Virus record (IMG/VR): IMGVR_UViG_3300045806_000179
Coordinates: 1-64,000 of that record
Direction: 5' to 3' (one strand)
DNA: 64,000 nucleotides
From: a virus
Shown: positions 1 to 64,000 of the stretch, one piece after another
How the letters are laid out: each line of letters opens with the position of its first letter
Position numbering within the stretch: position 1 is the stretch's first letter
Translations under genes and position numbers: made by a program
Notes under the pieces: model-generated
Database searches by the model: none
The model's input: the letters and a program-made list of their open reading frames with translations, nothing else
Told to the model about the DNA's origin: nothing

Positions 1-1289
1 TGACCGGCGTTCCGACGATAGACTTAACATTCGCAGGGACGCCTACTGCTACGGGGAACATCAGTCTTTCCTTTGATACAAATAACGCGGCTCCGGCGAG
101 CATGGGCCAGACGTGGATGTCCTCGGTCACGTTCTCTCTATCTGGAGGTTCGGTCGCTGGCACGACTGGGTTTACACTACTCCCCGAGGAGTATAGTGCG
201 GGAGGTGGCTGGCTTGCAAATTCGACATTTGCTTTCACCCCGACAGCAACGCCTGTGCTGGTCTTTGGAACACGTACCCTCTCCAGCACAACCGTAGCGT
301 ATTTCAACACATATGTTGGTATCGGGGTGGCAAACGGAACTCCGGTCAACTTCACCCTGCGCATATCCAGCCCGCAGGCGTCGCTGATTACCCCCGCGCA
401 GACCACGCCCAGCCCGTTCATGCCGACGACTGGCTCGGCTTATTACGGCCCTGTCGTCAATGACCACAATCCGTCAACGTTGGCGGCGCTTGGTTTGCGG
501 AGTGAGCCGCAGCGGACGAACCTGTTTCTGGCCAACCTCGCGCCAGCAACACAGACCATCGCCGTCGCGAGCGGCACGACCTATACGGTGAGCTTTTATG
601 GGACGGGCTCTATTGTGCTGAGCGGAGCGGCGACGCATACGATGGCCGGCGCTGCGGGTGTTCGGACGCAATACAGCTTCACAGCAGGATCAACGAGCCT
701 GACGGCGACGGTTTCGGGGCTGTCGGCAACGAGTTATGCACAGACGGAGGCCAACCCCTTCGCCACTTCCCCGATCCTCACCTATGGCGCCGCCGTTACC
801 GTGCCCGCAGACAACTGGGCGTTTACGGGCGTGGCGCTGGCGCAACTAATTTCAGGGTCCGCCTGCCTGGTGATCGAGGGGTGCGCCGAAAATATCCCGG
901 CGAATAGCTATTGGTTCTCGGTCGATGATGGAACGTTCAACAATCGCATCTACGGCCAGGCTTATAGCGTAACGCAGCAATATGCGGTGTCCGTATTGGC
1001 CGGCAGTGTGACCCTTGCGGCTCCGCCCGTTGGCGGCGACCTGACGACGGGCAAGCGTCGGCTGGCCATGAGCTGGAGGTCGGTTGGCGGCGTCTCTACC
1101 TATGACGGATCTGCCCCTGCGACATGGAGCACGGCCAATCCGACAGGGCTGACGGAAGCGGGGCTTGGCAACACGCCCTTCGCCTCGACGCCATGGGTCG
1201 GATGGTTCTCGCAAATCATGATCTGCCCATCATGCACGGCGGCGCAGGTGCAGGCATTCTCCACAGTAGGTGCAAATCTTCGACAGTGA
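1..1289 (+). CDS. Tail fibre / receptor-binding protein, C-terminal part (5' end outside window)
   Basis: The frame is open from base 3 and runs to a TGA at 1287-1289, so the N-terminus lies outside the window. The protein is rich in Thr, Ser, Gly and Ala. It has a middle part of the type LGLRSEPQRTNL, seen in many phage fibres just before a lectin-like domain. The C-terminal 130 residues (NSYWFSVDDGTFNNRIYGQ onwards) look like a LamG/concanavalin-type beta sandwich. The role inferred is host-surface binding. Base use is richer in GCC, GGC and GCG than in the neighbouring phage genes, suggesting a separately acquired adhesin tip. It may be the end of the fibre begun at 62938 if the genome is circular. 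Confidence 0.7.
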   Translation, partial: TGVPTIDLTFAGTPTATGNISLSFDTNNAAPASMGQTWMSSVTFSLSGGSVAGTTGFTLLPEEYSAGGGWLANSTFAFTPTATPVLVFGTRTLSSTTVAYFNTYVGIGVANGTPVNFTLRISSPQASLITPAQTTPSPFMPTTGSAYYGPVVNDHNPSTLAALGLRSEPQRTNLFLANLAPATQTIAVASGTTYTVSFYGTGSIVLSGAATHTMAGAAGVRTQYSFTAGSTSLTATVSGLSATSYAQTEANPFATSPILTYGAAVTVPADNWAFTGVALAQLISGSACLVIEGCAENIPANSYWFSVDDGTFNNRIYGQAYSVTQQYAVSVLAGSVTLAAPPVGGDLTTGKRRLAMSWRSVGGVSTYDGSAPATWSTANPTGLTEAGLGNTPFASTPWVGWFSQIMICPSCTAAQVQAFSTVGANLRQ

Positions 1290-1332
1290 GACCAAGAGCT
1301 GGAGTAGACCAGCAGTAACAGCGAGGTAAGGT

Positions 1333-1719
1333 ATGAGGATCTCTACAGTCGTCTCTGCGATGGCGCTCTGTCTTCTGACCGGTCAGGTCGAGGCCAGAAC
1401 ACACCACGGATATCACCACAGGGGGATTCATGCCAGATCTCACCACTACCACGATGGTCGTCCTCGCGCATGGTGCGGATGGTACATGACCCAGCTAACC
1501 GGCATCCATGATCGGAAGCTTTGGATCGCTCGCAACTGGGCAAAAGTTGGAAGGCCATCACATGCAAAACCTGGCGTCATCGTCGTCTGGGTCCACCACG
1601 TCGGCAAAGCGCTGGCCGTGAAGGGCAATCGAATTTTGGTTCACTCAGGCAACGATGGCAATGCGGTTCGCAATCGCTGGCGGTCCACTGCTGGTGTGAT
1701 CGCGTTCAGAGAGATCTAG
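1333..1719 (+). CDS. Secreted CHAP/TIGR02594-like cell-wall hydrolase-type protein
   Basis: A 128-residue protein with an N-terminal signal peptide (MRISTVVSAMALCLLTGQVEA), a His-rich linker, and a conserved core RAWCGWYM ... PGVIVVWVHHVG ... SGNDGNAVRNRWRS. The Cys in WCGWYM and the His pair resemble the Cys/His arrangement of small CHAP or NlpC-like hydrolases, and I associate closely similar proteins with Bradyrhizobium-type genomes. It sits at the head of the lysis block, with the holin candidate two bases downstream. Function in peptidoglycan degradation or host-envelope access is inferred. The catalytic residues are not certain. Confidence 0.6.
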   Translation: MRISTVVSAMALCLLTGQVEARTHHGYHHRGIHARSHHYHDGRPRAWCGWYMTQLTGIHDRKLWIARNWAKVGRPSHAKPGVIVVWVHHVGKALAVKGNRILVHSGNDGNAVRNRWRSTAGVIAFREI

Positions 1720-1721
1720 CC

Positions 1722-1958
1722 ATGATTAAGTGGATCAATGACTACGTCAGGGCCAACAAGAGGCTCATCGATGATGACATCACGAGACTCTGGTCAATCA
1801 GAGTTGCTCTATTCTGGGGCACTGTGTCGTTTCTCGTTGGGATCTGGTCCGCCTTCGAGGGAACTCTTCCGGTCTGGCTGTACTCCACCATGGGTGTTCT
1901 CATGAATGCATCAGTGATAGCAGCGCGTGCATTCAAACAGCCAGGAGCTGACGAATGA
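1722..1958 (+). CDS. Holin candidate (two transmembrane segments)
   Basis: 78 residues, beginning with ATG two bases after the previous stop and overlapping the endolysin start by four bases (ATGA). Two hydrophobic segments are visible (about residues 29-48 and 52-72), joined by a short loop, after a charged N-terminus with several Lys/Arg. Size, topology and position directly before a GH24 lysozyme and a spanin pair are those of a class II holin. No family motif was recognised, so the assignment rests on context. Confidence 0.6.
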   Translation: MIKWINDYVRANKRLIDDDITRLWSIRVALFWGTVSFLVGIWSAFEGTLPVWLYSTMGVLMNASVIAARAFKQPGADE

Positions 1959-2410
1959 TCCCGAAGCAGCACAGAAATAAGGCAGCAGCAATCGCGATCG
2001 TCGCTGTTCTCGCACCATCGTTCGAGGGTCTTCGCCACACGGTATATCGTGACTCTGTCGGAGTCCCGACGTACTGCATCGGAGAGACCAAGCACCCACG
2101 GTATGGTCATGTGTACTCCACGCAGGAGTGCACCTCGATCTTCGAGGGACGAATCGTCGAGTTCGCCAATGGCGTCGAGAACTGTACCACGGTCGACATG
2201 TCCCCAAAGCGCGAGGCTGCCATGATCGACCTCGCGTACAATATCGGTGTGCGAGGATACTGTCACTCCACCGTTGTTCGCAAGCTCAACGCTGGTGACG
2301 TTCGTGGTGCATGCGACGCACTTCTCGGATACAATCATGCCGGAGGTATCACATTCCCCGGTCTCACTCGCCGACGCGAGGCTGAGAGAAAGCTCTGTCT
2401 GGAGGAATAG
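1955..2410 (+). CDS. Endolysin, GH24 (T4-type) lysozyme, probable SAR endolysin
   Basis: 151 residues. The glycoside hydrolase 24 catalytic triad is visible as E24, D33 and T39 in FEGLRHTVYRDSVGVPTY, with the family's Glu-8-Asp-5-Thr spacing. The later motif AAMIDLAYNIG and the C-terminal LTRRREAERKLC also fit the family. The N-terminus has a weakly hydrophobic stretch rich in Ala and Ile (residues 9-20), consistent with a signal-arrest-release anchor. It would cut the glycan strands of peptidoglycan in the periplasm at the end of infection. It is translationally coupled to the holin candidate upstream. Confidence 0.9.
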   Translation: MIPKQHRNKAAAIAIVAVLAPSFEGLRHTVYRDSVGVPTYCIGETKHPRYGHVYSTQECTSIFEGRIVEFANGVENCTTVDMSPKREAAMIDLAYNIGVRGYCHSTVVRKLNAGDVRGACDALLGYNHAGGITFPGLTRRREAERKLCLEE

Positions 2411-2412
2411 TC

Positions 2413-2880
2413 GTGTGGATCTTCTCTCTAAGAGCTGAGCTGGTCGAGTGGGGCACGTTCATCGTCATGATGATCTGTGTTGTAGCCGCAGTGCTGTCGT
2501 TCGTCTACGTTCCGATCATCGGTCGCTACATCTCGGCAGCAATCATGGTATTGTGCGGAGCTCTCGGAGCGTACGACCTAGGCTATGTGGCGCGCGGCGC
2601 TCTGGACCAGTCTGCGGCTATCCAGACACGTCTGGACATGGTAACTGAGGAGCTTGCCTCCACACAGCTAGTGGCAGAGAGTGCCGCCGTTCGCGATAAG
2701 ATACGAGCTGACAATGAAGCAGCCATGCAGAGCAGGATTGATACCTATGAGGTTCAGCTATCAAAGACTCCTGCAGACAGTCGCTGCGCTCTCAGCGCTG
2801 ACGATGTGCGCAGCCTGTCAGCAGTTACCCACTCCCGTCGAGGTCGTCCTTCCAGTGCCTCCGGCAGAGTTCGGCCGTGA
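2413..2880 (+). CDS. i-spanin-like inner-membrane subunit (Rz-like)
   Basis: 155 residues from a GTG start just after the endolysin stop. Two N-terminal hydrophobic segments (about residues 14-33 and 37-55) are followed by a helical, coiled-coil-like periplasmic part and a Cys near residue 125 (RCALSADDVRSL). The o-spanin gene begins inside it in another frame, the classic Rz/Rz1 arrangement. The pair would link inner and outer membranes and disrupt the outer membrane in the last step of lysis of a Gram-negative host. The extra hydrophobic segment is unusual for Rz. Confidence 0.6.
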   Translation: MWIFSLRAELVEWGTFIVMMICVVAAVLSFVYVPIIGRYISAAIMVLCGALGAYDLGYVARGALDQSAAIQTRLDMVTEELASTQLVAESAAVRDKIRADNEAAMQSRIDTYEVQLSKTPADSRCALSADDVRSLSAVTHSRRGRPSSASGRVRP

Positions 2881-3022
2881 GGAACCTGTTCCTCCTCCAC
2901 GTGTCGGTGAGGATGCAAGATCCTATGCTGCGAGAACTCGAGGCGCGCTCATAACTGCAAACGATCGTCTGGTAAATGACTCCGCCTTCTATGCGGATGT
3001 GAGAAAGAACTTCTCTCGCTGA
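2747..3022 (+). CDS. o-spanin lipoprotein (Rz1-like), overlapping the i-spanin gene
   Basis: The ATG at 2747 opens a 91-residue protein in a different frame from the i-spanin. It begins with a basic n-region and a hydrophobic segment ending in a lipobox (ALTMC, with a second Cys in CAAC), followed by a proline-rich stretch (PTPVEVVLPVPPAEF). These are the hallmarks of outer-membrane spanin lipoproteins. The overlap with the preceding gene (2747-2880) supports a Rz/Rz1-type pair. An earlier in-frame ATG at 2681 is possible but would spoil the signal peptide. Confidence 0.7.
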   Translation: MRFSYQRLLQTVAALSALTMCAACQQLPTPVEVVLPVPPAEFGREEPVPPPRVGEDARSYAARTRGALITANDRLVNDSAFYADVRKNFSR

Positions 3023-3032
3023 GGATGCAGTC

Positions 3033-3335
3033 ATGCCTGGAATACACAGATCGGAATCAGAGAGTATGGATGTCAGATTGGCCAGACTCGACGAGAAACT
3101 GGAACACATGATCAGGTCCCAGGAGGATGCTGGTCGCCACAGCAGAGACTCTCACGCAGCACTTCGTCGTGACATGTCATGTCTGAACGATCGTCTGCAG
3201 AAGGTAGAGGTTGCAGTACTGACAGCATCTGTCAGCTGGAAGGCTGTGATAAAGATGTCTGCAATAATCGGCGTTGTAATGGCTGCGTGCTATAAGCTTC
3301 TCACGCTCATGGGCGTCAGTATAATCATCAAGTAG
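3033..3335 (+). CDS. Small coiled-coil protein with C-terminal membrane anchor (XhlA/holin-accessory-like)
   Basis: 100 residues. A charged helical region with heptad-like spacing (about residues 12-65) precedes one hydrophobic segment near the C-terminus (IIGVVMAACYKLLTLMGV). That plan resembles XhlA-type haemolysin/holin-accessory proteins. It is the last gene before the portal and follows the spanins, so a lysis role is plausible. No specific motif was recognised. Methionines at 3033 and 3066 are both possible starts. Confidence 0.45.
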   Translation: MPGIHRSESESMDVRLARLDEKLEHMIRSQEDAGRHSRDSHAALRRDMSCLNDRLQKVEVAVLTASVSWKAVIKMSAIIGVVMAACYKLLTLMGVSIIIK

Positions 3336-3345
3336 GGATTCGACA

Positions 3346-6300
3346 ATGGCTGACCGTGGTGATGGCGCTAAGAAGATCTCGCTGGACCCGGCTCTGCTGA
3401 ACACTCAGCCCATGTCCATCTCTGGGCAGACAACTGCCTCCGGGTGGTTTGGCCCGCAGGCTCCGCTGGCTCCGCTGGCTCCTCCGCAGGTTGCCGGTCG
3501 TGTGTTCGATCTGGTCCCTGGCTACAACATTATCTCCAGACCTCGCCAGAATGAGGCGATCAGTTTCGACCAGCTCCGCCAGCTGGCAGATGCCTACGAC
3601 ATCATGCGTCTCGTCATCGAGACGCGCAAGGACCAGATGGACCGCATCAAGTGGTCGTTTCGAGCGAAGAAGGGCAAGAAGGTCAGCGACGCACGGATTG
3701 CTGCAGTTGAGAAGTTCTTCGAGCGTCCCGACAGGGAGCACAACTTCAACCAGTGGCTCCGCATGCTCATGGAGGACCTTCTGGTTCTCGATGCACCGAC
3801 GCTCTGGAAGCAGCGTACTCGTGGCGGCGACCTCTACGCTCTTCGTCCACTGGACGGTGGCACGATCAAGCGAGTCATCGACGACTGGGGGAGGACTCCT
3901 GCATCACCTCTTCCTGCGTATCAGCAGTGTCTGAAGGGGTATCCTGCTGTCGACTACACTGTTGACGACCTGGTCTATGCTCCGAGGAACATTCGCACCA
4001 ATCGTGTGTACGGATACTCCCCGGTCGAGCAGATCATCATACTCGTCAACATTGCTCTTCGTCGTGAGCTCGGGACGATGGAGTACTACACAGAGGGAAA
4101 CGTTCCTGCTGCTCTCTGTGGTGTCCCTGATGCGTGGACACCAGACCAGATTAAGGCATTCCAGGACTACTGGGATCTCTACTTCACTGGAGACACAGCT
4201 CGCAGACGGAAGATGAAGTTTGTCCCCGGTGGCGTTGCAAAGACGTTCGTTCCGACGAAGGAGCCTGAGCTAAAGAATGTATTCGACGAGTGGCTGGCCA
4301 AGGTAGTCTGCTATGCGTTCTCTGTCTCGTCCCAGCCATTCGTCAGTCAGGTTAATCGCGCTACTGCGAACTCCCAGAAGGAGATGGCGGAGGAGGAGGG
4401 CCTCGTTCCGATCCTTGAGTGGGTGGTTGGACTCATCAACCCGATCATTGCTCTCGATCTCGGTGAACCTGACGTAGAGATCGCTGTCGGCGGAGACGAG
4501 CAGATTGCTCCAGAGGTTGAGGCCACTATCCTCAACTCCTACACTGGTAATGCTGTCATGACTCGTAACGAGGCTCGTGAGAAGCTTGGTCTCGATCCCT
4601 CTACTGTTCCTGAGGCTGATGAGCTTGGGTTCACGACCCCAACTGGCTTCGTCTATCTGGATGAGACCAAGAAGCCAGAGCCTCCTGAGCCTGATCCTGT
4701 ACTGATGCCGGGTCAGCCGAAGCCAGTGAAGACTCTAGGTACAGCAAAGAAGCCAGCGACCTCTGCTGTCAAGAAGCCGACTGACCAGCCTAAGAAGAAA
4801 GTCGAGAAACTCGATGATCTCTTCGACTTATCGAAGAATGACACGAGGGGCGAGGCTCGCGACTCTAATGGTAGATTCACCTCGTCTGGTGGACCCACTA
4901 CTCGCGAGCGTGCTAAGGCTGAGCGTCAGAGACACATGACTGAGGACGAGAAGGCCCGTGATAACATGGGTCAGTTCAAGACGGCCAAGTTCGACAAGCA
5001 TCGTCTGCAGAAGATCGGCAGCACGGTGGTCGCAAAACTGTCTGTTGCTGCAGCAATGGCTGGTGTGTCTGTGCTGTCTGGTAAGTACAAGGGTGCATCG
5101 GTAATCCTGAGTGCTGTCGAGAAGACAGCTGCAGCCATGTGTGCCGCACTACTGGTATCGTCTGCAGACACCACCATCTCAACTGGTATTCGAATGATGG
5201 GTGTGGATGCTGAGTTCGCCAATAAGGCTGCTCGGATCGTCCGTAAGTCCATCAAGCTGGCCATGGACGAGATGGAGACTGCTGTTGACGCTGTCAGTGG
5301 CGCAAAGACAGAGAAGATGATGAAGTTCGACGAGGTCGCGGAGTTCTCCGAGGATGATCTCGACAAGATCTTCAGGATCTCTCGCTATCTTCTTCCCATC
5401 TACGCTGAGAAGTTCGCGAGCTCAGTTATCACTGGACTTGAGGCTGACGGTATGGACTCGGACAAGGTGTCCACCATCGACAGTTCGATGGACGAGGCTG
5501 TCACCAAGTTCAAGACGGCTGTCAAGTCACTTCACAAGAGTGATGAGACGGACGATCTTCGTAAGGGCTACAGGCAACTACAGCCTCTCACTATGGATAG
5601 AGTTGCTGTCAGGAAGTCTAAGGTAGCAGCTTTTAAGACCGTTTCTAGGGCTCTAGGGAGGGCCGGAAAGTTAGCCGCTACCCTACTAGCGGGCGCGCTA
5701 CCTGATAGCCTCCAGCGAGTCTCCAAGGCCTCTGGAGACGACTCAGATACGCCCGACAGTATAGCCGGACGCCTCGACCTAAGTGCCATAGACGAGATGG
5801 TCCTCTCTCTTGGGGAAGATCTCGGAATTGCTGCCTCCGACGCTGCTCACCGTGCTCTGGTCCAGATTGGTCCTGACTCGTCCAGTGATCTGGTTGGACA
5901 GGCCTCTGCCAATGCTGCCGAGTGGGCTCGCCAGCACGCAGCTGAGATGGTCGGAAAGAAGTTCGACAGCAATGGTGACATTGTTGACGATCCCAGGGCT
6001 GCGTACAGCATCACGGAGTCGACTCGGAGCATGGTCAAGGACGTGATCGTCCAGGGCATTGAGAGCGGTGACTCAGCTGAGGACATCGTCTCTCGTGTCC
6101 AGGAGGTTGGGTTTAGTAGGGAACGTGCTGAGGAGATCGTCGAGGCCGAGGTTGGTAATGCGAACAGTGCTGGAACTCTTGAGGGCTACAAGGTCGCTAA
6201 GAGCGCTGGTGTTGACGTCAAGAAGGGTTGGCTCACCGTTGGTGACGAGCGCGTGGACGATGACATCTGTGGACCTAACGAGGATCAGGGACCGATTCCA

Positions 6301-7068
6301 CTAGACCAGCCGTTCCAGAGCGGTCACATGCATCCTCTGGGGCACCCACACTGCAGATGCTCGCTGCTGGCCTACGTTGGGTCTGAGGACGCTCCAACTG
6401 AAGAAGAATCTGCAGAGAAGATGCTGAAGGGTTTCAATGAGACAGAGCATCCTCGAGGATCAGATGGTAAGTTCACCACTGGCGATAGCTCTGGCTCAGC
6501 AGCAACTATCGTGGCCGGTGCTGTAACTGTTGCTGGTCTTGCAGCTGCGGCGTACTTTGGAAGGGGGGTCATTGGGAAGATCGCTGGTCCTATTCTCGGG
6601 AACAGAGCCAGTGGTGTCACTGAGATCGCGCAGAATACTTTTAAGAAAAGTGGAATAACTGCAAAGTTCTTCGCTCTCACCAAGGACAATGTCAGGGATG
6701 TGCTGTCCGGCCCATTCGCTGGACTAGATCTTGCTGCGAAGAATACACTGAAGAGTGTAGGGGGAAAACTCGTACATATCTCAGACTCGAAGACCGGAGA
6801 CACCACGGCCTTCATCTTCGGTAATATATCCTCCTCCGGAGATCACTTCAAGATTCACTGGATACTGCCAGGTAATCTGGCCACAGTGAAGACCATCGAG
6901 GATGGGGTTGGACAACTTGGTACGAAGAATGTTGTCGCTCTGAGGGATATTCTGGCAGAGAAGTTTCCATCACTCAAGTCCATATCTGGCTACAGGATCT
7001 CTGGAGCCAGAACTGGTCATGCTGAGAATGTCACTGTCAGGGTACGCCGAAAATCGGATACAGCATAA
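3346..7068 (+). CDS. Portal protein fused to a MuF-type head protein, with extra C-terminal modules
   Basis: 1240 residues. Residues 1 to about 480 look like a phage portal (YDIMRLVIETRKDQMDRI near residue 85, SPVEQIIILVNIALRREL in the middle). The dodecameric portal is the DNA channel at the head vertex. Residues about 500-870 hold Lys/Glu-rich linkers and hydrophobic helices. Residues about 880-1010 match the Mu gpF/SPP1 gp7 C-terminal domain (DDDICGPNEDQG, HPHCRCSLLAYV). The tail of about 220 residues begins with HPRGSDGKFTTG, has a hydrophobic helix, then an unrecognised globular domain (SISGYRISGARTG). RD..G.F motifs mark the module borders. DNA at 5630-5790 has a foreign, CTAG-rich composition. 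Confidence 0.8.
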   Translation: MADRGDGAKKISLDPALLNTQPMSISGQTTASGWFGPQAPLAPLAPPQVAGRVFDLVPGYNIISRPRQNEAISFDQLRQLADAYDIMRLVIETRKDQMDRIKWSFRAKKGKKVSDARIAAVEKFFERPDREHNFNQWLRMLMEDLLVLDAPTLWKQRTRGGDLYALRPLDGGTIKRVIDDWGRTPASPLPAYQQCLKGYPAVDYTVDDLVYAPRNIRTNRVYGYSPVEQIIILVNIALRRELGTMEYYTEGNVPAALCGVPDAWTPDQIKAFQDYWDLYFTGDTARRRKMKFVPGGVAKTFVPTKEPELKNVFDEWLAKVVCYAFSVSSQPFVSQVNRATANSQKEMAEEEGLVPILEWVVGLINPIIALDLGEPDVEIAVGGDEQIAPEVEATILNSYTGNAVMTRNEAREKLGLDPSTVPEADELGFTTPTGFVYLDETKKPEPPEPDPVLMPGQPKPVKTLGTAKKPATSAVKKPTDQPKKKVEKLDDLFDLSKNDTRGEARDSNGRFTSSGGPTTRERAKAERQRHMTEDEKARDNMGQFKTAKFDKHRLQKIGSTVVAKLSVAAAMAGVSVLSGKYKGASVILSAVEKTAAAMCAALLVSSADTTISTGIRMMGVDAEFANKAARIVRKSIKLAMDEMETAVDAVSGAKTEKMMKFDEVAEFSEDDLDKIFRISRYLLPIYAEKFASSVITGLEADGMDSDKVSTIDSSMDEAVTKFKTAVKSLHKSDETDDLRKGYRQLQPLTMDRVAVRKSKVAAFKTVSRALGRAGKLAATLLAGALPDSLQRVSKASGDDSDTPDSIAGRLDLSAIDEMVLSLGEDLGIAASDAAHRALVQIGPDSSSDLVGQASANAAEWARQHAAEMVGKKFDSNGDIVDDPRAAYSITESTRSMVKDVIVQGIESGDSAEDIVSRVQEVGFSRERAEEIVEAEVGNANSAGTLEGYKVAKSAGVDVKKGWLTVGDERVDDDICGPNEDQGPIPLDQPFQSGHMHPLGHPHCRCSLLAYVGSEDAPTEEESAEKMLKGFNETEHPRGSDGKFTTGDSSGSAATIVAGAVTVAGLAAAAYFGRGVIGKIAGPILGNRASGVTEIAQNTFKKSGITAKFFALTKDNVRDVLSGPFAGLDLAAKNTLKSVGGKLVHISDSKTGDTTAFIFGNISSSGDHFKIHWILPGNLATVKTIEDGVGQLGTKNVVALRDILAEKFPSLKSISGYRISGARTGHAENVTVRVRRKSDTA

Positions 7069-7125
7069 GAGTGTAACATGTTGAGCCTCTCCAGAATGGC
7101 TACATGCACACAGGAGAGATATAAG

Positions 7126-9945
7126 ATGACTGATCTTAGTATGTTCATTCCACTGACGAAGGTGGACGAGGAGAAGCGCCTCGTCTACGGCATCGCCACG
7201 GCGGAGACTCCCGATCGTGCTGGCGAGATCTGCGACTATGCGTCGACAGTTCCTCACTACAAGGCATGGTCCGGTGAGTTCGAGAAGATCACTGACGGAA
7301 AGAGTATGGGCAACATTCGTGCGATGCACGGAAAGGTTGCCGTCGGTAAGGCTGTCAGTATCGACTACGACGACGAGAATAAGCGCATCATGCTCTGCGC
7401 CAAGATCATCGACGACAACGAGTGGCAGAAGGTCGTCAATGGTGTGTACACTGGCTTCTCTCAGGGCGGCTCGTACGTCAAGCGCTGGGAGGATCCCACT
7501 GACTCGACGAAGAAGCGATATACTGCAAAGCCGACGGAGATCTCTCTCGTCGATATGCCGTGCCTACCGACCGCGACCTTTGAGTATATCAAGGCTCACG
7601 GTGAGACGGAGATGCGAAAGTTCCAGGAAGTCGACGACATCACGGAAGACCAGGTTGATCTCATTGATGCTACCGAGATGTTCTCCGTACTCAAGACCGG
7701 AGTTCCGGACCACTGGATCGATTTTGTCGACGACGCTGCTGACGCTCTGACCAAGTACAGCGACAAGCAGCAGCGTGACGGAAATGGTCGCTGGGCTGCA
7801 ATCGGTTCTGCAGTTGTCGCTGCGGCTGGCGGTGCCGCCGGTGGTGCCCTCACTGGAGGCATGATTGGTGGTGTCCACGGAGCACTTGCTGGTGCTGTAG
7901 TCGGTGCGGTGACTCAGGCCCATCGGAGCGTCACTCAGGATCCCTCCTCGAGAACTGCGAGAGCATCAAGCTTTCTTGGTGGTGCTATTGTTGGTATTCC
8001 GGCAGGTGTCATTGGGGGGGCAGCCGGTGCTCTGACAACAGGTGCCGGTAAGGCAGTTGCCGCCTTCGCTAAACCACACATGGATGCGGCTACTGCAGCA
8101 GGTAAGCAAGCAAGAGCTGCTACCGTAAACGAGATCAATACTGCCGACGCTGCGTTCCACAGTACACCGGAAGCTCAGCGTAAGGCTGCCGAGGATCTCT
8201 TCCAGAACTGGTACTCGTCTCGCTACAAGAAGATGGATGGAGTCGATCTTGATCTCCGCAAGTCGGTATGGGACGAACTTGGTTCTATCCACACCTGTAC
8301 CAAGTTCGTCTTCGTAACTGCGGATATGGTCAAGTCTCTCGACCCGACCCTCACGGACGACAATGCTGTCGATCTTGTTCTGGACGAGCTGGAGAAGTAC
8401 AGTGACAGCGAGTCTCGCGACAGCAAGGGCGAGTGGACCTCCGGATCGGGAATCGTCGGTCGAACTGTTCGCGGTGCTATAGCTGGTGCGACCTCCAGTG
8501 CTATCGGTGCAATTCCAGGAGCTGCTCTCGCCACGATAGCTGGAGGACCAGCTGCTGGTGCTGCGTTCGCGCTGAAGGAGGTCGCAACTGGGGCAATTGT
8601 CGGTGGTGCTACTGGAACTGTGTCCAGCAGTAAGAACGTCGAGAGTAATGCAAAGACAGCCGTTCAAGCTGTCGGGATGGCACAGAGTGCTGTGTCTGGC
8701 TATAGGGCAGTTCGCTCGTTTGTCGGTGATCCAGCGTCTCGAGCGAAGACTATTCAGTCTGTTCGAGACGCTATCAGTGCAGTTCCAAAGACTATTCGCG
8801 CAGCCCAATCTGTTGGCAGGGCCGCAGTGTCCGTACTTACTGCGGCGGACTCTGCTGTCGGTCGTGCATCCCAGGGAATTGTGGACGGCATAGCGAGTGT
8901 CGCAAGCAAGACCACTCGATACGGAAAGATTGACCAGGTTGCTGGTCATCTGATTGAGCTCGAGAAGATGGGGGTCAACATCGCGGAGATCGTGTCTGCA
9001 ATTCAAGAGGAAGATTCAATGTCGGATATCACCAATCAGCAGATCTGTGATCAGGCTGAGAAGATGGCCAAGGATGCCGCAGATGGCTCCGTCTGGTCCT
9101 CCCACATCACTGCAGCTCGAGAGGCTCTCGAGAAGGCCGCGCCGGACGCTACCCTCACCCCTCCCCTCGAGGTGATCCGTCCAGTTTTTGAGAAGGTTGA
9201 CGCTCCTGTCGTCAGTCCTCTCGAGGCTGCTCTGGCCAAGGTCGACGCGATCGTCAATCCGGTGGTCCTCACTGACGCTCAGCTGGCTCGAGTCGAGCTG
9301 AAGAAGTATATGGGCGAGGAAGTCTACGACGCGCAGTCGGCGATGAGCGCTCTGTCGGCCATCATGAGCATCTATCGCGGAGAGGTTGGAGAGAAGGAGA
9401 TCAATGACGGTCAGTGCGCGGATCTCGAGACTGCCATCGACAAGATCAAGTCGTTCATCGCCTCCGAGATCATGGAGGACAATTCTCCAGACATGATGCA
9501 GATGTCAGCTCGGATGGGGGATCTTGCCAAGAGTGGTGCCCGAAACAGTGCGTCTGATAAGACGCATCTGAATGCCATCCACGATCACTGTGTCAGCCTC
9601 GGCTGTGACTGTGGAGCAGAGAAGACCGTGGTCACTGACGATCTGGCCAAGGCTCTCAAGTACGATGCTCTCGTGGAGTCGATGGAGAAGATGGTCCCGC
9701 GTGTCGAGGCCATGGGAGAGCTGCTGAAGTCCCAGTCGGAGGAGCTCGCTGCTCTGAAGGCTCAGCCAGTTCCTCCCCCGGTCCTCCGGGTCATGAACAA
9801 GGGCGGTGACGTGGTCTTTGCGAAGGATGAGGCCCCTGTCACCGAGATCAACGATGCCTTCAAGAAGCTCACTCCCGAGCAGCAGGCTGACATCATGATC
9901 AAGATTGCTCAGCAGAATCCCCTGTCCGTGATCAATCGCGGCTGA
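7126..9945 (+). CDS. Prohead protease fused to glycine-zipper modules and a scaffold domain
   Basis: Start chosen at the ATG preceded by AGGAGAG; upstream in-frame Met codons lack one. Residues 1-170 resemble XkdF-type prohead proteases (GIATAETPDRAGEICDY, then VYTGFSQGGSYVKRW and ISLVDMPCLP, where His and Ser catalytic residues are expected). Two inserted hydrophobic, Gly/Ala-rich segments follow, each introduced by an RD..G.W motif (RDGNGRWAAIGSAV near residue 215; RDSKGEWTSGSG near 428). The final 300 residues are acidic and helical, like a capsid scaffold, ending in a coiled coil. The protease would mature the prohead and remove the scaffold. A good internal start at 9019 may yield the scaffold alone. 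Confidence 0.75.
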   Translation: MTDLSMFIPLTKVDEEKRLVYGIATAETPDRAGEICDYASTVPHYKAWSGEFEKITDGKSMGNIRAMHGKVAVGKAVSIDYDDENKRIMLCAKIIDDNEWQKVVNGVYTGFSQGGSYVKRWEDPTDSTKKRYTAKPTEISLVDMPCLPTATFEYIKAHGETEMRKFQEVDDITEDQVDLIDATEMFSVLKTGVPDHWIDFVDDAADALTKYSDKQQRDGNGRWAAIGSAVVAAAGGAAGGALTGGMIGGVHGALAGAVVGAVTQAHRSVTQDPSSRTARASSFLGGAIVGIPAGVIGGAAGALTTGAGKAVAAFAKPHMDAATAAGKQARAATVNEINTADAAFHSTPEAQRKAAEDLFQNWYSSRYKKMDGVDLDLRKSVWDELGSIHTCTKFVFVTADMVKSLDPTLTDDNAVDLVLDELEKYSDSESRDSKGEWTSGSGIVGRTVRGAIAGATSSAIGAIPGAALATIAGGPAAGAAFALKEVATGAIVGGATGTVSSSKNVESNAKTAVQAVGMAQSAVSGYRAVRSFVGDPASRAKTIQSVRDAISAVPKTIRAAQSVGRAAVSVLTAADSAVGRASQGIVDGIASVASKTTRYGKIDQVAGHLIELEKMGVNIAEIVSAIQEEDSMSDITNQQICDQAEKMAKDAADGSVWSSHITAAREALEKAAPDATLTPPLEVIRPVFEKVDAPVVSPLEAALAKVDAIVNPVVLTDAQLARVELKKYMGEEVYDAQSAMSALSAIMSIYRGEVGEKEINDGQCADLETAIDKIKSFIASEIMEDNSPDMMQMSARMGDLAKSGARNSASDKTHLNAIHDHCVSLGCDCGAEKTVVTDDLAKALKYDALVESMEKMVPRVEAMGELLKSQSEELAALKAQPVPPPVLRVMNKGGDVVFAKDEAPVTEINDAFKKLTPEQQADIMIKIAQQNPLSVINRG
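9019..9945 (+). CDS. Possible nested scaffold protein (in-frame internal start)
   Basis: ATG 9019 is preceded by AGAGGAAG at five-base spacing and would give a 308-residue, acidic, helical protein identical to the end of the protease gene. Lambda C/Nu3 and related phages produce scaffold in this nested way. The sequence supports the start site only; no separate product is demonstrated. Confidence 0.4.
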   Translation: MSDITNQQICDQAEKMAKDAADGSVWSSHITAAREALEKAAPDATLTPPLEVIRPVFEKVDAPVVSPLEAALAKVDAIVNPVVLTDAQLARVELKKYMGEEVYDAQSAMSALSAIMSIYRGEVGEKEINDGQCADLETAIDKIKSFIASEIMEDNSPDMMQMSARMGDLAKSGARNSASDKTHLNAIHDHCVSLGCDCGAEKTVVTDDLAKALKYDALVESMEKMVPRVEAMGELLKSQSEELAALKAQPVPPPVLRVMNKGGDVVFAKDEAPVTEINDAFKKLTPEQQADIMIKIAQQNPLSVINRG

Positions 9946-9989
9946 TTACCGTTACCGCAACTAGTCATCTCATACCAAGAGAGTACAAC

Positions 9990-11495
9990 ATGTCCAACAA
10001 TATGCAGGCAGTTCTCGAGGCCATTGCGAAGTCGCAGTCGACCCCGATCGATGATCCCGTTCTCAAGAACCTCGGTCTCGCGAAGAGCACGTTCTCGCAG
10101 CCTGGCGGCGCAACGACCGGCCTCAACTACTATGACCTCGAGCTTGGCGCCAAGTTCCTCGTTCCCGTTCTGACCCCTCTGCGCAACGAGATCCCGCGCG
10201 TCTCGGGCAAGGGCGGTATCCAGGCAAACTGGCGCGCGATTACCGGCATCAACACGACCGGTCTTCGCATCGGCGTTTCCGGTGGCAATCGCTCGGCTGT
10301 CATGGCTGTCTCGACGCAGGACTACACTGCGTCCTACAAGGGTATCGGCCTTGAGCAGAACGTCGACTTCGAGGCGCAGTATTCTGCGAACGGATTCGAC
10401 GATGTCCGCTCGCAGGCTGGTCTTCGCGGTCTGCAGGCTACGATGATCGGTGAAGAGGCTCTCATCCTCGGCGGCAACTCGACCCTGGCACTCGGTACCA
10501 CCGGCACTCCGACGCTGACTGCCTCGACCTCTGGCGGCTCGCTGGCGACCCAGACGCTCTCGGTCATTGCCGTGGCTCTGTCTCTCGACGGCTTCATCAA
10601 CGGCTCGGTTCTCGGCGGCATTCAGGCCTCCATCACTCGCACCAATGCCGACTCCTCGTCCGACACCTTCGGTGGCGGCGCTGGTCAGAAGTCCGCGAAT
10701 GCGACTGTCTCGGTCACCGGCGCCACTGGCTCAGTCACTGCGTCGACCACTGTCAAGACTGGCGCCTTCGGCTATGCCTGGTTCTGGGGTCCGGCTGGCT
10801 CCGAGATTCTCGGCGCCATCACGAACATCAACTCGGTGTCCATCACGGCCCTCGCCACCGGCTCGCAGACTGCGGCATCGCTGCCGTCGGCTGACTGGTC
10901 GCAGAACAACCTCGTGTTCGACGGTCTCCTGACCATCGCCATGAAGGGTCTCGGCTCCTACGTCGCGACGCAGCCCACTGGCTCTGCTGGCGTCGGCACT
11001 CCGCTGACCTCGGACGGTGCCGGCGGCATCGTCGAGATCGACGCTGCCCTGAAGTACTTCTGGGACGTCTATCGCCTGTCACCCCAGCGCATCTGGGTCA
11101 ACTCGCAGGAGGCCCTGAACATCTCGCGCAAGATCCTTGCTGGTAACAGTAACGCGGCTCAGCGCTTCGTGTTCAATACGACCCAGGATGCCATTGGTGG
11201 TGGTATCATGGTTCGCACCTACCTCAACCGCTTCTCCATGGGCGGTGGCAGCACGCTGGACATCATGATTCATCCGAACATGCCTGCCGGCACGATCCTG
11301 TTCGACACGACCTCGCTGCCCTATCCGATCTCCGGTGTTGGCAACGTTCGCCAGATCCGGACTCGTCAGGAGTACTACCAGATCGAGTGGCCGCTTCGTA
11401 CTCGCAAATATGAGTATGGTGTCTACGCGGACGAGGTGCTCCAGCACTACTTCCCGCCAGCTCTCGGCGTGATCACGAATATCGGCAACGGCTGA
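9990..11495 (+). CDS. Major capsid protein (HK97 fold)
   Basis: 501 residues, directly after the protease/scaffold gene. The N-terminal part (NYYDLELGAKFLVPVLTPLRNEIPR) and central GLEQNVDFEAQY segment are typical of this capsid group. A Gly/Ser/Thr-rich domain of about 120 residues (about 165-290) looks like a surface insertion. The C-terminal part (YRLSPQRIWVNSQEALNISRK ... QYEIEWP-like) belongs to the P and A domains. Codon use is biased toward C-ending codons more than in neighbours, as expected for the most highly expressed gene. About 415 copies would be expected in a T=7 head, but the actual T number is not visible here. Confidence 0.85.
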   Translation: MSNNMQAVLEAIAKSQSTPIDDPVLKNLGLAKSTFSQPGGATTGLNYYDLELGAKFLVPVLTPLRNEIPRVSGKGGIQANWRAITGINTTGLRIGVSGGNRSAVMAVSTQDYTASYKGIGLEQNVDFEAQYSANGFDDVRSQAGLRGLQATMIGEEALILGGNSTLALGTTGTPTLTASTSGGSLATQTLSVIAVALSLDGFINGSVLGGIQASITRTNADSSSDTFGGGAGQKSANATVSVTGATGSVTASTTVKTGAFGYAWFWGPAGSEILGAITNINSVSITALATGSQTAASLPSADWSQNNLVFDGLLTIAMKGLGSYVATQPTGSAGVGTPLTSDGAGGIVEIDAALKYFWDVYRLSPQRIWVNSQEALNISRKILAGNSNAAQRFVFNTTQDAIGGGIMVRTYLNRFSMGGGSTLDIMIHPNMPAGTILFDTTSLPYPISGVGNVRQIRTRQEYYQIEWPLRTRKYEYGVYADEVLQHYFPPALGVITNIGNG

Positions 11496-11539
11496 TACAG
11501 ATGTTGCGCTGGGGCTAGGCTCCTCGGCTTCATCGCGAC

Positions 11540-11573
11540 CGGAGGCAGCGCCATAGTGGTGCTGTCTCCGTTA
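11540..11573 (+). terminator. Hairpin after the major capsid gene
   Basis: CGGAG.CAGC pairs with GCTG.CTCCG around an ATAGTG loop, followed by only a short TTAAT. It could be a weak terminator or an RNA-stabilising hairpin that raises capsid mRNA relative to downstream genes. Confidence 0.4.
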
Positions 11574-11599
11574 ATCAGACATCAGCATGGGAGCTGAGA

Positions 11600-12058
11600 A
11601 TGGCACAGGTTATCATGAATGCCCCGACGGGTTGCTCGGGTATGTCCATCGAGGGATTCGAGATCGACGTCAATGATGGTGTCGCCACTGTCGACGAGCA
11701 GTATATCGGTCTTCTGGTGTCGCATGGATTCACGACTCAGGATGCTCCGGTCATCGGGACGCGCTCCGGTAATATTCAGTTCGTCACTGCTGCTGCTCGC
11801 TCGGTGATCGAGAACCTCGACGACGCGACGCTCGGCGCCTTCGTCGCTCTGTCCGACGACGACCGCGCCTCGTTCTGGAGTCAGTTCCAGAGTGTGATCC
11901 AGCGCGCACAGACTCCTGCTGTGCCGGCGACTGCTGCTCCGGCGACTGCTGCTCCGGCGACTGCTGCTCCGGCGACTGCTGCTCCGGCGACTGCTGCTCC
12001 GGCGACTGCTGCTCCGGCGACTGCTGCTCCGGCGACTGCTGCTCCGGCGACGAAGTAA
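11600..12058 (+). CDS. Small head-associated protein with a tandem PATAA tail
   Basis: 152 residues. The first 100 residues form a compact domain (ITIDVNDG-like beta region, then a helix LDDATLGAFVALSDDDRASFW). The C-terminus is eight perfect copies of the pentapeptide PATAA, ending PATK. Position between capsid and head-tail connector suggests a head decoration or head-completion role, with the Pro/Ala tail acting as an extended linker. No family was recognised. Copy-number change of the repeat is likely between relatives. Confidence 0.6.
   Translation: MAQVIMNAPTGCSGMSIEGFEIDVNDGVATVDEQYIGLLVSHGFTTQDAPVIGTRSGNIQFVTAAARSVIENLDDATLGAFVALSDDDRASFWSQFQSVIQRAQTPAVPATAAPATAAPATAAPATAAPATAAPATAAPATAAPATAAPATK
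11924..12043 (+). repeat. Eight perfect 15-bp tandem repeats (CCGGCGACTGCTGCT)
   Basis: The unit CCGGCGACTGCTGCT occurs eight times without a mismatch, followed by a partial ninth. It encodes PATAA and keeps frame. Perfect identity points to recent slippage or unequal recombination. Confidence 0.95.
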
Positions 12059-12070
12059 GGAACACAGAAG

Positions 12071-12886
12071 ATGGCACAGTTCGATCTTGTCTCACTCGCT
12101 GAAGTCAAGACCTGGCTTGGCATCACTAACACGGACGCCACGCGAGATGCTCTTCTGTCTAGACTTATCACGCAGATCAGCCGTGCCATCTTCAACAACA
12201 TAAATCGCAACGGTCTTCTTCCACAGACTGTGACGGAGGTGTATGATGGCAGTGGTCAGAGCAGGCTCCAGCTCAGAAACTGGCCAGCACTCTCTGTGTC
12301 CTCTGTCACGGTCGACACCGCCACCTACGCAGTCTCGACAAGTGTCTCGACGCCTGGCTTCTTTCTGGAGTCCCCGGACACCGAGCCTCCTGGAAACATG
12401 CAGCTTCTTCATCTTCGGTATGGTGGGTTCACCAAGGGGTGGCAGAACGTCTATGTGACGTACACGATCGGGTACATGGTGTCCGGGGAAGTACAGTCCA
12501 TCCCGTCCTCTGGACCATATCAGATCACTGCTACTGCTCCGTACGGAAACTGGGGATCTGACTACAGCGTCTCGTTCACTGGTGGCGCAGTTCTCACTGC
12601 TGTGACCGGAGTTCCGTCCACTGGCCAGTACTCTGTATCCGCTGGTGTCTACACGTTCTCCGCAGCCGACGCTGGAAAGTCCGTCACGCTGTCGTACGGA
12701 TACATTCCGGCGGATCTAACACAGTGCGCTCTCGAGTGGATTGCGTATCGATACTCTCAGAGAGATCGCATTGGACAGACCTCAAAGAGTATTGGTGGTC
12801 AGGAGACCGTGGCGTACACCAATGAGGCTGTACCAGCGTTCGTAGTCGAGAGTCTGCAGAACTTCAGAAGGATCGTCCCATGCTAG
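12071..12886 (+). CDS. Head-tail connector (gp6-like) with an Ig-like insertion
   Basis: 271 residues. The N-terminus (LVSLAEVKTWLGITNTDATRDALLSRLITQISRAI) is the typical four-helix start of HK97 gp6/YqbG-type adaptors that form a ring below the portal. The C-terminus (ADLTQCALEWIAYRYSQRDRIG) matches the family end. In between is a long beta-rich insertion (about residues 85-215) with SVSFTGGAVLTAVTGVPSTGQYSVSAGVYTF-type strands, like a small Ig-like domain. The same GVYTFSAADA phrase recurs in the major tail protein. It overlaps the next gene by seven bases. Confidence 0.7.
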   Translation: MAQFDLVSLAEVKTWLGITNTDATRDALLSRLITQISRAIFNNINRNGLLPQTVTEVYDGSGQSRLQLRNWPALSVSSVTVDTATYAVSTSVSTPGFFLESPDTEPPGNMQLLHLRYGGFTKGWQNVYVTYTIGYMVSGEVQSIPSSGPYQITATAPYGNWGSDYSVSFTGGAVLTAVTGVPSTGQYSVSAGVYTFSAADAGKSVTLSYGYIPADLTQCALEWIAYRYSQRDRIGQTSKSIGGQETVAYTNEAVPAFVVESLQNFRRIVPC

Positions 12887-13362
12887 CGATCAGGATCACT
12901 GGATCCGAGGAGGTACAGCGCAGATTCGCGAACATGCCTGCTGGAGTGCGCGCAGCACTTCGCGCGAAGGTATTCGCGCTAACTCTCATGCTCGAGGCCC
13001 ATGTAAAGAACGACAAGCTGTCCGGTCAGGTTCTCAACACCGTGACCGGACGCCTCAAGAGATCCATCCAGTCCAGGGTCACTGAGGACGAGAGTCTGAT
13101 AACTGGCTCTGTCTTCTCCTCTGGTGACGTTCCGTATGCTGCAATTCATGAGTTCGGAGGTAAGACCTCTCCTCATGACATCGTACCAGTTAAGGCAAAG
13201 GCGCTCGCGTTCATGATGAATGGTAAGATGGTGTTCGCGAAGATTGTTCACCATCCTGGGTCAGTCATGCCTGAGCGCAGCTATCTGCGATCATCACTGG
13301 ACGACATGCACGACAGAATTGTCAATGAGCTTACACAGGCAGTGCGAGGCGCAGTTCAATGA
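12880..13362 (+). CDS. HK97 gp10-like tail-completion / head-closure protein
   Basis: 160 residues with family features: an N-terminal VQRRFANMPAGVRAALRAKV helix, TGRLKRSIQSRV, and YAAIHEFGGKTSPHDIVPVKAKAL. These are typical for HK97 gp10/phage-neck proteins that join tail and head. It overlaps both neighbours by a few bases, in the usual connector order. Confidence 0.8.
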   Translation: MLAIRITGSEEVQRRFANMPAGVRAALRAKVFALTLMLEAHVKNDKLSGQVLNTVTGRLKRSIQSRVTEDESLITGSVFSSGDVPYAAIHEFGGKTSPHDIVPVKAKALAFMMNGKMVFAKIVHHPGSVMPERSYLRSSLDDMHDRIVNELTQAVRGAVQ

Positions 13363-13823
13363 CCCTATCAGTCAGTCGCGAGACGGTTCTCTCTGCTCTC
13401 TTCACGAAACTATCCGCCACGTCATTTCTCTCCCCGGTCTCCGGACAAACGACATTCGTCTCGGTATCTAGACGACTAAGACACTGGGCGGATGTTCCTC
13501 GTGATCAGCGTCCCGCCATGTTCATGACCTGCCACGGTGAGTCTACGACGTACAGGTCGGAGAATACTCATCTGTACAATAAGATGAGCGTGAAGGTATT
13601 CGTCTACACTGACAGTGCTGACAAGATGTCAGTTCCTGACACAGACATCAGTGTGATTCTCGATGCATTAGATGTTACTCTGTCTCCTGGACCGGGAGAG
13701 CAGCGAATGACGCTTGGTGGTCTTGTGTCACACTGCAGAGTGGACGGAGAGATTCTTCGAGATCCTGGGGACATGGACGGAGATGGACTCATCATTGTCC
13801 CGATATCAATAACTCTCACATGA
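13359..13823 (+). CDS. Tail terminator-like protein
   Basis: 154 residues. Its position after the gp10-like gene and before the major tail protein, length, and pattern (N-terminal helix, WADVPRDQRPAMFMTCHGE, then KMSVKVFVYTDSADK and C-terminal DGDGLIIVPISI) fit tail-terminator proteins that cap the tail tube (lambda gpU/HK97 gp11 class). Sequence alone does not give a strong family motif. Confidence 0.6.
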   Translation: MTLSVSRETVLSALFTKLSATSFLSPVSGQTTFVSVSRRLRHWADVPRDQRPAMFMTCHGESTTYRSENTHLYNKMSVKVFVYTDSADKMSVPDTDISVILDALDVTLSPGPGEQRMTLGGLVSHCRVDGEILRDPGDMDGDGLIIVPISITLT

Positions 13824-13833
13824 GGAAACTATC

Positions 13834-14151
13834 ATGACTGACTGGACCACCATAGCAGCGCCTACGCCAGATGCGCCGTTAGCGCCAGCGCCGACACCTA
13901 TTTCTGAGCCCTCCAGTCCTTCTCCAGCGCCCGTCACCGTAGCGCCCGCTACCGTACTAGCGGCGGAAATTTCCGTCAGTCCTGTGACCCCTGCAGCGGC
14001 TGCCACTACCACGCCCGAGACGATTGCTCAGATTATTGATCGCCACTTTATGGTCTGTCTCCCTGGGACTCTGGTTTCAGAGACGACAGAGCAGTGGAAT
14101 CTTCTCTATAGGTTCAGGGAGGATCTTAAGAACCTTCTTTCTGGCAGGTAA
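13834..14151 (+). CDS. Small Pro/Ala-rich protein
   Basis: 105 residues: a low-complexity, Pro/Ala/Val-rich first two thirds (TIAAPTPDAPLAPAPTP) followed by a helical C-terminus (IAQIIDRHFMVCLPGTLVSE). Function unknown. It lies between tail terminator and major tail protein. Part of the coding DNA (13940-13970) is a CGCTACCGTACTAGCG palindrome shared with an intergenic island at 29365, so the low-complexity part may derive from that repeat family. Confidence 0.5.
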   Translation: MTDWTTIAAPTPDAPLAPAPTPISEPSSPSPAPVTVAPATVLAAEISVSPVTPAAAATTTPETIAQIIDRHFMVCLPGTLVSETTEQWNLLYRFREDLKNLLSGR

Positions 14152-14184
14152 CATCCCTCTATACATCATAGGAGAATATGAGAA

Positions 14185-14934
14185 ATGACGACTCCTCTCG
14201 ACGCCTTCGGCCCTGGCGTCATCATTGTTACCAGGACCGACATTGCCAACTCCACTCCGGTCAATATCGGCTATGCCCAGGAGTTCTCTCCAGAGTTCTC
14301 AGGCAATATCAAGGAGCTCTTCGGACAGAACCAGTTTCCGATTGATGCCGCTCGTGGCACGGTCAAGGTGACCGGAAAGATCAAGGCTGCTGTTCTCTCT
14401 GGTCTTGCCTGGAACACTGCGTTCTTCGGCAGCTCCTTCGTCACTGGTGGTATCAAGTGGAATCCGCTGGAGGCTGCTTCGGTTCCGGCGGTGTCCACCT
14501 ACACCGTTACTGTCATCAATGCTGCCACTTTCGATGCTGATCTCGGCGTCGTCTATGCTCTGACCAATCTTCCTTTCGTGAAGGTTGCCTCTGCTCCGGC
14601 CGCAGGTCAGTACTCCGTCTCAGGTGTCGGCGTGTACACCTTCGCTGCTGCTGACGCTTCTGCTGCTGTGCTCATCAACTATACGAGCACCGTTACGACT
14701 GGTCAGACCCTCACTATCGCCAACTCGCTTCTTGGCTCCTCCCCGAGCTTCCAGCTGGACTACTACACGTCTCGCAGCAACAAGGCGTTCGTTGCTCGGT
14801 ACTACCAGTGTCAGTCGGCGAAGATCTCCTTCGCGGCCAAGCTGGAGGACTTCATCATGCCAGAGTTCGAGGTTCACATGTTCGCGAACTCCGCCGGCAA
14901 CCTCGGGAAGCTCTACTTCCCCGAAGTCTCGTAA
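14185..14934 (+). CDS. Major tail protein (tube subunit)
   Basis: 249 residues, with an RBS-like AGGAG a short distance upstream. N-terminal GVIIVTRTDIANSTPVNIGYAQEFS, central Ig-like or beta region, and C-terminal LEDFIMPEFEVHMFANSAGNLGK fit the tube proteins of this phage group. It lies directly before the tail-assembly chaperones. C-ending codons are favoured, as in the capsid gene, consistent with high expression. Confidence 0.75.
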   Translation: MTTPLDAFGPGVIIVTRTDIANSTPVNIGYAQEFSPEFSGNIKELFGQNQFPIDAARGTVKVTGKIKAAVLSGLAWNTAFFGSSFVTGGIKWNPLEAASVPAVSTYTVTVINAATFDADLGVVYALTNLPFVKVASAPAAGQYSVSGVGVYTFAAADASAAVLINYTSTVTTGQTLTIANSLLGSSPSFQLDYYTSRSNKAFVARYYQCQSAKISFAAKLEDFIMPEFEVHMFANSAGNLGKLYFPEVS

Positions 14935-14978
14935 TACCTGTCAGTCTGACTGACCACAACATAGAGGAGTAACTACAC

Positions 14979-15305
14979 ATGCGTCCTGAACCCATCAAGA
15001 TCACACTGTCCGATAAGGACTATACAATTCGTCCGCTCACTCTTGGGCAGATTCGGAAGATCGACGAGCTCATGCTCAGGCTTGAGATGCGGCAGGTCGG
15101 GAAGTCGATCGCAATAATTGCGATTGCGCTCGAGCGGGACTATGCCGCGACTGCTGCAGACATTGAGAATCAGGAGCACTCCATGATGGAGCTTGGCAGT
15201 GCTGTCGCCAGTATCCTGACGGTTGGAGGAATGATCGCAGTCTCCAGTTCGGGGGAGTCTCCGGCGGCTCAGGTGATCACTGGGACCGCGTCTACGGAAA
15301 GCTGA
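14979..15305 (+). CDS. Tail assembly chaperone, short form (gpG-like)
   Basis: 108 residues between the major tail protein and the tape measure, the standard place for the lambda G/T-type chaperones. The N-terminus (RPEPIKITLSDKDYTIRPLTLGQIRKIDELM) is typical. Its stop lies where a second frame, open for over 100 bases upstream, continues into a gpT-like extension. Confidence 0.7.
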   Translation: MRPEPIKITLSDKDYTIRPLTLGQIRKIDELMLRLEMRQVGKSIAIIAIALERDYAATAADIENQEHSMMELGSAVASILTVGGMIAVSSSGESPAAQVITGTASTES

Positions 15306-15559
15306 TGTGCGAGGGTCGATCATTTGAGGAGATCGACTCGATGACACTCTTTGACCTCCAGATGATGAATGTGTACAGGTCCGTGCACCCGAGTCTGGAG
15401 GATCTGGTGTCCATGATCGCGACACAGTTCGGATATACCCCTCCTTCTGTGAAGAAGGAGATCACAGTGGAGTCTCTGTACGATCCTCGTGCAGATATTG
15501 AGGCTGCATTCGCTAACGCGAAGTTCTCCAGTGCGGATGGAATATCAAATGTCTTCTGA
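15254..15559 (+). CDS. Tail assembly chaperone extension (gpT-like) made by -1 frameshift
   Basis: The frame encodes GDHWDRVYGKLMCEGRSFEEIDSMTLFDLQ, which has no good independent start: the ATG at 15305 falls inside a conserved-looking phrase. A slippery run G-GGG-GAG at 15251-15257 would shift ribosomes by -1 to make a fusion of about 190 residues. Such chaperone pairs bind the tape measure during tail assembly. The slippery heptamer is not the most common type, so the exact slip point is an inference. Confidence 0.6.
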   Translation, partial: GVSGGSGDHWDRVYGKLMCEGRSFEEIDSMTLFDLQMMNVYRSVHPSLEDLVSMIATQFGYTPPSVKKEITVESLYDPRADIEAAFANAKFSSADGISNVF

Positions 15560-18500
15560 TGTGAAGGTCGTCTTTGGTGGTGATGTGTCCGATCTTCGTG
15601 ACAAGATGGAGATCGCGCAGAGAGCAGTCAGTGACTCGACAGATCAGATGAGGAGAGGTGCGGATGCGGCCAGTCCCGCATTCGCACAGCTTCAGCAGAG
15701 AATAGACGCACTCACCGAGGCAGCGAAGAAAAATGCCTCTGCTACTGAGGGTCTTCTCTCGATGCAGAAGTGGGGAAACGACGGAAGTGTGCTCTACACG
15801 ACATACAAGCTTCTTGGGCATGCAATAGATGGAATTTCCGAGTCGGTAAGTCTCGGAAGTAGTGCACTCAGGGCATTTGCTGATGGAGAGGCATATCTCG
15901 GAGCTAAGGCATATGAGGCAGGATACGGTGTTCGTGCCCTAATTACCGAGTACATGGACTATGCCAAGGCTCAGGCGTACATCACTCAGCAGGGTAATCC
16001 TCTGCAGGTCAGCAATGATGGATTCATTGCAGCAATCGGAAGAAGAATACAGAACTATGAGGAATTGTCTAATCGCAGCATGCTGGTTGCGAATGGTATG
16101 GCGTACGAGGGCATGCAGGCAGCAGTGACTGCTGGACAGTATGATCGCCTATCAGCAGAGGCAGTAAGGGCCGGAACTACTGTTGCTCAGATTGCCTCTG
16201 ATCTTGAGGCAAAGCTGATGAGTAGAGGAACATCTGCTGGTGATGCAACTGGCATCGTGAAGATGTTCGAGGCCATACCTGGTGCCACACTACCAGTTCA
16301 GTATGAGCTCACAAAGTTCACTGAGCAGCTGAATACCACAGGTGAGGATGCTAAGAAATTTGCCGTCTCTCTGGCATCCGTAATGACTGACCCATCCTCT
16401 GGAGGCAACTCCTATCTTCAGTCGCTCGGTGGTGTGTCTGAGGAGCTACGCTCTCAGTTCGACTCGCAGCAGCGCCAGAATGATCTCATGGGGATGAGAG
16501 CTGTCATTCTTGAGGCTCTTCGAGGAAAGATGACTCAGCTGGCTGATGCTGAGGTTCTTGGAGTCAGCGAGATTGATGCATACAACCGAAAGGTTGTAGA
16601 GCAGGATGGACTCTGGGGTCGTCTATTCGAGACAAAGAAGGGCGCCAGCAGCGATGAGATCGCAGCAGCAGCCAGACATCGTGCAGAGCTAGGAGAGCAG
16701 ATAGCCAAGCATGAGCAGGCGATCAGTAGAATTAGGCAGCAGACCACTGGCATCCAGGAGAGTGAGGCTGCAGCTCGCAATTTAGTCAACTCCATGAATC
16801 CTCTGGAGCACCAGCTGGAGATGGCCGTTAGTCAGGCCAATACTCTTACTACTGCGTTCCGAAACGCAGCTAAGGCATCTGCAGATATTCATCTTGGTGG
16901 AGCATCTCTTGATGGCCACGGTGACGGAGTAGTTGGTAGTTGGTGGACAGAGGATCGTATTCAGCATGCAGCCCAGAGACTGATGGCGGAGGCTGGCCTC
17001 TCACCATCTGGAGCTTCTGGGCTAGTTGCAAGATGGTCCTCTGTCGAGGCTCCTGGTGGTCCTGGGTCAGTTAATCCGACCAGTGGTGCCTTCGGTATTG
17101 GTCAGTGGCTTGGTGATCGCAAGACTGGCATTGACGGAAACACTGACTTTGACGCTCAGATCGCACACGCAGTAGCTGAGCTAAATGGCAAGGAGCGTAC
17201 TGCAGCTGCTGCACTTAGGTCTGCCTCATCGTCTGCTGATGGTGCTCGTGGTGCGTCCATGTACGAGAGAGCCGAGGGATACAATGAATCCACCGGAAAG
17301 GACAATTTCACGGATAAGACTCCTGTCGACAGGGTCTCTGGCATTCTGGCCCAGAAGAGAGCTCTCGATAATGTTCTCGACACTGAGCAGAAGATCCGTG
17401 ATGCGATGGTCGGGGGTAATGCAGTAACACTCGCTCAGGCTGCGATAACGGCTCGCAACGCCGCTGGACAGAAGGACTCTGTCCAGGATGCACGGGATAT
17501 GGTCACTGCCTGGGAGAGGGTACTGAGCAATGCCCACTCACTGGACAGTCAGATAGCTGCTCTCAATGGTCTAAGTGCAGCAAGAGTCGCACTCGCAGAC
17601 AAGCAGCACGCTGCTGGAGTTGCTGAGAATACGCTGGGAGCATCGTCAGCCAATTCAGCAGAGATGAAACTGGCACTGGCAAAGCAGCTGTACGACATTA
17701 ATATGAAGGCAGCTGGAAATGACTCAGCATCTCAGGATCAGGCACGTGCTGCGTACAAGGCGGCGCAGGTCACATACCAGAAGCAGCTATTCGACATAGC
17801 CATTGCTCAGAGTAATCTCACTCACAATGACGATGATGAGAGCGGAGAGAAGAAGCTGGCTGCAGCAAGAGAGCTGGCAAATCTTCAGCTGACACAGGCG
17901 AGGTCTACAGGGGACAAGCCAGGGGAGTTGACGGCGCTACTAGCGCTGAAGACTGCTCAGGATAGCTTTGATACTGACAAGAGTGCCAGGGACAAGGCCG
18001 CTATTGAGGCGAAGCTCGCTCTTGACCTGAATGCGCTGGAGATGGAGAAGGTTACTCAGGGATCCAGCCTCAGTAACCATGAGAAGATGAACCAGAGTAA
18101 GTTGATGAGCGACATCTCCTTCGTTGATCGAGAGAATGCTCTGAGAGTTGCTGCGGCACAGAAGCTGGAGGAACTGACCTCGAAAGGATCTTTGGAGGAG
18201 CAGAAGGCGCAGGCAGCAATTACCCAGGCAGTTGCTGCTGGTGTCACGGCCAGACAGCAGATTCTTCAGGCTGACATGGCGAAGACTGCACAGTCCTACC
18301 AGCAGGCCTTCGAGAAGATCGGAAGTACGGTCTCCACATCCCTCATGGGGATGATTCAGGGAACAACCTCATTCCAGCAGATGATGGCTAAGATTGCAAG
18401 TCAGATTCTGCAGGACTTCATCAGTATGGGAGTGAAGCAGGTTGCCGACTGGGCTGCCATAGAGTCCATGAAACTGGTGAGGACGGTCACTGGTCAGACC

Positions 18501-19022
18501 GCGCAGACTGCAGCCGTTGCTGCAGGTACGGCAGCACGGACAGCTACAGTAACGGCGGGCGCTACGGCTGGAGCAGCGGCTGAGAAACTGGCAAATGCCT
18601 CTACGATCTCTGGCGATGCTGCAAAGGCAGGTGCTGGTGCCTATGCGTCTGTTGTTCAGATACCGATTATCGGTCCTGTTCTTGCTCCTGCGGCTGCTGC
18701 TGTCGCCTATGGTGCAACTATGGCATTCGGATCGTATGACATTGGCTCATGGTCTCTGCCGCACGATCAGCTGGCCATGGTACATGCTGGTGAGATGATC
18801 GTCCCTAGCCGTGGTGGTGTTGCTGATGAGTTCCGATCCATGCTCGGTGGTGACGGCTCAAAGAAGAGTAGCGGTGATACTCATCTTCACGTGAATGTCT
18901 CTGCAGTTGATGGCTCGAGTGTGAAGCAGTTCTTCCACAATAACTCGAAGCACATGATCAGTGCTCTCGACATGGCTGTAAAGAACGGTGATCACAGTGG
19001 ATTCCGACGTCTTGGAGGATGA
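15549..19022 (+). CDS. Tape measure protein with internal tail-lysozyme-like domain
   Basis: About 1157 residues from ATG 15549 (GGATGGA upstream; the start overlaps the chaperone stop). Long helical stretches rich in Ala, Gln and Lys fit a tape measure that sets tail length. Residues about 455-600 (DRIQHAAQRLMAEAGLSPSG, SSVEAPGGPGSVN, SGAFGIGQWLGDR) resemble virion tail lysozymes, with a candidate catalytic Glu in VEAPGG. This would open peptidoglycan locally during DNA entry. Near the C-terminus is a hydrophobic region (IPIIGPVLAPAAAAVAYGATM) followed by a His-containing domain (HDQLAMVHAGEMIVPSRGG) common in phage tape measures. Confidence 0.85.
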   Translation: MSSDVKVVFGGDVSDLRDKMEIAQRAVSDSTDQMRRGADAASPAFAQLQQRIDALTEAAKKNASATEGLLSMQKWGNDGSVLYTTYKLLGHAIDGISESVSLGSSALRAFADGEAYLGAKAYEAGYGVRALITEYMDYAKAQAYITQQGNPLQVSNDGFIAAIGRRIQNYEELSNRSMLVANGMAYEGMQAAVTAGQYDRLSAEAVRAGTTVAQIASDLEAKLMSRGTSAGDATGIVKMFEAIPGATLPVQYELTKFTEQLNTTGEDAKKFAVSLASVMTDPSSGGNSYLQSLGGVSEELRSQFDSQQRQNDLMGMRAVILEALRGKMTQLADAEVLGVSEIDAYNRKVVEQDGLWGRLFETKKGASSDEIAAAARHRAELGEQIAKHEQAISRIRQQTTGIQESEAAARNLVNSMNPLEHQLEMAVSQANTLTTAFRNAAKASADIHLGGASLDGHGDGVVGSWWTEDRIQHAAQRLMAEAGLSPSGASGLVARWSSVEAPGGPGSVNPTSGAFGIGQWLGDRKTGIDGNTDFDAQIAHAVAELNGKERTAAAALRSASSSADGARGASMYERAEGYNESTGKDNFTDKTPVDRVSGILAQKRALDNVLDTEQKIRDAMVGGNAVTLAQAAITARNAAGQKDSVQDARDMVTAWERVLSNAHSLDSQIAALNGLSAARVALADKQHAAGVAENTLGASSANSAEMKLALAKQLYDINMKAAGNDSASQDQARAAYKAAQVTYQKQLFDIAIAQSNLTHNDDDESGEKKLAAARELANLQLTQARSTGDKPGELTALLALKTAQDSFDTDKSARDKAAIEAKLALDLNALEMEKVTQGSSLSNHEKMNQSKLMSDISFVDRENALRVAAAQKLEELTSKGSLEEQKAQAAITQAVAAGVTARQQILQADMAKTAQSYQQAFEKIGSTVSTSLMGMIQGTTSFQQMMAKIASQILQDFISMGVKQVADWAAIESMKLVRTVTGQTAQTAAVAAGTAARTATVTAGATAGAAAEKLANASTISGDAAKAGAGAYASVVQIPIIGPVLAPAAAAVAYGATMAFGSYDIGSWSLPHDQLAMVHAGEMIVPSRGGVADEFRSMLGGDGSKKSSGDTHLHVNVSAVDGSSVKQFFHNNSKHMISALDMAVKNGDHSGFRRLGG

Positions 19023-19025
19023 TAA

Positions 19026-21536
19026 GTGACAACGTTGCCTGTAAATCCATACATTACCGCAGTCAATGTGATTCCGGCATCGGGAGAGTTTGTCTATGAC
19101 ACGGTGGCGTATTCGGGGAAGTCTCCCGGTGCGTCATCGTTTGTCCCGATTAATACATACTTTGCTCCTGGCGGAACAAAGACCGACTTCTCCTATGCAC
19201 TGGATCAGCTTCAGCAGATTCTTCCAACCTGTGGCTTTGTGGCAATCGTCGTACAGTGGATGGGTAACTCTCTTGACCTGTCTGAGTGCCAGCTGTATCC
19301 GTCCACGACCTACTGGCTTGGTGCGGCTGTCGGTGCATTTGAGCCAACTGCTGGCGGAACTGATAGCTGGAGAGTGTCTGATCTCACTCTGGCAGACTGT
19401 AACGGAGGGCTGATTCCGATTAGTCGTCCTGACGGCATCAACGCCAGCTACGGAGGAACGTGCTCTGATCAGTCAGTCGTGAGAGCAATTCAGGCTGTGA
19501 AGGCGCGCGGGCTGAAGGTCTGCCTATACCTCCAGATGAACATGGACTCAACAGGTCAGCCTTGGCGTGGAATGTGCACGTACTCACCTGACAATACATC
19601 GACTGCTACCACCGTCGTAAACAACTTCTTTGGATCCTCAGCACCATCTCAGTTTACTCAGGATACAACAAATCTCACTGTGCACTACTCCGGCAGTAGG
19701 TTTGACTTCACGTACAGCAGGTTTGTTCTTCACTACGCGAACCTCATTGTTGTTGCTGGTGGTGTGAATCTGTTCACTATTGGCTCTGAGATGCGTGGAA
19801 TTGAGGCTATTCGTGGTCCTGCCTGGACAATGGCCGGAACTCTAGACGGTGGCGGTCACGCAACCTGGGACTATCCTGCTGTCGCAAAGTTGATGACTCT
19901 CATTGACCAATCTCGGTCCATCTTCGATGCTGCAGGTCTTACCAAGAACCTGTCCTCAAGACTCAACCTTATCACCTACTCAGCTGACTGGTCTCAGTGG
20001 ACTGGGTGTCAGCATGCGGGTATCTCTGGCATCTTCCCTCACATGGATCCACTGTACGCAATGGCGAACTGTGACCTTGTCAGCTTCGACAACTATCTGC
20101 CAATGTCTGACTGGACTACTGGTGGAGGAGGTCTGGATGAGAAGAACTGGACTACTCCTGTCACCACATCATGGCCAACAGTCGCCCCACTGTCTCTCGG
20201 AATAGGCCTCTTGTCCTCCCCGGACATCCATGATCTGGGGTATCTTCAGTTCGGACTTGAGCGGGGAGAGAAGGCAGACTACTGGTATGGCAACTATGAC
20301 TCAACATCTCCGTCTCTGGATCCGTTCGGAACAGGTCAGTATGTAACGGCTCCTCAGGGAGATCGACTGACTCAGTCAAGAAATATATACTACACTGGTC
20401 AGGAGCTCTTTGCGCTGAAGAAGTTTCGCTGGTGGTGGAATAACTCGCACAGGGCAGTCTACGACGCTGGAGACGGAAACGGACTGATTCCTCGAGGAGT
20501 CGCCACAGCATGGGTTCCTCAGTCGAAATCCATCATGTGGCAGGAGTATGGATTTGCCTCCATCGACCGTGACACGAATGAGGAAAATCTGTTCTACAAT
20601 CCGGGAAACATCGCTGGTGGAACGCCGTTCTGGTGTAACTGGAAGAGTGTGGACGGTGCAAAGTTCTCTCCGATCCAGGACGGTCTTATCCAGTATAATG
20701 CTCACAATGCATGGTACAGCTACTGGCTGACTGGTGGAAACAATCCATCTGTCTCCGGCGTTCCCATGATTGCCACGGACATGATGTTTGCATGGAACTG
20801 GGACGCTCGTCCGTTTCCAGTGTTTCCTCTGCGTCTTGACGTGTGGGGTGACGGTGCTAACTGGGCTGCAGGAATGTGGCTGGCCGGTAAGGGTCCGGCC
20901 CTGGCTATCCAGCCTCCTGACCCAGCACCGTCAGCTGGTGCATACAGCACGTTTCCATCTCTGATTGGTCAGGAGTGGAGCGTGCACTACAAGCCGAGAT
21001 TCTCAACAACAGCCACTCAGAAGGTGTCTGGTAGAGAGTCGAGGGCCGCACTCATGTCCGCACCACTGTGGGACATAGAACTCAGCTTCGACCGTCTGAG
21101 ATCAGACTCTCTGGCCGAGCTACAGACTGTTATTGGGTTCATAGCGGAGCAGACTGGACAGGTGTTACCGTTCCTATTCTCTCCTCCTGGATCTCTGGGG
21201 ACTGTCAGTAATGCGGTGTTGGGGACTGGAGATGGCTCGAGTAAGAGTTTCACTCTGTTCAGGACTATTGGTGGGTATAGTGAGCCAGTTCAGGCTGTGT
21301 CTGGATCTCCATCTGTGTATGTCAGTGGTGCACTGGTGTCACCGTCTCTGTACACTGTCTCAATTCGTCCCGCGATAGTCACGTTCATCACTGCTCCATC
21401 ATCTGGTGCAGTGGTCACTGCTTCGTTCTCTGCTGCACATCTTGCCAGGCTCATGGAGGATCAGGGCGACCTGGAGCAGATCACGTCCAGTCTATGGCAG
21501 ATGAAGAGTCTCAAGATAGAAACGGTTCGCTCATGA
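19026..21536 (+). CDS. GTA TIM-barrel-like domain fused to a DUF2460 distal-tail domain
   Basis: 836 residues from a GTG start. Residues about 40-560 match the GTA TIM-barrel-like domain (DGINASYGGTCSDQSVVRAI, GLKVCLYLQMNMDSTG, EMRGIEAIRG, DNYLPMSDW, WWWNNSHRAVYDAG). In RcGTA that domain is part of the large hub protein. Residues about 640-836 are a complete DUF2460 domain (WSVHYKPRFS, SGRESRAAL, GTGDGSSKSFTLFRTIGG, RLMEDQGDLEQ). The combination differs from the GTA standard, where the TIM barrel precedes the hub. A glycosidase-like or host-receptor role at the tail tip is inferred. It overlaps the next gene by ATGA. Confidence 0.8.
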   Translation: MTTLPVNPYITAVNVIPASGEFVYDTVAYSGKSPGASSFVPINTYFAPGGTKTDFSYALDQLQQILPTCGFVAIVVQWMGNSLDLSECQLYPSTTYWLGAAVGAFEPTAGGTDSWRVSDLTLADCNGGLIPISRPDGINASYGGTCSDQSVVRAIQAVKARGLKVCLYLQMNMDSTGQPWRGMCTYSPDNTSTATTVVNNFFGSSAPSQFTQDTTNLTVHYSGSRFDFTYSRFVLHYANLIVVAGGVNLFTIGSEMRGIEAIRGPAWTMAGTLDGGGHATWDYPAVAKLMTLIDQSRSIFDAAGLTKNLSSRLNLITYSADWSQWTGCQHAGISGIFPHMDPLYAMANCDLVSFDNYLPMSDWTTGGGGLDEKNWTTPVTTSWPTVAPLSLGIGLLSSPDIHDLGYLQFGLERGEKADYWYGNYDSTSPSLDPFGTGQYVTAPQGDRLTQSRNIYYTGQELFALKKFRWWWNNSHRAVYDAGDGNGLIPRGVATAWVPQSKSIMWQEYGFASIDRDTNEENLFYNPGNIAGGTPFWCNWKSVDGAKFSPIQDGLIQYNAHNAWYSYWLTGGNNPSVSGVPMIATDMMFAWNWDARPFPVFPLRLDVWGDGANWAAGMWLAGKGPALAIQPPDPAPSAGAYSTFPSLIGQEWSVHYKPRFSTTATQKVSGRESRAALMSAPLWDIELSFDRLRSDSLAELQTVIGFIAEQTGQVLPFLFSPPGSLGTVSNAVLGTGDGSSKSFTLFRTIGGYSEPVQAVSGSPSVYVSGALVSPSLYTVSIRPAIVTFITAPSSGAVVTASFSAAHLARLMEDQGDLEQITSSLWQMKSLKIETVRS

Positions 21537-22138
21537 CGACCCCTCAGACACTTCCTACACTTCCCGGTCTCTCCTGGAGTGTCCACAAGAAGCCGAAGTT
21601 CTCCTCTCTTATTGCAAGTCATGCCTCAGGCAGAGAGGTTAGAGTCGGTCTATATGCTCATGCTCTGTATGAGTTCGAGCTGAGCTATGAGGCTCTGGAC
21701 TCTGGTGGTGCTCACGTAAATCTACAGGCTCAGTCTCTCCAGACACTCATGGGGTTCTTCCTGTCCTGTGGTGGACAGCTTAGTACGTTTCTCTATACTG
21801 ATCCAACTGACAACTCTGCAACTTTGCAGACTATTGGGACTGGGGATGGATCCACAACTGTGTTCACCCTCCTTCGGTCCATCGGGGGGTACGCTGAGCC
21901 TGTCTCCTACGTGACAGCAGTGTCATCTGTGACAGTGAACGGTGTGTCAACATCATCGTACACGCTCGCTGCGCCGAATACAATCGTATTCACAACTGCT
22001 CCAGCTGCATCTGCAATCATAAGAGCAACGTTCACATACGCATTCCAGTGTCGCTTTCTGGAGGATCAGTGGGACTTTGAGAATGTCACCAATGGTCTCT
22101 GGACACAGAAGAGTGTCAAGTTCATCTCCGTGAGGTAG
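21533..22138 (+). CDS. Distal tail protein, DUF2460 (GTA gp12-like), second copy
   Basis: 201 residues, starting at the ATG that overlaps the previous stop. It is homologous along its length to the C-terminal domain of the preceding protein: WSVHKKPKFS, SGREVRVGL, GTGDGSTTVFTLLRSIGG and FLEDQWDFENVTNGLW align with the matching phrases there. RcGTA uses one such protein as the ring joining tail tube to baseplate. Tandem duplication followed by fusion of one copy is the simplest explanation. Confidence 0.8.
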   Translation: MTTPQTLPTLPGLSWSVHKKPKFSSLIASHASGREVRVGLYAHALYEFELSYEALDSGGAHVNLQAQSLQTLMGFFLSCGGQLSTFLYTDPTDNSATLQTIGTGDGSTTVFTLLRSIGGYAEPVSYVTAVSSVTVNGVSTSSYTLAAPNTIVFTTAPAASAIIRATFTYAFQCRFLEDQWDFENVTNGLWTQKSVKFISVR

Positions 22139-22140
22139 CC

Positions 22141-23040
22141 ATGAAGTCTGCAACACCAGCACTAGTCACGTTTCTCAATAGTATTCGGCCATCATCAGAC
22201 GCATCGCTCATCACTTCTGATCTGTTCACTATCACACTGACTAGTGGCACAGTTCTTACATACTCCAGTACTGATCTTCCTGTCTCGTGGAATGGCTACA
22301 CGTATGTTGCCAACTCCATTCTTATATCCGGTCTTAGGTATAAGTCGTCCTGTGGTGTAGCGGTTGACAAGCAGCAGATCACCATAATGGCGAGGGCAGC
22401 TGACACGATCGGGGGGATACCATTCCTCCAGGCTCTCCAGCACGGTCTCTTCGACGGAGCCTTTATTCAGCGAGAGAAGGCATTCTTCACCACGTGGGGA
22501 GGTGTCCCAATTGGTACTGTGATTCTGTTCAAGGGCCGAGTTGCGCAGATAGACTCGATTGGAAGAACAACAGCCACTGTCACAGTGGCATCTGACCTGA
22601 CTCTTCTCGAGATCAATATGCCAAAGAATGTCTACCAGGCAACCTGCACTCATGTATTCTGTGATACTGGGTGCAGTCTGTCCGCAGCGACATTCTCTGC
22701 TACTGGATCAGTCACCTCTGCGTCCAGCCTCACTACAGTCTACTGGACTGGAGCAACTACCAATTACCAACAGGGTACTATTCTGTTCACCTCTGGCACG
22801 AATACAGGGACTTTTGCCACCATCAAATCGTCCAGTGCTGGAGTTATGACTCTGGCATATCCTCTTCTGAACATTCCTGGGATTGGTGATACATTTGTCG
22901 CCACCTGGGGCTGTGATCATACCATGAGTAAGTGCTCGACTCTGTACGGAAATCTGAGTAACTTCAAGGGCTTTCCGTTCGTCCCTCCACCACAGGTCAT
23001 TACTGGACCTCTGTCATCGGTCACAACCAGCGGAAAGTGA
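22141..23040 (+). CDS. Tail-tip hub protein, DUF2163 (GTA gp13-like, Fe-S type)
   Basis: 299 residues. Recognisable family phrases are FTITLTSGTVLTYSSTDLP, ITIMARAAD, LFDGAFIQREKAF, and Cys-rich segments ATCTHVFCDTGC and WGCDHTMSKCSTLYGNLSNF. In the GTA and lambda gpL group such Cys residues hold an iron-sulphur cluster. The spacing here supports cluster binding but does not prove it. It is located between the DUF2460 and NlpC/P60 genes, as in GTAs. Confidence 0.85.
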   Translation: MKSATPALVTFLNSIRPSSDASLITSDLFTITLTSGTVLTYSSTDLPVSWNGYTYVANSILISGLRYKSSCGVAVDKQQITIMARAADTIGGIPFLQALQHGLFDGAFIQREKAFFTTWGGVPIGTVILFKGRVAQIDSIGRTTATVTVASDLTLLEINMPKNVYQATCTHVFCDTGCSLSAATFSATGSVTSASSLTTVYWTGATTNYQQGTILFTSGTNTGTFATIKSSSAGVMTLAYPLLNIPGIGDTFVATWGCDHTMSKCSTLYGNLSNFKGFPFVPPPQVITGPLSSVTTSGK

Positions 23041-23047
23041 ATCTGAC

Positions 23048-23500
23048 ATGAATGACGAGATACGTGATAGGATGCTAGTTGTTGCTGAGGCTCACAGATG
23101 GGTGAATACCCCATACCACAACTGTGCTGATGTCCTCGGTGCTGGTGTTGACTGTGGAATGCTCATCGTTCGAGTATTTGTCGATACTGGAATGGTACCA
23201 CCGTTTGACCCTCGACCGTACAGTCCAGACTGGATGCTACACAGAGATGAGGAGAAGTATCTCAGTTTCTTCACTGATAGGTGTCGCCCCGTAGATGTTC
23301 CTGATCTCGGTGACATTGTTCTGTTCAGGTATGGGCGCAGTTACTCCCATGGCGGAATTGTAGTCTGCTCTGATCCGGTGACCATTGTTCATGCATCCTG
23401 TGACGCAGGACAGGTCGTGGAGGAGATTCTTCACCATAATCCTCTTCTGACTGAAGCAAGGCGCAGAATACGCTTCTTCTCAATCTGGCACAGGGACTGA
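23048..23500 (+). CDS. Tail-tip peptidase, NlpC/P60 family (GTA gp14-like)
   Basis: 150 residues. The catalytic Cys36 is in AGVDCGML, and His101 in YSHGGIVV fits the family histidine. H115 in VHASCDAG may be the third polar residue. The protein would cut peptide cross-links of peptidoglycan as part of the tail tip during infection. It is eight bases downstream of the DUF2163 gene. Confidence 0.85.
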   Translation: MNDEIRDRMLVVAEAHRWVNTPYHNCADVLGAGVDCGMLIVRVFVDTGMVPPFDPRPYSPDWMLHRDEEKYLSFFTDRCRPVDVPDLGDIVLFRYGRSYSHGGIVVCSDPVTIVHASCDAGQVVEEILHHNPLLTEARRRIRFFSIWHRD

Positions 23501-23505
23501 CTCTA

Positions 23506-25611
23506 ATGGGATTTCTCAGAACTGGTCAGAAGACGCAGATCACCAAATACTCTGGACTCCAGGTACAGAGCACCTCCTCATGTGTGCCAGTTCCTCTTGC
23601 GTACGGATGCAATATTCTTGCTCCAAACTGTGTGTGGTACCAGAACTTTCGGGCTATTCCACAGGGAGGGAAGGGAGGCGGAAAGGGAGGTCTATTCGGT
23701 GGAACGACAAGCAGTTGGGACTATAGATGTTCTATAATCATGGGAATATGCGAGGGTCCAATAACTGGGATTGGAAATGTCTGGACAACATCAACAGTTC
23801 CTGTTCTTCTCTCCTCACTTGGTCTGAGTCTTGCCGCTGGAGCTACCCCACAGTCCACATGGTCCTATCTCACCAGTAACTTTCCATCCCAGGCCATATC
23901 TTATCCTGGTGTTGCATACGTCTATAGCTCGAACTATGATCTTGGAAATTCTGCCAGTATCGGAGACACTAACCTTGAGGTTAAGGGTGTCCTCTATGGA
24001 AGTGGTCCGAACGGAGTTGACGCAGATCCTGCACTGGTGATCCAGGACTTCTTGACGAATTCTCAGTACGGCGCAGGCTTTCCGTCATCGTCCATAGATG
24101 CTACTGCACTCCTTGGTGGCTCTGGCTCGTCCAGCTATCGGGCATACTGCTGGGCAAGTGGTATTGCCATCAGTCCGATTCTGAACTCTCAGGAGACTGC
24201 CGGAACTATTCTGGCCAGATGGCTCCAGCTGACAAATTCCACTGCTGTGTGGTCTGCGGGCCTGCTGAGAATCATCCCGTATGGGGATGGAGCTGTCACG
24301 GCAAATGGATGGACCTACACTCCCAACCTGTCTCCGATATACAGTCTGACCGACGAGGACTTCGTACACACTGACGGAGAGGATCCTGTCAAGATTACTA
24401 GATCTGACCCGTTCTCCTCATACAATCAGCAGAGTATTGAGATTCAGGCTCGCTCTGACTCGTACGGAACTGGTCCCATTGTTGCCTTTGACCAGAGTGC
24501 AATTAACAGGTTTGGCCTGCGCCCTGGCTCGTCTGTCACCGCTCACGAGATCTGTGATCTCGCCATAGCTCAGACTGTGGTACAGCTGATCCTTCAGCGA
24601 GGTCTCTACATTCGGAATACTTACCAGTTCAAGTTATCGATGGAGTTCTGTCTGCTCGATCCGATGGACCTTCTCGCCATAACTGACCCTCTTCTCGGTC
24701 TCAGTGCAACTGTGGTCAGGATTACCGACATCGAGGAGGACAGCAGCGGACTTCTAACTGTCACTGCTGAGGAGTTTCCTCAGGGCACTGCCACAGCCGT
24801 TGCATACCCTGTCCAGGCAAAGAGTAATGGTGCGCCGAGCAGTAATGCTGCTCCAGCTGCTGTGAATACGCCCATCATACTTGAGCCTCCCCCGGCACTG
24901 TCTGGAGGAACCACTCAGTTGTGGATTGGAGTCAGCGGATCCGGTGCAGATCCAACCTGGGGAAGCTGTATCGTGTGGGCGTCCTTGGACGGAACGTCAT
25001 ATACACAGATACAGCGGATCGTACTTCCTGCAAGACAGGGAGTGCTGTTAACTTCTCTCCCTACGTATAGCGGAGCTAATCCTGACAGCACTGATACACT
25101 GGCTGTTGATCTCACCATGAGCGGTGGGATACTGCAGTCAGTATCATCCATAAGTGCAGCCAGTGGTGTGACTCTATGCTACTGCGATGGAGAGTATCTG
25201 AGCTACACGACTGCAACGCTGACTGCTGTCAACAAATACAGTCTGACTGGGCTCTATCGCGGATCTGGCGGACTATTACCATCTGCTCATCTCTCTGGCA
25301 CTCAGTTCTGTGTTCTTGACACAGCAATCCTGAAGTATGATGTACCAACTGCTGATATTGGTCAGACCATCTGGCTAAAATTCCAGAGTGTCAATATATT
25401 CGGGGGAGGTGTTCAGGATCTGTCCACCTGTACTGCATACTCACACATAATCCTCGGAACGGGAATCACTGGTGCTGTGACCCAGACTCTGTCAACTGGA
25501 ACTCCGATGGACTATGGCTCTGTGACTTCCACATTGTCCGAGAGTGATGACTTTGGTACAGTAGCAGACGTCGTCGCAACTTATATTGATCTTGGATCAG
25601 TAACATCTTGA
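23506..25611 (+). CDS. Tail-tip hub / megatron-like protein lacking the TIM-barrel domain
   Basis: 701 residues. N-terminus (QITKYSGLQVQSTSSCVPVPLAYG, then a Gly/Lys-rich loop GGKGGGKGG) and the region LRPGSSVTAHEICDLAIAQTVVQLILQRGLYIRNTY ... LLDPMDLLAITDPLLG belong to the phage tail-3/GTA hub group. The C-terminal third holds fibronectin-like strands (GLYRGSGGLLPSAHLSGTQF). GTA hubs are about 1300 residues with an N-terminal TIM barrel. Here that part is missing and sits in the gene at 19026. The end (DYGSVTSTLSESDDFGTV) is low complexity. Confidence 0.8.
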   Translation: MGFLRTGQKTQITKYSGLQVQSTSSCVPVPLAYGCNILAPNCVWYQNFRAIPQGGKGGGKGGLFGGTTSSWDYRCSIIMGICEGPITGIGNVWTTSTVPVLLSSLGLSLAAGATPQSTWSYLTSNFPSQAISYPGVAYVYSSNYDLGNSASIGDTNLEVKGVLYGSGPNGVDADPALVIQDFLTNSQYGAGFPSSSIDATALLGGSGSSSYRAYCWASGIAISPILNSQETAGTILARWLQLTNSTAVWSAGLLRIIPYGDGAVTANGWTYTPNLSPIYSLTDEDFVHTDGEDPVKITRSDPFSSYNQQSIEIQARSDSYGTGPIVAFDQSAINRFGLRPGSSVTAHEICDLAIAQTVVQLILQRGLYIRNTYQFKLSMEFCLLDPMDLLAITDPLLGLSATVVRITDIEEDSSGLLTVTAEEFPQGTATAVAYPVQAKSNGAPSSNAAPAAVNTPIILEPPPALSGGTTQLWIGVSGSGADPTWGSCIVWASLDGTSYTQIQRIVLPARQGVLLTSLPTYSGANPDSTDTLAVDLTMSGGILQSVSSISAASGVTLCYCDGEYLSYTTATLTAVNKYSLTGLYRGSGGLLPSAHLSGTQFCVLDTAILKYDVPTADIGQTIWLKFQSVNIFGGGVQDLSTCTAYSHIILGTGITGAVTQTLSTGTPMDYGSVTSTLSESDDFGTVADVVATYIDLGSVTS

Positions 25612-25619
25612 GGTAGAAC

Positions 25620-27134
25620 ATGTCAGTCCAGGTAAAGCGTCGTCGTGATACGGCGGCGAATATCTCCTCGTTCACTCCTGCTCAGGGAGAGATCATCGTT
25701 GACACGACCAATAATCGAATGATTGTTGGTGACGGAGCGACAGTCGGAGGGTTTCCAGCTGCCAAACTGTCTGAGGTGATGATTGCCCTGCGCCGCCCGG
25801 TCGCCGACGTCGCCGCAACTGTGGTGGCTACGGATCGAATCCTCGCCTACACCAGCCTCACTGCGGCGCGGGCTGTCACGCTCTGCGCCGCCAGCGCATT
25901 TCCGACCGGCGTTGTGCTGACAGTTGTCGACGAGACTGGATCGTGCTCAGGCTCGAACTATATCTCGATCAATCGTGCTGGAACTGACACGATCTGCGGT
26001 AGTTCGAACGCAGTTCTTAATGCACCATACATGTCAGCACTACTCATCAGTGATGGCGTCTCCAAGTGGACCTTACTATCGAACGATCTCTATGACGAAT
26101 TTGTTGCCATTGGCATCGGCACGTCCCCAGATGCTTCGAATCCCCTCAGCGTCGCCGCGAATCAGACTCTGTTTAATGCCAGGACTGTCGCCAATGGCGG
26201 TACTGGTGATCTGCGACAGATCGTTAACAAGGCCACATCGACAAACACCGCGTCGTTCTTGTTTCAGGACGGGTTTTCCGGCCGGGCTGAGTTTGGTCTC
26301 TGCGGCGACGACAATTTCCACATGAAGGTCTCGCCGGACGGGTCCAGTTGGAAAGATGCGGTCGACATCAGTAGTACAACGGGGCAGGCCTCGTTCAATT
26401 ACGGTATTGCCTCGGGCGAGGCGATCGGATTTCGCAACCGCCTGCGCAACGCCAATTTCGCCATCAATCAGCGCGCCGTCTCCGGCACGGTGACGCTAGC
26501 GGCAGGTATTTACGGCCATGATGGCGTCAAGGCGGGTGCCAGCGGCGCCACCTATACGTTCGCGGCCACCGGACTGGACACGACGCTGACCATCACGGCG
26601 GGATCACTGATCCTACCGATCGAGACGATGCTGATCGAGGGCGGAACTTACACGCTATCGCAGGCGGGAACGGCGCAGGCGCGCGTCTGGCAGGGCACGG
26701 GCTATTCAGGCTCCGGCTCCTATGCCTCGTCGCCGATCACAGTCACGGGCCTGACCGCCGCTACGCAGACCAATGTCGAATTCTCGACAGGCACGGTTCT
26801 GCGGCCGCAATTCGAGCCAGGCGCCGTGGCGACAGCTTTCGAGCGCCGACCGCCCGGCGTCGAGCTCGGCATGTGTCAGCGATATTTTTGGCAGGGTGCG
26901 TTTCCGACAGTCACGTCTCCGGTCGTTGGAAACTATCAGGCAACGACCTTCTATCTGCCGCAACAGATGCGATCATCCCCGACCGTCGCGATCGTCGGCA
27001 CCCCGACTTATGTCAATTCCAACAGTTTTGCCGCCAACGCCAGCGGCTTGAACTGGCTTTACATGCTATGGAACGTCACCGCAGCGGGCGGTTATTTCTA
27101 TGGCGCGGTCATTTCTGCAACATCGGAGCTTTGA
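25620..27134 (+). CDS. Tail fibre with Mtd-like N-terminal domain and chimeric C-terminus
   Basis: 504 residues. Residues 1-50 ([37 protein letters not shown]) are the short N-terminal attachment domain common to phage tropism/needle proteins. The rest carries beta-rich segments and a distal part with [26 protein letters not shown] and a final [13 protein letters not shown]. The distal part is related in plan to the fibre at 62938 (NFRNIIDGGDF, VELEICQRYAW). DNA composition changes at about 25,780 to a GCC/GCG-rich style, so the distal part is probably a swapped-in receptor-binding segment. Confidence 0.75.
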
Positions 27135-27136
27135 GT

Positions 27137-27589
27137 ATGATGTACAGCTACGCTCTCACAGACGGCATCTCCGCGAACCAGCAGCCAGTCGTTCGGTCTG
27201 ATGGCGCGTTCATTCCCAACGACACGAACAACCAGGATTGGCAGGTCTATCAGGCGTGGCTGGCAGAGGGTAACACGCCAACGCCGGTGCCAGCTGTTTC
27301 GCCTCTGATTCCTTCAGTTATCATGCGACGGCAGTTCTTCCAGGCTGCTGCAATTCTCGGTCTGGTGACGGAGTCCGATGCTGAGCTTGCTCTGATCGGC
27401 ACAATTCCGGCGTCACTGGTGACAGCTATCCAGTCTCTTCCCACAGCTGCGCAGTTTGGTGCACGAATGGAGGTTATTGGAGCCCAGACATTCGTACGAT
27501 CTGACTCAATGGTCTCCACCATCGGCTCTCTTATGGGAATGACCTCTGCGCAGATTGATTCCTTGTTCACTCTCGGTGCCACACTCTAG
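27137..27589 (+). CDS. Small tail-fibre-associated protein (possible assembly/chaperone role)
   Basis: 150 residues from ATG 27137, two bases after the fibre stop. A short N-terminal domain ([36 protein letters not shown]) has the typical XkdW/fibre-assembly look. The second half is helical with [15 protein letters not shown] and repeated small residues. Such genes behind fibre genes usually assist fibre folding or attachment. It overlaps the end of the oppositely oriented helicase gene by four bases. Confidence 0.55.
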
Positions 27590-29133
27590 GAGAAGAACTC
27601 ACGGACTCGAGCAGGTCCGTCGAGAATCATATCAGCGAGGCACTTCTTGTTGATGAGTGCTACAGCATTCTTCTCTTCAACAGTACCAGGCGCGATCATG
27701 TCAATAATAGTGACTGACTGCGTCTGACCAATTCGGTGAGCACGATCCTCGCTCTGCCACCGCTTCTCTGCATCAGGTCCGCAGCTATAGTAGATCTCCA
27801 CATTGGCAGCGGTCAGCGTTATGCCGGCATATCCCTTCGAGATCGTCGACACGAAGTCCGTTGCTCTCTGACTGTCGAGACACCTCTTCCCGTCGTACTC
27901 ACCCTGGAACCTGAAGATTGCCTCGTCACACTGCCTCTGGCTCATTCCACCATGGAACTCAACCGGAACTCTACCCATCTTCTTCAGTCTTGCCATCACC
28001 CTGTCGACGTCATTTCTGTACTGACACCAGATGATATTCCTACCAGCAGTCTCCTCCACTATTGACTCGAGCTCGTCTACTCGGTTGGTGGGGACCTCGT
28101 GCATCATCCCAGACTCGTCCCTGACGTATCCGCAGATGATCTGGTTTAGCTTCATGTACAGTGTTATCGCGATGGTGGCGGTGACGAAACTCCCCGACTT
28201 ACCGAGCTCAGACGTCGTGAACTGCAGCATCTCACTGTACATTCTTCTCTGGTCGTCCGTGAGCTTCACCTCTCGAGTCTGGTAGATCTTGGGCGGAAGA
28301 TCCAGACAGTCCTCCTTCTTGACAACGAATGCATACTCGGCGACTCGTCTTGCGAGTTCCTCTGTATTCTTGTGCCCGACTACGATCTTGACAGTCTTTC
28401 CCTTCTCCCCCTTCTTGTCCTCCCACAGATCGGCATCGTTGTAGCTGCGCTCCTCCCTCTTGTCGAAGCACACCTCTTCCAGAACAGCATATCGCGCTCT
28501 GAAGTTGTAGTAGTTCCCGTGACCGAGGCACCGGGAGTTGAGAAACTCGAACTGTGACCACAGGTCCAGTGGATTACGAGTGATTGGCGTCCCGGTTAGA
28601 ATGCGTCTCCACTCAGACAGATCCCTGAGCTTGTGAATCTGCTTGGATCGGATAGCACTGGGGTTCTTGATTCCGGACGACTCGTCGACTGCAGTGTAGC
28701 ACTTTCCAACACGAAGATATCTCAGGATGAACTTGAACACCTTGTCGGACATCGACACGGCCTCTGTGTTCACCACCAGAACGCGCATCAGATCGTCCTT
28801 GGCGAGCATTCTCTCCAGCTGGCGCTGCTCTGTCTTAGTTCCTCCGCCCTGCCACATGTGAGTCAGACACCGGGAGCGATGTCGTATAGGCATGTGTGCC
28901 GGTATCTCCTTCTTCGTCCAGTTGGAGTATGCGCCCTTCGGAGCGAAGATTAGAGCGTGAGTGAGTCCCTCTACCTCTGCCAGCATGCAGATGTTGTCCA
29001 CGGTGATCTTGGACTTTCCTGTGCCCATCTCCATCAGTAGACCGAATCCAGGCTCGTCCCAACTCTGCTTCAGCACCTCTCTCTGGTGCTTGAACGGTGT
29101 GGTCTTCGGCATGTAGTGTAGAATTGGTTCCAT
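27586..29133 (-). CDS. SNF2-like superfamily 2 helicase/ATPase
   Basis: 515 residues. The ATG at 29133 was chosen because GGAAG lies nine bases upstream; a TTG at 29148 is the alternative. Walker A MEMGTGKS (residues 34-41), DExx box [22 protein letters not shown] (motif III region), and the SNF2-specific motif [13 protein letters not shown] are all present. These DNA-dependent ATPases remodel or translocate on duplex DNA and are frequent in phage replication or recombination sets. It is transcribed opposite to the flanking late and early genes, from the outward promoter of control region L, together with the gene at 29416. Confidence 0.85.
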
Positions 29134-29351
29134 CAGATGTGCTTCCAAGTTCGACGAGAAATTATATTTCTTGCCATTCTGTGACCTATATTGAATACTG
29201 AGTTTGGCTCAGGAATGTAGCTATTATTGAATTTGTCCTTCAAATTCTGTGATATGTTCACAACTATAGTCCAGACAGTTAGGTAAAACTGCGCCCGTAA
29301 TAGCCGCGTAAGTAGTACCTCCTGAGCGTTTGGAGGATCGCTGTAGCCCAT
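29133..29351 (-). pseudogene. Remnant of an HNH-endonuclease-associated helix-turn-helix tail
   Basis: The 72-codon frame ends in FNIGHRMARNIISRRTWKHI, the pattern of the C-terminal DNA-binding tail of phage HNH homing endonucleases (compare VRGITWSHVI at 44,950 and VRRKTWNHVE at 37,690). The coding DNA is AT-rich, unlike its neighbours. No nuclease domain is left and the first 25 codons are CGCTA-island DNA. Its stop overlaps the helicase start (TGATG), so it may still be translated as a small protein. Confidence 0.4.
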
Positions 29352-29425
29352 AGAATAGGCTAGGCGCTACCGTACTAGCGGGCACTAAAGCCTAGGCTCC
29401 AGCGAGCCTTAGAATTTAGGCTACT
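29340..29425. repeat. CGCTA/TAGCG island
   Basis: A short stretch of foreign composition containing CGCTACCGTACTAGCG (29365-29380) and TAGGCTCCAGCGAG. The same two elements, in the same order, occur inside the portal-MuF gene (5676-5715) and, in varied form, near 48,390-48,430. Confidence 0.6.
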
Positions 29426-29769
29426 TTCTGGACCGAGATAACTGGTTTCTGTGCGATCCGTGCATAAACAAGTAGAGACCACACAGTCTTTCCAACGGTG
29501 GTCAGAGACCACGGATATCCGACCCACGTCGGTTTCATCTTCCCTGGATCCTCCCAGTCGATGATTCCCATGTACTCCAGTTTTCGCGAGGCAGTGCATG
29601 CATGGGATGGATACGTGAATCTCCAGTCACCATCAATCGGTCTCTGTCTCCCATTGATCTTTTCGTATGCTATATTGTTCACAATAGCCTGAAGCATTGT
29701 GATCTGGTTCTTCATCAGTGTGAGATTGAATCCGACTCTCGTGGCGTACTCTGCGAACCTGGTATCCAT
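29416..29769 (-). CDS. Small protein of unknown function, winged-helix-like
   Basis: 117 residues from ATG 29769, which has a strong GAGGAGG upstream; an earlier Met at 29790 lacks one. N-terminal helices (RFAEYATRVGFNLTLMKNQITMLQAIVNN), then a basic/aromatic middle (PIDGDWRFTYPSHACTASRKLEYMGIIDW) and a hydrophobic C-terminal helix (KTVWSLLVYARIAQKPV). The layout could be a winged-helix DNA-binding protein, but no family was recognised. It is the first gene of the leftward unit driven by the TTGTGG/TATACT promoter at 29.8 kb and lies in front of the helicase. Confidence 0.65.
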   Translation of the reverse strand: MDTRFAEYATRVGFNLTLMKNQITMLQAIVNNIAYEKINGRQRPIDGDWRFTYPSHACTASRKLEYMGIIDWEDPGKMKPTWVGYPWSLTTVGKTVWSLLVYARIAQKPVISVQKVA

Positions 29770-29795
29770 CTGTTCCTCCTCTACTGTCAAACTCT

Positions 29796-29825
29796 AGTAT
29801 AGGCCGGGGAGTGTCTCGTCCACAA
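29796..29825 (-). promoter_or_regulatory. Outward promoter of control region L (sigma70-like)
   Basis: On the minus strand TTGTGG (29825-29820), 18-base spacer, TATACT (29801-29796), about 30 bases upstream of the start at 29769. It matches the outward promoter of region R and the terminase promoter at 60430 in the TTGTGN -35 box. Both outward copies also share ACGA right after the -35. Confidence 0.65.
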
Positions 29826-29880
29826 GCCTCGCGCGTCTAGCACATACTCGAGAGACACTTTTCACTCACGCCACTATTAG

Positions 29881-30036
29881 ATCACACTCCCCGGTATTTC
29901 TTTTTGAGGATGAAATATTGGCTGGTAAAAACCTAGAGCGTTGTTTTATAACGGTCTTATCGGACTATTGGAGTTATTAGCCTAGAAACAGGAAAATTTT
30001 AAAAAACTTTTTACCTGTGTGTGCGCTACATACATG
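29881..30036 (+). promoter_or_regulatory. Divergent control region L (inward half), inverted copy of region R
   Basis: Gene-free, AT-rich stretch between divergent operons. It holds three blocks shared with 59471-59693 in inverted orientation: ATCACACTCCCCG (29881-29893), GAGGATGAAATATT (29906-29919), and a block of about 46 bases (29991-30036) around TTTTAAAAAACTTTTTACC with about 93 percent identity. Between the second and third blocks both copies keep TGTTTT, then after 17-18 bases CTATTG or CTATTA, a candidate inward promoter. A 20-codon frame at 30022 resembles the first residues of the frame at 59486 and then stops. It probably drives the rightward replication operon. Confidence 0.7.
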
Positions 30037-30163
30037 TGTGCTCGCGCGCATTATGCGTGCTCGCCCGCGAGGGATCGACGTAGGTGGCTCTAATAAGGAG
30101 ATATAGCGCCCAGCCCGCTCTACGGCTATAACTTAGCTATAGTTGCCAGCCAGAGGAGCTATG

Positions 30164-30778
30164 ATGAGCGGACTAGACGAAGAGATCCCTGAGCATCTTA
30201 GGGTAGAGACGATCGACATGTCGTCGTTTGCCAGAGATGACGAGTTGAAGCATGGCAGAAAGCTTGCATTCGAGTATGCTGTGCTCAAGCAGCAGATCGA
30301 GGATGCTGAGGCGAACATCGAGAGGTGGAAGGTCCGCAAGACAGAGCTCGAGCGGAAGGAGCTTCCTGAGTACTTCGATGGTGTTCTCAAGACAGACCTG
30401 ATGGGTCTTCCGGAGGCTGGTGTCGACGTGCAGATCGTGCCGTTCTACCATGCCAACATCAAGTCCGAGTGGCCGGAGGATCAGCGCAACAGAGCGTTCG
30501 ACTATCTGGTTGAGATCGAGTACGAGGACGTAATCTCCGTCACTCTCGTCGTCAAGTTCGAGAGGGAGGAGTATGCCGAGGCGAAAGAGCTCGAAACGCT
30601 CATCAAGCAGTCGAAGTTCGGCAATTCCCACACTCCGAAACTGGAGATGGGAGTGCCATGGAACACTCTGACGAAGATCGTCAGGGAGCGTACTGAGAGC
30701 GGTCAGGCAACTGACCTCGAGGTGCTCGGTGCAACAGTTGGCCGCACGGCCAAGATCAAGAAGCGAAAGGTGAAGTAA
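30164..30778 (+). CDS. Conserved phage replication-region protein with N-terminal coiled coil
   Basis: 204 residues from the second of two adjacent ATGs, five bases after GAGGAG. Residues about 15-70 form a charged coiled coil (LAFEYAVLKQQIEDAEANIERW). The rest (FDGVLKTDLMGLPEAGVDVQIVPFYHANIKSEW) contains no catalytic motif I recognise. It is the first gene of the rightward operon and is immediately followed by the SSB-like gene, so it is likely part of the replication or recombination machinery. It could be an analogue of Gp157/Gam-like proteins, but that is only a guess from position and coiled coil. Confidence 0.65.
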   Translation: MSGLDEEIPEHLRVETIDMSSFARDDELKHGRKLAFEYAVLKQQIEDAEANIERWKVRKTELERKELPEYFDGVLKTDLMGLPEAGVDVQIVPFYHANIKSEWPEDQRNRAFDYLVEIEYEDVISVTLVVKFEREEYAEAKELETLIKQSKFGNSHTPKLEMGVPWNTLTKIVRERTESGQATDLEVLGATVGRTAKIKKRKVK

Positions 30779-30779
30779 G

Positions 30780-31658
30780 ATGTCGAAACTGAAGACTGAT
30801 GAGTCCAAGGAAGTTGCTGTCGCTGATGAGTCCAAGCTTCCTGCGGTAATCGTCGGTGGCGCGAGTCTCCCGGCTCACATGATTGCCGACATGAACGAGA
30901 CCGCTGGTCTCGGCAACTCCGGCGATGCTCGTGACAATGTCATGCCGTTCCTGGGGATCCTGCAGAAGGGCTCTCCGCAGTGCGACGAGGAGGAGGCGAA
31001 GTACATCGAGGGCGCCAAGCCAGGCATGATCATCAATACGGCCACCGGCAAGCTCTACAGCGAGATCGTCGTCATCCCGTGTGGCCACCAGAAGAACTTC
31101 GTCGAGTGGAAGCCGAACCGCCAGGGCTGGGCTGGTAGCCATCCGTGCGAGATCGAGTACATCAAGAAACTCGGTGCCAAGAAGGTCAAAACGGTCGTCG
31201 ACGGCAAGGAGCGAACTAACATCATGCTTCCGAGCGGTAATCTCCTCGTCGAGACTGCCTACACTCTGATCATGGTAGATGGCTGTCCGATGGTGATCGG
31301 CGCTGCCTCCACTGCTCTCGGTCCGATGCGTCAGTGGATGTCGTATCGCAACTCGCTGCGACTTCCCAACCGCAAGCCGATGGCGAGCTTCTTCAAGCAG
31401 TATCGCCTGACAACGGTGCGCGAGACGAACGACTCGGGTAGCTGGTACAACTGGAAGTTCGCCGACGCTGGCTTCACGGCGGAGGGTGACTATCTCGATG
31501 CGAAGATGTTCGCCATCGAGATCGCCAAGGGCAATATCGTGATCGGTCGTCCTGACGACTTCGACTCTCCTGCGCCGTCGTCGTCACGTGGCGGAGACTA
31601 TCCGGAGGACCGTGGCGGCTCGTATGAGCCTGGTATGGACGACGACATTCCGGTCTAA
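30780..31658 (+). CDS. Putative single-stranded DNA-binding protein
   Basis: 292 residues. Recognisable phrases of a widespread phage family are MPFLGILQKGSPQ, GQKNFVEW-like CGHQKNFVEWKPNRQG, and PMASFFKQYRLTT. The C-terminus is a disordered Gly/Ser-rich tail ending in acidic residues plus hydrophobics (GMDDDIPV), the signature of SSB proteins that recruit partners. It follows the coiled-coil gene and precedes the primase. Codon use is strongly C-biased, consistent with abundant expression. Biochemical identity is inferred. Confidence 0.65.
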   Translation: MSKLKTDESKEVAVADESKLPAVIVGGASLPAHMIADMNETAGLGNSGDARDNVMPFLGILQKGSPQCDEEEAKYIEGAKPGMIINTATGKLYSEIVVIPCGHQKNFVEWKPNRQGWAGSHPCEIEYIKKLGAKKVKTVVDGKERTNIMLPSGNLLVETAYTLIMVDGCPMVIGAASTALGPMRQWMSYRNSLRLPNRKPMASFFKQYRLTTVRETNDSGSWYNWKFADAGFTAEGDYLDAKMFAIEIAKGNIVIGRPDDFDSPAPSSSRGGDYPEDRGGSYEPGMDDDIPV

Positions 31659-31756
31659 ATAGCACACAGTTGGCGGATCTGTAAAACCGCCGCTCTTCTT
31701 CACACAGCCGACACTGTCGGCCGCGTCAAGCAGAGATCACTGTTGGGAGTTCACAG

Positions 31757-33295
31757 GTGTCCACATCTGCAGACAGAATGTACAGACTTTTCATGGGGAA
31801 TAGCGGAGGCCACGGAACATACTCCAGCGAGGAGAGAACTCCAGGCAAGGCAAAGAGTGTCATCAAGAAGACTGCCAGAACCGTGCGCGATCCCCCGAAT
31901 CCTGCACTGTGGCAGAGGCATCTTGATGGGGAGCGTCCGATAGGCATCGTTCCGATCATGAGCGATGCTAGATGCTTCTGGGGCGTCATCGACGTCGACA
32001 AGTACGATCTAGACCATGCCGACATAGTGCGTCGGATCGAGAAGCTGAAGATACCGATGGTCGTGTGTCGCTCGAAGTCTGGCGGCGCGCATCTGTTCAT
32101 GTTTCTCGCTGATCCTGTCTCTGCCGATGAGCTGATCTCCAGACTGAAGGAGATTGCTGGCGTGATGGGGTACGGTGACTCTGAGATCTTCCCGAAGCAG
32201 ACGGAGATTCTGGAAGATCGGGGAGATCTCGGTAACTGGCTGAACATGCCGTACTTCGATGCTCAGGGAGGAACACGCTATGCGGTCACTGAGGATGGGA
32301 GAGGTCTCTCTCTGGGCCGATTCTTGGACTTCGCAGAGTCCAGAAGGCTTTCTTCTGCGGATTTCAAGACATCAGCACCAAAGGTGCTATGCGGCGATTC
32401 TGACCTTAGTGATGCTCCGCCGTGTCTTCAGTATCTGTGCGGTGTGGGGATCGCCGAGGGGATGAAGAACAACACTGTCTTCGCTCTTGGTGTACTCGCG
32501 AAGAAGATGCAGCCAGAGGGCTGGGAATCACTTCTGGACTCGTGGAATCACAAGTATGTCGTGTCTCCTCCTCTCACCTCTGAGGAGATGCAGGGAATCA
32601 TTCGCAGTCTACGCAAGAAGGAGTATTCCTACAAGTGTAAGGAGACTCCTCTAGTCAGCCACTGCGACTCGAAGTCGTGCAGGAACAGGAAGTACGGAGT
32701 TGGAGGCGCTGGTACACTTCCGGACATATCCTCTGTGTCGATCCTAGACACGACACCTCCACTCTTCTTCGTATGCCTGACTAGTGGAGGTACGGTGGAA
32801 TGTGCCGCAGAGGACATCCTCAACAGTAGATCGTTCCAGAGAGCAGCGCTCATACAGCTGAGAATCATGCTCCCTCTGTTCAAGCAGGACGACTGGACTA
32901 TCACCATTCAGAAGTGCCTGGACGAGGCTGTGGTGATCGAGGCACCGAGAGAGGTTGGCACGACCGGAGCGATGCACGAACTGCTGGAGCAGTTCTGCAC
33001 GGACAGATTCGCTGCACAGGACAAGGACGAGATACTGCTCGGGAAGCCGTGGCTGGACGAGGATACTGGTCGCCACTACTTCCGACTTGTAGATCTCACG
33101 CAGCATCTTGAGAAGAACAAGTTTAGAGAGCTCACCAGAACGCAGATTATCTCTCGCATTAGGGAGATGGGCGGTATGCACTCGTTCTTCAACGTCAAGG
33201 GTAGAGGAATCAACGTATGGTGGGTTCCACAGTCAGCGTTCAGCGTCCAGACTGAAGACCACAGCATCCCCAGAGTTCCGGAGTCGATGATATGA
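31757..33295 (+). CDS. Archaeo-eukaryotic-type (PrimPol/TOTE-like) DNA primase
   Basis: 512 residues from GTG 31757 (GGGAG upstream). GVIDVDKYDLDH at about residue 77 provides the DxD metal motif, and CRSKSGGAHLFMFLAD about 25 residues later is the characteristic SGGxHL motif of AEP primases. After a linker, Cys/His residues (SHCDSKSCRNRKYG) may bind zinc, and the C-terminal third looks like a PriCT or winged-helix accessory domain. It would make primers for the family A polymerase encoded at 42483. No separate DnaB-type replicative helicase is visible in the operon. Confidence 0.75.
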   Translation: MSTSADRMYRLFMGNSGGHGTYSSEERTPGKAKSVIKKTARTVRDPPNPALWQRHLDGERPIGIVPIMSDARCFWGVIDVDKYDLDHADIVRRIEKLKIPMVVCRSKSGGAHLFMFLADPVSADELISRLKEIAGVMGYGDSEIFPKQTEILEDRGDLGNWLNMPYFDAQGGTRYAVTEDGRGLSLGRFLDFAESRRLSSADFKTSAPKVLCGDSDLSDAPPCLQYLCGVGIAEGMKNNTVFALGVLAKKMQPEGWESLLDSWNHKYVVSPPLTSEEMQGIIRSLRKKEYSYKCKETPLVSHCDSKSCRNRKYGVGGAGTLPDISSVSILDTTPPLFFVCLTSGGTVECAAEDILNSRSFQRAALIQLRIMLPLFKQDDWTITIQKCLDEAVVIEAPREVGTTGAMHELLEQFCTDRFAAQDKDEILLGKPWLDEDTGRHYFRLVDLTQHLEKNKFRELTRTQIISRIREMGGMHSFFNVKGRGINVWWVPQSAFSVQTEDHSIPRVPESMI

Positions 33296-33579
33296 CAAGA
33301 CCAGTTGAGCTGAACAAGAGACCAGTGGGGCGCTCAGGATTTCCTCCACAGTGTCAGATGATTGTGGAGCCGCAATCTCCGTGTGATGATGAGTGGAGAC
33401 AGAAGCGATACGAGCGCCGTAAGTCCACTGCTGGTCGTCTTGGGTTCAATTGGGATCCGAAACTCTGTCAGAAGTCAGCAGCATACAGTATCAACGACTG
33501 TGCGTACTGCAGAGGTCATGCCGGTCAGCTCGCTATTGAGAAGTGGACCAATGGCGAGCTCGTGGAGCGTGAGAGATGA
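33292..33579 (+). CDS. Small Cys-containing protein of unknown function
   Basis: 95 residues, overlapping the primase stop and the next start (ATGA-type coupling on both sides). Basic and Pro-rich, with Cys residues at about 21, 31, 59, 70 and 73; the last pair is in DCAYCRGH, a possible zinc knuckle. No family recognised. Confidence 0.55.
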   Translation: MTRPVELNKRPVGRSGFPPQCQMIVEPQSPCDDEWRQKRYERRKSTAGRLGFNWDPKLCQKSAAYSINDCAYCRGHAGQLAIEKWTNGELVERER

Positions 33580-33842
33580 GACCACAACTGACGAAGATAC
33601 AGAAGGCCGCACTGCGCTCTCTGAAGGAGCACGGAGGAGAGGGCGCGATCGCGAAGAAGCACGGTCACGTCATCGCTGCAGGATGTGTTCTAGGCTCGTA
33701 CAACGAGCGAGAGGACGAGACTGGAGAGCAGCTGATTCCGTTCAGTAGACAGACCTGGGCTGCTCTGAAGGAGCTTGGACTCATCGAGAGTGCCGGGACT
33801 GGTCGTATTCGCATCTCCAAGAAGGGAGAGGACTATACATGA
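33576..33842 (+). CDS. Small winged-helix-like protein
   Basis: 88 residues, coupled to both neighbours by four-base overlaps. The pattern LTKIQKAALRSLKEHGGEG ... TWAALKELGLIESAG ... RIRISKKGEDY has the helix-helix-wing order of winged-helix DNA-binding domains. It lies directly before a helicase and could assist it or act as a regulator. Confidence 0.5.
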   Translation: MRPQLTKIQKAALRSLKEHGGEGAIAKKHGHVIAAGCVLGSYNEREDETGEQLIPFSRQTWAALKELGLIESAGTGRIRISKKGEDYT

Positions 33843-35353
33843 TCACGCCAGAGATCATTCTAGGACCGCCGGGGACCGGCAAGACGACAACGCTACTTGG
33901 AATGGTGCAGGATGAGCTTGCTAACGGAGTTGAACCGTCTCGGATTGGTTACCTCTCCTTCACCAGACGAGCCGCTGAGGAGGCTGTCTCTAGAGCTTGT
34001 GAGAAGTTTGACGGGATGCGAAAGTCTGACTTCCCTTACTTCCGCACACTTCACTCTCTATGCTTCAAGGTTATGGGTCTCTCTTCCAGTGGAATTCTTG
34101 AGGGTAAGAGGCTTGAGGAGTTTGGCAGACTCGTGGGTCACAAGATTACAGGACGGTTCAGTCTTGAGGACGGAACTGTTTTTGGATTCGAGAAGGGAGA
34201 TCGTCTCCTTTTCATGGAGAATCTCGCACGAGTGAGAGGAGTTCTGCTGAGAGAGGCATACGACGAGGACTCTGATGAGCTATCGTTTCACGAGGTGAGG
34301 AGATTCTCGGACGCTCTTGCACAGTATAAGAGGGATACAGGTACAATCGACTTCACGGACATGCTCGTGGAGTTCGTCAACTCAGACATTACGGTGGATC
34401 TCGATGTTCTATTCGTCGATGAGGCGCAGGATCTCTCCCTTCTCCAGTGGATGGTAGTCTGGAAGCTCGCCGCAACTGTTCGACGGTTCGTCATCGCAGG
34501 AGACGACGATCAGGCAATCTATCGATGGGCCGGAGCTGACGTTGACACGCTTGTCAACATGCCTGGAGATGTCAGAGTACTGTCTCAGTCCTGGCGTGTC
34601 CCTCGTGAGGTCCAGAAAGTCGCGTCTGAGATCGTCAGTCGCATTCGCACTAGACGTGAGAAGATATGGCGCCCACGCGAGGATGATGGTTCAGTCAGGT
34701 GGCACCCCTCTCTCGAGTCAGTGGATCTCTCCGGACCTGACATTCTTGTTCTCGGGCGGAACCGCTACATTCTACGCGAGTTTGAGAACTCGATCAGGAG
34801 TCTTGGATATCTGTACGAGTTCCAGGGAGCAAGATCTATCAGACCGTCAGTGCTCGACGGTGTTCTCACATGGGAGCGTATCCGCAAGGGCAGATCGGGA
34901 GTAACTCTGGCAGACTGTCGAAAAATGTACGATCTGATGACAGCGAAGAAGTCCATCCGGCACGGTCACAAGTCGCTCCCAGGGGTGCACGACGACGAGG
35001 AGGTGACGTATGAGATACTGGTTGAACGAGGTGGTCTTATCGTGGATCGGGAGAAGCTGTGGTTCGACGCACTTGACAAGATGTCTCTCGTAGATATATC
35101 CTACATCCGTGCAGCTCTCCGTCGCAAGGAGGACCTCCTGTCTCCTCCACGTATCAGGCTGTCGACCATCCACGGAATCAAGGGCGGCGAGGCGAAGGAG
35201 GTTATTCTCCTGACAGACATGGCTGCACGAACTCTTCAGGAGGCGAAGAGAAACCCAGATGACGAATGTCGAGTCTGGTATGTTGCGGTCACTCGCGCAC
35301 GAGAGAAGCTGCACATCGTCGCTCCGCAGACAACTCGATACTTTCATATATAG
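33839..35353 (+). CDS. UvrD/Rep-type superfamily 1 DNA helicase
   Basis: 504 residues. Motif I GPPGTGKTT (residues 9-17), Ia YLSFTRRAAEEA, motif II DEAQDLS, motif III GDDDQAIYRWAGAD, motif V STIHGIKGGEAKEV and motif VI YVAVTRAREKLHI are complete and in order. These 3'-5' helicases unwind DNA during replication or recombination. With no DnaB homologue visible, it may serve as the replicative helicase. It ends 37 bases before a good promoter. Confidence 0.9.
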   Translation: MITPEIILGPPGTGKTTTLLGMVQDELANGVEPSRIGYLSFTRRAAEEAVSRACEKFDGMRKSDFPYFRTLHSLCFKVMGLSSSGILEGKRLEEFGRLVGHKITGRFSLEDGTVFGFEKGDRLLFMENLARVRGVLLREAYDEDSDELSFHEVRRFSDALAQYKRDTGTIDFTDMLVEFVNSDITVDLDVLFVDEAQDLSLLQWMVVWKLAATVRRFVIAGDDDQAIYRWAGADVDTLVNMPGDVRVLSQSWRVPREVQKVASEIVSRIRTRREKIWRPREDDGSVRWHPSLESVDLSGPDILVLGRNRYILREFENSIRSLGYLYEFQGARSIRPSVLDGVLTWERIRKGRSGVTLADCRKMYDLMTAKKSIRHGHKSLPGVHDDEEVTYEILVERGGLIVDREKLWFDALDKMSLVDISYIRAALRRKEDLLSPPRIRLSTIHGIKGGEAKEVILLTDMAARTLQEAKRNPDDECRVWYVAVTRAREKLHIVAPQTTRYFHI

Positions 35354-35389
35354 ACCTAAATCTTTAGCGTAATTCACCTAAACCGTGGC

Positions 35390-35418
35390 TTTACGCCGAG
35401 AACATGCCGGGATATAAT
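35390..35418 (+). promoter_or_regulatory. Sigma70-like promoter TTTACG-17-TATAAT
   Basis: TTTACG (35390-35395), 17-base spacer, TATAAT (35413-35418), the best consensus match in the window. The minus-strand promoters at 53.5, 55.6 and 57.4 kb share its TTTAC -35 box. It would start a new transcript within the rightward operon just before the NPK-domain gene. Confidence 0.65.
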
Positions 35419-35442
35419 GTATATGTTGAGAGGGAGCGAGTA

Positions 35443-36192
35443 GTGGCTGTCATCGCAGTAACAAGAGCAGGGAGGGGGGACGTCTATCGCTTCAGCAGTG
35501 TGCTGAAGGCTGACTCTCACCCCATCGTGCAGTACGGCGATGCCATCATTGCTAGCAGAACTGCGCTGCGGCAGTCCCTCACCATGGTCGAATGCGCCAT
35601 GGCCGCAGAGAGAGTCGGAGACAAGAACCTCGGGAAAGAACTCAGAGACAGCCTGACTGTGACAAGCGAGAGCATGATACTGTCACTCATGGAGCGTCTC
35701 TGGAACAGACTCGAGAATCTGGCTCCTGCTCCGCCCACCAATCCCGTCGAGATCGTGACTATCATAGTCGCTGACAGGGTCATGACTCGACACACTGGGA
35801 TACACCTAAGACCACGAGGAGCGTTTGAGATGACCAAAGATGCTGTTGCCAAAGTTGAGGCTGTTGAAGAAGTGACCTCTACCAATATCGACCATGTCGA
35901 AGCTGTCGTCGGCGAAGTGACCGCCACCAGTGCCGCTGCTGCAGCCGAAGCTCCGAAGCGCGCCATCCCGCGCGATCCGAAATTCTCTGAGACCAGCATC
36001 ATCACGCTGCTCAAGGACAAGGACGAGAAGCAGTTCGGCGCCGACCACAATCCCAAGAAGCCCGGCTCGGCCTCGTTCGATCGCTTTGCGCGATACGTCG
36101 ACGGTATGACGGTAAAGGCGGCGAAGGAAGCCGGCATCCAGAATGGCGACCTGGACAACGACGTCAAGAAGGGCTTCATCGACATCGTCTGA
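35443..36192 (+). CDS. NPK-domain protein 1 (C-terminal NPKKP domain)
   Basis: About 249 residues from GTG 35443, which has GAGAGGGAG upstream. An ATG at 35404 would lie inside the promoter, and ATG 35830 with AGGAG upstream could yield the last 120 residues alone. The first half is helical with no known motif. The C-terminal 50 residues carry the window's recurrent domain: HNPKKPGSASFDRFARY, GMTVKAAKEAG, then DLDNDVKKGFIDIV. DNA after about 35,900 is richer in GC and C-ending codons, suggesting that the domain-bearing part has a separate history. Function unknown. Confidence 0.6.
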   Translation: MAVIAVTRAGRGDVYRFSSVLKADSHPIVQYGDAIIASRTALRQSLTMVECAMAAERVGDKNLGKELRDSLTVTSESMILSLMERLWNRLENLAPAPPTNPVEIVTIIVADRVMTRHTGIHLRPRGAFEMTKDAVAKVEAVEEVTSTNIDHVEAVVGEVTATSAAAAAEAPKRAIPRDPKFSETSIITLLKDKDEKQFGADHNPKKPGSASFDRFARYVDGMTVKAAKEAGIQNGDLDNDVKKGFIDIV

Positions 36193-36373
36193 CGCCTCGG
36201 CGCCAATATGCGATTGCGTCACCTGCAGTCTCCTTGAACAGTGTATGGTCATGGAAGTAGAGTGGTGAGAGTGACGCGCTGTCGTCAACTTAATTCGTGT
36301 CACCTACGCCGTAGCTCTTCAGTTACTTCACCAGGCGGTGGACCAGCAGAGAGTAGCGAAAGTGGTGAGGTAG

Positions 36374-36462
36374 TGGCTGTACTCTCCACCTGGCGGCGGA
36401 GCGGGCCATCTCTGAAACCTCCCCTCAGAGATGGCCCGGCTGCCAGAGTCAACCGCCAGGAA
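36374..36462 (+). promoter_or_regulatory. Nested hairpin leader before the pyrophosphorylase-like gene
   Basis: An inner stem pairs GGGCCATCTCTGA with TCAGAGATGGCCC around a short loop. An outer stem pairs CCTGGCGG with CCGCCAGG. The outer 3' strand contains AGGA, the likely ribosome-binding site of ATG 36469, so folding could control translation. No T-run follows, so it is unlikely to be a simple terminator. The remaining intergenic DNA (36193-36373) shows no gene. Confidence 0.5.
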
Positions 36463-36468
36463 CCAGTC

Positions 36469-37410
36469 ATGACAACTGAAGCATTCTTCGCGTATGCCCG
36501 AGCAAGGTATGCGATACTTCTCCGCAGGCAGGCGGATCTTCCTCGCTCAGAGTGGACGGACGATCCGATCCTCCAGAAGTACAGATTCTGCAACGTATTC
36601 CGAGAGGACGACGTCACGACGAAGTGGTTCCGCGAGAACGTTCGAGATCCTCTCCGCAACCAGCCAGAGGTTCTCCTCGCGACTGTCGTGTTTCGCTGGT
36701 TCAACCGCATCACGACCGGAGAGGCGATCTTTTGTCAGGACAATCTCATTGGTTGCGTGAATGGATGTACTGCCTGGGAGTCTCTTCTGAATGATGAGAC
36801 GAGCGGGACTGCTGACATGAAGATGGCAATCCTCGCGTACTGCGGCAAGGGTCCATACGTCACTGGTGCGTACATCATCAAGACGTATGACGGCATGCCT
36901 AAGCTCCCCGGTGTGCTTAAGTGCATCCGTGGATTCATGAATCTGTCGCGTCCTATCAGGGATGACTATTCTGATCCTGGAGTTCTGGACTGGAGAGAAG
37001 TCGCGCGTGTTTGTCTGGAGTACCCTGGAGAGGTTCCACTGGAGACAGTGTGGAACTGGCTTCGTAAGTTTCCGTATCTCGGAGACTTCATGGCCTACGA
37101 GATCGTGAGCGATCTTCGCTACACGGCTCTGCTCGACAAGGCTCCTGACATCATGACCTGGGCGAATCCGGGACCAGGAGCAATGCGTGGTCTGAATCGT
37201 ATTCATGGTCGAGATCTGGACAAGAAGATCGCGAAGGAGAAGTACATCGAGGAGATGCGAGTGCTTCTCGGTGAGTCGCAGAATCCCGACAATTGGCCAA
37301 GCGACTGGCAGCCGTGGGACATGCGCACGGTCGAGCACACTCTGTGCGAGCTCGACAAGTACGAGCGTGTCCGTTTAGGTCAGGGTCGTCCCAGAGGAGT
37401 GTACAGGTGA
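36469..37410 (+). CDS. Alpha-glutamyl/putrescinyl thymine pyrophosphorylase-like protein (DNA base hypermodification)
   Basis: 313 residues from ATG 36469. The family's hallmark near the N-terminus is visible as KYRFCNVFRED (residues 37-47) followed by FRWFNRI (75-81). Later LRKFPYLGDFMAYEIVSDLRY (about 197-217) is a helix-hairpin-helix-like element of the DNA-glycosylase fold these proteins share. Family members occur in phages that replace thymine by hypermodified bases and are predicted to act on hydroxymethyl-uracil-derived bases in DNA. The nearby thymidylate-synthase homologue and glycosyltransferase support this context. Which base is made is unknown. Confidence 0.75.
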   Translation: MTTEAFFAYARARYAILLRRQADLPRSEWTDDPILQKYRFCNVFREDDVTTKWFRENVRDPLRNQPEVLLATVVFRWFNRITTGEAIFCQDNLIGCVNGCTAWESLLNDETSGTADMKMAILAYCGKGPYVTGAYIIKTYDGMPKLPGVLKCIRGFMNLSRPIRDDYSDPGVLDWREVARVCLEYPGEVPLETVWNWLRKFPYLGDFMAYEIVSDLRYTALLDKAPDIMTWANPGPGAMRGLNRIHGRDLDKKIAKEKYIEEMRVLLGESQNPDNWPSDWQPWDMRTVEHTLCELDKYERVRLGQGRPRGVYR

Positions 37411-37466
37411 TGGCGGGACTCGTGATATTTGCTCTTGTACTTCTCGTGATCTGGTGGAGAATCTGA
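37410..37466 (+). CDS. Tiny membrane peptide (18 residues)
   Basis: ATG overlaps the previous TGA (TGATG). The peptide MAGLVIFALVLLVIWWRI is a single hydrophobic helix with one terminal Arg. It is followed by another overlapping TGATG. The coupling and composition suggest a real product, but 18 codons is short. Confidence 0.4.
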   Translation: MAGLVIFALVLLVIWWRI

Positions 37467-37546
37467 TGTCTGTAATTATATGCGAGAGAGTAGATGCTAA
37501 GATAGTATCTATCATCGCAGACAGTTGTGGATGTAAAATATGGTAA
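37466..37546 (+). CDS. Tiny protein (26 residues), coupled
   Basis: Begins in the TGATG at the end of the tiny membrane peptide and overlaps the next frame. It is small and has Cys near both ends. AT-rich DNA. It may be only a relay for translation of the HTH remnant that follows. Confidence 0.25.
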   Translation: MSVIICERVDAKIVSIIADSCGCKIW

Positions 37547-37694
37547 CTCTAAGCTTGACGAGAGAAAAGTCAGAGCTATTCGTAAGATTGCGACAACTGG
37601 AATACGTCATGAGTCAATAGGGGACGTGTTCAGAGTCAGTCAGGTCTGCATCACAAATATTGTAAGGCGTAAGACCTGGAACCACGTGGAGTAA
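37527..37694 (+). CDS. Helix-turn-helix tail of an HNH-type homing endonuclease (remnant)
   Basis: A 55-codon frame from GTG 37527. NSKLDERKVRAIRKIATTG ... IGDVFRVSQVCITNIVRRKTW has the helix-turn-helix that follows the HNH domain in many phage free-standing endonucleases, and is similar in plan to the C-terminus of the intact HNH protein at 44474. No HNH residues remain. AT-rich composition supports foreign origin. It may be a decayed insertion or a small DNA-binding protein. Confidence 0.45.
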   Translation: MDVKYGNSKLDERKVRAIRKIATTGIRHESIGDVFRVSQVCITNIVRRKTWNHVE

Positions 37695-37697
37695 ATG

Positions 37698-38171
37698 ATG
37701 ACAGTTCTCAGTGCACAAAGTATCCGTAAGGTTAGATCATTCACGAATACCTGTGTCCGAATTGTAGAACCGTTCTGCGAGCGGACTCAGCACGAACAGT
37801 CAGGGACTAGTTTTGGCCTGTCGTCGTGTGGATACGACGTCCGTCTGGACCAGGAGATCGTGTTAGTACCAGGTGGATTCTGTTTGGCATCGACGATGGA
37901 GAAGTTCGCGATGCCATACGATATCGTCGCAACTGTTCATGACAAGAGTACATGGGCTCGTCGGGGTATTGCTGTCCAGACAACTGTCATCGAGCCAAAC
38001 TGGCGCGGATTCCTCACTCTAGAACTGACGAATCATGGTGAGCGGACACTAGTTCTCAACAGTGGTACGCCAATCGCTCAGATTCTATTCCACAGACTTG
38101 ACGAGCCTACAGAGCAGCCGTACACTGGTAAATACCAGGATCAGTCTGAGGGTCCTCAGGAGGCACGATGA
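37698..38171 (+). CDS. dcd: dCTP deaminase
   Basis: 157 residues; the second of two adjacent ATGs has the better distance to GGAG. Family motifs: SCGYDVRL, HDKSTWARRGI (containing the catalytic Ser/Arg region), EPNWRGFLTLELTNHG and GTPIAQILFHRLDEPTE. It converts dCTP to dUTP, feeding dUMP to the thymidylate-synthase homologue. A bifunctional dCTP deaminase/dUTPase is possible, since no separate dUTPase is seen. It overlaps the next small gene by ATGA. Confidence 0.85.
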   Translation: MTVLSAQSIRKVRSFTNTCVRIVEPFCERTQHEQSGTSFGLSSCGYDVRLDQEIVLVPGGFCLASTMEKFAMPYDIVATVHDKSTWARRGIAVQTTVIEPNWRGFLTLELTNHGERTLVLNSGTPIAQILFHRLDEPTEQPYTGKYQDQSEGPQEAR

Positions 38172-38251
38172 ATACCATAGAGAAACTGTGCTGGCTGTCC
38201 ATGGCTATTCCGATCGGGATTCTGGTAGCCATATTCGCGGTACTGCGATGA
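38168..38251 (+). CDS. Tiny membrane protein (27 residues)
   Basis: ATGA overlaps link it to the gene before and the gene after. The peptide MNTIEKLCWLSMAIPIGILV plus seven more residues is one transmembrane helix. Translational coupling on both sides is the main support. Confidence 0.45.
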   Translation: MNTIEKLCWLSMAIPIGILVAIFAVLR

Positions 38252-38712
38252 GACGCGTCGCCATTATAGGTCAGAATCATCCTCAGTCTGCCGATCCCAG
38301 GATGGCACTCTATCCGGAGCCTGTCGGCTGTACCGGATGGAATCTCTGGAGACTCCTGAACGCAAGAACAGGGGCGACCATCCACGACTATCTCAACACG
38401 TTCCACCGATACAATCTCGGTCAGGAGACGAAGTGGCACATCGAGAACGCTCGTACTCACTGGGAGAGCATCGAGGAGAGTTTGACTACTGAGTTCGACA
38501 CTATAGTGCTACTTGGGGCAGCCGTGCGAAGGGCGGCGGGCTTACTACTACCGCAGCTTTACGTCTCCAGAACCGTCATCTGTATTCCGCATCCTTCTGG
38601 ACTCAACAGATGGTACAACGACGAGACTAACAGACAGATCGTCGAGATAATAATGGAAGAGTTGTACACTGAGGCGCGCGGTATCACGCGCCCGACCCTT
38701 GCGAACAAGTAG
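38248..38712 (+). CDS. Uracil-DNA-glycosylase-superfamily-like protein
   Basis: 154 residues from ATG 38248. N-terminal VAIIGQNHPQSADPRMALYP and GCTGWNLWRLL resemble motif 1 and following helix of family 4/5-like UDGs. Middle IVLLGAAVRRAAGLL and CIPHPSGLNRWYN near the end resemble the strand and HPS motif 2. It could excise unmodified uracil or a modified base, or be a sensor in the hypermodification pathway. The catalytic Asp/Asn is not clear (NHPQ in place of the usual), so activity is uncertain. Confidence 0.6.
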   Translation: MRRVAIIGQNHPQSADPRMALYPEPVGCTGWNLWRLLNARTGATIHDYLNTFHRYNLGQETKWHIENARTHWESIEESLTTEFDTIVLLGAAVRRAAGLLLPQLYVSRTVICIPHPSGLNRWYNDETNRQIVEIIMEELYTEARGITRPTLANK

Positions 38713-38733
38713 CTGTCCCGCTAAGCTATAGCT

Positions 38734-39348
38734 ATGCTGATAACATGGCTCCCATACCCGAACTTCCGTCTCTCTGTTCACGTTCTGGACTCACAGGTCC
38801 TCGGGACACAGGTGAGCAACTGCATACACCTGCTGAGAATGATAGCTGGTCACAGAGATGGCGGTCGTGACAGATACCACAATACAACGCTCATGTGGTA
38901 TCATCACCCACAGGCTCTCGTCAGGTACACTGACTACGCCATCCAGGAGATACTACTCCGCGGACACGACAGAGGCATTCCGTCCCCCCGGTCTGCGGAC
39001 GGACGCAAGATCTACGAGATCCCTAAGGAGTGGGACCAGGAGTGTCCGGACATTCCGGAGTGGGTAGGAGTCGAGAGGATTCATGCGTCCCACAGAGCGT
39101 CTCTACTTCAGAGAGACAGAGAGTGGTATGCGCAGTTTGCGTGGATGGAGCCGCCGGTCAGAGTTCTGAACTGGCCCTGTAAGATGCCGGGTCCGGGGGA
39201 GGCGGTGATGTCGGAGAGTGGGGAGATCAGAATGGTCCACTCACTCGATGACAGGAGAAGACCAGTCCTGATAACTGATCATGGGCTGGTGCCAGTGGAG
39301 AGAGTCGACGTCTACTCTGGGAAGTGGCGTCGAGTGATTGTAGCATAG
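38734..39348 (+). CDS. Pyrimidine-dimer DNA glycosylase-like protein (MSMEG_6728/DenV-related)
   Basis: 204 residues. LPYPNFRLSVHVLDSQVLGTQ followed by LLRMIAGH, YHNTTLMWYHHPQALVRYTDYAI and the later IHASHRASLLQRDREWYAQF are typical of the Pyr_excise family (PF03013), in which T4 endonuclease V is the known member. It would repair UV damage in phage DNA. Residues about 140-204 form an extra C-terminal part. A possible promoter (TTGCGA, 17 bases, TAAGCT) lies just upstream at about 38,697-38,726. Confidence 0.7.
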   Translation: MLITWLPYPNFRLSVHVLDSQVLGTQVSNCIHLLRMIAGHRDGGRDRYHNTTLMWYHHPQALVRYTDYAIQEILLRGHDRGIPSPRSADGRKIYEIPKEWDQECPDIPEWVGVERIHASHRASLLQRDREWYAQFAWMEPPVRVLNWPCKMPGPGEAVMSESGEIRMVHSLDDRRRPVLITDHGLVPVERVDVYSGKWRRVIVA

Positions 39349-39358
39349 GGAGTCTATC

Positions 39359-40429
39359 ATGCATGTAATTCGCTCTCGAAATGTCAATGATGCCTACCGT
39401 CAGGGAATGAGGCACCTCCTGGACTGCGGTGATCTGCAGGGAACTCGCGTGGCGCAGGCTCTGGTGGCTCCGACTCCGGTGACCACTGTCTACTCGCACC
39501 CGACGGAGCGAGTCCACTTCGACTCTCTGCGCGACGCGAATCCGTTCTTCCACATGATGGAGAGCGTGTGGATGCTGGCAGGATCACGTGACGGACGCTG
39601 GCTCGACTATTACGTCGGCGACTTCTCGAAGAGGTATGCTGAGTCTGACGGAATGATCCACGGAGCCTACGGACATCGGTGGCGGAATCACTTCGAGGAT
39701 CGAAGAGATGGAACATTCAACAGTGTAGACCAGATCACAGAGATCGGTCGGATGCTCTACGAGGACTCCATCACTCGTCGCTGCGTGATGGCGATGTGGG
39801 ATCCTGAGACTGATCTCGGTGCTGAGAAGGCCGACCTTCCGTGCAATACTTCAATCATGTTCCGCACGCAGGAGGATCTCAGCGGAGAGCAGACACTTGA
39901 TATCACAGTCTGTAATCGCTCGAACGACGCCATCTTCGGGGCATACGGTGCCAACGTGGTCCACATGTCGGTTCTCGGAGAGGTCGTTGCTGGTCTGGCC
40001 GGAATGCGACTCGGCACCTACTATCAGGTTAGCAACAACTTCCATGCGTACAAGGACGTGTTCGACAGAGTCGGCGCGAACGACTTCCAGTCCGACTTCT
40101 GCGTCAGTGAGTACGATGTGATGGAGCCGTTCCCCATTGTGTCCGGTAACTCCAGGCAGTCTCTCAAGTTCGATGCTGAGCAGGTCCTGAAAGACTGCGA
40201 GTACTTTGTAGCGAACAGACACGACCAGAGCGACAACTTCTATTCTGGAACGTGGTGCCGCTCTCACTGGATGCTCCAGGTTGTTCTTCCGATGCACCGC
40301 GCACACTCTCTGTGGAAGAGTGGTAAGGATCTGGAGGGTGCTCGTGCTCAGCTGAGCAGCTGTGCGGCACACGACTGGTCCATCGCCTGCGATCGGTGGA
40401 TGACTCGTCGCGTGAGAGGAGTGAAGTGA
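39359..40429 (+). CDS. Thymidylate synthase homologue / candidate dUMP hydroxymethylase
   Basis: 356 residues with AGGGAG upstream. C162 in LPCNTSIMF is the catalytic Cys position; CNRSNDAIFGAYGANVVH (from 185) holds the Arg-Ser, Asp and N199 that in this superfamily choose dUMP over dCMP. FHAYKDV follows. Divergent phage members of this length usually make 5-hydroxymethyl-dUMP. The family's usual His after the catalytic Cys is Asn here, as in several non-canonical members. Presence of the pyrophosphorylase-like gene and glycosyltransferase nearby favours hydroxymethylation, but plain thymidylate synthesis cannot be excluded. Confidence 0.75.
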   Translation: MHVIRSRNVNDAYRQGMRHLLDCGDLQGTRVAQALVAPTPVTTVYSHPTERVHFDSLRDANPFFHMMESVWMLAGSRDGRWLDYYVGDFSKRYAESDGMIHGAYGHRWRNHFEDRRDGTFNSVDQITEIGRMLYEDSITRRCVMAMWDPETDLGAEKADLPCNTSIMFRTQEDLSGEQTLDITVCNRSNDAIFGAYGANVVHMSVLGEVVAGLAGMRLGTYYQVSNNFHAYKDVFDRVGANDFQSDFCVSEYDVMEPFPIVSGNSRQSLKFDAEQVLKDCEYFVANRHDQSDNFYSGTWCRSHWMLQVVLPMHRAHSLWKSGKDLEGARAQLSSCAAHDWSIACDRWMTRRVRGVK

Positions 40430-40998
40430 TGTCGGAGACTCTGCGCAGAATCGTCCAGATCAGGGCAGGTGGTGCTGTCGAGCGCTGTCACGGCATTCGT
40501 CACGTCGGATCGTACAACAATGCCATGCACCAGTGGGGCGTGGCTATGCTCATGCGGACACTGTGGCCGAGGGACTTCCCTCGACTTGTTGCTCTCTGTC
40601 TCACACACGATGTTCCAGAAGCGTGGGTTGGCGACATGCCGGCCACAACGAAGAAGTTCGCTCCTGGTGTCAAGAATGCCATGGATCTTCTGGAGGATCG
40701 GATCTGCGTCGATCTTGGTCTTCCTCTGGAGGTTGGACTGTCCCATCTCGACAGGCGCAAGCTGAAGTGCTGCGACTCTCTCGAGCTGTACATCTGGTGC
40801 ATTGAGCAGAAGATGCTGGGCAATCAGTTTGCCCAGGAAGTTGCCTCGCAGCTGGAGTCATTCTTCGAGAAGAGTCCTCTCTTGCCAGAGGCACACGAAC
40901 TATACATGGAACTGCGACTTGACAAGCTTGCAGTTCGACCGAAGATTGCCGGCGTCATCGAGTCGCTGTGCGAGACACAGGAGGTAACTGCAGCATGA
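40429..40998 (+). CDS. HD-domain phosphohydrolase (YfbR-like 5'-nucleotidase)
   Basis: 189 residues, start coupled to the preceding stop (TGATG) with GAGAGGA upstream. RHVGSYNNAMHQWGVAML and LCLTHDVPEAWVGDMP supply the His and HD residues, and the C-terminal DSLELYIWCIEQ provides the last Asp. YfbR-type enzymes dephosphorylate deoxynucleoside monophosphates. In this cluster it may remove dTMP or dCMP to favour a modified nucleotide pool. Confidence 0.75.
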   Translation: MSETLRRIVQIRAGGAVERCHGIRHVGSYNNAMHQWGVAMLMRTLWPRDFPRLVALCLTHDVPEAWVGDMPATTKKFAPGVKNAMDLLEDRICVDLGLPLEVGLSHLDRRKLKCCDSLELYIWCIEQKMLGNQFAQEVASQLESFFEKSPLLPEAHELYMELRLDKLAVRPKIAGVIESLCETQEVTAA

Positions 40999-41459
40999 GC
41001 ATCGTAAACAAGACGCAGATCGGCGGAACGCACTATCAGGTTTCCGCCGGAAAGATGCAGCACTGGGATGTCTGTGCCCAGTTCGGCGTCCGCTATCTCG
41101 AGGGATGCACCACCAAGTACATCTCTCGGTGGCGAAAGAAGGACGGACGGATCGGTCTACAGAAGGCCGGACACTTCATCGACAAGATCATCGAGTTACA
41201 CAGGATGGGGGACTATCCCGCCCCAAAGCATCTTGGTGTCCCGACGAGTGTCGTAGATCAGTTCTGCGATACATACGAGCTCAGTGACAACGAGCGCATT
41301 GTCTGTAGGATGATGTTTCAGTGGCGCACGCTGATCGATCTCGAGACTGCCAGGGAAGCTCTCATGACTGTCATCCGCAGTGCGGAGCAGTTCTCTCCCG
41401 GCTCCCCTGAGGACGGCGGACATCATCATCCGCGCGATGAAGAGGACGACATGGCATGA
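40995..41459 (+). CDS. DUF3310-like protein
   Basis: 154 residues from the ATG overlapping the previous stop. GGTHYQVSAGKMQHWDVCAQFGVRY and LEGCTTKYISRWRKKDG ... LQKAGHFIDKIIEL are the diagnostic phrases of the DUF3310 phage family, sometimes annotated as nucleotide kinase although the activity is unproved. The C-terminal extension of about 60 residues ends His/Asp/Glu-rich. Confidence 0.7.
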   Translation: MSIVNKTQIGGTHYQVSAGKMQHWDVCAQFGVRYLEGCTTKYISRWRKKDGRIGLQKAGHFIDKIIELHRMGDYPAPKHLGVPTSVVDQFCDTYELSDNERIVCRMMFQWRTLIDLETAREALMTVIRSAEQFSPGSPEDGGHHHPRDEEDDMA

Positions 41460-42283
41460 GTCTGACAGTATATGTTCCGTCAAGAGGTCGGTACGATGAG
41501 CGAATGCTCAGGGGTCCGGCAAAGGAGCTCCCGCTAGGGACCGACGTAGTGTATGTTGTCGGACCTGACGAGATGTGGAAGTACGCTGTGGTGATGCTCG
41601 AGCTGGGGATTCCTGCTCGGCTTCTGTGCTGTCCGGAGCAGCCGAATATCGCAATGGTTCGCAGGTGGATCGGAGCACGAGCATCCGCTGAGGGACTGAA
41701 GAAGTTCGTCATCATGGACGATGATGTTGGTCTTCTCGTCCGCAGGGGTACTGACACCTGGCAGCTTGCAGGAACGACACACGATGATGCACAGGCAATG
41801 CTGAACTGGATGGAGGAGGCACTCGACAGCTGGGAGAACGTCGGTATCTCCGCTCGTGAGGGCAATAACCGTGCCGGTGTAGGCGGAGTCCTTGAACTTT
41901 CCAAGACTAACACTCGTCTCATGCGAGTTCAGGGCTTCCAGACTGTGGCGTTCAACATGTGCGAGCACGGTCGTACTCAGGTCATGGAGGACTTCGACAT
42001 CTCCCTCCAGATCCTCGAGAATGGCGGTAGCAACTGCTGCAGCTACTTCTGGGCACAGGGTCAGGCGATGACCAATGCTGCTGGTGGATGCTCTGAGTGG
42101 CGCACGCACGAGGTGCACGAGGAGTCAGCCAAGCGACTGAGGGAACTCCACCCTGGCCTCGTTCAGCTTCGTGAGAAGAGGAATAAGGGTGACGCTGACG
42201 GATTCGGTACCAGGACTGAGGTGACGATCCAGTGGAAGGCTGCATACACGAGAGGACAGAAGCGTGCCGAAGATAAGAGCTGA
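41456..42283 (+). CDS. Glycosyltransferase of the TET/JBP-associated (TAGT-like) type
   Basis: 275 residues, ATGA-coupled. N-terminal VYVPSRGRYDERMLRG, then the metal-binding MDDDVG (residues 87-92), a following GVGGVLELSKTN, and MEDFDISLQIL provide a GT-A fold with DxD-type centre. Phage members of this group attach sugars to hydroxymethylated pyrimidines in DNA. With the thymidylate-synthase homologue and the pyrophosphorylase-like protein it suggests glycosylated hydroxymethyluracil or a derivative. No TET/JBP dioxygenase is seen, so hydroxymethylation would have to occur at the nucleotide level. Confidence 0.65.
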   Translation: MSLTVYVPSRGRYDERMLRGPAKELPLGTDVVYVVGPDEMWKYAVVMLELGIPARLLCCPEQPNIAMVRRWIGARASAEGLKKFVIMDDDVGLLVRRGTDTWQLAGTTHDDAQAMLNWMEEALDSWENVGISAREGNNRAGVGGVLELSKTNTRLMRVQGFQTVAFNMCEHGRTQVMEDFDISLQILENGGSNCCSYFWAQGQAMTNAAGGCSEWRTHEVHEESAKRLRELHPGLVQLREKRNKGDADGFGTRTEVTIQWKAAYTRGQKRAEDKS

Positions 42284-42482
42284 CGAAGAGCTGATGAGTG
42301 CTGTCGGGTTCATCTGCCGAAACAGTACTCAGAGTCCGTTCAGAACAGAACTGATGAATCAGGTTGTTCGGTGCAGTGTTGGCAGACTGTACGATCATCT
42401 CATCAAGACTGACCGAGACAGAGCCATCGCTGACCATGTGCGGATGATCCAGAGTCAGATGAAGAAGAGAGGGTATATCTGA
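42264..42482 (+). CDS. Small protein of unknown function
   Basis: 72 residues overlapping the glycosyltransferase end by 20 bases. Helical, basic (RLYDHLIKTDRDRAIADHV, QSQMKKRGYI). Its stop is directly followed by the polymerase start. It could be a small DNA-binding accessory of the polymerase, but there is no motif to show it. Confidence 0.5.
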   Translation: MPKIRADEELMSAVGFICRNSTQSPFRTELMNQVVRCSVGRLYDHLIKTDRDRAIADHVRMIQSQMKKRGYI

Positions 42483-44477
42483 ATGCAGCTACCTCTGTTC
42501 GTACCAAGCTCAGACTGGAAGGCTCCGACCAGCCTTCCGGTCGTTCCCAGCGGAGTAGTTCTGGGAATCGACACGGAGACGCGGGACAACGGTCTCGCCA
42601 ATGACAGAGGTCCTGGCTGGGCGACACGCGACGGACACATTGCTGGAGTGTCAGTCGCGTGGGGCGGAGAGTCCCACTACATTCCCCTCCGTCATCCAGA
42701 CACCGACAACATGGATCCAGGAGAGACGATGGCCTGGCTCCAGGACGCCGCCAGTAGGTCAGCGAAGAACGTATTCCACAACAGCAGTTACGACACCGGA
42801 TGGCTGGGAACAGAGGGAGTGACCTTCGATCCCGACAAGTCCGAGGACACGCAGCACATGGCGTGCATCGCGAACGAGAACGAGCTGTCGTACAGTCTCG
42901 ACAACTGCTGTCGGCGAGAGGGTGTGCCGGGGAAAGACGAGGCAAAGCTGTGTGAGGCAGCAGCTGCGTTCGGTATCGACCCGAAGAAGGACATGTGGAG
43001 ACTACCGGCGAGGTACGTGGGCGGGTATGCTGCTCAGGATCCTCTGGCAACAATCGGTCTTCTCGAGAAGCTGCAGCCTCGGATCGCAGAGCAGGATCTC
43101 ACTGATGCGTACCGACTCGAGATGGACATCATGCCGATGTGCAACGAGATGCGCCGTCGTGGCATCGTCATCAACGAGGACCGTGCTGATCAGGTCAGGT
43201 CTAGCCTAAACTCGCAGCTGTCAGACGTACTAGCCGCTGCTACGCGAGACCTTACCCTACGCCGCGCGCTCACGACTAAGGACATAAACTCTCCAGTCAA
43301 GCTCATGGAGCTCTTCGACCAGCAGCAGGTTCCGTATCCCCGTACTCCCAAGACTAACATGGGTAGCTTCAAGTCCGACTGGATGCAGAAGAGCGCGCAC
43401 TGGCTTCCGCAGATGATAGTGAGGGCAAGACAGCTCCACGATCTGTCCGACAAGTTCATCGGGAACTATATCCTGGGATCAGTCCACCTCGGGAAGATCC
43501 ACGCGGAGATCCACCAACTAAGGGACGATGACGGTGGCACTCGCACGTACAGATTCTCCTATGCTAACCCACCTCTCCAGCAGATTCCTGCACGATCTGC
43601 AAACGGACGACTCATTAGAAGTATCTTTGAGGCCGAGCAAGGGAAGCTCTGGTATGCTGCTGACTACTCTCAGCAGGAACCAAGGATGGGAGTTCACTTT
43701 GCCAGTCTCTGCAGAATCACCGGGGCTGAGGATGCTGTCAGATACTACTGTGACGATCCCAGTGCTGACTTTCACACAATGGTCGCAGAGCTCACTGGAC
43801 TTACTCGAAAGCAGGCCAAGATCATCAACCTCGGACTGATGTACGGTATGGGTCTCCCGAAGCTGGCCCACTCTCTCGGAGTGACTCTGGAGGAGGCGCA
43901 GGAGATCGTCAACCAGTACAATGCCCGCATGCCGTTCATCGAGAAGCTTAACGAGTTCTGTGAGGGTCGTGCTCAGCAGCGCGGGTTCATCCGTCTTCTT
44001 GACGGCGCACGGTGCAGGTTCGACAAGTGGGAGCCGAAGTGGCGAGGCGACGCTACTGGTAACTTCCTTCTTCCGTACGAGGCTGCCATGGAGAAAGTAG
44101 GGAGAAATGAGCGAAAGATTCGCCGTGCCAATACCCGCAAGGCGATGAACTCTCTCATCCAGGGATCGTCCGCTCGCCAGACTAAGATGGCAATGCGCGA
44201 GTGCTATCGTGATGGTCTAATTCCGCTTCTCCAGATGCATGACGAGATCGACCTTGGTCTAGACAGTCCTCATGACGCAGCAAGAATTAACGAGATTATG
44301 GAGAATGTTGTTAAGTTGAAGATTCCAATGAAAGTAGACGGAGCCTGGGGTAAAAACTGGGGAATGGCATCTGAGGAGATGGATAAAGGGATAACGCCAC
44401 CAACTTTCGAGGAGATAATGGCATCAGCTCCAGGGGATGGTAATACAGAGATACTGTCCAGAAGAACTATAAGATGA
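42483..44477 (+). CDS. DNA polymerase, family A (with 3'-5' exonuclease domain)
   Basis: 664 residues. The exonuclease domain begins with DTET (30-33) and a later NSSYDTGWL. Polymerase motif A is AADYSQQEPRM (about residue 392), motif B KQAKIINLGLMYG (about 443) and motif C QMHDEIDLG (about 584). It would be the replicative polymerase of the phage, working with the AEP primase, UvrD-like helicase and SSB. The DNA near 43,195-43,290 has a locally different, CTA-rich composition. The last 100 bases become AT-rich as the HNH gene approaches. Confidence 0.9.
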   Translation: MQLPLFVPSSDWKAPTSLPVVPSGVVLGIDTETRDNGLANDRGPGWATRDGHIAGVSVAWGGESHYIPLRHPDTDNMDPGETMAWLQDAASRSAKNVFHNSSYDTGWLGTEGVTFDPDKSEDTQHMACIANENELSYSLDNCCRREGVPGKDEAKLCEAAAAFGIDPKKDMWRLPARYVGGYAAQDPLATIGLLEKLQPRIAEQDLTDAYRLEMDIMPMCNEMRRRGIVINEDRADQVRSSLNSQLSDVLAAATRDLTLRRALTTKDINSPVKLMELFDQQQVPYPRTPKTNMGSFKSDWMQKSAHWLPQMIVRARQLHDLSDKFIGNYILGSVHLGKIHAEIHQLRDDDGGTRTYRFSYANPPLQQIPARSANGRLIRSIFEAEQGKLWYAADYSQQEPRMGVHFASLCRITGAEDAVRYYCDDPSADFHTMVAELTGLTRKQAKIINLGLMYGMGLPKLAHSLGVTLEEAQEIVNQYNARMPFIEKLNEFCEGRAQQRGFIRLLDGARCRFDKWEPKWRGDATGNFLLPYEAAMEKVGRNERKIRRANTRKAMNSLIQGSSARQTKMAMRECYRDGLIPLLQMHDEIDLGLDSPHDAARINEIMENVVKLKIPMKVDGAWGKNWGMASEEMDKGITPPTFEEIMASAPGDGNTEILSRRTIR

Positions 44478-44959
44478 GAAGATATCATGAGAATCTTCCA
44501 TCAATCATAAGTAATATAGTTCCTGATGAGCAAGGATGTCGAAGCTGGCCACACACTCTTGATAGAGATGGATACCCTCTACAACATATAGATGGGAAAC
44601 AGTGGAGACTCCACAGATGGATTCTTGAGCGCAAACTCGGTAGGTCTATTCTTCCAGATCATATGTCCCTGCACACATGTGATAATCCATCATGTGTAGA
44701 AGAGAGTCATCTATTTGAAGGAACTCATTCTGACAACATGAAGGACATGTGTAAGAAGGGGAGGAATGCACATAATCTCTCCGAGCTGCCACGCGGAAGT
44801 GATCATCACTCAGCAACTCTGACCGAAGCAAGAGTATTAGCTGCAAGACGACTCAAAGATAGAGGATTTGCAATTACTGTAATTGCTGAAGTATTCTGTG
44901 TGAAACCAAGAGCTTTGTACAGAGCTGTACGTGGTATAACCTGGAGTCACGTAATATGA
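44474..44959 (+). CDS. HNH homing endonuclease with HTH tail
   Basis: 161 residues, overlapping the polymerase stop. RLHRWILERKLGR, LHTCDNPSCVEESHLFEGT and NMKDMCKKGR are the classic HNH_3/phage homing endonuclease core with His, Asn and Cys residues. The last 50 residues (LTEARVLAARRLKDRGFAI ... RAVRGITWSHVI) form a DNA-binding HTH. AT-rich codons differ from the flanking genes, so it is a recent free-standing mobile gene inserted just after the polymerase gene. Confidence 0.85.
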   Translation: MRRYHENLPSIISNIVPDEQGCRSWPHTLDRDGYPLQHIDGKQWRLHRWILERKLGRSILPDHMSLHTCDNPSCVEESHLFEGTHSDNMKDMCKKGRNAHNLSELPRGSDHHSATLTEARVLAARRLKDRGFAITVIAEVFCVKPRALYRAVRGITWSHVI

Positions 44960-45243
44960 GAAACCTGATTCGTATGGGCACAGCTAGTCTACGAAAAGCT
45001 GACGGCCCTACTATAGCGCGAGGCGCAGCAGCGGTCGCGTGGGGGACAGCATTCGTGGTAGAGACAGTCGGAGATACTCTGGAGCGTATCCATCGTGAGA
45101 CTGCCCCTACCATGGGACAGATCTGCACGACGATAGAGCGTCGGCGCATTCGTCCAGAGCAGCTTCGTGAGTGGGCGAAGAACCTAAGGCACGCCTCAGA
45201 GGACCTCATACTACTGGCAGACAGACTGGAGAAGAGACAGTGA
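44956..45243 (+). CDS. Small protein of unknown function
   Basis: 95 residues, ATGA-coupled to the HNH gene. Ala-rich start with one weakly hydrophobic helix (IARGAAAVAWGTAFVVETVG), then a charged helix ending in KNLRHASEDLILLADRLEKR. No family recognised. The start of the coding DNA (44985-45050) shows the CTA/GCG-type composition of the repeat islands. Confidence 0.5.
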   Translation: MRNLIRMGTASLRKADGPTIARGAAAVAWGTAFVVETVGDTLERIHRETAPTMGQICTTIERRRIRPEQLREWAKNLRHASEDLILLADRLEKRQ

Positions 45244-45458
45244 GTGATAGTCCAACATCGTCAGACGTGAGAGTATTCACCAGCACAGGTGTCCTCTTGT
45301 CGGTTCCTGAGCTGACAGACATGGACCTGGTAATGGCACTGCGCGATCCGTTCATGTGGCAGTCCATCTACGTGTCGCATCTTCAGACGCGGCAGAAGGC
45401 GATGCGCGAGGCAGTCGTCAACGAGATATCAGTCAGACTGGCAAGGATGAAGTCATGA
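45240..45458 (+). CDS. Small protein of unknown function
   Basis: 72 residues from a GTG that overlaps the previous stop (GTGA), in frame with a longer open frame that lacks a good earlier start. Contains VRVFTSTGVLLSVPELTDMD and a helical C-terminus. Coupled by ATGA to the exonuclease. Confidence 0.45.
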   Translation: MSDSPTSSDVRVFTSTGVLLSVPELTDMDLVMALRDPFMWQSIYVSHLQTRQKAMREAVVNEISVRLARMKS

Positions 45459-46186
45459 GAAAGTACGTAGTTGTCGACACAGAGACCACCGGACTGGATC
45501 CAGAGGAGGATCGGCTGGTGGAGATTGCGCTCGTTGGTCGAGACGGCGAGGACCATAACCGAGGATATGCTGGAGAGATTCGATTCCAGGAGTCTCTCTG
45601 CAATCCTGGTCGCGACATTCCTCCGCAGGCGAAGGCCGTGCACCACATTCTCGAGAGCGACGTTGCCGACAAGCCAACTCCTGCGGCTGCTCTCGCTCAC
45701 TGCATAAGGTGGATGGATACTGGGCCGGACACTATCTGGGTCGCGCACAATGCTGCGTTCGACATGGGTTTCCTGAAGGATCTTGATCCGTCCCTCGGTG
45801 ACAGGAATCGCTGGATCTGTACCTATCGCTGCGCCATGCAGATCTGGCCGGATGCTCCCGGTCACTCCAATCAGGTGCTGCGCTACTGGCTCGACGTCCG
45901 GCCCGAGCTACCGTCCGACCTATACCCTCACAGGGCGCTGTACGATACGCTCGTCACTGACGAGATCCTGCAGCGCATGCTGGCAGACCACACTCTTGCT
46001 GATCTGGTCGATATGTCCCACCGACCGATTACTCTCAGGAAGATGCCGTTCGGCAAGCACCGTGGCGTTGCATTCAGGGATCTTCCGTCCAGCTATGTGA
46101 GCTGGATCCTGAAGCAGGGTAGCCAGATGGACGCAGACGTTCGCCACACCGCGATGCAGATGGTCAGAAATCCGTCGATGATCTGA
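45455..46186 (+). CDS. DnaQ-like DEDDh exonuclease with DUF3820-like tail
   Basis: 243 residues from ATG 45455. Exo I DTETTG (8-13), Exo II HNAAFDMGFL, Exo III with HRALYDTLVT give the DEDDh set. The C-terminal 50 residues (LRKMPFGKHRGVAFRDLPSSYVSWIL) are a DUF3820-like, putative DNA-binding element often attached to phage exonucleases. The enzyme could proofread, mature ends or degrade host DNA. Confidence 0.8.
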   Translation: MRKYVVVDTETTGLDPEEDRLVEIALVGRDGEDHNRGYAGEIRFQESLCNPGRDIPPQAKAVHHILESDVADKPTPAAALAHCIRWMDTGPDTIWVAHNAAFDMGFLKDLDPSLGDRNRWICTYRCAMQIWPDAPGHSNQVLRYWLDVRPELPSDLYPHRALYDTLVTDEILQRMLADHTLADLVDMSHRPITLRKMPFGKHRGVAFRDLPSSYVSWILKQGSQMDADVRHTAMQMVRNPSMI

Positions 46187-46203
46187 CCGCTGACAGACAA
46201 AGA

Positions 46204-47973
46204 ATGAGGAGCATTCAATTGTCCAGGAATACATTCGCCATGGGACCACAGGTTGAATTTTGTGACCAACTCCACGCAATGAAATACAGAGGAGTCGGGG
46301 AAACCTTCAGAGACGCCATGAACCGAATTGCTACCGCGATGGTGGACAAGGGCAGCAGTCGTCACTACCATCACTTTCGCGACATACTCATGACTCAGCG
46401 ATTCTCCCCTGCCGGTCGGATTCAGGCTGCTGTTGGATCGTCGCGCGACACGACACCGTTCAACTGTTTTGTTAGCGGAACTATCCCTGACAGCTTCGTG
46501 GACTGTAACAATGAACATGGTTCATCGATCATGGGAAGAGTAACTGAAGCTGCTGCCACAATGCGAATGGGCGGAGGAATCGGATACGACTTCTCGACGC
46601 TTAGACCTCGCGGTACGCTCATTAAGAAGCTCCAGTCGAACTCCTCCGGACCACTCTCGTTTATGCACGTCTTCGACGCTGTCTGCGGAGCAACATCCTC
46701 AGCAGGACATCGACGCGGTGCGCAAATGGGCGTGCTCAGAGTCGATCACCCAGACATTATGGAGTTCGTCAATGCCAAGCATGACAATAAAAACCTCTCT
46801 GGGTTCAATATGTCAGTCGCGATTACCGATGACTTCATGAATGCTGTTGCTCGTGACGCCAAGTTCGACTTGGAGTTTAAAGGCGAGATCTACAAGACTG
46901 TCATGGCTGCTGAGCTGTGGGAGTCTATCATGCAGTCGGCGTGGGACTGGGCAGAGCCTGGTGTTCTATTCATCGACACAATTAACCGCATGAACAATCT
47001 GTGGTATTGTGAGACTATTGCGGCGACCAACCCTTGCGGGGAACAGACATTACCACCTTTTGGTGCATGTCTTCTTGGCTCATTCAACCTGACGCAGTAT
47101 CTTGTTCCAATTGGTCAAGATATGCAGAACAGGCAAGATTGGGCTTTCGACTTCGACCAGTTCATCGAGGACATTCCTCACGTCGTTCGTGCAATGGACA
47201 ACGTCATCGACCGAGCAAAGTTCCCTCTAGTACAGCAGGAGGAGGAGGCGAAGTCCAAACGTCGAATGGGTCTCGGTGTAATGGGTCTCGCCAATGCTCT
47301 CGAGACGATGGGAATGCCCTACGGAGAGTCTGTGTTCCTCCTGATGGAGGACAGGATCCTCACTACTCTGCGCGACACAGCCTATCGTGCATCAGTCGAG
47401 ATCGCCAAGGAGAAAGGATCGTTCCCGCTATTCGACGCCGACCTCTACTGCGGGGGTGAGTTCATCAGGACTCTTCCAGAGGACATCCAGCACAACATCC
47501 GCAAGTTCGGAATTCGCAACTCTCACCTCCTGTCCATCGCCCCAACAGGAACAATCTCGATGTGCAACGACAATCTGTCGTCGTCCGCCGAGCCGGTGTT
47601 CGAGGAGTGGACCGAGCGTGCAGTCAACACTCCTGACGGTCCAGTCATCGTCAGGCTACAGGACTATGCTGCCGCCACCTTCGGGACCAAGTCCAAGTTC
47701 ACCCACCAGGTGACCGCCACTGAGCACGTTGACGTGCTCGGAGTCGCTTCCCGGCTCGTCGACTCGTCCGTCTCGAAGACCTGCAACGTCGACGGAACGA
47801 TGGCCTGGGACGACTTCAAGAACATCTATTCTCGAGCTCATGAGCTCGGAGCCAAGGGATGCACGGTGTTCAACTCTGACGGAAAGCGCATGGCTCTCCT
47901 GAAGAAGTCCACCAGCAACGAGAACGCCGCCTGCACGTTCGATCCCAATACCGGGAATCGCAGCTGCGAATAA
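46204..47973 (+). CDS. nrdJ: Ribonucleotide reductase, class II (adenosylcobalamin-dependent) type
   Basis: 589 residues. A GAGGAG at 46207-46212 would better serve a TTG at 46219, so the true start may be five codons later. FSPAGRIQAAVG and FNCFVSG (first active-site Cys), NPCGEQTLPPFGACLLGSFNLT (thiyl-radical Cys and partner), SAPTGTIS-like LSIAPTGTISMC and a C-terminal Cys pair in ENAACTFDPNTGNRSCE are visible. No small radical subunit gene is present, supporting class II. It supplies dNTPs for phage replication. Host cobalamin would be needed. Confidence 0.8.
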   Translation: MRSIQLSRNTFAMGPQVEFCDQLHAMKYRGVGETFRDAMNRIATAMVDKGSSRHYHHFRDILMTQRFSPAGRIQAAVGSSRDTTPFNCFVSGTIPDSFVDCNNEHGSSIMGRVTEAAATMRMGGGIGYDFSTLRPRGTLIKKLQSNSSGPLSFMHVFDAVCGATSSAGHRRGAQMGVLRVDHPDIMEFVNAKHDNKNLSGFNMSVAITDDFMNAVARDAKFDLEFKGEIYKTVMAAELWESIMQSAWDWAEPGVLFIDTINRMNNLWYCETIAATNPCGEQTLPPFGACLLGSFNLTQYLVPIGQDMQNRQDWAFDFDQFIEDIPHVVRAMDNVIDRAKFPLVQQEEEAKSKRRMGLGVMGLANALETMGMPYGESVFLLMEDRILTTLRDTAYRASVEIAKEKGSFPLFDADLYCGGEFIRTLPEDIQHNIRKFGIRNSHLLSIAPTGTISMCNDNLSSSAEPVFEEWTERAVNTPDGPVIVRLQDYAAATFGTKSKFTHQVTATEHVDVLGVASRLVDSSVSKTCNVDGTMAWDDFKNIYSRAHELGAKGCTVFNSDGKRMALLKKSTSNENAACTFDPNTGNRSCE

Positions 47974-47986
47974 GAGGAGAAGAAAA

Positions 47987-48346
47987 ATGGCATTCGAGAT
48001 TGAGGACAATGTTCCGCTTCCGCCTGGTGCCAGCCGAGGCAATGCTCGGTCCGAGGAGACCGAGGCGATCATCAGCCTGAGCGAGGACGGACAGTCGTTC
48101 TTCGTCCCGTGCACCGGCGATGCTCGAGTCAGACTGCAGAAGCAGTTGGGGAGCCGGGGAGCTGGGCTTCGCACAAGTGGGGCGATAGACTTCTACCTCA
48201 TCACTCGACGAGTGTCCGAGCTCAGGAAGGTCTGGGACGAGGAGATCGGAGACTACGAGGTCGACGAGGCCACCGGAGAACTGAAGAAGGAGATGACGGA
48301 CGGACTTCGCGTCTGGCGTCGTGCAACAAGCATCGAGGAGGTCTGA
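47987..48346 (+). CDS. Small protein of unknown function
   Basis: 119 residues, 13 bases after the reductase, with AGGAG upstream. Basic/acidic mix: IISLSEDGQSFFVPCTGD, ARVRLQKQLGSRGAG, RVSELRKVWDEEIGDYEVDE. No motif recognised. It is followed by a strong terminator. Confidence 0.55.
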   Translation: MAFEIEDNVPLPPGASRGNARSEETEAIISLSEDGQSFFVPCTGDARVRLQKQLGSRGAGLRTSGAIDFYLITRRVSELRKVWDEEIGDYEVDEATGELKKEMTDGLRVWRRATSIEEV

Positions 48347-48385
48347 CGTCTGACGCGCTGCCAGCGTCGCTGGATAGGGTATTAG

Positions 48386-48417
48386 GGCGGGCGCTACTAG
48401 GGTAGCGCCCGCCTTTT
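48386..48417 (+). terminator. Rho-independent terminator of the rightward operon
   Basis: A perfect 12-bp stem (GGCGGGCGCTAC / GTAGCGCCCGCC) with TAGG loop, followed by TTTT (48414-48417). The stem is also a CGCTA...TAGCG repeat element. A second hairpin CTCCAG/CTGGAG follows at 48424-48441. It would end most transcripts of the rightward operon. Confidence 0.85.
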
Positions 48418-48506
48418 CCGTAAGGCTCCAGCGGCCTCTGGAGCGGTCTGGAACGGCTTCCGAATTATACGTGGTTTAGCTTAGGTAAAAGTACGGGGTT
48501 AAAGGT

Positions 48507-48935
48507 ATGTCTAGCGACGGTGGACTGTGGCCGGAGGGATTTCGGAAGTACATGCCTCACGTTGACTTTCAGCGCATCGAGACAGGTTCCATAGGTGCTG
48601 GTGTGCCGGACCTGAACGGATGCTGTAGGGGATACGAGGTCTGGATCGAGCTAAAGTTCACTGAGACTTACTCTGTCGAGATTCGACCGGCGCAGGTAGG
48701 TTGGTGTGAGCGTCGCATTAGGGCGGGCGGGCGTATATATATGGCCACGCGTCGACGGCACTCTGGAGGACCTCGGAAGGGACCGGCAGTTGATGAGCTC
48801 TGGCTGCATCATGCTAGAGACATGAGACACGTTCTCACACTTGGACTACAGAGAGGCCCACCGCCACTTCTGAAGTGTGACGGTGGGCCGAGTAGATGGC
48901 TGTGGCCAGAAGTAGACAGGATACTGTTCGGCTAG
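48507..48935 (+). CDS. VRR-NUC / PD-(D/E)xK nuclease-like protein
   Basis: 142 residues. GAGVPDL (catalytic D35) followed by EVWIELK (E48, K50) and RPAQVGW is the order of VRR-NUC/Holliday-junction-resolvase-like nucleases. It would resolve branched DNA before packaging. It stands alone behind the terminator; its own promoter is not obvious. It ends with a four-base overlap with the oppositely oriented gene at 48932, the meeting point of the two early operons. Confidence 0.7.
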   Translation: MSSDGGLWPEGFRKYMPHVDFQRIETGSIGAGVPDLNGCCRGYEVWIELKFTETYSVEIRPAQVGWCERRIRAGGRIYMATRRRHSGGPRKGPAVDELWLHHARDMRHVLTLGLQRGPPPLLKCDGGPSRWLWPEVDRILFG

Positions 48936-49942
48936 TATCCCCGTATCAGCGCCTTTACAGTCTCCGCATTCTCCAGAACAGTGTCGACTATCAGATCCCG
49001 ATCACACCCGTCGATCGCATCGCACAGCACGTGCTTCCATGTTCTTGCCTGAACAACTGGTGCATCGTATCTCGTGGAGAACTGGTACGCACGCTGGTGC
49101 TTCTTTCCATATCGTCTTACGGCCTCCAGCCACACCGGTCCCAACGCGACGCTGCACCAGTCCCAGTCCAGGCGACCCTCCAGAGTGTCGTCGTCGGACT
49201 TGGCTACTAGCTCGCAGATGGCCTGGTCATCGCACACAGCGATGGCGTTACAGATGATACGGTGCATGTAGAAGTCGTACAGAACTGTACGATCCTCCGT
49301 CAGCTGCAGCGGCTCCAGTATGTTATATGTCAGGTTGGCGTGAGACTCTCTCGGGAGGTCCTTCACGCGAAGACTGCGAAAGTACACGAACTCTGACGGA
49401 CGATTGAAGATCTCACACTGCTGCTTCCCGTCCCAAGGCGTGTCACTCCTGTGAGCGTCCGGGAGAAAGATCTCTCCGATCTTCAGGTACTCGGCCATGA
49501 ACGCATCTCCGCGTACGACTATCTTCGTCATGCCGCTCTCTGGCATGACCTGCTCTCCGGACACCAGAGATCCGCCTCTCTCGTCCAGAGTATTGGACTG
49601 TAGCTCACGGAGAGCCTGCCAGAGCTTCCAGTTCTTCCCAAGCTGAGTAGTGAACGGGAGCTGGTGGTACGTCCACGATCCCATGAAGCCCCTCTTCTTC
49701 ATTCGTATCTGCTGATAGTCCGTCCCTCTGAACTCGCCCCTCTTCGTGTAGAAGACGTAGTGGTCGAGACCGATGTATATGGACACATCGATGTGCTCTC
49801 GGAGCAGTACAGCGATTGCGTACTTGAGACCAGTACCGAAGTACCCAATCGGGTTATTCGAGTTCGGCTTCGCAGACACTCCGAATACCTGAAATGCATC
49901 AGGACTCAGCAGTGTCTCAGTTCTGAATACTACAGCTGTCAT
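48932..49942 (-). CDS. GHKL (histidine-kinase-like) ATP-binding protein
   Basis: 336 residues. NPIGYFGTGLKYAIAVLLRE (residues 30-49) is a G1-box of the GHKL ATPase fold, as seen in Hsp90/MutL/RIIA-type proteins. The first residues (TAVVFRTETLLSPDAFQVFGVSAK) would hold the Asn helix. The rest is not similar to kinases: no phospho-His domain. Function unknown; T4 RIIA-like or MORC-like roles could be considered. It is the last gene of the leftward operon, coupled by overlap to the gene upstream. Confidence 0.55.
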   Translation of the reverse strand: MTAVVFRTETLLSPDAFQVFGVSAKPNSNNPIGYFGTGLKYAIAVLLREHIDVSIYIGLDHYVFYTKRGEFRGTDYQQIRMKKRGFMGSWTYHQLPFTTQLGKNWKLWQALRELQSNTLDERGGSLVSGEQVMPESGMTKIVVRGDAFMAEYLKIGEIFLPDAHRSDTPWDGKQQCEIFNRPSEFVYFRSLRVKDLPRESHANLTYNILEPLQLTEDRTVLYDFYMHRIICNAIAVCDDQAICELVAKSDDDTLEGRLDWDWCSVALGPVWLEAVRRYGKKHQRAYQFSTRYDAPVVQARTWKHVLCDAIDGCDRDLIVDTVLENAETVKALIRGY

Positions 49943-50217
49943 CTTCTCATCTCCTCGAGTAGTCGATTCCCGGACTCGGTCACCTCGATGTGGCGACCAT
50001 GTATCCTGATGTATCCCGCAGCTCCGAGAAAGTTCTCCTCAGGCGGATTCATCGCAGCTGGTCTCCTGAGTGATCTCAGAAGACCACCCTCCGAGAATGA
50101 CTCCTCCGGAAGTGCCATTCTGTTCCTGTACTCCAGAAGTCCACGAAACTTCTCGAGCTCAGTCTGAGGAGCGCCGTGCAGCATTCTGTACATCTCAAGC
50201 TTCGGATCCGAGCTCAC
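49939..50217 (-). CDS. Small protein of unknown function
   Basis: 92 residues from a GTG with GAGGAG at seven-base spacing; an ATG at 50193 is the alternative. It ends in AAGYIRIHGRHIEVTESGNRLLEEM, a wing-like beta hairpin and helix typical for winged-helix proteins. Overlaps both neighbours. Confidence 0.5.
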   Translation of the reverse strand: MSSDPKLEMYRMLHGAPQTELEKFRGLLEYRNRMALPEESFSEGGLLRSLRRPAAMNPPEENFLGAAGYIRIHGRHIEVTESGNRLLEEMRR

Positions 50218-50380
50218 TCTCTGTCTCCTCAAAGCTGTCCCACTCCTGCATGGCGACAATGATCGCGAGTCCCTCGAGCTTCAGGGCATCCCTCGCCTCC
50301 TCGAACGTCATTCCATTGTCGAAGCACTGGAACAGAGTGAGATGTTCATTCTCGAACTCTACTATCTTCTTGTAGCACAT
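50195..50380 (-). CDS. Small acidic protein of unknown function
   Basis: 61 residues, Glu-rich (CFDNGMTFEEARDALKLEG). The GMTFEEARDA phrase resembles a short helix-turn-helix. It is separated by nine bases from the preceding membrane protein gene, with GGAGACACAC upstream. Confidence 0.5.
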   Translation of the reverse strand: MCYKKIVEFENEHLTLFQCFDNGMTFEEARDALKLEGLAIIVAMQEWDSFEETESELGSEA

Positions 50381-50389
50381 GTGTGTCTC

Positions 50390-50524
50390 CTATAGCGGAA
50401 GTGGAATTGTCATCTCACGCATAATCACATACACCAGTATTCCGAATATCATCGATCTTGGTGATATAAGTCCAGCCACTAAGCCAATGACCAGAGAGAA
50501 GAAAAATATGCTGTGATCACTCAT
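50390..50524 (-). CDS. Small membrane protein (44 residues)
   Basis: ATG preceded by AGGAGACAGAC. Two hydrophobic segments (FFFSLVIGLVAGLIS and FGILVYVIM) joined by a basic turn. Role unknown; one of several tiny membrane proteins in the leftward operon. Confidence 0.5.
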   Translation of the reverse strand: MSDHSIFFFSLVIGLVAGLISPRSMIFGILVYVIMREMTIPLPL

Positions 50525-50544
50525 GTCTGTCTCCTGTTAACCGC

Positions 50545-50672
50545 TGGGAAGGCGCTACGCGGGCGCTACGCCGCTAGGCTAGTAGGGTAGCACCCACCTA
50601 AATAAACGCCCTCTAGCACCCGCGCTAGGCTCTGGAAGGCTATTTCGCGACTAGGTAGTAACCCCTAAAAAC
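50545..50672. repeat. CGCTA/TAGCG island between genes
   Basis: Contains GGCGCTACGCGGGCGCTACGC, CGCTAGGCTAGTAGGGTAGC and GCGCTAGGCTCTGGAAGGC. The composition matches the other islands. It may hold transcription signals for the operon, but no clear terminator or promoter could be fixed. Confidence 0.5.
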
Positions 50673-50960
50673 CTAGGCGTCGGTCCCGTCGTCACTGAGG
50701 TCAATGTCAGCGCGTACTGGATACCGAAGACTGGACATCTGCGATAGCGCACTGGACAACTGGGAAGACAGCACTCTGATGGTGATATTCAGGTGCTCGT
50801 TAGTGTCGCTCAGAACTCGGACTTTCTTGCTCAGGGACTCCTCCCGCCTGTACATGAACTGCAGCGTGTCCCGGTCGGCCAGTTGTTCAGCGCGCAGTAT
50901 CTCGATCTCCTCCAGAACCTCTGTCAGCATTCGGTCGGCAGTCTTCACATCTTCGATCAT
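50673..50960 (-). CDS. Small coiled-coil protein
   Basis: 95 residues from the ATG that overlaps the previous stop (ATGA). A long helix with heptad pattern (TADRMLTEVLEEIEILRAEQ ... SLSKKVRVLSDTNEHLNITI) is followed by a short acidic tail (DIDLSDDGTDA). The upstream tiny membrane protein and this one could form a spanin-like or membrane-sensing pair, but this is speculative. Confidence 0.5.
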   Translation of the reverse strand: MIEDVKTADRMLTEVLEEIEILRAEQLADRDTLQFMYRREESLSKKVRVLSDTNEHLNITIRVLSSQLSSALSQMSSLRYPVRADIDLSDDGTDA

Positions 50961-51055
50961 CTCACTACTCCAGTAATGTCTCGCTCGAACTGAACCATCA
51001 CCACTGCGGCGACGATGAGTATGAGCGCCCTGCACACCATATTAACTGTAGGCAT
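50957..51055 (-). CDS. Tiny membrane protein (32 residues)
   Basis: MPTVNMVCRALILIVAAVVM then a short basic/acidic tail; one transmembrane helix. ATGA overlap with the coiled-coil gene. No strong RBS visible. Confidence 0.4.
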   Translation of the reverse strand: MPTVNMVCRALILIVAAVVMVQFERDITGVVR

Positions 51056-51068
51056 CGCGTGTCCAGTA

Positions 51069-51296
51069 TCAGTCAACAGTTACGCCGAGAACCTCGGTCG
51101 CTATCATCACGCTGAACACGTCAGGCGGAGTACCGCATGACGCAACTATCGTCGGAGAGTCAGACTTCATGGAGCGCTGCTCGTAGACTACCCTGGCGGC
51201 TGTTGGTCCGTCGATCGGGAGAAAGAGAGTTAGTCCCTGAAGAGAAGCTCGCATGACGAACTTCCCTCTCCGATGTACGTCGTACAGAATGATCAA
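51069..51296 (-). CDS. Small protein of unknown function, TTG start
   Basis: 75 residues. The TTG at 51296 overlaps the stop of the preceding tiny membrane gene (TTGA), in the same coupling style as the other genes here; no ATG fits as well. The protein has beta-rich phrases (IILYDVHRRGKFVMRASLQG, LTLFLPIDGPTAARVVYEQ). No family recognised. Confidence 0.45.
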   Translation of the reverse strand: MIILYDVHRRGKFVMRASLQGLTLFLPIDGPTAARVVYEQRSMKSDSPTIVASCGTPPDVFSVMIATEVLGVTVD

Positions 51297-51418
51297 ATGT
51301 GCCCCCCGAAGAAGCGCCTGATCCTCTGTCCTCTGTCCGTGAACGCAAAGATGTACCCTCCGACGAATCCGGCGATGACTAACACTGCGACCACCTCTCC
51401 TGCTGCGATAATGATCAT
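51293..51418 (-). CDS. Tiny membrane protein (41 residues)
   Basis: MIIIAAGEVVAVLVIAGFVG forms a transmembrane helix followed by a basic tail (TDRGQRIRRFFGGHI). Overlaps the NPK-domain gene upstream (ATGA) and the TTG-start gene downstream. Confidence 0.45.
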   Translation of the reverse strand: MIIIAAGEVVAVLVIAGFVGGYIFAFTDRGQRIRRFFGGHI

Positions 51419-52002
51419 GGCATGTCCACCTTAATGTGTCCCTTGGCTGTGTCGTGCACAATATCGGACATGGTTCCCCCGAGTGTGGTGTACTCAGTGA
51501 CTGTCATTCCAGTATAGTACATCTGGAATCTGGTATACGCCTTACTTGTGGGCTGCTTCGGATTCCTATCCGCCAAGACGGTGATGACACGAGGATCAAA
51601 CTTCCGCTGGTACTGAACACGACCGCCTAGGCGCGAGGCAATCTTCCTTGGCATTCCTCCAGTCCCGACAGGCTCTCCACGACGATGACCAATCGGGAGA
51701 GGAAGCGGGCGACCGAGAACGTCAGTCATCTCTACACCAGTCTCACCCTTGGCACAGAGATATATCGGCTTCCTCAGTATCACGCAGAGAACGTCGGACC
51801 AGAATGTCTCGGATCGGTGCGCGATTGACATGACCACCTCCGCATGAGAGAGCCCTCGGCACTTCTCAGCCAGGACCTCGCCTCGGGCGAGCTGGAGATC
51901 TGGTGCGTCGTCAACGAGGTGTTGCCTGTGCAGCTCCGCCCACAGGGCAAAGGTCTGGACGCTGGACAGTCTGCTGTATAGTTCTGCATGAGCATGAATC
52001 AT
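51415..52002 (-). CDS. NPK-domain protein 2
   Basis: 195 residues. The first 130 residues are unlike the other NPK proteins: helical, with GRPLPLPIGHRRGEPVGTGG. The C-terminal 50 residues carry RNPKQPTSKAYTRFQMYYTG, then MTVTEYTTLGGTMSDIVHD and KGHIKV, aligning with the other paralogues. The domain always lies at or near the C-terminus. Function unknown. Confidence 0.6.
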   Translation of the reverse strand: MIHAHAELYSRLSSVQTFALWAELHRQHLVDDAPDLQLARGEVLAEKCRGLSHAEVVMSIAHRSETFWSDVLCVILRKPIYLCAKGETGVEMTDVLGRPLPLPIGHRRGEPVGTGGMPRKIASRLGGRVQYQRKFDPRVITVLADRNPKQPTSKAYTRFQMYYTGMTVTEYTTLGGTMSDIVHDTAKGHIKVDMP

Positions 52003-52112
52003 CTTAGTATGTCCGATAGCCGTACTGTCAACCTACTGTGGCTCAGCTCCACGGCGTTGCTTGTTGGAATATGGTTGTTACGCAGACATGGTAAGGATAC
52101 AAGTGAAGAGTT

Positions 52113-52517
52113 CTACAGTATCTCTGTACTCAGGAATTCTCTCCTCTCTTCTTCGGTAAAGTACGGTCCTCTAGACAGTCCGAACGAGTTACCATGAAGT
52201 AGAGGACACACTCGACTGAAATAGTGTCCACTGTTCCTGGTCAGTATTCTCATTCTCCACATGAACGCGCGACCTCGCTCCTCGCGAGACAGAGACTGAC
52301 CCATCCTCTCCCACACCAGATGCATCGATGATCCTGATGCTACTGCTCTGAGAACTATTGACAGTTCATCTCTGTGCCTGTCTAGGATCGCGCACTGTCC
52401 CTCCCACGCTAGTCCCCACACCCCAGCACCATACTGTCTCAACCAGCACTCAGCCAGGTACTCTCTCTCCTTGGAGACTATGTATCTGTGCTGATACTGC
52501 TGCTGAGTCATGGACAT
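52113..52517 (-). CDS. Protein of unknown function
   Basis: 134 residues from ATG 52517 (or 52511). Helical and Arg/Glu-rich (SKEREYLAECWLRQYGAGVWG, SREERGRAFMWRMRILT), ending in a basic/aromatic stretch. No family recognised. The 110 bases after its stop hold no clear gene; a rightward frame there is antisense and lacks support. Confidence 0.5.
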   Translation of the reverse strand: MSMTQQQYQHRYIVSKEREYLAECWLRQYGAGVWGLAWEGQCAILDRHRDELSIVLRAVASGSSMHLVWERMGQSLSREERGRAFMWRMRILTRNSGHYFSRVCPLLHGNSFGLSRGPYFTEEERREFLSTEIL

Positions 52518-52561
52518 GTCAGGTCGCCTACACAGTTCTGGGTCTTGAGTGTTGGTACCAT

Positions 52562-52732
52562 CTACTTCTTCTCCTGAATATGTCTGCACGGAGCGGAGGT
52601 CCAACCTCTCTGTCTCTCCCTACACCAAAATGCTCGACCAGAGTACTGACTCTCCGGCTCGATCAGCTCACCACGGCGCACAAACTTCAGCTTTGCGCCG
52701 TGGCACTCGGTCGTGTCCTTGATCTTACTCAC
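52562..52732 (-). CDS. Small basic protein (56 residues)
   Basis: GTG overlaps the previous stop (GTGA). The sequence has Cys residues at 10, 37 and 49 and Lys/Arg-rich segments (KDTTECHGAKLKFVRRGE). A zinc-binding role is possible. Supported mainly by coupling and protein-like composition. Confidence 0.45.
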   Translation of the reverse strand: MSKIKDTTECHGAKLKFVRRGELIEPESQYSGRAFWCRERQRGWTSAPCRHIQEKK

Positions 52733-53418
52733 TCTTCCTCCTTGCTCTCTTCTGCGATATGTTCCTGCTCAGCATTCTCCATCTGCTCCTCAGACAGCTC
52801 CGGCTCTTCCTGAGGCTCAGAAGATCCAGCCTCACTGGCGCAGTCATCGCTGCTCGGGCTCTCCATGTCCACGTCAGCAGGTTTCTCCCCGAGACGGATG
52901 AAGTCGTGGTCCAGATCCCAGTGAAGCGTGGACAGCGCGAGCTTCCGGTCGTATCCCGCAGCGAGCATGGCCTCGACATAGTCGCTGCCAGTAGGGTGCG
53001 GAGGAGCCTCATCCTCACCATGCTCGAACAGAGCGAAGTAGATCCTGAATGTATCGTGCGCACGAGACGCCGCGCGCTTCGGGTTACTCTCGACCAGAAG
53101 ATGTAGATGCTCGCTGAGATCGATGGTGGTTGCACCAATCCGACCATCGGTCGGGCGAGCGGCAGTCTGCTCCTGCTGCCTGGGTCTCTCGATAATCCAC
53201 CGAGCATGCTCGGAATCGAGCAGCTCAAGCTCGGCATATCCGTGCATGTTGACGAGCTCTTCGTGAGCCCGCATGACGCGATCGATTCCGGTCTTGTGGT
53301 CCCTCAGACGCTTGAGGTGAGCATCCTCGTCGTGGCCAAGAGTATCCTGGGCGGTATTGAACGCTACGAGCAGCTGGGTGGTTGTAAGAACACTGTAGTC
53401 GTGGATGATGTTAGGCAT
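52729..53418 (-). CDS. NPK-domain protein 3 (divergent) with acidic tail
   Basis: 229 residues. Helical N-terminus (TTTQLLVAFNTAQDTLGHDE), then a divergent copy of the domain at about residues 110-175: SNPKRAASRAHDTFRIYFAL, a 20-residue insertion, VEAMLAAGYDRKLALS, DLDHDFIRL. The last 50 residues are almost entirely Glu/Ser/Asp, a disordered acidic tail as in DNA mimics or SSB-like partners. A promoter-like sequence lies about 60 bases upstream. Confidence 0.6.
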   Translation of the reverse strand: MPNIIHDYSVLTTTQLLVAFNTAQDTLGHDEDAHLKRLRDHKTGIDRVMRAHEELVNMHGYAELELLDSEHARWIIERPRQQEQTAARPTDGRIGATTIDLSEHLHLLVESNPKRAASRAHDTFRIYFALFEHGEDEAPPHPTGSDYVEAMLAAGYDRKLALSTLHWDLDHDFIRLGEKPADVDMESPSSDDCASEAGSSEPQEEPELSEEQMENAEQEHIAEESKEEE

Positions 53419-53473
53419 CGTACTCTCCTCGTTATTCGCTGGCGGCGATTAGGGCGCTACACCCTATAGACGT

Positions 53474-53501
53474 ATCCTACTCCAACTCCAGCGACTGTAA
53501 A
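53474..53501 (-). promoter_or_regulatory. Promoter TTTACA-16-TAGGAT
   Basis: On the minus strand TTTACA (53501-53496), 16-base spacer, TAGGAT (53479-53474), followed by ACG as in the promoter at 55.6 kb. It lies in the 142-base gap upstream of NPK-domain gene 3. Confidence 0.5.
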
Positions 53502-53560
53502 GCCCTATAAGGGCCGAACAGCCGCTTTATTTTGCGATCACCTATCGCTTTGCTGACGGA

Positions 53561-54193
53561 TCAGCCCTCCTTCGGTTCTTGCGACGCAGCCCACTCCTTC
53601 TGGTCCACTGCCACGATAAAGCCCTTCGACATGTCGTAGAGTACGTCGGCCTTCGTACCACCAGCCCTGATGAACTCGGCGATGGACATGCCGACGACAT
53701 AGAGAGCGTAGCGTCCATGAGCCGCTGACGAGGGCTTCTTCGGATTCGGCTTCACGAACGAGATGACATGAGGGTCCTCATCCATCGTAGCGCCGCGAGC
53801 AGTCACTGGCTTCTCTCCTGGCACTGTGGGGGCACGAGGAGTCCTGGGACCAGTCGACTTGGAGCCGTTCGGGCGAGTGTGGGGGACAGACTGGCTTCCG
53901 CGAGAAGTCGGGCCAGCGACAGTCAGAGGACGAGACATGAGGATCTCAAGGATGTTCTTGTCCTGAACATTGGAGCAGGCGACAACAACATCGACATGTT
54001 CCTTGCCCTCGAGAAGCTCGCACATGACCTCGCAGTCAGGCTTAAGAGCGTCCGTGCGCTGCTCGGTGATGACGCCCTCCTCGAAGCACGAGTCCCAGAC
54101 CTCACACATCTGCGACTCGCTCATCTGCGAGAAGAACTTCTTCCAGGAAGACTCTCCCTCGACCGTGGAGACAGTGGTATTCGATTCAGACAT
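53561..54193 (-). CDS. NPK-domain protein 4, preceded by a hammerhead ribozyme
   Basis: 210 residues if ATG 54193 is used; 54202 and 54211 are in-frame alternatives close to the AGGAG that borders ribozyme stem II. An acidic helical N-terminus (FFSQMSESQMCEVWDSCFEE), a Pro/Thr/Arg-rich linker, then the domain: PNPKKPSSAAHGRYALYVVG, MSIAEFIRAGGTKADVLYD, KGFIVAV. It is the best match to protein 5 at 58374. Function unknown. Confidence 0.6.
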   Translation of the reverse strand: MSESNTTVSTVEGESSWKKFFSQMSESQMCEVWDSCFEEGVITEQRTDALKPDCEVMCELLEGKEHVDVVVACSNVQDKNILEILMSRPLTVAGPTSRGSQSVPHTRPNGSKSTGPRTPRAPTVPGEKPVTARGATMDEDPHVISFVKPNPKKPSSAAHGRYALYVVGMSIAEFIRAGGTKADVLYDMSKGFIVAVDQKEWAASQEPKEG

Positions 54194-54216
54194 TGTATGC
54201 ATCCTATACATGGCTC

Positions 54217-54279
54217 CTGACTCATCAGTGCAGGTGGGAGCACTACCCTGCAGACGCCCTCGTGAGGGCGTTTCGTCAG
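54217..54279 (-). ncRNA. Type II hammerhead ribozyme A
   Basis: Read 5' to 3' on the minus strand: stem II 5' strand CTGAC (54279-54275), GAAA (54274-54271), stem III CGCCCT/AGGGCG with CACG loop, U and C (54254, 54253) before the predicted cleavage site, stem I TGCAGG/CCTGCA (54252-54247 and 54234-54229), conserved CTGATGA (54228-54222), stem II 3' strand GTCAG (54221-54217). All core positions fit, including the A15.1-U16.1 pair. The stop codon of the upstream gene lies in the stem II 5' strand. Confidence 0.85.
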
Positions 54280-54461
54280 CTACACGCGTAGACGGTATTG
54301 CCATTGTCATCGACAACAATGAGGGCATCTCCGCCACCGCCCTCATCCTGGCGATCCTCCTCGTACTGCTCGAGAACATCCTCCCTCGATCCCTCCAGAA
54401 CCAGTCGCTTTTCGGTGCTCGACTCGGGACCAGTCGGGACTTCCCACAGTTTCCAGAACAT
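54276..54461 (-). CDS. Small acidic protein between two hammerhead ribozymes
   Basis: 61 residues from ATG 54461, with GAGGAG six bases upstream. Glu/Asp-rich middle (EGSREDVLEQYEEDRQDEGG) and a beta-hairpin-like end (ALIVVDDNGNTVYACS). Cleavage at both flanking ribozymes would release its coding region as a short monocistronic RNA of about 250 bases. Confidence 0.5.
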   Translation of the reverse strand: MFWKLWEVPTGPESSTEKRLVLEGSREDVLEQYEEDRQDEGGGGDALIVVDDNGNTVYACS

Positions 54462-54474
54462 ACTTATCTCCTCA

Positions 54475-54543
54475 GACTCTTCAGTGCAGGTACATCCTGC
54501 AGACACAACCACGACGCAGAACTCTACGTGGTCGTGTTTCGTC
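54475..54543 (-). ncRNA. Type II hammerhead ribozyme B
   Basis: Minus strand: GAC (54543-54541), GAAA (54540-54537), stem III CACGACCACG paired with CGTCGTGGTTGTG (10 pairs incl. one G-U), UC (54503-54502), stem I TGCAGG/CCTGCA with a five-base loop, CTGAAGA (54484-54478, allowed N at position 7), GTC (54477-54475). Stem II is only three pairs, the weakest of the three. The stop codon of the upstream gene (54544-54542) is in stem II, and the RBS of the next gene follows. Confidence 0.75.
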
Positions 54544-54838
54544 ACTCCTCGTATGTATTGTGCAGAGCAAACATAGAGCCTCTTCCATGATCACCATGCT
54601 GGGTGATGTTAAACACTTCACCATCGAGTACAATCGTGTAGTGCTTTTCGTACAGAACAGCATCCTCACATATGGCCGGATAAATGCTCTCACATCCTGC
54701 ATACATGTCCCAGTCAGACCTGGTGAACGGGCGAAACGTGGCTAGAGCCACTAGGATCAGTGCTTCCTCGTTACTCACTCTCGTTACTGGCATGCCAGCA
54801 AAGTTGTTGTAGTCAGGACTCCTGCTGTGATCAGTCAT
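54542..54838 (-). CDS. Protein of unknown function
   Basis: 98 residues, overlapping the gene upstream by eight bases. VTRVSNEEALILVALATFRP is a helix-turn-helix-like start, and YTIVLDGEVFNITQHGDHG resembles a small beta domain. No family recognised. Its stop codon is embedded in ribozyme B. Confidence 0.5.
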   Translation of the reverse strand: MTDHSRSPDYNNFAGMPVTRVSNEEALILVALATFRPFTRSDWDMYAGCESIYPAICEDAVLYEKHYTIVLDGEVFNITQHGDHGRGSMFALHNTYEE

Positions 54839-55262
54839 GAACCACTCCGTACATGTTGGGAAACCGCAGGGTCTCCAGGGTCATAATTACATTCTCAAGA
54901 GTGTTGTTGAACACAGAGAACTGAATCGTCATCCCTTTCACTGACATAGCGTGCTCTCCCACAGACCTGAGTGCATACGACACGTTGTCGCAGCGCTCGC
55001 GGCGCGACGGACCGCGCTTGCGTGCGGTCGAGAACTGCAGGAACTCAACAGTGTCGAAGTCGATCAGCACAGGAGGTATCGGTATCTTCAGAGAGTCCAG
55101 CGTCTCTGCTGTCTCTCTGAGCATCTTCACTCGCTCCATACCATCCAGGCTCGGCACTCCCCGGTCGACCACTCTGCGGATCTCCTGAGAGAGGGACTCC
55201 AGCTCGGCACGTGCCATCCTGCACGCCTCGATCACGGTGACTCGGTATACAACTGCGGGCAT
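54831..55262 (-). CDS. Protein of unknown function
   Basis: 143 residues, TGATG-coupled to the gene upstream. N-terminal VVYRVTVIEACRMARAELESLSQEI helix, then an acidic/hydrophobic middle (PPVLIDFDTVEFLQFSTA) and a C-terminal VFNNTLENVIMTLETLRF. No recognisable domain. Confidence 0.5.
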   Translation of the reverse strand: MPAVVYRVTVIEACRMARAELESLSQEIRRVVDRGVPSLDGMERVKMLRETAETLDSLKIPIPPVLIDFDTVEFLQFSTARKRGPSRRERCDNVSYALRSVGEHAMSVKGMTIQFSVFNNTLENVIMTLETLRFPNMYGVVHD

Positions 55263-55585
55263 CACAAGTCCTCCGAGACTGCAGAGTAGAGGAGAAGCAC
55301 GACGTCTGCTCCTGGGTCCTGACCGTTCATTATCTCCATGGCATCGGAGAAGGTGGAGAAGATACACGGGCCTCGTCCGTCGGTCCACTTCACCACCTCC
55401 TCCGCGATGTCGAACCTCATCGATCTCACCATGAGCCAGCGCTCTGCGTTCCTGAGCATGTCAGCTGTGAGGGGACCTCCGGACAGACTGCGCGTCATGA
55501 CCTCTACTCCAACAACACGAAGTGCCGCAGTGACCGCAGTGTGTAGCTTCGGATGAGTCTGCTCGCTAAACATAACTTCGGCCAT
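55262..55585 (-). CDS. Protein of unknown function
   Basis: 107 residues; ATG 55585 has GAGGG at eight-base spacing. Helical (HPKLHTAVTAALRVVGVEVM, NAERWLMVRSMRFDIAEEVV). The first gene after the promoter at 55.6 kb, so it leads a sub-operon of at least two genes. Confidence 0.5.
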   Translation of the reverse strand: MAEVMFSEQTHPKLHTAVTAALRVVGVEVMTRSLSGGPLTADMLRNAERWLMVRSMRFDIAEEVVKWTDGRGPCIFSTFSDAMEIMNGQDPGADVVLLLYSAVSEDL

Positions 55586-55609
55586 TCGCATAACCCTCTC
55601 TATATACGT

Positions 55610-55638
55610 ATAGTACGCTATTCCAGCGGCCTAGTAAA
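55610..55638 (-). promoter_or_regulatory. Promoter TTTACT-17-TACTAT
   Basis: Minus strand TTTACT (55638-55633), 17 bases, TACTAT (55615-55610), 25 bases upstream of ATG 55585. CCAC precedes the -35 as at 57.4 kb, and GGCCGCTGG lies in the spacer. Confidence 0.6.
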
Positions 55639-55701
55639 GTGGAAGAACTAACTATTTTCAGACTGATACTGTGTAGAAGTCAACTGTTGTCTTCATCAGA
55701 A

Positions 55702-55920
55702 CTATCCCTCTCTCATTGCGCGCATGCACTTGATGAGTTCACCTGCAGTGCTGACCTGCTGCGACATGGACTGAACTCTGCCTCCGAGCTTCTCTGCCTC
55801 ACGCTGTACGGCTAGGGTATCGGTGTACGATACGACAACCGCGTCAAACTCGAACGGCATGGACGGAGTGTCCTTGCAGGTAATGCGGATCTTCATCGTG
55901 TAGACTGTTGTGGTTGCCAT
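55702..55920 (-). CDS. Small protein of unknown function
   Basis: 72 residues, TGATG-coupled. Beta strands (TVYTMKIRITCKD, FEFDAVVVSYTD) then a helix (AVQREAEKLGGRVQSMSQQV). It ends 64 bases before the promoter of the next unit. Confidence 0.45.
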   Translation of the reverse strand: MATTTVYTMKIRITCKDTPSMPFEFDAVVVSYTDTLAVQREAEKLGGRVQSMSQQVSTAGELIKCMRAMREG

Positions 55921-56231
55921 CAGAAAGTCCTCTTCGCCCACGCATCGAACACAGCCCAGCGATCGGGCGTCACGACCGTGTCCGGACTCTCACCCCTGCC
56001 GACGCAGCACTCCCAGCACAGAGCAGGTCCGCACGGAGGAACGAACTCCAGACGCTGTCTCTCCGGCCAGTAGTAGAACAGAATGCATCCCGTGTACCTG
56101 CCCTCCTTTCCGTGGGGAGGAGGCATGAAGGTGTGGTCGTAGTACTCGTGGGGTATGCAGCTGTCATCCTCTCCGGTGAAGACCTCGACCGTCTGTCCGG
56201 TCTTCCAGTGTACCGCGATGAATACTCTCAC
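55920..56231 (-). CDS. Cys-rich small protein
   Basis: 103 residues from a GTG overlapping the previous stop. Cys residues in DDSCIP, GCILF and CGPALCWECCVGRGE suggest a metal site. Aromatic-rich otherwise. Unknown function. Confidence 0.45.
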   Translation of the reverse strand: MRVFIAVHWKTGQTVEVFTGEDDSCIPHEYYDHTFMPPPHGKEGRYTGCILFYYWPERQRLEFVPPCGPALCWECCVGRGESPDTVVTPDRWAVFDAWAKRTF

Positions 56232-56440
56232 TTCACTCTTCCTCTGTCGTACTGCTCGCCACGACGCACTATCTGGTCTCTCCCGAACGACATGAGCTGA
56301 ACGTCGTGGAAGTCCAGAACGTGGTCAAAAACCTTGGCTCCGTGCACGATCTCTCTCCTAACGATCGCGCACGCCTCAATCATGAGTGGTGAGAGAATGG
56401 TGAGGTTCCGTAGACTCCGGACAGTGTCCTGCTGGCTCAT
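56228..56440 (-). CDS. Small protein of unknown function
   Basis: 70 residues, ATGA-coupled to the repeat protein upstream. A helical first half (RNLTILSPLMIEACAIVRRE) and a basic end (GRDQIVRRGEQYDRGRVK). No family recognised. Confidence 0.4.
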   Translation of the reverse strand: MSQQDTVRSLRNLTILSPLMIEACAIVRREIVHGAKVFDHVLDFHDVQLMSFGRDQIVRRGEQYDRGRVK

Positions 56441-57069
56441 ATGGTACCTCCAGAATCCACGACTTCAAGAAAGTGAGAGGTTTGTACAGCCCACGCAGCA
56501 TCCCACGCAGCATCCGTCGCAGCATCCCTCGCAGCCCACGCAGTAGTCCACGCAGCAGCCCACACAGCATCCCACGCAGCATCCCACGCAGCATCCCTCG
56601 CAGCCCACGCAGCAGCCCACGCAGCAGCCCACGCAGCATCCCTCTCAGCATCCCTCGCAGCCCACGCAGCAGTCCACGCAGCATCCGTCACAACATCCCA
56701 CGCAGCATCCGTCGCAGCAGCCGTCGCAGCAGCCGTCGCAGCATCCATCGCAGCATTCAATTCGTCATCCGTCGCGCTTCCATTGGCATGCCGATCTGCG
56801 ACATTGACAGCGTCGCGCGAACGCTGATCTGCCATCAAATGCTCGACCTGGCGCGCGCACCAAACGGCAAATAAACGCCATTCTCGCGCATGCTGCGGCT
56901 CGGCGCGGCAGCACCACAATGCGTCTTCCAGACCGTTGATCTCGACGATCTGCGCAAACGGCAGGATCTCATCATCAGCCCTGGTCTTTCCCAGTCCAGC
57001 GAGTAACTTGGTCCAGCCCTTATGACAGGGAGAGTGCTCGCGTATTCGACTAAGTGTGGTGGTGATCAT
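56437..57069 (-). CDS. Putative immunity-protein-like (Imm-5-like) protein with AAW repeat tail
   Basis: 210 residues; ATG 57069 has AGGAG eight bases upstream. The first 100 residues (CHKGWTKLLAGLGKT, ADDEILPFAQIVEINGLEDALWCCRA, RLFAVWCARQVEHLM, ADRHANGSATDDEL) are a widely spread phage/bacterial family sometimes called immunity-like. The second half is tetrapeptide repeats of the type AAWD/AAWA/ARDA, probably a long amphipathic or alpha-solenoid helix. The function in phages is unknown. Tandem 12-bp repeats in the DNA imply variable length. Confidence 0.6.
   Translation of the reverse strand: MITTTLSRIREHSPCHKGWTKLLAGLGKTRADDEILPFAQIVEINGLEDALWCCRAEPQHAREWRLFAVWCARQVEHLMADQRSRDAVNVADRHANGSATDDELNAAMDAATAAATAAATDAAWDVVTDAAWTAAWAARDAERDAAWAAAWAAAWAARDAAWDAAWDAVWAAAWTTAWAARDAATDAAWDAAWAVQTSHFLEVVDSGGTI
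56480..56750 (-). repeat. Imperfect 12-bp tandem repeats (AAW tetrapeptides)
   Basis: The plus strand shows repeated CACGCAGCATCC-type units with variants for Trp, Asp, Arg and Thr codons. They keep frame in the protein encoded on the minus strand. Degenerate compared with the PATAA repeat, so older or under selection. Confidence 0.85.
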
Positions 57070-57344
57070 CTCTGCCACTCCTTCCTGAGCTTATCCGCCT
57101 CAGTCGAGGCCAGCTGTTGGTAGAACGTCGGCATCCTGCGCCAGAACGTCATCTTTCGCTCGCATATGCCGAGCTCCTTGGTCGCCCGATGGCGCTCAGC
57201 AAAGTCCCTCGGTGACTGCTGGATGGCAGTGAGGATGAGGCTATTGCTGAAGTGAGACAGCCATATCTTGGTTGCGTCCATCCTCGAGAGGTCAGGAGGT
57301 CTTCCGGCGCTGACTGAGTCTTCGCTGTAGAGGATCATTCCCAT
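57066..57344 (-). CDS. Protein of unknown function
   Basis: 92 residues, stop overlapping the start of the repeat protein. Helical and basic (MDATKIWLSHFSNSLILTAI, KLRKEWQR at the end). No family recognised. About 55 bases upstream is a consensus promoter. Confidence 0.45.
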   Translation of the reverse strand: MGMILYSEDSVSAGRPPDLSRMDATKIWLSHFSNSLILTAIQQSPRDFAERHRATKELGICERKMTFWRRMPTFYQQLASTEADKLRKEWQR

Positions 57345-57397
57345 GTTCAGTATATCTTCTTCGCTGTAACAGGCCGCTGGTTAGCGGCTAATAGGTA

Positions 57398-57426
57398 AAT
57401 ACTACGCCCTAGGCCGGGTGTAGTAA
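57398..57426 (-). promoter_or_regulatory. Promoter TTTACT-17-TAGTAT
   Basis: Minus strand TTTACT (57426-57421), 17 bases, TAGTAT (57403-57398), in the gap between the genes at 57445 and 57344. Same -35 box and CCAC context as at 55.6 kb. Confidence 0.6.
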
Positions 57427-57444
57427 AGTGGAACGTTCAGAGCA

Positions 57445-57645
57445 TTAGCATGTACGACCAAGCGACTGAGACACGTGAACGTTCCATCCCTCACGCTCGT
57501 AGGCGACCCTCTTCCGGTCAGCCTCGGCCTGGGAGCACCACTCCTGGTACTTGTGACAGTTCCTCTTCGTGGCGGTGAAGAGGACAGACTTCCTCTCTCG
57601 CTCGAGCATTGCCTGTCGCACTGTCATCCCTCTGTCTTCAGCCAT
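57445..57645 (-). CDS. Small basic protein of unknown function
   Basis: 66 residues from ATG 57645 with GGGAG upstream, overlapping the gene before by 22 bases. Charged helix (RQAMLERERKSVLFTATKRN), then HKYQEWCSQAEADRKRVAY. No family recognised. Confidence 0.45.
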   Translation of the reverse strand: MAEDRGMTVRQAMLERERKSVLFTATKRNCHKYQEWCSQAEADRKRVAYEREGWNVHVSQSLGRTC

Positions 57646-57854
57646 CTTCCGTCTCCCTGCTTCTCGAATCTCTGCCCAAGACCCATTCCGAGGGTCGTGT
57701 AGCGTCTGTGCATGATCCACGATATCTCGCTCATGCAGGCCCACGAACCAGCTGTGGTCGCGGCATCGTACATGACTCCACCGTAGAGACGACCGAAGTC
57801 GTCTCGCTCTCCGACTGGACTAAGCCAGTAGACTGGATCAGACATGCCACTCAT
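57624..57854 (-). CDS. Small protein following hammerhead ribozyme C
   Basis: 76 residues from ATG 57854; AGGAG at seven-base spacing lies right after ribozyme stem II. SDPVYWLSPVGERDDFGRLY and AATTAGSWACMSEISWIMHRR are present. No family recognised. Confidence 0.5.
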   Translation of the reverse strand: MSGMSDPVYWLSPVGERDDFGRLYGGVMYDAATTAGSWACMSEISWIMHRRYTTLGMGLGQRFEKQGDGRWLKTEG

Positions 57855-57869
57855 GCTAGTACTCCTGCT

Positions 57870-57927
57870 GGACTCATCAGCGCACGACCAACGTGCGGAC
57901 ACGACCGGGGAGGGTCGTGTTTCGTCC
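57870..57927 (-). ncRNA. Type II hammerhead ribozyme C
   Basis: Minus strand: GGAC (57927-57924), GAAA (57923-57920), stem III CACGACC/GGTCGTG (seven pairs, CTCCCC loop), UC (57899-57898), stem I CGCACG/CGTGCG (57897-57892 and 57886-57881) with loop TTGGT, CTGATGA (57880-57874), GTCC (57873-57870). Every helix is perfectly paired. The upstream gene's TGA (57930-57928) directly touches stem II. Confidence 0.85.
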
Positions 57928-58068
57928 TCAGCGATACAGTTGGGTGAAGCAGACATCATACGAGTGGTGCTTCTGGCACTCGGTCATTCCGTCGTCCTGT
58001 GCCCACAGGCACAGAGCAATGATGCAGGAAGCGACGACAGCGAGTATGATGACAGGAAGATGACGCAT
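57928..58068 (-). CDS. Small secreted/membrane protein (46 residues)
   Basis: MRHLPVIILAVVASCIIALC is a signal-peptide or anchor helix, followed by a His/Cys-containing domain (TECQKHHSYDVCFTQLYR). Its stop codon borders ribozyme C, mirroring the other two ribozyme-gene junctions, which supports it being real. Confidence 0.5.
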   Translation of the reverse strand: MRHLPVIILAVVASCIIALCLWAQDDGMTECQKHHSYDVCFTQLYR

Positions 58069-58076
58069 GACAGACC

Positions 58077-58232
58077 TCAGGAGTGAGAGATGGGGATGGT
58101 TCGCGGACGACGATAGCTACGACGGGAACTACGACGGAAGAGCCACCGAAGAGCAGCGGCGAGCAGGATCGCGCCACCGAAGCACGCGAGAAAGAAGAAG
58201 ACGAGGACAACAAGAATCATGGGAGCCACCAT
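58077..58232 (-). CDS. Small membrane protein with Arg-rich tail (51 residues)
   Basis: A hydrophobic helix (ILVVLVFFFLACFGGAILLA) is followed by a strongly basic tail (RWLFRRSSRRSYRRPRT). The start may be ATG 58232 or 58220; neither has a clear RBS. It ends nine bases before the next gene. It may bind nucleic acid or membranes. Confidence 0.45.
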   Translation of the reverse strand: MVAPMILVVLVFFFLACFGGAILLAAALRWLFRRSSRRSYRRPRTIPISHS

Positions 58233-58334
58233 AGGAGGATTCGGCGACGACGGCAGGACGACGACGGCGCGACGACGATAGGTGCGCGGCTAGGGCCGAT
58301 GGTAGTACGCCTAAAGGCCATTAGCCTAAAGGCG

Positions 58335-58364
58335 TAGCGCCCTAGCGGCTAGGCTAGGGCGCTA
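58335..58364 (-). terminator. GC-rich hairpin after NPK-domain gene 5
   Basis: TAGCGCCCTAGC pairs with GCTAGGGCGCTA around a five-base loop. No T-run follows on the minus strand, so termination is not certain. It belongs to the CGCTA/TAGCG repeat class. Confidence 0.4.
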
Positions 58365-58373
58365 GACCGGCGC

Positions 58374-58841
58374 TTAGGCGCTGACAAGGCGGATATAGCC
58401 CTTGCGGATATCGTAAAGGATATCTGCGCGGCTAACGCCCGCCTTAATGGCATCCAATACCGTAGCGCCTGCGCTAGGGTAAAGGGCGTAGCGCACATGC
58501 GCCGCGCTACCCGGCTTTTTAGGGTTAGGCGCGACGGCCTCGATACGGGCGTTAAGCGGCACATTACCGCCATGAAAGGCCGACGGGTTAGCCGGTGCAA
58601 CCGCTACCGGGCTAGTGGTAACGGCGCGCGCCGTAGCGGCAGGTGCGGCGAAAAGGGCGCTAAGGTCTAACCCGGCGCTGGCGGCTAACGCCTTAAGTTG
58701 ATCTAGGGCGCTGGCCTTAGCTTCACGCGCCGCGTTAGCGGCAGCCATTTTCTCCGCTACGGTACTAGCCGCAAGGGCGGATAGGTTAGCGGCAGTTTGC
58801 TTGGAGTTAGCGGCGGCATCGGCAGTATGGGCGTTAGACAT
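58374..58841 (-). CDS. NPK-domain protein 5 (foreign codon use)
   Basis: 155 residues. An Ala-rich helical N-terminus (AANLSALAASTVAEKMAAAN), QLKALAASAGLDLSALF, a Pro-rich linker, then the domain PNPKKPGSAAHVRYALYPSA, ATVLDAIKAGVSRADILYD and KGYIRLVSA. It is the shortest and clearest member and the first gene of the leftward operon behind control region R. Codons CTA, TTA, GCG, GGC with CTAG-rich DNA differ sharply from its paralogues, so it has a separate origin or has been reshaped together with the islands. Confidence 0.65.
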   Translation of the reverse strand: MSNAHTADAAANSKQTAANLSALAASTVAEKMAAANAAREAKASALDQLKALAASAGLDLSALFAAPAATARAVTTSPVAVAPANPSAFHGGNVPLNARIEAVAPNPKKPGSAAHVRYALYPSAGATVLDAIKAGVSRADILYDIRKGYIRLVSA

Positions 58842-59258
58842 GGTGGTGACCCTTTCGGCTAGTACAACCTAGGCGCGTAGCGGCTAGTCCGACCCAATCG
58901 CTAGGCCGCATATAAACCCTAGTGGAAACGCCAGCGAAAGGCAAGCGAAAAGTTGCTAGGGCGCTAATTAATTTATACGCTAGGGCGCTAGGTATAAAAA
59001 GGGCTTTTACAGTATAAAAACTAACCTTTGGGTGTACTTACGCTATACTGCAATAGGTAAGGCGACTACCTAGCTACGGCGGATCTATACGCTAGGGTCA
59101 AAAAACTAAGCTTAGAATTACTTAAATATTACTTTAGTTTACCGTACCGCCGTAAAACCGACCCAGCACGGTGAATACGGTGGTCGTCGGTCGGTCGGTG
59201 ATATGATCGTGGTGATGTGGTCGTCTGCAGATCTCAGTGGACTCTTGATAGGTGACAG
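58842..59258. promoter_or_regulatory. Gene-free AT-rich region with CGCTAGGG direct repeats, candidate replication origin or operator
   Basis: No gene was found. Three repeats stand out: GCTAGGGCGCTAA near 58955, TATACGCTAGGGCGCTAGG near 58975 and TATACGCTAGGGTCA near 59086, separated by AT-rich DNA such as AATTAATTTATA and TATAAAAAGGGCTTTTA. Such iteron-like spacing beside AT-rich DNA is seen at replication origins and at repressor-binding clusters. The promoter of NPK gene 5 must also lie here but could not be fixed. Confidence 0.4.
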
Positions 59259-59486
59259 CTATCGAATTTCGGTGGTCGGATAGTCGCGGGCTATTAGTGA
59301 AGTAATGGTTAAGAATTCATCCATTCCTTCAGTAATCATCGACATTTGGGAAGGTGGTAGGTAGCGGTGGGCCGAGGCAAGCGCCTCTCGGACCTCGTAC
59401 ACGTGCAGAGATGGCGACTGGGAGAGGACAGCTATCGTCGATCTCTCGTACGCGAGCGCATGATCGCATGCATCTATGTAGCGCAC
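59259..59486 (-). CDS. Small protein (75 residues) following the inward element of region R
   Basis: GTG start at 59486 inside the conserved block. MRYIDACDHALAYERSTIAV and LPPSQMSMITEGMDEFLTIT look protein-like. In region L the same start reads MRYIHVCSRALCVLAREG and then stops after 20 codons, so L carries a truncated relative. No RBS is visible; an alternative overlapping frame from ATG 59517 is equally long in conserved DNA. It could be an early regulatory protein. Confidence 0.4.
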   Translation of the reverse strand: MRYIDACDHALAYERSTIAVLSQSPSLHVYEVREALASAHRYLPPSQMSMITEGMDEFLTITSLIARDYPTTEIR

Positions 59487-59693
59487 ACATAGGTAAAAAG
59501 TTTTTTAAAATTTCCATATTTTCGCGCCAATAATTCTAATAGGACAATAAAGTCGTCTAAAAACAGATACTTAGCTTTTTAAAAGATAATATTTCATCCT
59601 CGCAAAGCAATAAGAATGCCGATAAATCTGCGCTTAAAGCAATAATCACTGCTACAGTCTACTAGACGCTGGGAGTGGATCGGGGAGTGTGAT
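59471..59693 (-). promoter_or_regulatory. Divergent control region R (inward half), inverted copy of region L
   Basis: Blocks shared with region L in inverted orientation: 59681-59693, 59588-59601 and 59471-59515. The gap between the first two blocks is about 67 bases longer here than in L. Candidate inward promoter elements CTGTTT and CTATTA lie between the second and third blocks. It would drive the leftward operon (59.5 to 48.9 kb) in the same way L drives the rightward one. Confidence 0.65.
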
Positions 59694-59756
59694 ACCTGTC
59701 TTGAAGAAAAGAAAACGTCCCTCCCATGTAGGCGCTATTACATGTGTGCACGAGAG

Positions 59757-59785
59757 TTGTGTACGAACTACTGACGGGCTATACT
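59757..59785 (+). promoter_or_regulatory. Outward promoter of control region R
   Basis: TTGTGT (59757-59762), 17-base spacer starting ACGA, TATACT (59780-59785), 27 bases upstream of the gene at 59813. It pairs with the outward promoter of region L. Confidence 0.65.
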
Positions 59786-59812
59786 TTGCTGTAGTATCAC
59801 TGAGGAGCTGTC

Positions 59813-60394
59813 ATGAACCACACTGCTGAGTTAGTCAGAATTGTACTGTGCTGGGCATTCTCTGTCGTCGCTGATGAGAACTCTCGCGGCAAGCACTTCC
59901 CCGGTCCCCGGATCTCCCAGTTCTCCCTCGGAGACATGCTGGTGAGGACTGATCCCACCACTGTTGTTGCCATAGCACGAGAGATCCAGCAGCTGCAGAG
60001 TTCTGGTAGTGAAGATAGCCAGCTGGGTGATCTCATCACCTGTATTCGATCAAGCTGGGGCTCGACTGCTGTGTCGTCCAGGAGAACTGGAGAGGAGGAC
60101 ACTGTGCTGATGGCCAGTCGACTCGTAGTCAGAGCAATGTCTGTTCAGCCGGCTCGTCACAGAGAGATTCTGGAGACAGTCTCCAGGTTCAGGTACATCA
60201 GCAAGGCATGCTCAGTTCTCGGTGGTCGTTCTCCGGCCTCTCTGAGGGATGACTTTGAGGTGATAGCAGAGAAGTTCTACCTCAGGGAGAGAGGTCTCAT
60301 CTGCGACGTGGCAGAGTATATCGCTGTCATGGCAAAGGACACTAATGGAGGTAGGATAGGAAGGTGGTTCGCGGCAGAGGTGAGGCAAAAATAA
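59813..60394 (+). CDS. Protein of unknown function upstream of the terminase genes
   Basis: 193 residues with GAGGAG upstream. Helical (VVAIAREIQQLQSSGSEDSQ, TVSRFRYISKACSVLGGR), no recognised motif. It is the first rightward gene behind region R and is followed by 70 gene-free, AT-rich bases with the terminase promoter. It could be a regulator of late genes. Confidence 0.55.
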   Translation: MNHTAELVRIVLCWAFSVVADENSRGKHFPGPRISQFSLGDMLVRTDPTTVVAIAREIQQLQSSGSEDSQLGDLITCIRSSWGSTAVSSRRTGEEDTVLMASRLVVRAMSVQPARHREILETVSRFRYISKACSVLGGRSPASLRDDFEVIAEKFYLRERGLICDVAEYIAVMAKDTNGGRIGRWFAAEVRQK

Positions 60395-60429
60395 AGCGCT
60401 AAATTAGCGCGCGCCGAGAATATTTATTA

Positions 60430-60458
60430 TTGTGAAAGTTGTAAAAGTATAGTACAAT
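60430..60458 (+). promoter_or_regulatory. Promoter of the terminase operon, TTGTGA-17-TACAAT
   Basis: TTGTGA (60430-60435), 17 bases, TACAAT (60453-60458), about 25 bases upstream of the terminase start. The -35 box TTGTGN is shared with the two outward control-region promoters. Confidence 0.6.
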
Positions 60459-60482
60459 TCTTATATGATGAGAGGATTGCAT

Positions 60483-61004
60483 ATGAGCTTGTTCACGGAA
60501 TCAGGTAAGGGAGGAACGGGTGGCTGGAGCGATGCTCGCCTCGCTCTGATTCCTGAGTACAAGGAGAAGATCTGCGAGCTTCTGCGCTCTGGGCTGTTCG
60601 TCTCTGAGATCGCTCAGGAGCTGAACATTGGTGTTGGCTCGATTCGCCTGTGGCGAGAGTCTGACAAGCAGTTCGACGCTGACTATACTGACTCTGAGTC
60701 TCATGCCACTGACTCGCTCGAGAAGGAGGCTGTTCGTCGTGCCAAGTCCGGTGTTCTCGAGCCTGTTATCTCTGCCGGCAAGGTGGTGATGGATCCTGAC
60801 GATCCGGTGAAGCCTCTCATGATTCGCAAGTACAGCGACTCGCTGATGATGTTCCTGCTCAAGGGCAAGCGTCGCGAAGTCTACGGAGACAAGCGTGAGG
60901 TCGATGCGAAGGTCGGAATCGACGTCGTCGGCGCCAAGGACAGCCTGGCGAACAAGTTTGCTGCTGCAGCTGCAATTGCAGTGACTGAGTCTGTGAATGA
61001 GTGA
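60483..61004 (+). CDS. terS: Terminase small subunit
   Basis: 173 residues; ATG 60483 has AGAGG seven bases upstream, better than the ATG at 60465. The N-terminal HTH (YKEKICELLRSGLFVSEIAQ, then LNIGVGSIRLWRES) and the following RRAKSGVLEPVISAGKVVMD are typical of DNA-recognising small terminase subunits. The C-terminal part is helical. It would bind the packaging site and regulate the large subunit. Confidence 0.8.
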   Translation: MSLFTESGKGGTGGWSDARLALIPEYKEKICELLRSGLFVSEIAQELNIGVGSIRLWRESDKQFDADYTDSESHATDSLEKEAVRRAKSGVLEPVISAGKVVMDPDDPVKPLMIRKYSDSLMMFLLKGKRREVYGDKREVDAKVGIDVVGAKDSLANKFAAAAAIAVTESVNE

Positions 61005-61254
61005 GCGTGGGACTGGACGCACATCGCGACAGATGATCGAGGCTCCTGAGGGAGCCTTCTTTGTGTGGTGTAACAGTCGCACCGAGTATGCGCTTAGTCT
61101 TGCCGCAAGGCTCGGACGACACGATCTCAAGATCCTGTCAGTCGACAACTGGGAACTGGCCAATCGCGGCACTCACCTTTCGCTGATCTTCGATCACGCT
61201 CACGAGATGTATCCAGGATGGAAGTGCGATGCAGATCACCGCGAGTCAGCTTAG
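60997..61254 (+). CDS. Small protein between the terminase subunits
   Basis: 85 residues overlapping both terminase genes. GTGRTSRQ near the N-terminus resembles a P-loop, followed by EGAFFVWCNSRTEYALSLAA and DHAHEMYPGW. Similar small proteins at this position occur in other phages. A role in packaging is inferred from position only. Confidence 0.55.
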   Translation: MSERGTGRTSRQMIEAPEGAFFVWCNSRTEYALSLAARLGRHDLKILSVDNWELANRGTHLSLIFDHAHEMYPGWKCDADHRESA

Positions 61255-62611
61255 GAAGCTCCCGGCTGCAGCGCGCAGTGCATTCTTCTCCTCACTCTCT
61301 GACGAGGAGGCATCTGTCCTCAACTTCGACTGGAAGTTCTGGGCCAGACCAGACCAGCTGATGCCGGCAGAGCTCCTGGACGAGACAAGTCATGTAGCCA
61401 CGTGGCTCGCTCTGGCAGGTCGCGGCTGGGGAAAGACTCGAGTTGGCTCGCAGGCACTCATTCAGGAGATCTACAGTGGACGTGCTGGACGTATTGCGCT
61501 CATTGCTGAGACAGCTGCTGACGCTCGCGACGTTATCGTTGAGGGCGACTCTGGCATCCTTGCCTGCAGTCCTCCCTGGTTTAGACCTGTCTATGAGCCG
61601 TCAAAGCGTCGCATCACTTGGCCGAATGGTGCTCTGGCGTTCACGTTCAATGCTGTCGAGCCTGACCAGCTTCGCGGTCCTCAGTTTGACTTTGCTTGGG
61701 GTGATGAGCTGGCGAAGTGGCGATATGCGCAGGAGACGTTCGACAATCTACAGTTCGGGCTGCGACTGGGTCGTCGGCCGCGACAGATCTTTACGACTAC
61801 ACCTAGACCAATCAAGATCGTTCGAGACATGGTCAACGATCCCTCCGTCTTCGTCACGAGAGGAAAGACTCTCGACAATGCAGACAATCTCGCAGGATCG
61901 TTCCTAGTTGCTGTCAAGCGCAAGTACGAGGGAACTCGACTTGGCCGACAGGAGCTAGATGCTGAGATCCTGATGGACACACCAGGTGCTCTCTGGACTA
62001 GAGAGATGATCGAGCGTGCATACCTCAGGCCAGTAGACACAGCAGAGTTTCCTCTGCACATGTTCTCGCGCATTGTTGTTGCCATCGATCCTGCAGTGTC
62101 GAATAACGAGGGATCCGACGAGACGGGCATCATCGTTGCTGGCATCAGAGCAAGCGATGACCACGTCATCGTGATAGCTGACGAGTCCGGAAGGATGTCG
62201 CCCACTGAGTGGGCACAGAAGGCCGTGGCGCTCTATCGTCGCTACAGTGCAGACAGGATCGTTGCTGAGGTTAACCAGGGTGGCGACATGGTCGAGACGA
62301 CCGTTCGCATGGTAGACCCGAACGTCTCCTACAAGGCCGTGCACGCGTCCAAGGGTAAGGTTGCCCGCGCGGAGCCTATCAGCGCCCTGTACGAGCAGGG
62401 TCGCGTACACCACATGGGCAGTCTCTCGGTCCTCGAGGACCAGATGTCGCAGTTTATTCGCGACTTTGACGTTAAGATGATGGGCTTCTCGCCGGACAGA
62501 GTAGACGCTCTGGTCTGGGCGATAACAGAGCTCAAGATCGATCTGGGTGACGGCACTGCCATCATCGACTACTATCGCAAGCAGACAGAGCTCTTGAAGA
62601 AGGAATCCTGA
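61229..62611 (+). CDS. terL: Terminase large subunit (packaging ATPase/nuclease)
   Basis: 460 residues. Walker A GRGWGKTR (about residue 65), Walker B FDFAWGDE (about 153), coupling motif TTPRP, and the RNase-H-like nuclease domain beginning VAIDPAVSNNEGSDETGI (about 285) with later DRIVAEVNQGGDM and FSPDRVDALVWA. It packages DNA into the prohead with TerS. The family resembles GTA/HK97-type terminases, consistent with the tail type. A later in-frame Met could be the start, but ATG 61229 overlaps the previous gene as usual here. Confidence 0.9.
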   Translation: MQITASQLRKLPAAARSAFFSSLSDEEASVLNFDWKFWARPDQLMPAELLDETSHVATWLALAGRGWGKTRVGSQALIQEIYSGRAGRIALIAETAADARDVIVEGDSGILACSPPWFRPVYEPSKRRITWPNGALAFTFNAVEPDQLRGPQFDFAWGDELAKWRYAQETFDNLQFGLRLGRRPRQIFTTTPRPIKIVRDMVNDPSVFVTRGKTLDNADNLAGSFLVAVKRKYEGTRLGRQELDAEILMDTPGALWTREMIERAYLRPVDTAEFPLHMFSRIVVAIDPAVSNNEGSDETGIIVAGIRASDDHVIVIADESGRMSPTEWAQKAVALYRRYSADRIVAEVNQGGDMVETTVRMVDPNVSYKAVHASKGKVARAEPISALYEQGRVHHMGSLSVLEDQMSQFIRDFDVKMMGFSPDRVDALVWAITELKIDLGDGTAIIDYYRKQTELLKKES

Positions 62612-62613
62612 CC

Positions 62614-62913
62614 ATGGCCAGCTATCAGATGCTGCCTCCTGGCACAAAGCCGACCACGACCACTGTTGTCTTTGGTCGTACGTATACCGCTGCTCTCGGT
62701 TCAGTTGTGGCCGCTGTGCCTGAAGGCGACGCGAATCAGCTTGAGGCCAATGGCTGGATCAAGGTCGCGACCAATGGCTCCGGCACCACTGCTGCTCGTC
62801 CCGTTAACTCGAACGTATGGCGTAACTTTCACTATTTCGACTCTACTCTCGGCTACGTCGTCGTGTATGACGGTGCTGCGTGGCGCAATCCGGCGTCTGG
62901 CGCGTCTGTCTGA
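62614..62913 (+). CDS. Small structural-like protein before the fibre
   Basis: 99 residues with AAGGA upstream, two bases after the terminase. TVVFGRTYTAALGSVVAAVP, EANGWIKVATNGSGTTAARP and a final DGAAWRNPASG give a beta-rich pattern typical of phage fibre-associated or head-fibre proteins. C-biased codons suggest high expression. Confidence 0.6.
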   Translation: MASYQMLPPGTKPTTTTVVFGRTYTAALGSVVAAVPEGDANQLEANGWIKVATNGSGTTAARPVNSNVWRNFHYFDSTLGYVVVYDGAAWRNPASGASV

Positions 62914-62937
62914 TCTAGCATCCTGGAGGGTATCGCA

Positions 62938-64000
62938 ATGAACTTCATCGGAACTCCCGGTATGACGTACCAGACTGGTCTCGGCAATCTTGTCGCTGAC
63001 TCGAATGGTCTCATCAACAATGTCACGAACGCTGGTCAGATCCTCGCACTGTTCGAGGCCAACTGCTCACCCATCAACGTGAATCCTCTCGCGAACTTTC
63101 GCAACATCATTGATGGCGGTGACTTCACTGTCAACCCCTGGCAGCGTAACATCCCCGGTCTCGCGTCTGCTGGTGTCATCTCGGCAGCTGTTACCAGCAC
63201 CGTGACCTACTTCGCTGATCGCTTCTTTGCTGTTGGTGGTGCGTCGTCGTCCATTCTGATGGCGAATGTTGCGGATACGACTCTGACCGGCTTCAGTCAG
63301 TCGCTAAAGCTGTCTCGCTCTTCTGGCAATACCGACGTGACTGCGATCAAACTTGGTCAGGTCATCGAGACGCTTGACTCTGTCAAAGCCCAGGGTCAGT
63401 TGGTCACGTTCTCGTTTTGGGCTCGTACTGGTGCCAACTACTCTGGAGGCGCGCTGTCTGTTGCTGTCATCTCCGGAAGCGGATCGAACCAGTCGGCAAC
63501 CTCGATGGTCGCCGGTACGTGGACCGGTCAGGCGAGTGTTGTATCGACGACCCAGGTCCTCAACAGCGCGATGACCCGCTACTCGTTCTCGGGGACTGTC
63601 CCTGTCAGTACAACTCAGCTTGGTGTTCAGGTGTCGTTTACCCCGACCGGGACCGCTGGCGTCGACGACTCGATCACCTTCCAGGGCTTTCAGCTCGAGA
63701 TTGGCACGCTGACTCCGTTCGAGCATCGCGACGTACAGGTTGAGCTGGAGATCTGCCAGCGCTATGCGTGGGTCATTGCTGAGCCCGCATCTGGTGTTCT
63801 TGTTGGTGTTGGCTCCACTCTTGGTGCCAACTCGCAGATCTTCTACATGGCTGCTCCGGTGCAGTTCTACAAGGCTCCGACAGTCACTGTGTCGGTCGGA
63901 TCGTTCCAGATCGCGGCTGGATTCGCATATGCTGGTCAGGCCGGTCTGGCTGCAGGCTCGACACACACTGTCAATGCGATCAGCGTTACCGCCGCTGTTA
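62938..64000 (+). CDS. Tail fibre / receptor-binding protein, N-terminal part (3' end outside window)
   Basis: The frame is open from ATG 62938 (GGAGGG upstream) to the window end, 354 codons plus one base. NFIGTPGMTYQTGLGNLVAD and NFRNIIDGGDFTVNPWQRN lead into a beta-sandwich part, then FQLEIGTLTPFEHRDVQVEL and ICQRYAWV, a domain found in many phage fibres and shared in plan with the fibre at 25620. The last base A and bases 1-2 (TG) would form ATG and continue the open frame of the first feature. It is probably an adhesin. Confidence 0.7.
   Translation, partial: MNFIGTPGMTYQTGLGNLVADSNGLINNVTNAGQILALFEANCSPINVNPLANFRNIIDGGDFTVNPWQRNIPGLASAGVISAAVTSTVTYFADRFFAVGGASSSILMANVADTTLTGFSQSLKLSRSSGNTDVTAIKLGQVIETLDSVKAQGQLVTFSFWARTGANYSGGALSVAVISGSGSNQSATSMVAGTWTGQASVVSTTQVLNSAMTRYSFSGTVPVSTTQLGVQVSFTPTGTAGVDDSITFQGFQLEIGTLTPFEHRDVQVELEICQRYAWVIAEPASGVLVGVGSTLGANSQIFYMAAPVQFYKAPTVTVSVGSFQIAAGFAYAGQAGLAAGSTHTVNAISVTAAV

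Follow-up and report, generated by a model that had tools for sequence, protein, structure and literature searches.

Type II hammerhead ribozymes at three gene junctions of a phage operon and a recurrent layout of stop codon, ribozyme and ribosome-binding site

The minus strand of the 64,000-nucleotide stretch of viral DNA analysed here (the window) carries three complete type II hammerhead ribozymes, designated sites A, B and C, and a parse of the window together with covariance models confirms them as genuine and not chance sequences. They sit within a minus-strand block of small genes of a tailed phage, whose IMG/VR record of 64,858 bases encodes a portal, a primase, a DNA polymerase, a ribonucleotide reductase and a terminase. 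The layout of stop codon, ribozyme and ribosome-binding site (RBS) found at these junctions is not confined to this phage but recurs in hundreds of loci. The reading with the best, if partial, support is built-in mRNA processing: we consider it rather probable that A, B and C cut a polycistronic minus-strand transcript at gene junctions. The features concerned are as follows, where R1 is a covariance model built from 37 hammerheads of other phages, none of them from the window.

53561..54211, minus strand: 216-aa ORF downstream of A; candidate starts ATG 54211, 54202 and 54193; without family match
54213..54241, minus strand: predicted pseudoknot of site A, loop I GCTCC (54241-54237) with GGAGC (54217-54213)
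54217..54279, minus strand: hammerhead A, type II, pseudoknot type; found by motif parse, Rfam and R1
54276..54461, minus strand: 61-aa ORF between B and A; AGGAG 6 nt before ATG; TGA in stem II of A
54475..54544, minus strand: hammerhead B with overlapping stop TGA, type II, atypical; found by parse and R1, without Rfam match
54542..54838, minus strand: 98-aa ORF upstream of B; TGA in stem II of B; without family match
57624..57854, minus strand: 76-aa ORF downstream of C; AGGAG 7 nt before ATG; phrog_29767, unknown function
57870..57930, minus strand: hammerhead C with abutting stop TGA, type II, compact type; found by parse and R1, Rfam sub-threshold
57928..58068, minus strand: 46-aa ORF upstream of C; TGA abuts stem II of that site

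All three sites follow the order stem II 5' strand, GAAA, stem III, UC, stem I, CUGANGA, stem II 3' strand; stems I and III are closed hairpins, stem II is open, and the conserved type II core (CUGANGA ... GAAA ... UH) is present throughout. A parser demanding this core and at least 3, 5 and 5 pairs in stems II, III and I matched exactly these three places in the window, while 150 dinucleotide shuffles gave no match, in agreement with an earlier note that had placed three permuted hammerheads here. Site A consists of stem II (54279-54275/54221-54217, CTGAC/GTCAG), GAA (54274-54272), the stem III hairpin (54271-54254), C17 (54253), the stem I hairpin (54252-54229) and CTGATGA (54228-54222), with 5, 7 and 6 pairs in stems II, III and I. 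In site B (3, 11 and 6 pairs), stem II (GAC/GTC, 54543-54541/54477-54475) and GAAA are followed by the stem III hairpin (54537-54503), C17 (54502), the stem I hairpin (54501-54485) and CTGAAGA (54484-54478); the three-pair stem II and the CTGAAGA core correct the structural details given earlier for this site. Site C (4, 8 and 6 pairs) comprises stem II (57927-57924/57873-57870, GGAC/GTCC), GAAA, the stem III hairpin (57920-57899), C17 (57898), the stem I hairpin (57897-57881) and CTGATGA (57880-57874). The predicted cleavage positions, 54253/54252, 54502/54501 and 57898/57897, agree with those of the earlier note. At each site the final A of GAAA doubles as the first base of stem III.

From 58068 downwards, the remaining junctions of the block overlap or abut except for two gaps of about 100 bases, and at the three hammerhead junctions the space is filled by the ribozyme, which lies on the sense strand between a stop codon and an RBS. 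As claimed before, the upstream TGA lies inside the 5' strand of stem II at A (54278-54276) and B (54544-54542) and touches it at C (57930-57928). The companion claim, that the RBS directly follows the 3' strand of stem II, holds at B (AGGAG 54472-54468) and C (57866-57862) and fails at A, where the Shine-Dalgarno sequence (AGGAG 54218-54214) overlaps stem II. Because the first ATG of the gene downstream of A (54211) lies only 2 nt past this AGGAG, the start used may be ATG 54202 or 54193.

Covariance models support all three sites to different degrees. Against Rfam RF02276, site A scores 37.8 bits (gathering score 37), site C scores 32.8 bits, below the cut-off, and site B has no match at E<=5, so that the expected Rfam recognition stood for A only. 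R1 finds all three, with C at 54.8 bits (E 3.5e-15), A at 51.4 bits (E 4.4e-14) and B at 39.8 bits (E 2.3e-10), and the next match in the window has an E of only 0.14. The model recovered 23/23 positive controls and also detected the known hammerheads of Bcep176 and HF2. In its alignment of 37 sequences, 99% of cells are paired, covariation is 0.746 compared with 0.157 after shuffling and at most 0.133 in slid versions, and both-sided changes occur in 170 cells as against 50.5 in shuffled alignments. The RF02276 gathering score was reached by only 6 of 61 R1 matches in 13 loci, a set that includes some R1 training sequences, and all six came from L101 and L121, the two loci among the 13 that hold pseudoknot-type hammerheads. 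The compact subclass to which site C belongs is mostly missed by Rfam thresholds.

Two pattern scans of IMG/VR placed the window in a wider context and gave more than 300 distinct type II hammerheads among the matches listed, which do not amount to a census. The first pattern, GACGAAACN{12,36}GTCN{12,36}CTGANGAGTC, left stem I pairing unconstrained and, in stem III, fixed no pairs beyond the first two; the second used a different stem II sequence with GTC/GAC and contributed at least 150 further hammerheads. Among 156 distinct first-scan matches listed, stem I has at least 5 pairs in 148 and stem III at least 6 pairs in 139; swapping 3' strands between loci lowered these counts to means of 7 and 8. 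Counting stops of ORFs of at least 40 codons, 154 of the 162 listed first-scan matches with enough flank have a stop within 60 nt upstream and 138 have an RBS and start within 60 nt downstream; both are present in 132/162 on the sense strand, compared with 5/162 on the opposite strand and 122/1730 at random places. The second scan replicated this placement (105/140 sense versus 2/140 antisense among the matches listed). The same pattern applied to GTDB genomes yielded mostly chance sequences, with both stems in 15/120 matches, and junction placement was seen in 9/15 matches with stems versus 4/99 without. Where a contig holds several copies, all lie on one strand (36/36 and 26/26 for the matches listed in the two scans), mostly 250-1000 nt, or about one gene, apart among the matches listed.

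These hammerheads fall into two subclasses that differ in their tertiary contacts. When the stem I hairpin is at least 20 nt long, a loop I - 3' tail pseudoknot of at least 4 bp is found in 23 of 28 first-scan matches listed (shuffled control: mean 10.4, maximum 16) and in 96 of 99 listed in the second scan. In hammerheads with a shorter stem I the pseudoknot is mostly absent, and among the matches listed an A just outside stem II (position -5) is present in 124/129 and a U at position 7 of stem I (U7) in 128/131, two letters that neither scan pattern fixed. In the second scan A(-5) and U7 each occur in 48/51 of the compact class compared with 35/99 and 4/99 of the pseudoknot class, again among the matches listed. 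A(-5) is kept even when the stop lies further upstream (65/70 and 28/28 of the matches listed). In other hammerheads loop I and the stem II region are connected by an A-U contact, and by analogy A(-5) probably contacts a U of loop I in the compact class. Site C, with TGA at -7, A(-5) and U7, fits the compact class; site A fits the pseudoknot class; and site B, which lacks A(-5) and U7 and for which a check of loop I - 3' tail pairing gave no pseudoknot, fits neither.

A stop codon that reaches position -5 supplies this near-invariant A, and the choice of stop is thereby constrained. Among the compact-class matches listed, stops at -6 are TAG in 31/35 and never TGA, and those at -7 are TAA in 20 cases, TGA in 3 and never TAG, while overall the most frequent stop among those listed is TGA (687/1269). 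The fourth pair of stem II requires a G, which explains some of the TAG excess at -6. Among the pseudoknot-class matches listed, TAG stands at -5 in 37/41 and shares its G with stem II. It is tempting, if still tentative and short of an even chance in our estimate, to see in this a "stop-codon ribozyme" widespread at phage junctions, in which the upstream stop would be a structural part, as the loop-I-contacting A outside stem II or as a pair of stem II, termination would be coupled to self-cutting and the ribozyme would set the choice of stop. We found no description of the stop-codon overlap in the open-access papers searched, nor of the Rfam-missed compact subclass in the literature searched.

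In our model, after each cut the upstream mRNA would end, immediately past its stop codon, in a stem III hairpin bearing a 2',3'-cyclic phosphate, and the downstream mRNA would begin with a 5'-OH stem I hairpin just before its RBS. Hairpins at both new ends, as proposed in the earlier note, are predicted from type II topology because the cut falls between two closed hairpins, and they may protect these ends. The block would thus be split into messages that decay and are translated separately; cuts at B and A, for example, would release an RNA of 249 nt (54501-54253) with the 61-aa ORF. Since stem II contains or adjoins the stop codon, ribozyme folding should be blocked while a ribosome terminates translation of the upstream gene, and cutting would then follow ribosome release. 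We favour mRNA cutting on the grounds of sense orientation, exact placement and selection on pairing. The earlier proposal of mRNA processing gains from the orientation, junction placement and compensatory changes seen across hundreds of loci; its weaker points are the missing tertiary contacts of site B and its lack of novelty.

Compensatory changes are seen in front of the DUF932 genes (phrog_1221), a 14-member family of downstream genes before which the hammerhead is kept at 22-72% protein identity, with up to six compensated pairs in stem I and up to four in stem III; the sole stem I pairing breaks counted in this comparison involve one member, L053. Thus the compensatory changes expected earlier exist at junctions of other phages, while the window's own sites contributed none, homologues of them not having been found. 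Neighbouring proteins of the window sites gave no usable IMG/VR relatives, and an INPHARED megablast gave no match. RF02276 found no hammerhead at E<=0.01 in 35 capsid-relative records, including those of the Brevundimonas phages Polewnik and Strzyga, and R1 found none in 20 records (19 capsid relatives and one other). In this comparison, conservation of the junctions in relatives, which is expected of a functional site and is not part of a strict family definition, was not seen, and the absence from the 35 capsid relatives suggests that the device is dispensable in this lineage. DUF932 was also considered as a dedicated partner and rejected, since six cultured actinophages with DUF932-like genes gave no hammerhead (best E 0.0099) and the association is therefore not general.

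Some sites, above all B, may have decayed and no longer cut. Site B may be weak, as it has contacts of neither subclass, its stem II has 3 bp and Rfam misses it, but it keeps the whole catalytic core, 11 uninterrupted stem III pairs and a highly significant R1 match, and we regard decay as unlikely. Hammerheads might instead be self-spreading or hitch-hiking elements whose copies multiply inside a genome and mark the joints between cassettes while hardly affecting expression. Consistent with this, copies are much more alike within a contig than between contigs (stem I identical in 15% versus 0.7% of the matches listed), stem I (TGCAGG/CCTGCA) is common to sites A and B, ACACGACC occurs in stem III of both B and C, and the downstream genes are very diverse (112 clusters among 135 for the matches listed). 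However, the near-exclusive sense orientation, the compensatory pairing and the kept tertiary-contact letters require selection on the transcribed RNA, making mere spreading quite unlikely.

A third possibility is an RBS-release switch, in which stem II or its extension and a pseudoknot hold the Shine-Dalgarno sequence until the cut frees it and turns downstream translation on. At site A the 3' strand of the predicted 5-bp pseudoknot is the Shine-Dalgarno AGGAG itself, and in one folding of site B the start codon is covered by an outer helix (ACAUAC/GUAUGU). The effect at B varies with the length folded, though, and across the 147 loci listed predicted RBS accessibility is unchanged by cutting (0.503 to 0.515), pairing between 5' and 3' flanks is no stronger than with swapped flanks (-8.62 versus -8.58 kcal/mol), and pseudoknots over an RBS-like stretch are rare among the matches listed (1/28 with long loops, then 2/96). 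These folding predictions lead us to reject RBS release as a general mechanism, and we judge the switch decidedly improbable. Excision of gene-sized RNA between neighbouring hammerheads, with 5'-OH and cyclic-phosphate ends joined into circular or ligated products, would account for 249-nt and 3.4-kb pieces with ligatable ends, but a Pfam scan of 20 window proteins, part of the proteome, revealed no RNA ligase and circular or spliced products of other clusters were looked for and none detected (PMC3088659), leaving it barely credible.

Processing by hammerhead arrays is not a new idea, because Perreault et al. (2011) described clusters flanking genes in prophages and proposed that they process polycistronic RNA (PMC3088659); other clusters in that study cleave in vitro and in E. 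coli. Sites A, B and C resemble RF02276 (PMC3088659) in the core, the permuted order with open stem II and the GUC cleavage triplet, and the pseudoknot between loop I and the 3' tail that belongs to the published consensus is predicted for A as well, whereas B and C lack it and C belongs to the compact subclass, with its A at -5 and a U in loop I. Like the prophage clusters, such as the A. tumefaciens ardA cluster (PMC3088659), the window has several hammerheads per operon about one gene apart and would cut long phage transcripts into single-gene mRNAs; it differs in that a stop codon overlaps or adjoins stem II at each of its three sites, and a word search did not find the term "stop codon" in the main text of PMC3088659. 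Also similar in layout is HHphage of the Halorubrum phages HF1/HF2, with a stop directly before and a start directly after a type II hammerhead. HF2 has one R1 match, and its annotated hammerhead (10292-10359) follows a CDS end at 10290 (1 nt before) and precedes a helicase CDS starting at 10371 (11 nt after). HHphage differs from the window sites in its variant core and archaeal host (PMC3088659). The same paper cites a transcript whose 5' end was located no more than three nucleotides from the HHphage cleavage site, whereas the cut sites in the window are predicted. In Bcep176, gp32 ends at 12165, the R1 match begins at 12168 and the next gene is on the other strand.

The new detail is the sharing of the stop codon together with the Rfam-missed compact subclass, site C showing an A supplied by the stop. 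Why ribozymes and genes are associated is, according to a later paper, still without a biological explanation (PMC10085705). The survey makes the function of hammerheads in bacteria and phages, an open matter since 2011, testable, as the layout predicts RNA ends, effects of stop-codon swaps (TAG to TGA at -6) and termination-coupled cutting.

Type I and III hammerheads were not found in the window, and 1 Mb of loci picked for type II, a biased sample, gave 8 candidates. Finally, the two non-coding gaps of the block each contain a copy of a promoter-like repeat, TTTACT-17-TANTAT, which occurs twice in the window and in 0 of 100 shuffles:

55610..55638, minus strand: promoter-like repeat TTTACT-17-TACTAT, in one gap
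57399..57427, minus strand: promoter-like repeat TTTACT-17-TAGTAT, in the other gap

The 76-aa gene downstream of hammerhead C (a type II hammerhead ribozyme, 57870-57927, minus strand) shares its reading frame with a longer open frame that crosses the ribozyme.

57624-57959, minus strand: 111-codon open frame crossing hammerhead C

This frame is probably fortuitous across the ribozyme, which it would mask from gene callers. The minus-strand block of small genes holding hammerheads A, B and C has two non-coding gaps, each with one copy of a promoter-like element, and both copies share TCCACTTTACTA and TANTAT at equal spacing.

55610-55643, minus strand: promoter-like element, copy 1
57399-57432, minus strand: promoter-like element, copy 2

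A long array of GCAGC-CCACGCA-like short repeats (56480-56760, minus strand) lies in the C-terminal half of the protein encoded by one ORF; the N-terminal half is phrog_18326, with matches that include Pseudomonas phage AF and Bcep176.

56437-57069, minus strand: ORF holding the repeat array

Elsewhere in the window, three genes with Pfam matches make it probable that thymidine in the phage DNA is hypermodified.

36241-37410, plus strand: 5-hmdU DNA kinase helical domain (PF18723)
39359-40429, plus strand: thymidylate synthase family (PF00303)
41456-42283, plus strand: TET-associated glycosyltransferase (PF20691)

The below-cut-off Rfam match to Afu_254 at 11965-12019 (plus strand) is a low-complexity CTGCTGCTCCGGCGA-type repeat.

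Among IMG/VR phage contigs, L092, L101, L121, L381 and L004 carry five to nine hammerheads in a single operon, almost one per gene, and are well suited as test objects. In the 1 Mb of loci picked for type II hammerheads, a biased sample, type III candidates lie immediately 5' of an RBS and start codon in L013, L022, L071, L073 and L080.
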